Source of the DNA: a bacterium
GTDB taxonomy: Bacteria > Thermosulfidibacterota > Thermosulfidibacteria > Thermosulfidibacterales > JALWSI01
Direction of reading: 5' to 3'
Length of the DNA stretch: 7,700 nt
Assembly (NCBI GenBank): GCA_027080315.1
Contig: JALWSI010000062.1
Coordinates: forward strand, 1-7,700
Under the pieces are notes generated by a model that was not told where the DNA came from, ran no database searches, and worked only from the letters and a program-made list of their open reading frames with translations. The number at the start of each line of letters is the position of its first letter. Position 1 is the first letter of the stretch. This document shows, in pieces, positions 1-7,700 of this stretch. The translations under genes and the position numbers were made by a program.

Positions 1-588
1 GGCTACGGCAGCGGTGCCCAGGCGCTGCTCTTCAGGGTTGAAGAGCCCATAGAGGACCACCCCCAAAACGGCTGGCAGAACGCCATAAACAGAAGGGCAG
101 AGCTCTCTTACGAAAGGTACCTCGCCTTCAAAAGATTGGTTCCTTTGGAGCTGGGCATCAGGGGAGAAGAGGTGGCACCCACCGCCATATCTGCAAACTG
201 GAGAGACAGAAAGGCCATACTGGGGCTTGTGGGCTCAAGATGCACAGAGTGTGGCACTCCAGTCTATCCACCCCAGAAGATCTGTGTGAATCCCCAGTGC
301 AAGGCCATTGGCAAGATGGAGGAGTATCCCTTTGCCGAGAGAAAAGGACACCTCTTCACCTACACCGCTGATAATCTGGCCTTCACCTGGGATCCTCCAG
401 CCCTTTACGGGATTGTGGATTTTGAGGGGGGCGGCAGATACTGGTTTGATCTAACCGACTGCTCTCTGGAGGACCTGAAGGTGGGAATGGAGGTGAAGAT
501 GACCTTCAGAAGGAAGTACACAGACGAAAACCGTTCAATCTTTGGCTACTTCTGGAAAGCCATGCCTGTGTTGAAAGGGGGTGAATAA
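1..588 (+). CDS. HMG-CoA synthase-like / DUF35 (zinc-ribbon OB-fold) fusion protein, 3' part only
   Basis: The reading frame is open from the first base, so this is the last 195 residues of a longer protein. A TTG at 136 is in frame but is internal, not the start. Visible residues 1-13 (GYGSGAQALLFRV) resemble the C-terminal strand of HMG-CoA synthase/KAS III-type condensing enzymes. After a linker with RxxxSYERYLxFKRL there is a DUF35 module: a rubredoxin-like zinc ribbon with Cys81-x2-Cys84 and Cys95-x4-Cys100, then a beta-rich OB-fold (about 110-195, with FTYT, YGIVDFEGGGRYWFDLTD and VGMEVKMTFRR). In known families DUF35 proteins bind CoA ligands and scaffold thiolases (BbsA with BbsB; archaeal DUF35 with thiolase and HMG-CoA synthase). 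Its TAA overlaps the thiolase ATG by one base, implying translational coupling and probably a physical complex. The catalytic half lies outside the window, so its activity is inferred. An alternative is a KAS III-like enzyme of another specificity. Confidence 0.8.
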   Translation, partial: GYGSGAQALLFRVEEPIEDHPQNGWQNAINRRAELSYERYLAFKRLVPLELGIRGEEVAPTAISANWRDRKAILGLVGSRCTECGTPVYPPQKICVNPQCKAIGKMEEYPFAERKGHLFTYTADNLAFTWDPPALYGIVDFEGGGRYWFDLTDCSLEDLKVGMEVKMTFRRKYTDENRSIFGYFWKAMPVLKGGE

Positions 589-1784
589 TGGCAACGGGAA
601 TAAGAGATAAGGTGGCCATTGTGGGCATGGGATGCACCAGGTTTGGAGAGCTGTGGGAGAAGAGCGCAGAGGACCTCATGGTTGAGGTGTTCACAGAGGC
701 CCTTGAAGATGCAGGGGTTGAGCCAAAGGATATCCAGGCAGCCTGGCTTGCCACCTGCTACGACGAGATCAACATCGGAAAGAGCGCCATGTCTCTCTCC
801 ACAACCTTAAAGTTTCCCTTTATCCCCGTCACCAGGGTAGAGAACCTATGCGCCTCGGGCACTGAGGCCTTCAGAGCCGCATGCTACGCTGTGGCATCTG
901 GGGCCTACGACATGGTGCTGGCCTTAGGAGTGGAGAAGCTGAAAGACACCGGTTATGGCGGGCTTCCAGAGTTGTCCTTCACCTTTGGCACCAGAAACAG
1001 GGTGATCTTTCCCAATGTCACAGCCCCTGGTGCCTTTGCCATGATGGCCACAAGGTACTTTGACACCTACGGCATAGACCCTGAAGAGGGTAAGAAGGCC
1101 ATGGCCCGGGTCTCTGTTAAGAGCCACCACAACGGGGCTCTGAATCCCAAGGCGCATTTGAGAAGGGAGATCACCGTTGAGGATGTGTTGAAGGCTCCCA
1201 TCATCGCCTGGCCCTTGGGTCTTTACGACTGCTGCGGGGTGAGTGACGGGGCTGCAGCTGCCATAATCACCACCCCAGAGATTGCCAAGGGATTACGACC
1301 GGATCCCGTTAAGGTGAAGGCCCTTCAGGTGGCTGTCACCTCGGGAGAAGAGCTAATGTACCAGGAATGGGATGGAACACACGTGGAGTCCACGGTGCAA
1401 GCCGCCAACAAAGCGTATCAGGAGGCTGGGGTGAAGAATCCCCGGGAGGAGATCGGAATAATGGAGCTTCACGACTGCTTCTCCATCACTGAGCTGGTCA
1501 CCTACGAAGACCTGGGCATCTCCCCCCGGGGCAGGGCCTGGGAGGATGTGAACAACGGATTCTTTGATCTTGACGGCCAGATTCCGTGCCAGACCGATGG
1601 GGGGCTCAAGTGTTTTGGTCATCCCATTGGGGCCTCGGGGCTGCGCATGATGTACGAGGTGTACAAACAGCTGCAAGGAAAGGCAGGGGAGAGGCAGGTG
1701 AAGGACCCCAAGCTGGGACTCACCCACAACTTAGGAGGGTTTCCTCCCCACAGCGTGGTGAGTGTGGCCATAGTGGGGAGATGA
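588..1784 (+). CDS. SCP-x/BbsB-type thiolase (acetyl-CoA acyltransferase-like)
   Basis: 398 residues, normal for the SCP-x-like thiolase subfamily that pairs with DUF35 proteins. Thiolases cleave a 3-oxoacyl-CoA with CoA, or run the reverse condensation, in the cytoplasm. Visible landmarks are the nucleophile Cys88 in ENLCASGTEAF, the HDCFS motif at 295-299 (canonical thiolases have NEAF here), and His345 in GGLKCFGHPIGASG. The C-terminal motif is HNLGG (380-384), so the second catalytic Cys of classical CxG thiolases is not at its usual place, as in other members of this subfamily. Start: the ATG at 588 shares its A with the previous TAA (TAATG), with AGGGGG at 576-581 as ribosome site. The neighbouring DUF35 fusion is probably its partner. 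BbsB (benzoylsuccinyl-CoA thiolase) is a plausible relative, but the substrate is unknown. Arginine codons are mostly AGA/AGG (12 of 17). Confidence 0.9.
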   Translation: MATGIRDKVAIVGMGCTRFGELWEKSAEDLMVEVFTEALEDAGVEPKDIQAAWLATCYDEINIGKSAMSLSTTLKFPFIPVTRVENLCASGTEAFRAACYAVASGAYDMVLALGVEKLKDTGYGGLPELSFTFGTRNRVIFPNVTAPGAFAMMATRYFDTYGIDPEEGKKAMARVSVKSHHNGALNPKAHLRREITVEDVLKAPIIAWPLGLYDCCGVSDGAAAAIITTPEIAKGLRPDPVKVKALQVAVTSGEELMYQEWDGTHVESTVQAANKAYQEAGVKNPREEIGIMELHDCFSITELVTYEDLGISPRGRAWEDVNNGFFDLDGQIPCQTDGGLKCFGHPIGASGLRMMYEVYKQLQGKAGERQVKDPKLGLTHNLGGFPPHSVVSVAIVGR

Positions 1785-1806
1785 GATAAGGTTTGAGGAG
1801 GAATCT

Positions 1807-3102
1807 ATGCTTGATGCCAAGGCACTGGAGATAATGGCTAAAAAAGAAGCCCTTAAAGGCGTAAGGGTGTTGGACATCACCAGAATCATCTATGGCCCTT
1901 GGGCCGCCACACTGATGGCTGTTATGGGAGCCGAGGTGATCCACGTGGAGATTCCCGGCTCTGGAGATCTTTTGATCAGAGGGGTCTCTCCCGGGGGTGT
2001 TTTTCCCAGAGGCCTATCACCGGGAATGATGTGCTGCAACGCAAACAAGTACTACCTGGCTGTGGACATGCACAAGGAGGAGGGGCTCAAGATCATCAAA
2101 GAGCTTGCTGCCCAATCCGATGTGGTTATGGAGAACTTCAAACCGGGCACCTTTGACAAATGGGGCATCGGATATCGCCAATTGAAAGAGATCAACCCCG
2201 AGATAATCTACGTGAGCATGCAGGGTTTTGGTAACTGGGGACCCTACTGGACTCGCCCCAGCTACGACGCCTATGCCCAGGGCATCACCGGACTTGCAGA
2301 GATCAGTGGATTTCCAGACGGGCTGGCGGTGAAGGCCCAGACCTGGATTGGAGACTTCCTTTCAGGCACCCTTGCCGCCTTCTACACCCTTTCGGCCTTG
2401 AGGCACAGAAAGAGAACCGGAGAAGGACAGTTCATAGACCTCTCACAGGCCGAAGTTCTCTTAAGGGCAATGGACTGGACCTGGCTATACCAGGCTATAA
2501 CCGGAGAGGGGAGAAAGAGAACCGGAAACTGGGATCCTGCAGTGGTTCCATCCCTTATTGCCAGAACAAAGGACGGCTTTGTTGCTATTGGAGCCTTTCC
2601 TGAAAAGGAGTTCAAGGGCCTCTGTCAGGCCATGAACCGGGAGGATCTATTCCAGGAGTTCAGGGAGGTAGAGAAGAGACAAAAGGAGTACGAGAAGGTT
2701 TACAAACCCATAGACGAATGGGCTGCAGATATGACCACCCAAGAGATTCTGGAGCTCTCCAAAAAGCACGGGTTTGCAGCAGCACCTGTAAACAACTCCG
2801 AGACCATCCACAAAAGCCCCCACTTCAACGAGAGAAAGATGGTATGGAAGTTCATGGATCCCTTGTGGGGAGATCTGGCCTATCCCCGTCCTTGGCACCT
2901 TTCAGAGACCCCGGGAAGGGTCCGCTGGTCTATGAGGCCTGTGGGATTTGACAACGAACACGTTATGACCCGGATCCTTGGATACACCGAGGGTGAGGTG
3001 GAGGAGCTTTACAACAAAGGCGTTCTGGGCAAGTGGAACGAGAACTTCCCAGCCACTGCTCCTCCTGCAGATTGGGACGGCAAAAAGGGACTCTTCTATT
3101 GA
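1807..3102 (+). CDS. Type III (CaiB/BaiF family) CoA-transferase, subunit with catalytic Asp
   Basis: 431 residues, near the usual 380-430 of the family. Enzymes of this family move CoA from a donor thioester such as succinyl-CoA to a carboxylic acid through an aspartyl-CoA intermediate. Visible motifs are LKGVRVLDITR near the N-terminus (17-26), GAEVIHVEIPGSGD (41-54), NANKYYLAVD (78-87), DVVMENFKPG (105-114), and the catalytic region WIGDFLSGTLAAF, where Asp183 (codon 2353-2355) aligns with the nucleophile Asp169 of formyl-CoA transferase. GEGQFIDLSQAE follows. The residues after about 410 form a tail absent from the downstream paralogue. Start: ATG 1807 is preceded by GAGGAGGAA at 1795-1803; an in-frame ATG at 1834 has a weaker site. 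It lies 22 bp after the thiolase and 19 bp before a paralogous transferase, an arrangement like bbsE/bbsF (succinyl-CoA:benzylsuccinate CoA-transferase). The acid it activates is unknown. Confidence 0.9.
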   Translation: MLDAKALEIMAKKEALKGVRVLDITRIIYGPWAATLMAVMGAEVIHVEIPGSGDLLIRGVSPGGVFPRGLSPGMMCCNANKYYLAVDMHKEEGLKIIKELAAQSDVVMENFKPGTFDKWGIGYRQLKEINPEIIYVSMQGFGNWGPYWTRPSYDAYAQGITGLAEISGFPDGLAVKAQTWIGDFLSGTLAAFYTLSALRHRKRTGEGQFIDLSQAEVLLRAMDWTWLYQAITGEGRKRTGNWDPAVVPSLIARTKDGFVAIGAFPEKEFKGLCQAMNREDLFQEFREVEKRQKEYEKVYKPIDEWAADMTTQEILELSKKHGFAAAPVNNSETIHKSPHFNERKMVWKFMDPLWGDLAYPRPWHLSETPGRVRWSMRPVGFDNEHVMTRILGYTEGEVEELYNKGVLGKWNENFPATAPPADWDGKKGLFY

Positions 3103-3107
3103 TTTAA

Positions 3108-3114
3108 GGGAGGT
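3108..3114 (+). promoter_or_regulatory. Ribosome binding site fixing the start of the second CoA-transferase
   Basis: GGGAGGT sits 7-8 bases before the ATG at 3122, directly after the stop of the first transferase. The frame is open back to an ATG at 2978, but that start would overlap the preceding gene by 125 bases, and the added 48 residues (with a serine/leucine/glutamine-rich run) have no family similarity. The site therefore decides for 3122. Confidence 0.75.
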
Positions 3115-3121
3115 GGAGAAG

Positions 3122-4438
3122 ATGGAGACTTATGAGTGGGCTGAATGGGCCCGTTTAAATACAGAACCCGACACGGCCAAAGGAAAGGCCAAGGCCCTTG
3201 ACGGAATCACGGTATTGGACCTCAGTTACGGAAGCTTCGCAGGCCTGTTTGCCTCTTCCCTCATGGCAGAAATGGGAGCAAAGGTGATACGGATAGAGCC
3301 CCCTGAGGGAGATATCTCCCGAAAGATGACCCCCGAGGCCATGAAGGTTAAGGACACAGGCCTTGCCTACATAGTGGAGGGACGCAACAAGTACCACATC
3401 ACCCTTGATATTACTTCTCAGGAAGGAAAGAACATATTCCTTAAACTCGTACCCAAAACCCAGGTGATAATAGAAACATTTCCTCCCAAATACATGGAGA
3501 AGCTTGGGCTGGGATGGGATGTTCTAAAAGATAAAAACCCCTCTCTGGTCTATTGCGCCATCAACAGCTGGGGACAAGATGGGCCCTCTGTAGAGGATGG
3601 AATGGGGCAAGAGTCTCTGGATTACGATGTTGTGGCACAGGCTCTTGGTGGATTTGCATGGACTGTTGGCCTGCCAGAGGACTACACAGAGTTCCCGGAG
3701 CACACCAGGGTGCCAACCCGCATGGGCAACTGGATGGGCTGGTATGTTGGAGGAGCAATGGCTGCATTCTCGGTGATGTCTGCCATTCTCTTCGCCGAGG
3801 CAACGGGAGAGGGGCAGTTCATTGACATAAGCCCTGCAGAAGCCCTCGCTTCTGTAAACAACTACGCCTTCCATCTCTATCATCTAACGGGCATGGTTAT
3901 TGGCCGGGTGGCAAACTTTGAACCCGCGGCTTACGCCTACAACTACGTTCAGGCCAAAGACGGTATGGTCTTTCTGGCGGGCTACGCCGATCCCAATTGG
4001 GAGGCGCTCTGTTCCATAATAGGCAGACCCGATCTTGTGGAGAAGTATCCCACGCTAAAAGACAGAACCAACCCCAAAAACTTCGTGCCCATGACCCAAG
4101 AGATAGAGAAGTTCACCAAGCAACACACGAGAGAAGAGATTCTGAAGATATGGCTTGACTACAAAGGACCAGGGGTAACGGTGGCTGGAGAGATCTTGAA
4201 GCCTTTGGAGTCCATGGAGCTGGAGCACTGGTACGACAGAAAGGCTTTGATGAAGGTGAAGGACAGAGACTACGGTGAGGTTCTGATTCAGGGGCCCATA
4301 TCCAAAATGAGTGGCACCCCTCCTGAGGTGAAGTGGGTGTGTCGTCCAGTAGGAGCCGATAACAGACTAATATACTTGGACCTTCTTGGCTACGACGAAG
4401 AGGAACTTGATAAACTCAAAGGCAAAGGAGTGGTGTGA
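3122..4438 (+). CDS. Type III (CaiB/BaiF family) CoA-transferase paralogue lacking the catalytic Asp
   Basis: 438 residues from the ATG at 3122. Family features are clear: LDGITVLDLS (26-35), GAKVIRIEPPEGD (52-64), GRNKYHITLD (87-96), QVIIETFPP (114-122), TGEGQFIDISPAE (228-240), and a C-terminal RPVGADN...LLGYDEEELDKLKGKGVV that closely parallels RPVGFDN...ILGYTEGEVEELYNKGVL of the upstream transferase. The two are clearly paralogues. Aligning the catalytic segment (GWYVGGAMAAF against GDFLSGTLAAF) puts Trp207 (codon 3740-3742) where the nucleophilic Asp should be, and no other Asp is nearby. The N-terminal GP of the family (RIIYGPWA upstream) is AG here (SFAGLFA). It is therefore probably a non-catalytic or structural/substrate-binding partner in a heteromer with the upstream protein. 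A pseudoenzyme or a protein using another residue is also possible. The gene looks intact and well translated, not decayed. Confidence 0.88.
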   Translation: METYEWAEWARLNTEPDTAKGKAKALDGITVLDLSYGSFAGLFASSLMAEMGAKVIRIEPPEGDISRKMTPEAMKVKDTGLAYIVEGRNKYHITLDITSQEGKNIFLKLVPKTQVIIETFPPKYMEKLGLGWDVLKDKNPSLVYCAINSWGQDGPSVEDGMGQESLDYDVVAQALGGFAWTVGLPEDYTEFPEHTRVPTRMGNWMGWYVGGAMAAFSVMSAILFAEATGEGQFIDISPAEALASVNNYAFHLYHLTGMVIGRVANFEPAAYAYNYVQAKDGMVFLAGYADPNWEALCSIIGRPDLVEKYPTLKDRTNPKNFVPMTQEIEKFTKQHTREEILKIWLDYKGPGVTVAGEILKPLESMELEHWYDRKALMKVKDRDYGEVLIQGPISKMSGTPPEVKWVCRPVGADNRLIYLDLLGYDEEELDKLKGKGVV

Positions 4439-4444
4439 CAAACA

Positions 4445-4469
4445 GGGCCGGAGATTGATTCTCCGGCCC
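4445..4469 (+). terminator. Perfect 10-bp GC-rich hairpin after the CoA-transferase pair
   Basis: GGGCCGGAGA (4445-4454), a TTGAT loop and TCTCCGGCCC (4460-4469) form a perfect stem starting six bases after the transferase stop. The following bases are ATTACCC, not a T run, so it is not a classical intrinsic terminator. It could give partial termination, stabilise the upstream mRNA 3' end, or act as an RNA processing boundary before the hydrolase gene. Confidence 0.5.
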
Positions 4470-4514
4470 ATTACCCATAGGTAGCTTAGGGAAAATAGTT
4501 TTAAGGAGGCGACT

Positions 4515-5270
4515 ATGGCTGAAAAGATCCTGCTTGATTGGGGCGTGATGAGTTACCTCAGCGTAGGTGAGGGAGAAGAGACCATACTTTACATCCACGG
4601 TGCAGGAAACAGAAAAGAGGTCTGGCAAGAAGTGATGGAAAACCTAAGTGGGGTAAAACAGATAGCAATTGACTTACCCGGACATGGTGCCTCAAGCTGT
4701 AAATACGAAGAGTCAATAGAGGACTACGCCCTGAGAGTAGAGAAATTTATGGAGCACTTAAACTTAAGCGATGTTATTGTGGCGGGACACTCCATGGGTG
4801 GAGCAATAGCCATAAAGCTGCTCTCAATCTCCAGCAGGATCAAAGGAGCTGTGTTGATTGGAACAGGAGCTTTATTGCCTGTGAACCCCAAGCTTCTCAA
4901 CGGCCTTAAAGAGAACTTTTTAGAAACAGTGGACTACATGGTAAAATGGTGCTTTAGAAAGGGAGTGAGCATAGACCTCATAAAAAGGGGCAGAGAGCTA
5001 ATGGTTCAGGCGGGACAAGAGGTTCTGTACCGTGATCTTTACGCTTGTTCTCAGTATTCAGGGGTTGAGGACCTAAAGAAGAGCAAGGTACCGGCACTGG
5101 TGATCTGTGGTTCCTCAGATGTGATGACGCCACCATCCCTCTCAGAGGAGGTGAAGGAACTCTTAGAAAGGGGCGAGCTATCAATCATTCACAACGCAGG
5201 CCACATGGTCCAACTAGAAGAGCCCATGTTCGTCGCTGAGAAGATAAAAGTATGGCTTGAGACCCTCTAA
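4515..5270 (+). CDS. Alpha/beta-fold hydrolase (esterase/thioesterase or C-C/lactone hydrolase type)
   Basis: 251 residues, typical of single-domain alpha/beta hydrolases. It shows the oxyanion-hole loop YIHGAGN (27-32), DLPGHGAS (53-60), the nucleophile elbow GHSMGG with Ser93, Asp202 in GSSDVMTPP and His230 in NAGHMVQLEEP, so the Ser-Asp-His triad is complete. A short lid region lies around 120-180. There is no signal peptide, so it is presumably cytoplasmic. Start: ATG 4515 follows AAGGAGG at 4504-4509. It lies 76 bp after the CoA-transferases, past a hairpin, so it may be co-transcribed at a different level. Its codons look more AT-rich (more ATA, TTA, AAA) than those of the preceding genes, hinting at a different history. 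Families of this kind include enol-lactonases, meta-cleavage-product hydrolases and acyl-CoA thioesterases. Sequence alone does not decide, but in this context hydrolysis of a CoA thioester or a ring-cleavage product is plausible. Confidence 0.85.
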   Translation: MAEKILLDWGVMSYLSVGEGEETILYIHGAGNRKEVWQEVMENLSGVKQIAIDLPGHGASSCKYEESIEDYALRVEKFMEHLNLSDVIVAGHSMGGAIAIKLLSISSRIKGAVLIGTGALLPVNPKLLNGLKENFLETVDYMVKWCFRKGVSIDLIKRGRELMVQAGQEVLYRDLYACSQYSGVEDLKKSKVPALVICGSSDVMTPPSLSEEVKELLERGELSIIHNAGHMVQLEEPMFVAEKIKVWLETL

Positions 5271-5506
5271 AACAAAAACCGACCATACGAAAGAAAAACC
5301 CATGCCCTTTGCTTGCATGCAGTCTATTTTACATAATATACATTATCATTCAAAATAAATAGAGTGATCAAACAGGGAGATGGGTAGTTGTTTCAAGGGT
5401 TTGGGCTGTTAACCTACACTGTAAGCCCTGCTTCAGGTTTTGTTGGAAATCGGTGTTTTTTGTGAAGAACTCTCGTGATTGATCCGTATTGGCTAAGATT
5501 TAATGC

Positions 5507-5704
5507 GTGACTGGTCCGACTTTGGTTCAAAAAGTCTATAATGTCTATTTGGAAGAGTCTCCTTTAAGATTATCCAAGAGAGACCAAGTCCCCTTCCCTA
5601 CAGCCATTCTGCTCTACGAGGAACAATGGGCCATTCTTTACCAGATAGCACCCATATTTGATCAAATAGTAAAAAATGGGCAAAAGACAGGCTTGGCTTA
5701 ATCA
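5507..5704 (+). CDS. Doubtful small ORF (64 codons), possible remnant
   Basis: A GTG-started frame encodes 64 residues ending in GQKTGLA. It is not recognised. It has an ordinary amino-acid mix with a segment AILLYEEQWAILYQIAPIF that could be a helix or a gene fragment. There is no good ribosome binding site before the GTG, and an in-frame stop lies just upstream (5501-5503). It sits next to mobile-element-like repeats, so it may be a chance frame or the broken end of a former gene. Confidence 0.15.
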
Positions 5705-5733
5705 GTGACAAAAAGAGAGTCCCGGCTATCACC

Positions 5734-5839
5734 TGTCCCCTTCTCTCAATTTCAACAAAAAACGGGCTACATTGCCATCACTTTTCAATTTCACAAAGAT
5801 CACCCCTTACAAGCCAATCTGGCAATTTCACAAAGTACC
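5734..5839. repeat. Three direct copies of CAATTTCA(A)CAAA, IS21-type element end-like
   Basis: The motif occurs at 5747-5760 (with one extra A), 5786-5798 and 5823-5835, spaced 39 and 37 bases apart. The last two share 13 identical bases (CAATTTCACAAAG). A TGTCCCC at 5734 precedes the first copy. Multiple subterminal repeats inside a TG-starting terminus are characteristic of IS21-family transposon ends. No istA or istB gene is in the window, so if this is such an end it is a solitary remnant. The repeats are seen directly; the family is inferred. Confidence 0.45.
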
Positions 5840-5891
5840 CAAGTGCCTAATTTGGGTCAGCTGAGCCGGGGATGTTGAAAGCCAAAACAGG

Positions 5892-5916
5892 AAGGGCGGG
5901 GATTTTCCCCGCCCTT
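5892..5916 (-). terminator. Hairpin terminator of the minus-strand surface protein gene
   Basis: A perfect 10-bp stem, AAGGGCGGGG (5892-5901) and CCCCGCCCTT (5907-5916), with a 5-base loop lies 44 bp beyond the stop codon of the minus-strand gene. Read on the minus strand, the stem is followed by CCTGTTTTGG, a short T stretch. On the plus strand it is followed by GGTTTACATTTCTT. It probably terminates the minus-strand transcript and may also stop read-through from the left operon. Confidence 0.65.
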
Positions 5917-5927
5917 GGTTTACATTT

Positions 5928-5953
5928 CTTAGCCTACGATCTTAGCCTACGAT
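5928..5953. repeat. Perfect 13-bp tandem duplication (CTTAGCCTACGAT x2)
   Basis: CTTAGCCTACGAT occurs at 5928-5940 and again at 5941-5953 without any gap. It lies between the stop codon of the minus-strand gene and its terminator hairpin, so it is in the 3' untranslated part. It looks like a simple slippage duplication, with no visible function. Confidence 0.8.
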
Positions 5954-5960
5954 TTTCGGC

Positions 5961-7700
5961 CTATTTTGCCTCGTTGAAGGTAAAGCTGTATTTATCGCTG
6001 CTGCCCAAGATGCTGCTCAGATCATTGGGATCGCTAAGGGCACTCACCTGCCAGGTTACTGTGTAAGGCACAAGGCTGTTCCAGCCGGCCTTGTCAAGAA
6101 CAAAGTAGATGCCAGCAAGATCCCCTGCCTCAATTAGGCCGTTGGTGCCAGAAAGCACCACACTGGCCTCCATGGGCTTGTTGGTTCCGTCATCCAGTTT
6201 CAGCCACAGCAGATAGCCTTTGGCGTTCACAACCTTGTTCCAGGCAAAGACCACAAGGTAGTCGGCGGCATCAAAGTCGTTGTAGTTTATTGCGCTGTTG
6301 TCTTCGGGCCATACAAGGCCAATGGCGGGATTCTCACTGCCTCCACTGCCTGAACATGGGGGTATAACCACAGCCACGGTCTTGCTGGGTCGTGAATTGC
6401 CGTAGCTGGAATGCGTTTTGATGTAAAATTGATAGGTTCTGCCGCAGGGCAGGTTGTTGAAGGTGTAGCTTGTAGCTGTCCCCTCTTTCACCCACTTCCA
6501 CAACTGGTTTGCATAGGCGTTGTAGATGAGATACCCGTCTGCTCCTCTCACGGCATTCCAGCTCAGTTTAACACCTGCCACACAACCTGCGGCGCAGCCG
6601 CCCTCTACCGAAGCGGTGAGGCCGGTTGGAGCGCTGAGAAGCTGTGATGAGGATATTGGTAGGAATATTGCTTTGCAATCCTTGTCTCTGTCCATGGCTA
6701 TTTGGCAGGTTGGGTTATTACCACAGGCTGCACAGTCTCCTCCCCAGCCCGCAAATCGGAACCCGACACCTGCCGCTGCTATTAGTGTTACCTGCGTATT
6801 TCCATTGTAGGTTTCATTGCAGTCTCCAGGGCAATCTATACCTGCAGGGTTGCTGGTGACGGTGCCTGTACCCGTCACACTCACCTTTAATCGACTGGTG
6901 AAGTTTGCCGTACAGTCCTTGTTGCTGTCCATGGTTATTTGGCAGGTTGGGTTGTTACCACAGGCTGCACAGTCTCCTCCCCAGCCAATAAACTGGCTTC
7001 CATCCCCAGGTGTTGCGGTTAGAGTAACATCTGTTCCGTTGTCATAGTTTTCATTGCAGTCTCCAGGGCAATCTATACCTGCAGGGTTGCTGGTGACGGT
7101 GCCTGATCCTTTGGTTTGCACGGTAAGGGCGTGGGTGTTGCCTAAAAACTCGTCTGCTCCCATATCAACCACAGAAGCTCCGTCTCCGTCTCCGTCAATT
7201 ATGCGGTTGTCTCCCTCAAAGTCTGTTGCCGGCATATCCGGTGCATCATTGTTACCCATATCTACACAAGGGGAATTGGGTTGAATGTGAAAGTCGCCGT
7301 TGGGGGCATCGGCAAACTGAGGATCGGCTGATATGTTGCTGTCGTGGTAGTAGTTGTCTGTATTTGTAAGTATGAGGCAATCGGAATTTCCGTTAAAGTT
7401 ATCGCAACTGAAATCGTTGTTGTATATCTTCTCAGAACTGGTACTATTAGTAACCGACACATAAACATCATTACCGCTGTTGCCTGCATCGTTTTCCCAT
7501 AGTATGTTGTTGTAGAGGGTGAAGTTACCTGGGGAAAGCAATGTGTAGATACCGCCTCCAGAATTTCCCGACGCTGCGGTGTTGCTATAGAACGAGTTGT
7601 TCACAATATTTGCTGTGCCGTACCAAGGATAAACGTACATGCCCCCGCCCTCTTCGTCGGCTCTGTTCTCTGAGAAGGTGGAATCACTAACAATGATATC
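5961..7700 (-). CDS. Large modular surface/secreted protein (beta-helix, InlB-like repeats, FN3), 3' part only
   Basis: The frame is open from the window edge to the TAG at 5963-5961, giving 579 visible residues; the true start lies beyond 7700 and the ATG at 7640 is internal. Visible order is as follows. Residues 1 to about 125 are a right-handed beta-helix/Pmp-like stretch (STFSENRADEEGGGMY, NNSFYSNTAASGNSGGGIY, LYNNILWEND). Residues about 139-186 are a segment with NSPCVDMGN, DGDGDG and VDMGADEF, typical of the end of bacterial beta-helix proteins. Residues 192-349 are two 79-residue cysteine-rich InlB-like repeats. Residues about 356-448 are a fibronectin type III domain (APTGLTASV, LSWNAVRGADGYLIY, TYQFYIKT). 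Residues about 456-579 are a beta-rich Ig/FN-like terminal domain. No membrane anchor, LPXTG or PEP-CTERM tail is seen at the C-terminus, which ends TFNEAK. The protein is presumably exported by a signal at the unseen N-terminus and may act in adhesion or cell-surface display. It is convergent to, and probably unrelated to, the catabolic operon. Confidence 0.85.
   Translation of the reverse strand, partial: DIIVSDSTFSENRADEEGGGMYVYPWYGTANIVNNSFYSNTAASGNSGGGIYTLLSPGNFTLYNNILWENDAGNSGNDVYVSVTNSTSSEKIYNNDFSCDNFNGNSDCLILTNTDNYYHDSNISADPQFADAPNGDFHIQPNSPCVDMGNNDAPDMPATDFEGDNRIIDGDGDGASVVDMGADEFLGNTHALTVQTKGSGTVTSNPAGIDCPGDCNENYDNGTDVTLTATPGDGSQFIGWGGDCAACGNNPTCQITMDSNKDCTANFTSRLKVSVTGTGTVTSNPAGIDCPGDCNETYNGNTQVTLIAAAGVGFRFAGWGGDCAACGNNPTCQIAMDRDKDCKAIFLPISSSQLLSAPTGLTASVEGGCAAGCVAGVKLSWNAVRGADGYLIYNAYANQLWKWVKEGTATSYTFNNLPCGRTYQFYIKTHSSYGNSRPSKTVAVVIPPCSGSGGSENPAIGLVWPEDNSAINYNDFDAADYLVVFAWNKVVNAKGYLLWLKLDDGTNKPMEASVVLSGTNGLIEAGDLAGIYFVLDKAGWNSLVPYTVTWQVSALSDPNDLSSILGSSDKYSFTFNEAK
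6654..6890 (-). repeat. Second 237-bp repeat unit encoding a six-cysteine InlB-like module
   Basis: It encodes 79 residues from LKVSVTGTGTVTSNP to AIFLPI. Key elements are CPGDCNE, GWGGDC, ACGNNPTC and KDC, giving six cysteines. The pattern GxGTVTSNPxGIxC...F.GWGGDC...C.A.F matches divergent InlB B-repeat-like (bacterial beta-grasp) modules. It is in register with the neighbouring unit at an offset of exactly 237 bases. Confidence 0.8.
6891..7127 (-). repeat. First 237-bp repeat unit encoding a six-cysteine InlB-like module
   Basis: It encodes LTVQTKGSGTVTSNP to ANFTSR with the same six-cysteine layout as its neighbour. A 57-base block at 7049-7105 is identical to 6812-6868 in the other unit, and the GWGGDC-to-KDC part is also nearly identical, while the block between is clearly diverged. 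This indicates a tandem duplication with later partial homogenisation. Confidence 0.8.

Follow-up and report, generated by a model that had tools for sequence, protein, structure and literature searches.

A class III CoA-transferase gene pair with tryptophan in place of the catalytic aspartate in its second protein

Two adjacent genes in a bacterial contig encode class III CoA-transferase proteins, and we consider it probable that these are obligate subunits of one heteromeric enzyme with a single working aspartate site per Asp/Trp pair. The first protein keeps the catalytic aspartate, and the second carries a tryptophan at the same position. The stretch of DNA analysed here (the window, 7,700 nucleotides) is the whole of contig C62, from a host genome of 1.84 Mb that is 94% complete. 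The host phylum is represented by nine genomes, all of one order. The features of the window are listed in Table 1. On the large surface-type protein near the contig end, we notice two divergent InlB B-repeats, an fn3 domain and a choice-of-anchor Q-like stretch.

Table 1. Features of the window
Feature	Position	Strand	Remarks
DUF35/ChsH2-type zinc-ribbon and OB-fold partner protein	1..588	+	PF12172 and PF01796 over cut-off; 5' end lost at contig edge
Thiolase-superfamily gene	588..1784	+	NF004810 (PRK06157.1) 658.6 bits, cut-off 403; upstream, same gene run as the transferases
First (catalytic) class III CoA-transferase subunit, 431 aa	1807..3102	+	PF02515 E 7.7e-103
Asp183 codon GAC, nucleophile of the first subunit	2353-2355		
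C-terminal tail of the first subunit	3040-3102		
Second class III CoA-transferase subunit, 438 aa, without catalytic Asp	3122..4438	+	PF02515 E 4.1e-89
Trp207 codon TGG, catalytic-Asp position	3740-3742	+	Motif GNWMGWY
Alpha/beta hydrolase	4515..5270	+	PF00561 E 9e-26; downstream of the transferases
Large surface-type repeat protein	5961-7700	-	Runs off contig end

A tryptophan at the catalytic position of the second transferase

The reading frame of the second transferase is genuine: it opens at an ATG with a Shine-Dalgarno sequence (AGGGAGGTGG), 20 nt past the upstream stop codon, and closes with a TGA. Both proteins match PF02515, the class III (Frc/CaiB) family, over their full lengths and far over the cut-off, and the fold of the second protein agrees. 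Its single-chain AlphaFold model has a mean pLDDT of 83, with low values at about residues 180–200 and at 247–270. Comparison of this model with solved class III transferases, among them Frc/YfdW, YfdE, CaiB, SUGCT and mesaconyl-CoA transferase, gives Z scores of 29–34. By descent and fold, the second protein is a relative of the class III CoA-transferases.

The first-pass annotation of this DNA had aligned GDFLSGTLAAF with GWYVGGAMAAF and placed Trp207 at the position of the essential aspartate. The two segments start at residue 182 of the first protein and residue 206 of the second, and Asp183 pairs with Trp207. Multiple and profile alignments, which also included CaiB, agree with this placement, as Trp207 falls in the column of both Asp183 and Asp169 of E. 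coli formyl-CoA transferase (Frc). Judged by the Frc residue, the first protein has the catalytic aspartate and the second lacks it. The comparison with BbsE and BbsF, also proposed at that stage, shows the catalytic Asp178 in BbsF and Tyr171 at the same position of BbsE.

In the alignment with Frc and the first protein, we looked for an aspartate or glutamate that could replace the nucleophile in the second protein, and found none at the aligned position. The invariant acidic residue of the second protein nearest to Trp207 is its own Asp169, which aligns with Asp154 of the first protein and Glu140 of Frc. This residue is invariant in both subunits; because they have it in common, it is no substitute nucleophile, and we rejected it as a candidate.

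Asp/Trp pairs in bacteria and archaea

We scanned a single genome for each species, which gave 58 loci, and counted the complete adjacent pairs from these loci and from the host. The upstream gene encodes Asp and the downstream gene Trp, or rarely His, in 58 of 58 such pairs, a set that is biased because the Trp was part of one of the two patterns used in the scan. The pairs come from the host phylum, Syntrophobacteria and Archaeoglobales. In an alignment of 131 sequences, the catalytic column holds D 67 times, W 60 times, and H and Y twice each; the residue is W in 96% and H in 3% of the Trp-subunit set, and D in 100% of the upstream partners. Similarity searches that were independent of the Trp, covering the host phylum and a set of 30 genomes with an Archaeoglobus genome at its centre, gave the same division into Asp and non-Asp subunits. 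The latter search added more Archaeoglobales pairs, which combine an Asp partner, every time, with a second subunit bearing Tyr, Thr or Ser. A small His subgroup (L026, L027, L080 and L081) reads GNWMAHY in place of the Trp motif.

The host carries two further Asp/Trp pairs on contig C18 and one Asp/Asp pair on contig C194. The pairs on C18 (L017, 885-6287) are complete and lie back to back in the order D-W-D-W, an arrangement that recurs in several relatives (L056, L059, L062, L063 and L064).

The first-pass annotation had also held that the rest of the fold and the C-terminal motif are conserved between the two proteins. The folds match and both share RPVGxDN, but the Asp subunit adds a tail that is lacking in the Trp subunit. 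This tail (PPADWDGKKGLFY) has the consensus ...KW...PPxDWDGKxG[LI][FY]. It is present on most upstream Asp partners, including the C-termini of the Asp subunits on C18, and on none (0) of the downstream Trp partners. The tail may reach over the partner subunit.

Conservation and co-divergence of the two subunits

The second subunits with W, H, Y, T or S form a single branch (100/99) and their partners form another, and the internal topologies of the two largely match. Across 39 non-redundant pairs, the subunit distances correlate with r = 0.94, which 0 of 2000 permutations reached, and this co-divergence stems partly from the joint inheritance of adjacent genes.

The mean identity is 0.53 for the Trp subunit and 0.51 for the Asp subunit. 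As its conservation is no lower than that of its partner, we regard the Trp subunit as maintained and see no decay in it. One could suppose that the Trp gene results from an assembly error or is a duplicate in decay, as loss of a catalytic residue is the outcome that decay would give. However, the Trp stands in dozens of bacterial and archaeal genomes, in intact frames and with conservation equal to that of the partner. On the strength of this conservation we exclude a pseudogene or an assembly error, which we find hardly credible.

We compared the domains separately. In the small domain, identity is 0.512 for the Trp subunit against 0.489 for the Asp subunit, and the Rossmann domains give 0.577 against 0.554. 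Within the Trp subunit, the small domain does not stand out for its conservation against the Rossmann domain, and the expectation that it would was dropped. The conservation of that Rossmann domain exceeds what a merely dead site needs. It could mean that the pocket of the mirror site, with its conserved motifs GNWMGWY and ExRNKYH, binds a ligand, such as a CoA ester, a nucleotide or an acid, which regulates or feeds the Asp site. The invariant residues specific to the Trp subunit (Y83, E86, R88 and T94) speak for such a pocket as well, but they may instead serve folding or the dimer interface. Moreover, sister families have His, Tyr, Thr or Ser at the Trp position, which argues against one specific role common to all. 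The same variation bears on the first-pass suggestions that the Trp may occlude CoA or form part of a substrate pocket. We hold a ligand-binding mirror site to be rather unlikely. An account that combines a family separate from BbsEF, at least two independent losses of Asp, and a constrained Trp pocket serving as a second ligand-binding or regulatory site in the Asp-less subunit seems to us just as doubtful.

Other adjacent class III pairs bear on the origin of the Asp-less subunits. The host pair on C194 (L018, 816-3781) resembles the window pair in its adjacency and differs in keeping Asp in both subunits. Another pair of the C194 type, L137, is likewise adjacent and has Ser in one subunit. 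The AU test rejects a tree that joins this Ser subunit to the Trp clade (p 7e-124) and so rules the subunit out of a single origin of all Asp-less subunits. As the Ser subunit lies outside the Trp clade and represents a separate loss, Asp was lost at least twice. Grouping BbsE with the Trp clade, as one origin of Asp-less subunits would have it, is unrejected (AU p 0.21).

Comparison with BbsEF and homodimeric enzymes

The PDB entries 9FN0, 9FOL and 9FUN represent BbsEF, the succinyl-CoA:(R)-benzylsuccinate CoA-transferase of the toluene pathway, and the title of 9FOL names a D178-CoA adduct. BbsE and BbsF were taken from a true bbs cluster (L108, reached via the BbsB model) to retrieve the two PDB chains. 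Together with Tyr171 in BbsE, the adduct means that a one-Asp heteromeric class III enzyme is already established. In the open-access literature, we found neither a paper on the BbsEF structure nor one on Asp/Trp pairs.

The window pair resembles BbsEF in that its class III genes are neighbours, that only one of the two subunits has Asp, and that the cluster also contains genes for a DUF35 protein and a thiolase. In contrast, the Asp-less BbsE is encoded first, whereas the Asp subunit comes first in the window. BbsE has Tyr where the second subunit of the window has Trp, the Asp subunit of the window carries a C-terminal tail and BbsF does not, and the window has no BbsCD genes. The window proteins also sit on separate tree branches. 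They did not test as orthologues of BbsE and BbsF, and the closest solved structures are other family members rather than 9FN0. Sequence comparison identifies the Asp/Trp pairs as a widespread family separate from BbsEF.

A fumarate-addition role of the BbsEF type was considered and rejected. No glycyl-radical enzyme (PF02901) occurs in the host genome, at its 94% completeness, or in six sister genomes. The window thiolase scores 163 bits against the BbsB model NF053628, far under the cut-off of 750, and the BbsB family has no match across the host phylum.

In homodimeric class III transferases a single gene supplies all chains, each with its Asp, whereas the window encodes two products, one of them Asp-less. 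The two proteins might nevertheless form separate homodimers, the second with other chemistry in the same pathway, as an isomerase, a racemase or a binding protein; solved structures of the class III fold do include homodimeric transferases and alpha-methylacyl-CoA racemases. Against this stand the invariant adjacency of the genes, the co-divergence and the BbsEF precedent. In addition, a racemase would be expected to have its catalytic Asp156 (from a D156A entry), which we take to correspond in position to Frc Asp169, where the second protein lacks Asp. We regard separate homodimers as quite improbable, more so than a ligand-binding mirror site.

Proposed working of the one-site heteromer

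The first-pass annotation had suggested an asymmetric pair with one type of active site. The strict Asp/non-Asp division in bacteria and archaea, the adjacency, the co-divergence and the same design in BbsEF (9FN0/9FOL) support this suggestion; the assembly of the heteromer itself is what we infer. From sequence comparison and the likeness to BbsEF, we also infer a dead mirror site and the type of substrate discussed below.

We propose that the D and W subunits would form an interlocked heteromer. The working site would combine the Asp183-side Rossmann domain of the D subunit with the small domain of the W subunit, and acyl-aspartyl anhydride and aspartyl-CoA intermediates would arise at the Asp183 site only. 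Aspartyl intermediates would be impossible at the mirror site, which would hold Trp207. The Trp subunit may be retained because it helps the complex to assemble and gives the acid pocket at the working site its shape. A published paper (PMC9813914) is cited for the mechanism and in support of the one-site reading.

The enzyme would probably activate an organic acid by transferring CoA to it from a thioester such as succinyl-CoA. Its product may enter a beta-oxidation-like pathway, in which the DUF35/thiolase pair would perform the last step. The genes near the pairs in relatives encode ETF and thiolase, acyl-CoA dehydrogenase, AMP-ligases and branched-chain-type ABC transport, and these neighbours fit the import of an organic acid and its activation with CoA. 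In our neighbourhood comparison, for which ORF picking also took antisense ORFs, the neighbour genes differ between loci, so they point only weakly to the substrate, and we gave up assigning a function from them. In several Archaeoglobales loci (L031-L035 and L076), the pair adjoins a histone-deacetylase-fold gene and, in most, an AMP-ligase too. In the window, the alpha/beta hydrolase possibly belongs to the same operon as the transferase pair.

Discussion

The one-Asp principle is known from BbsEF, and the new part is an Asp/Trp family distinct from it. Among anaerobic and often thermophilic bacteria and archaea, many genomes hold several pairs of this kind. These are presumably annotated as two separate CoA-transferases, and a second protein without the nucleophile would mean one enzyme, not two. 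The Asp/Asp, Asp/Ser, Asp/Tyr, Asp/Thr, Asp/Trp and Asp/His pairs offer a natural series for studying the passage from a symmetric two-site enzyme to a one-site heteromer.
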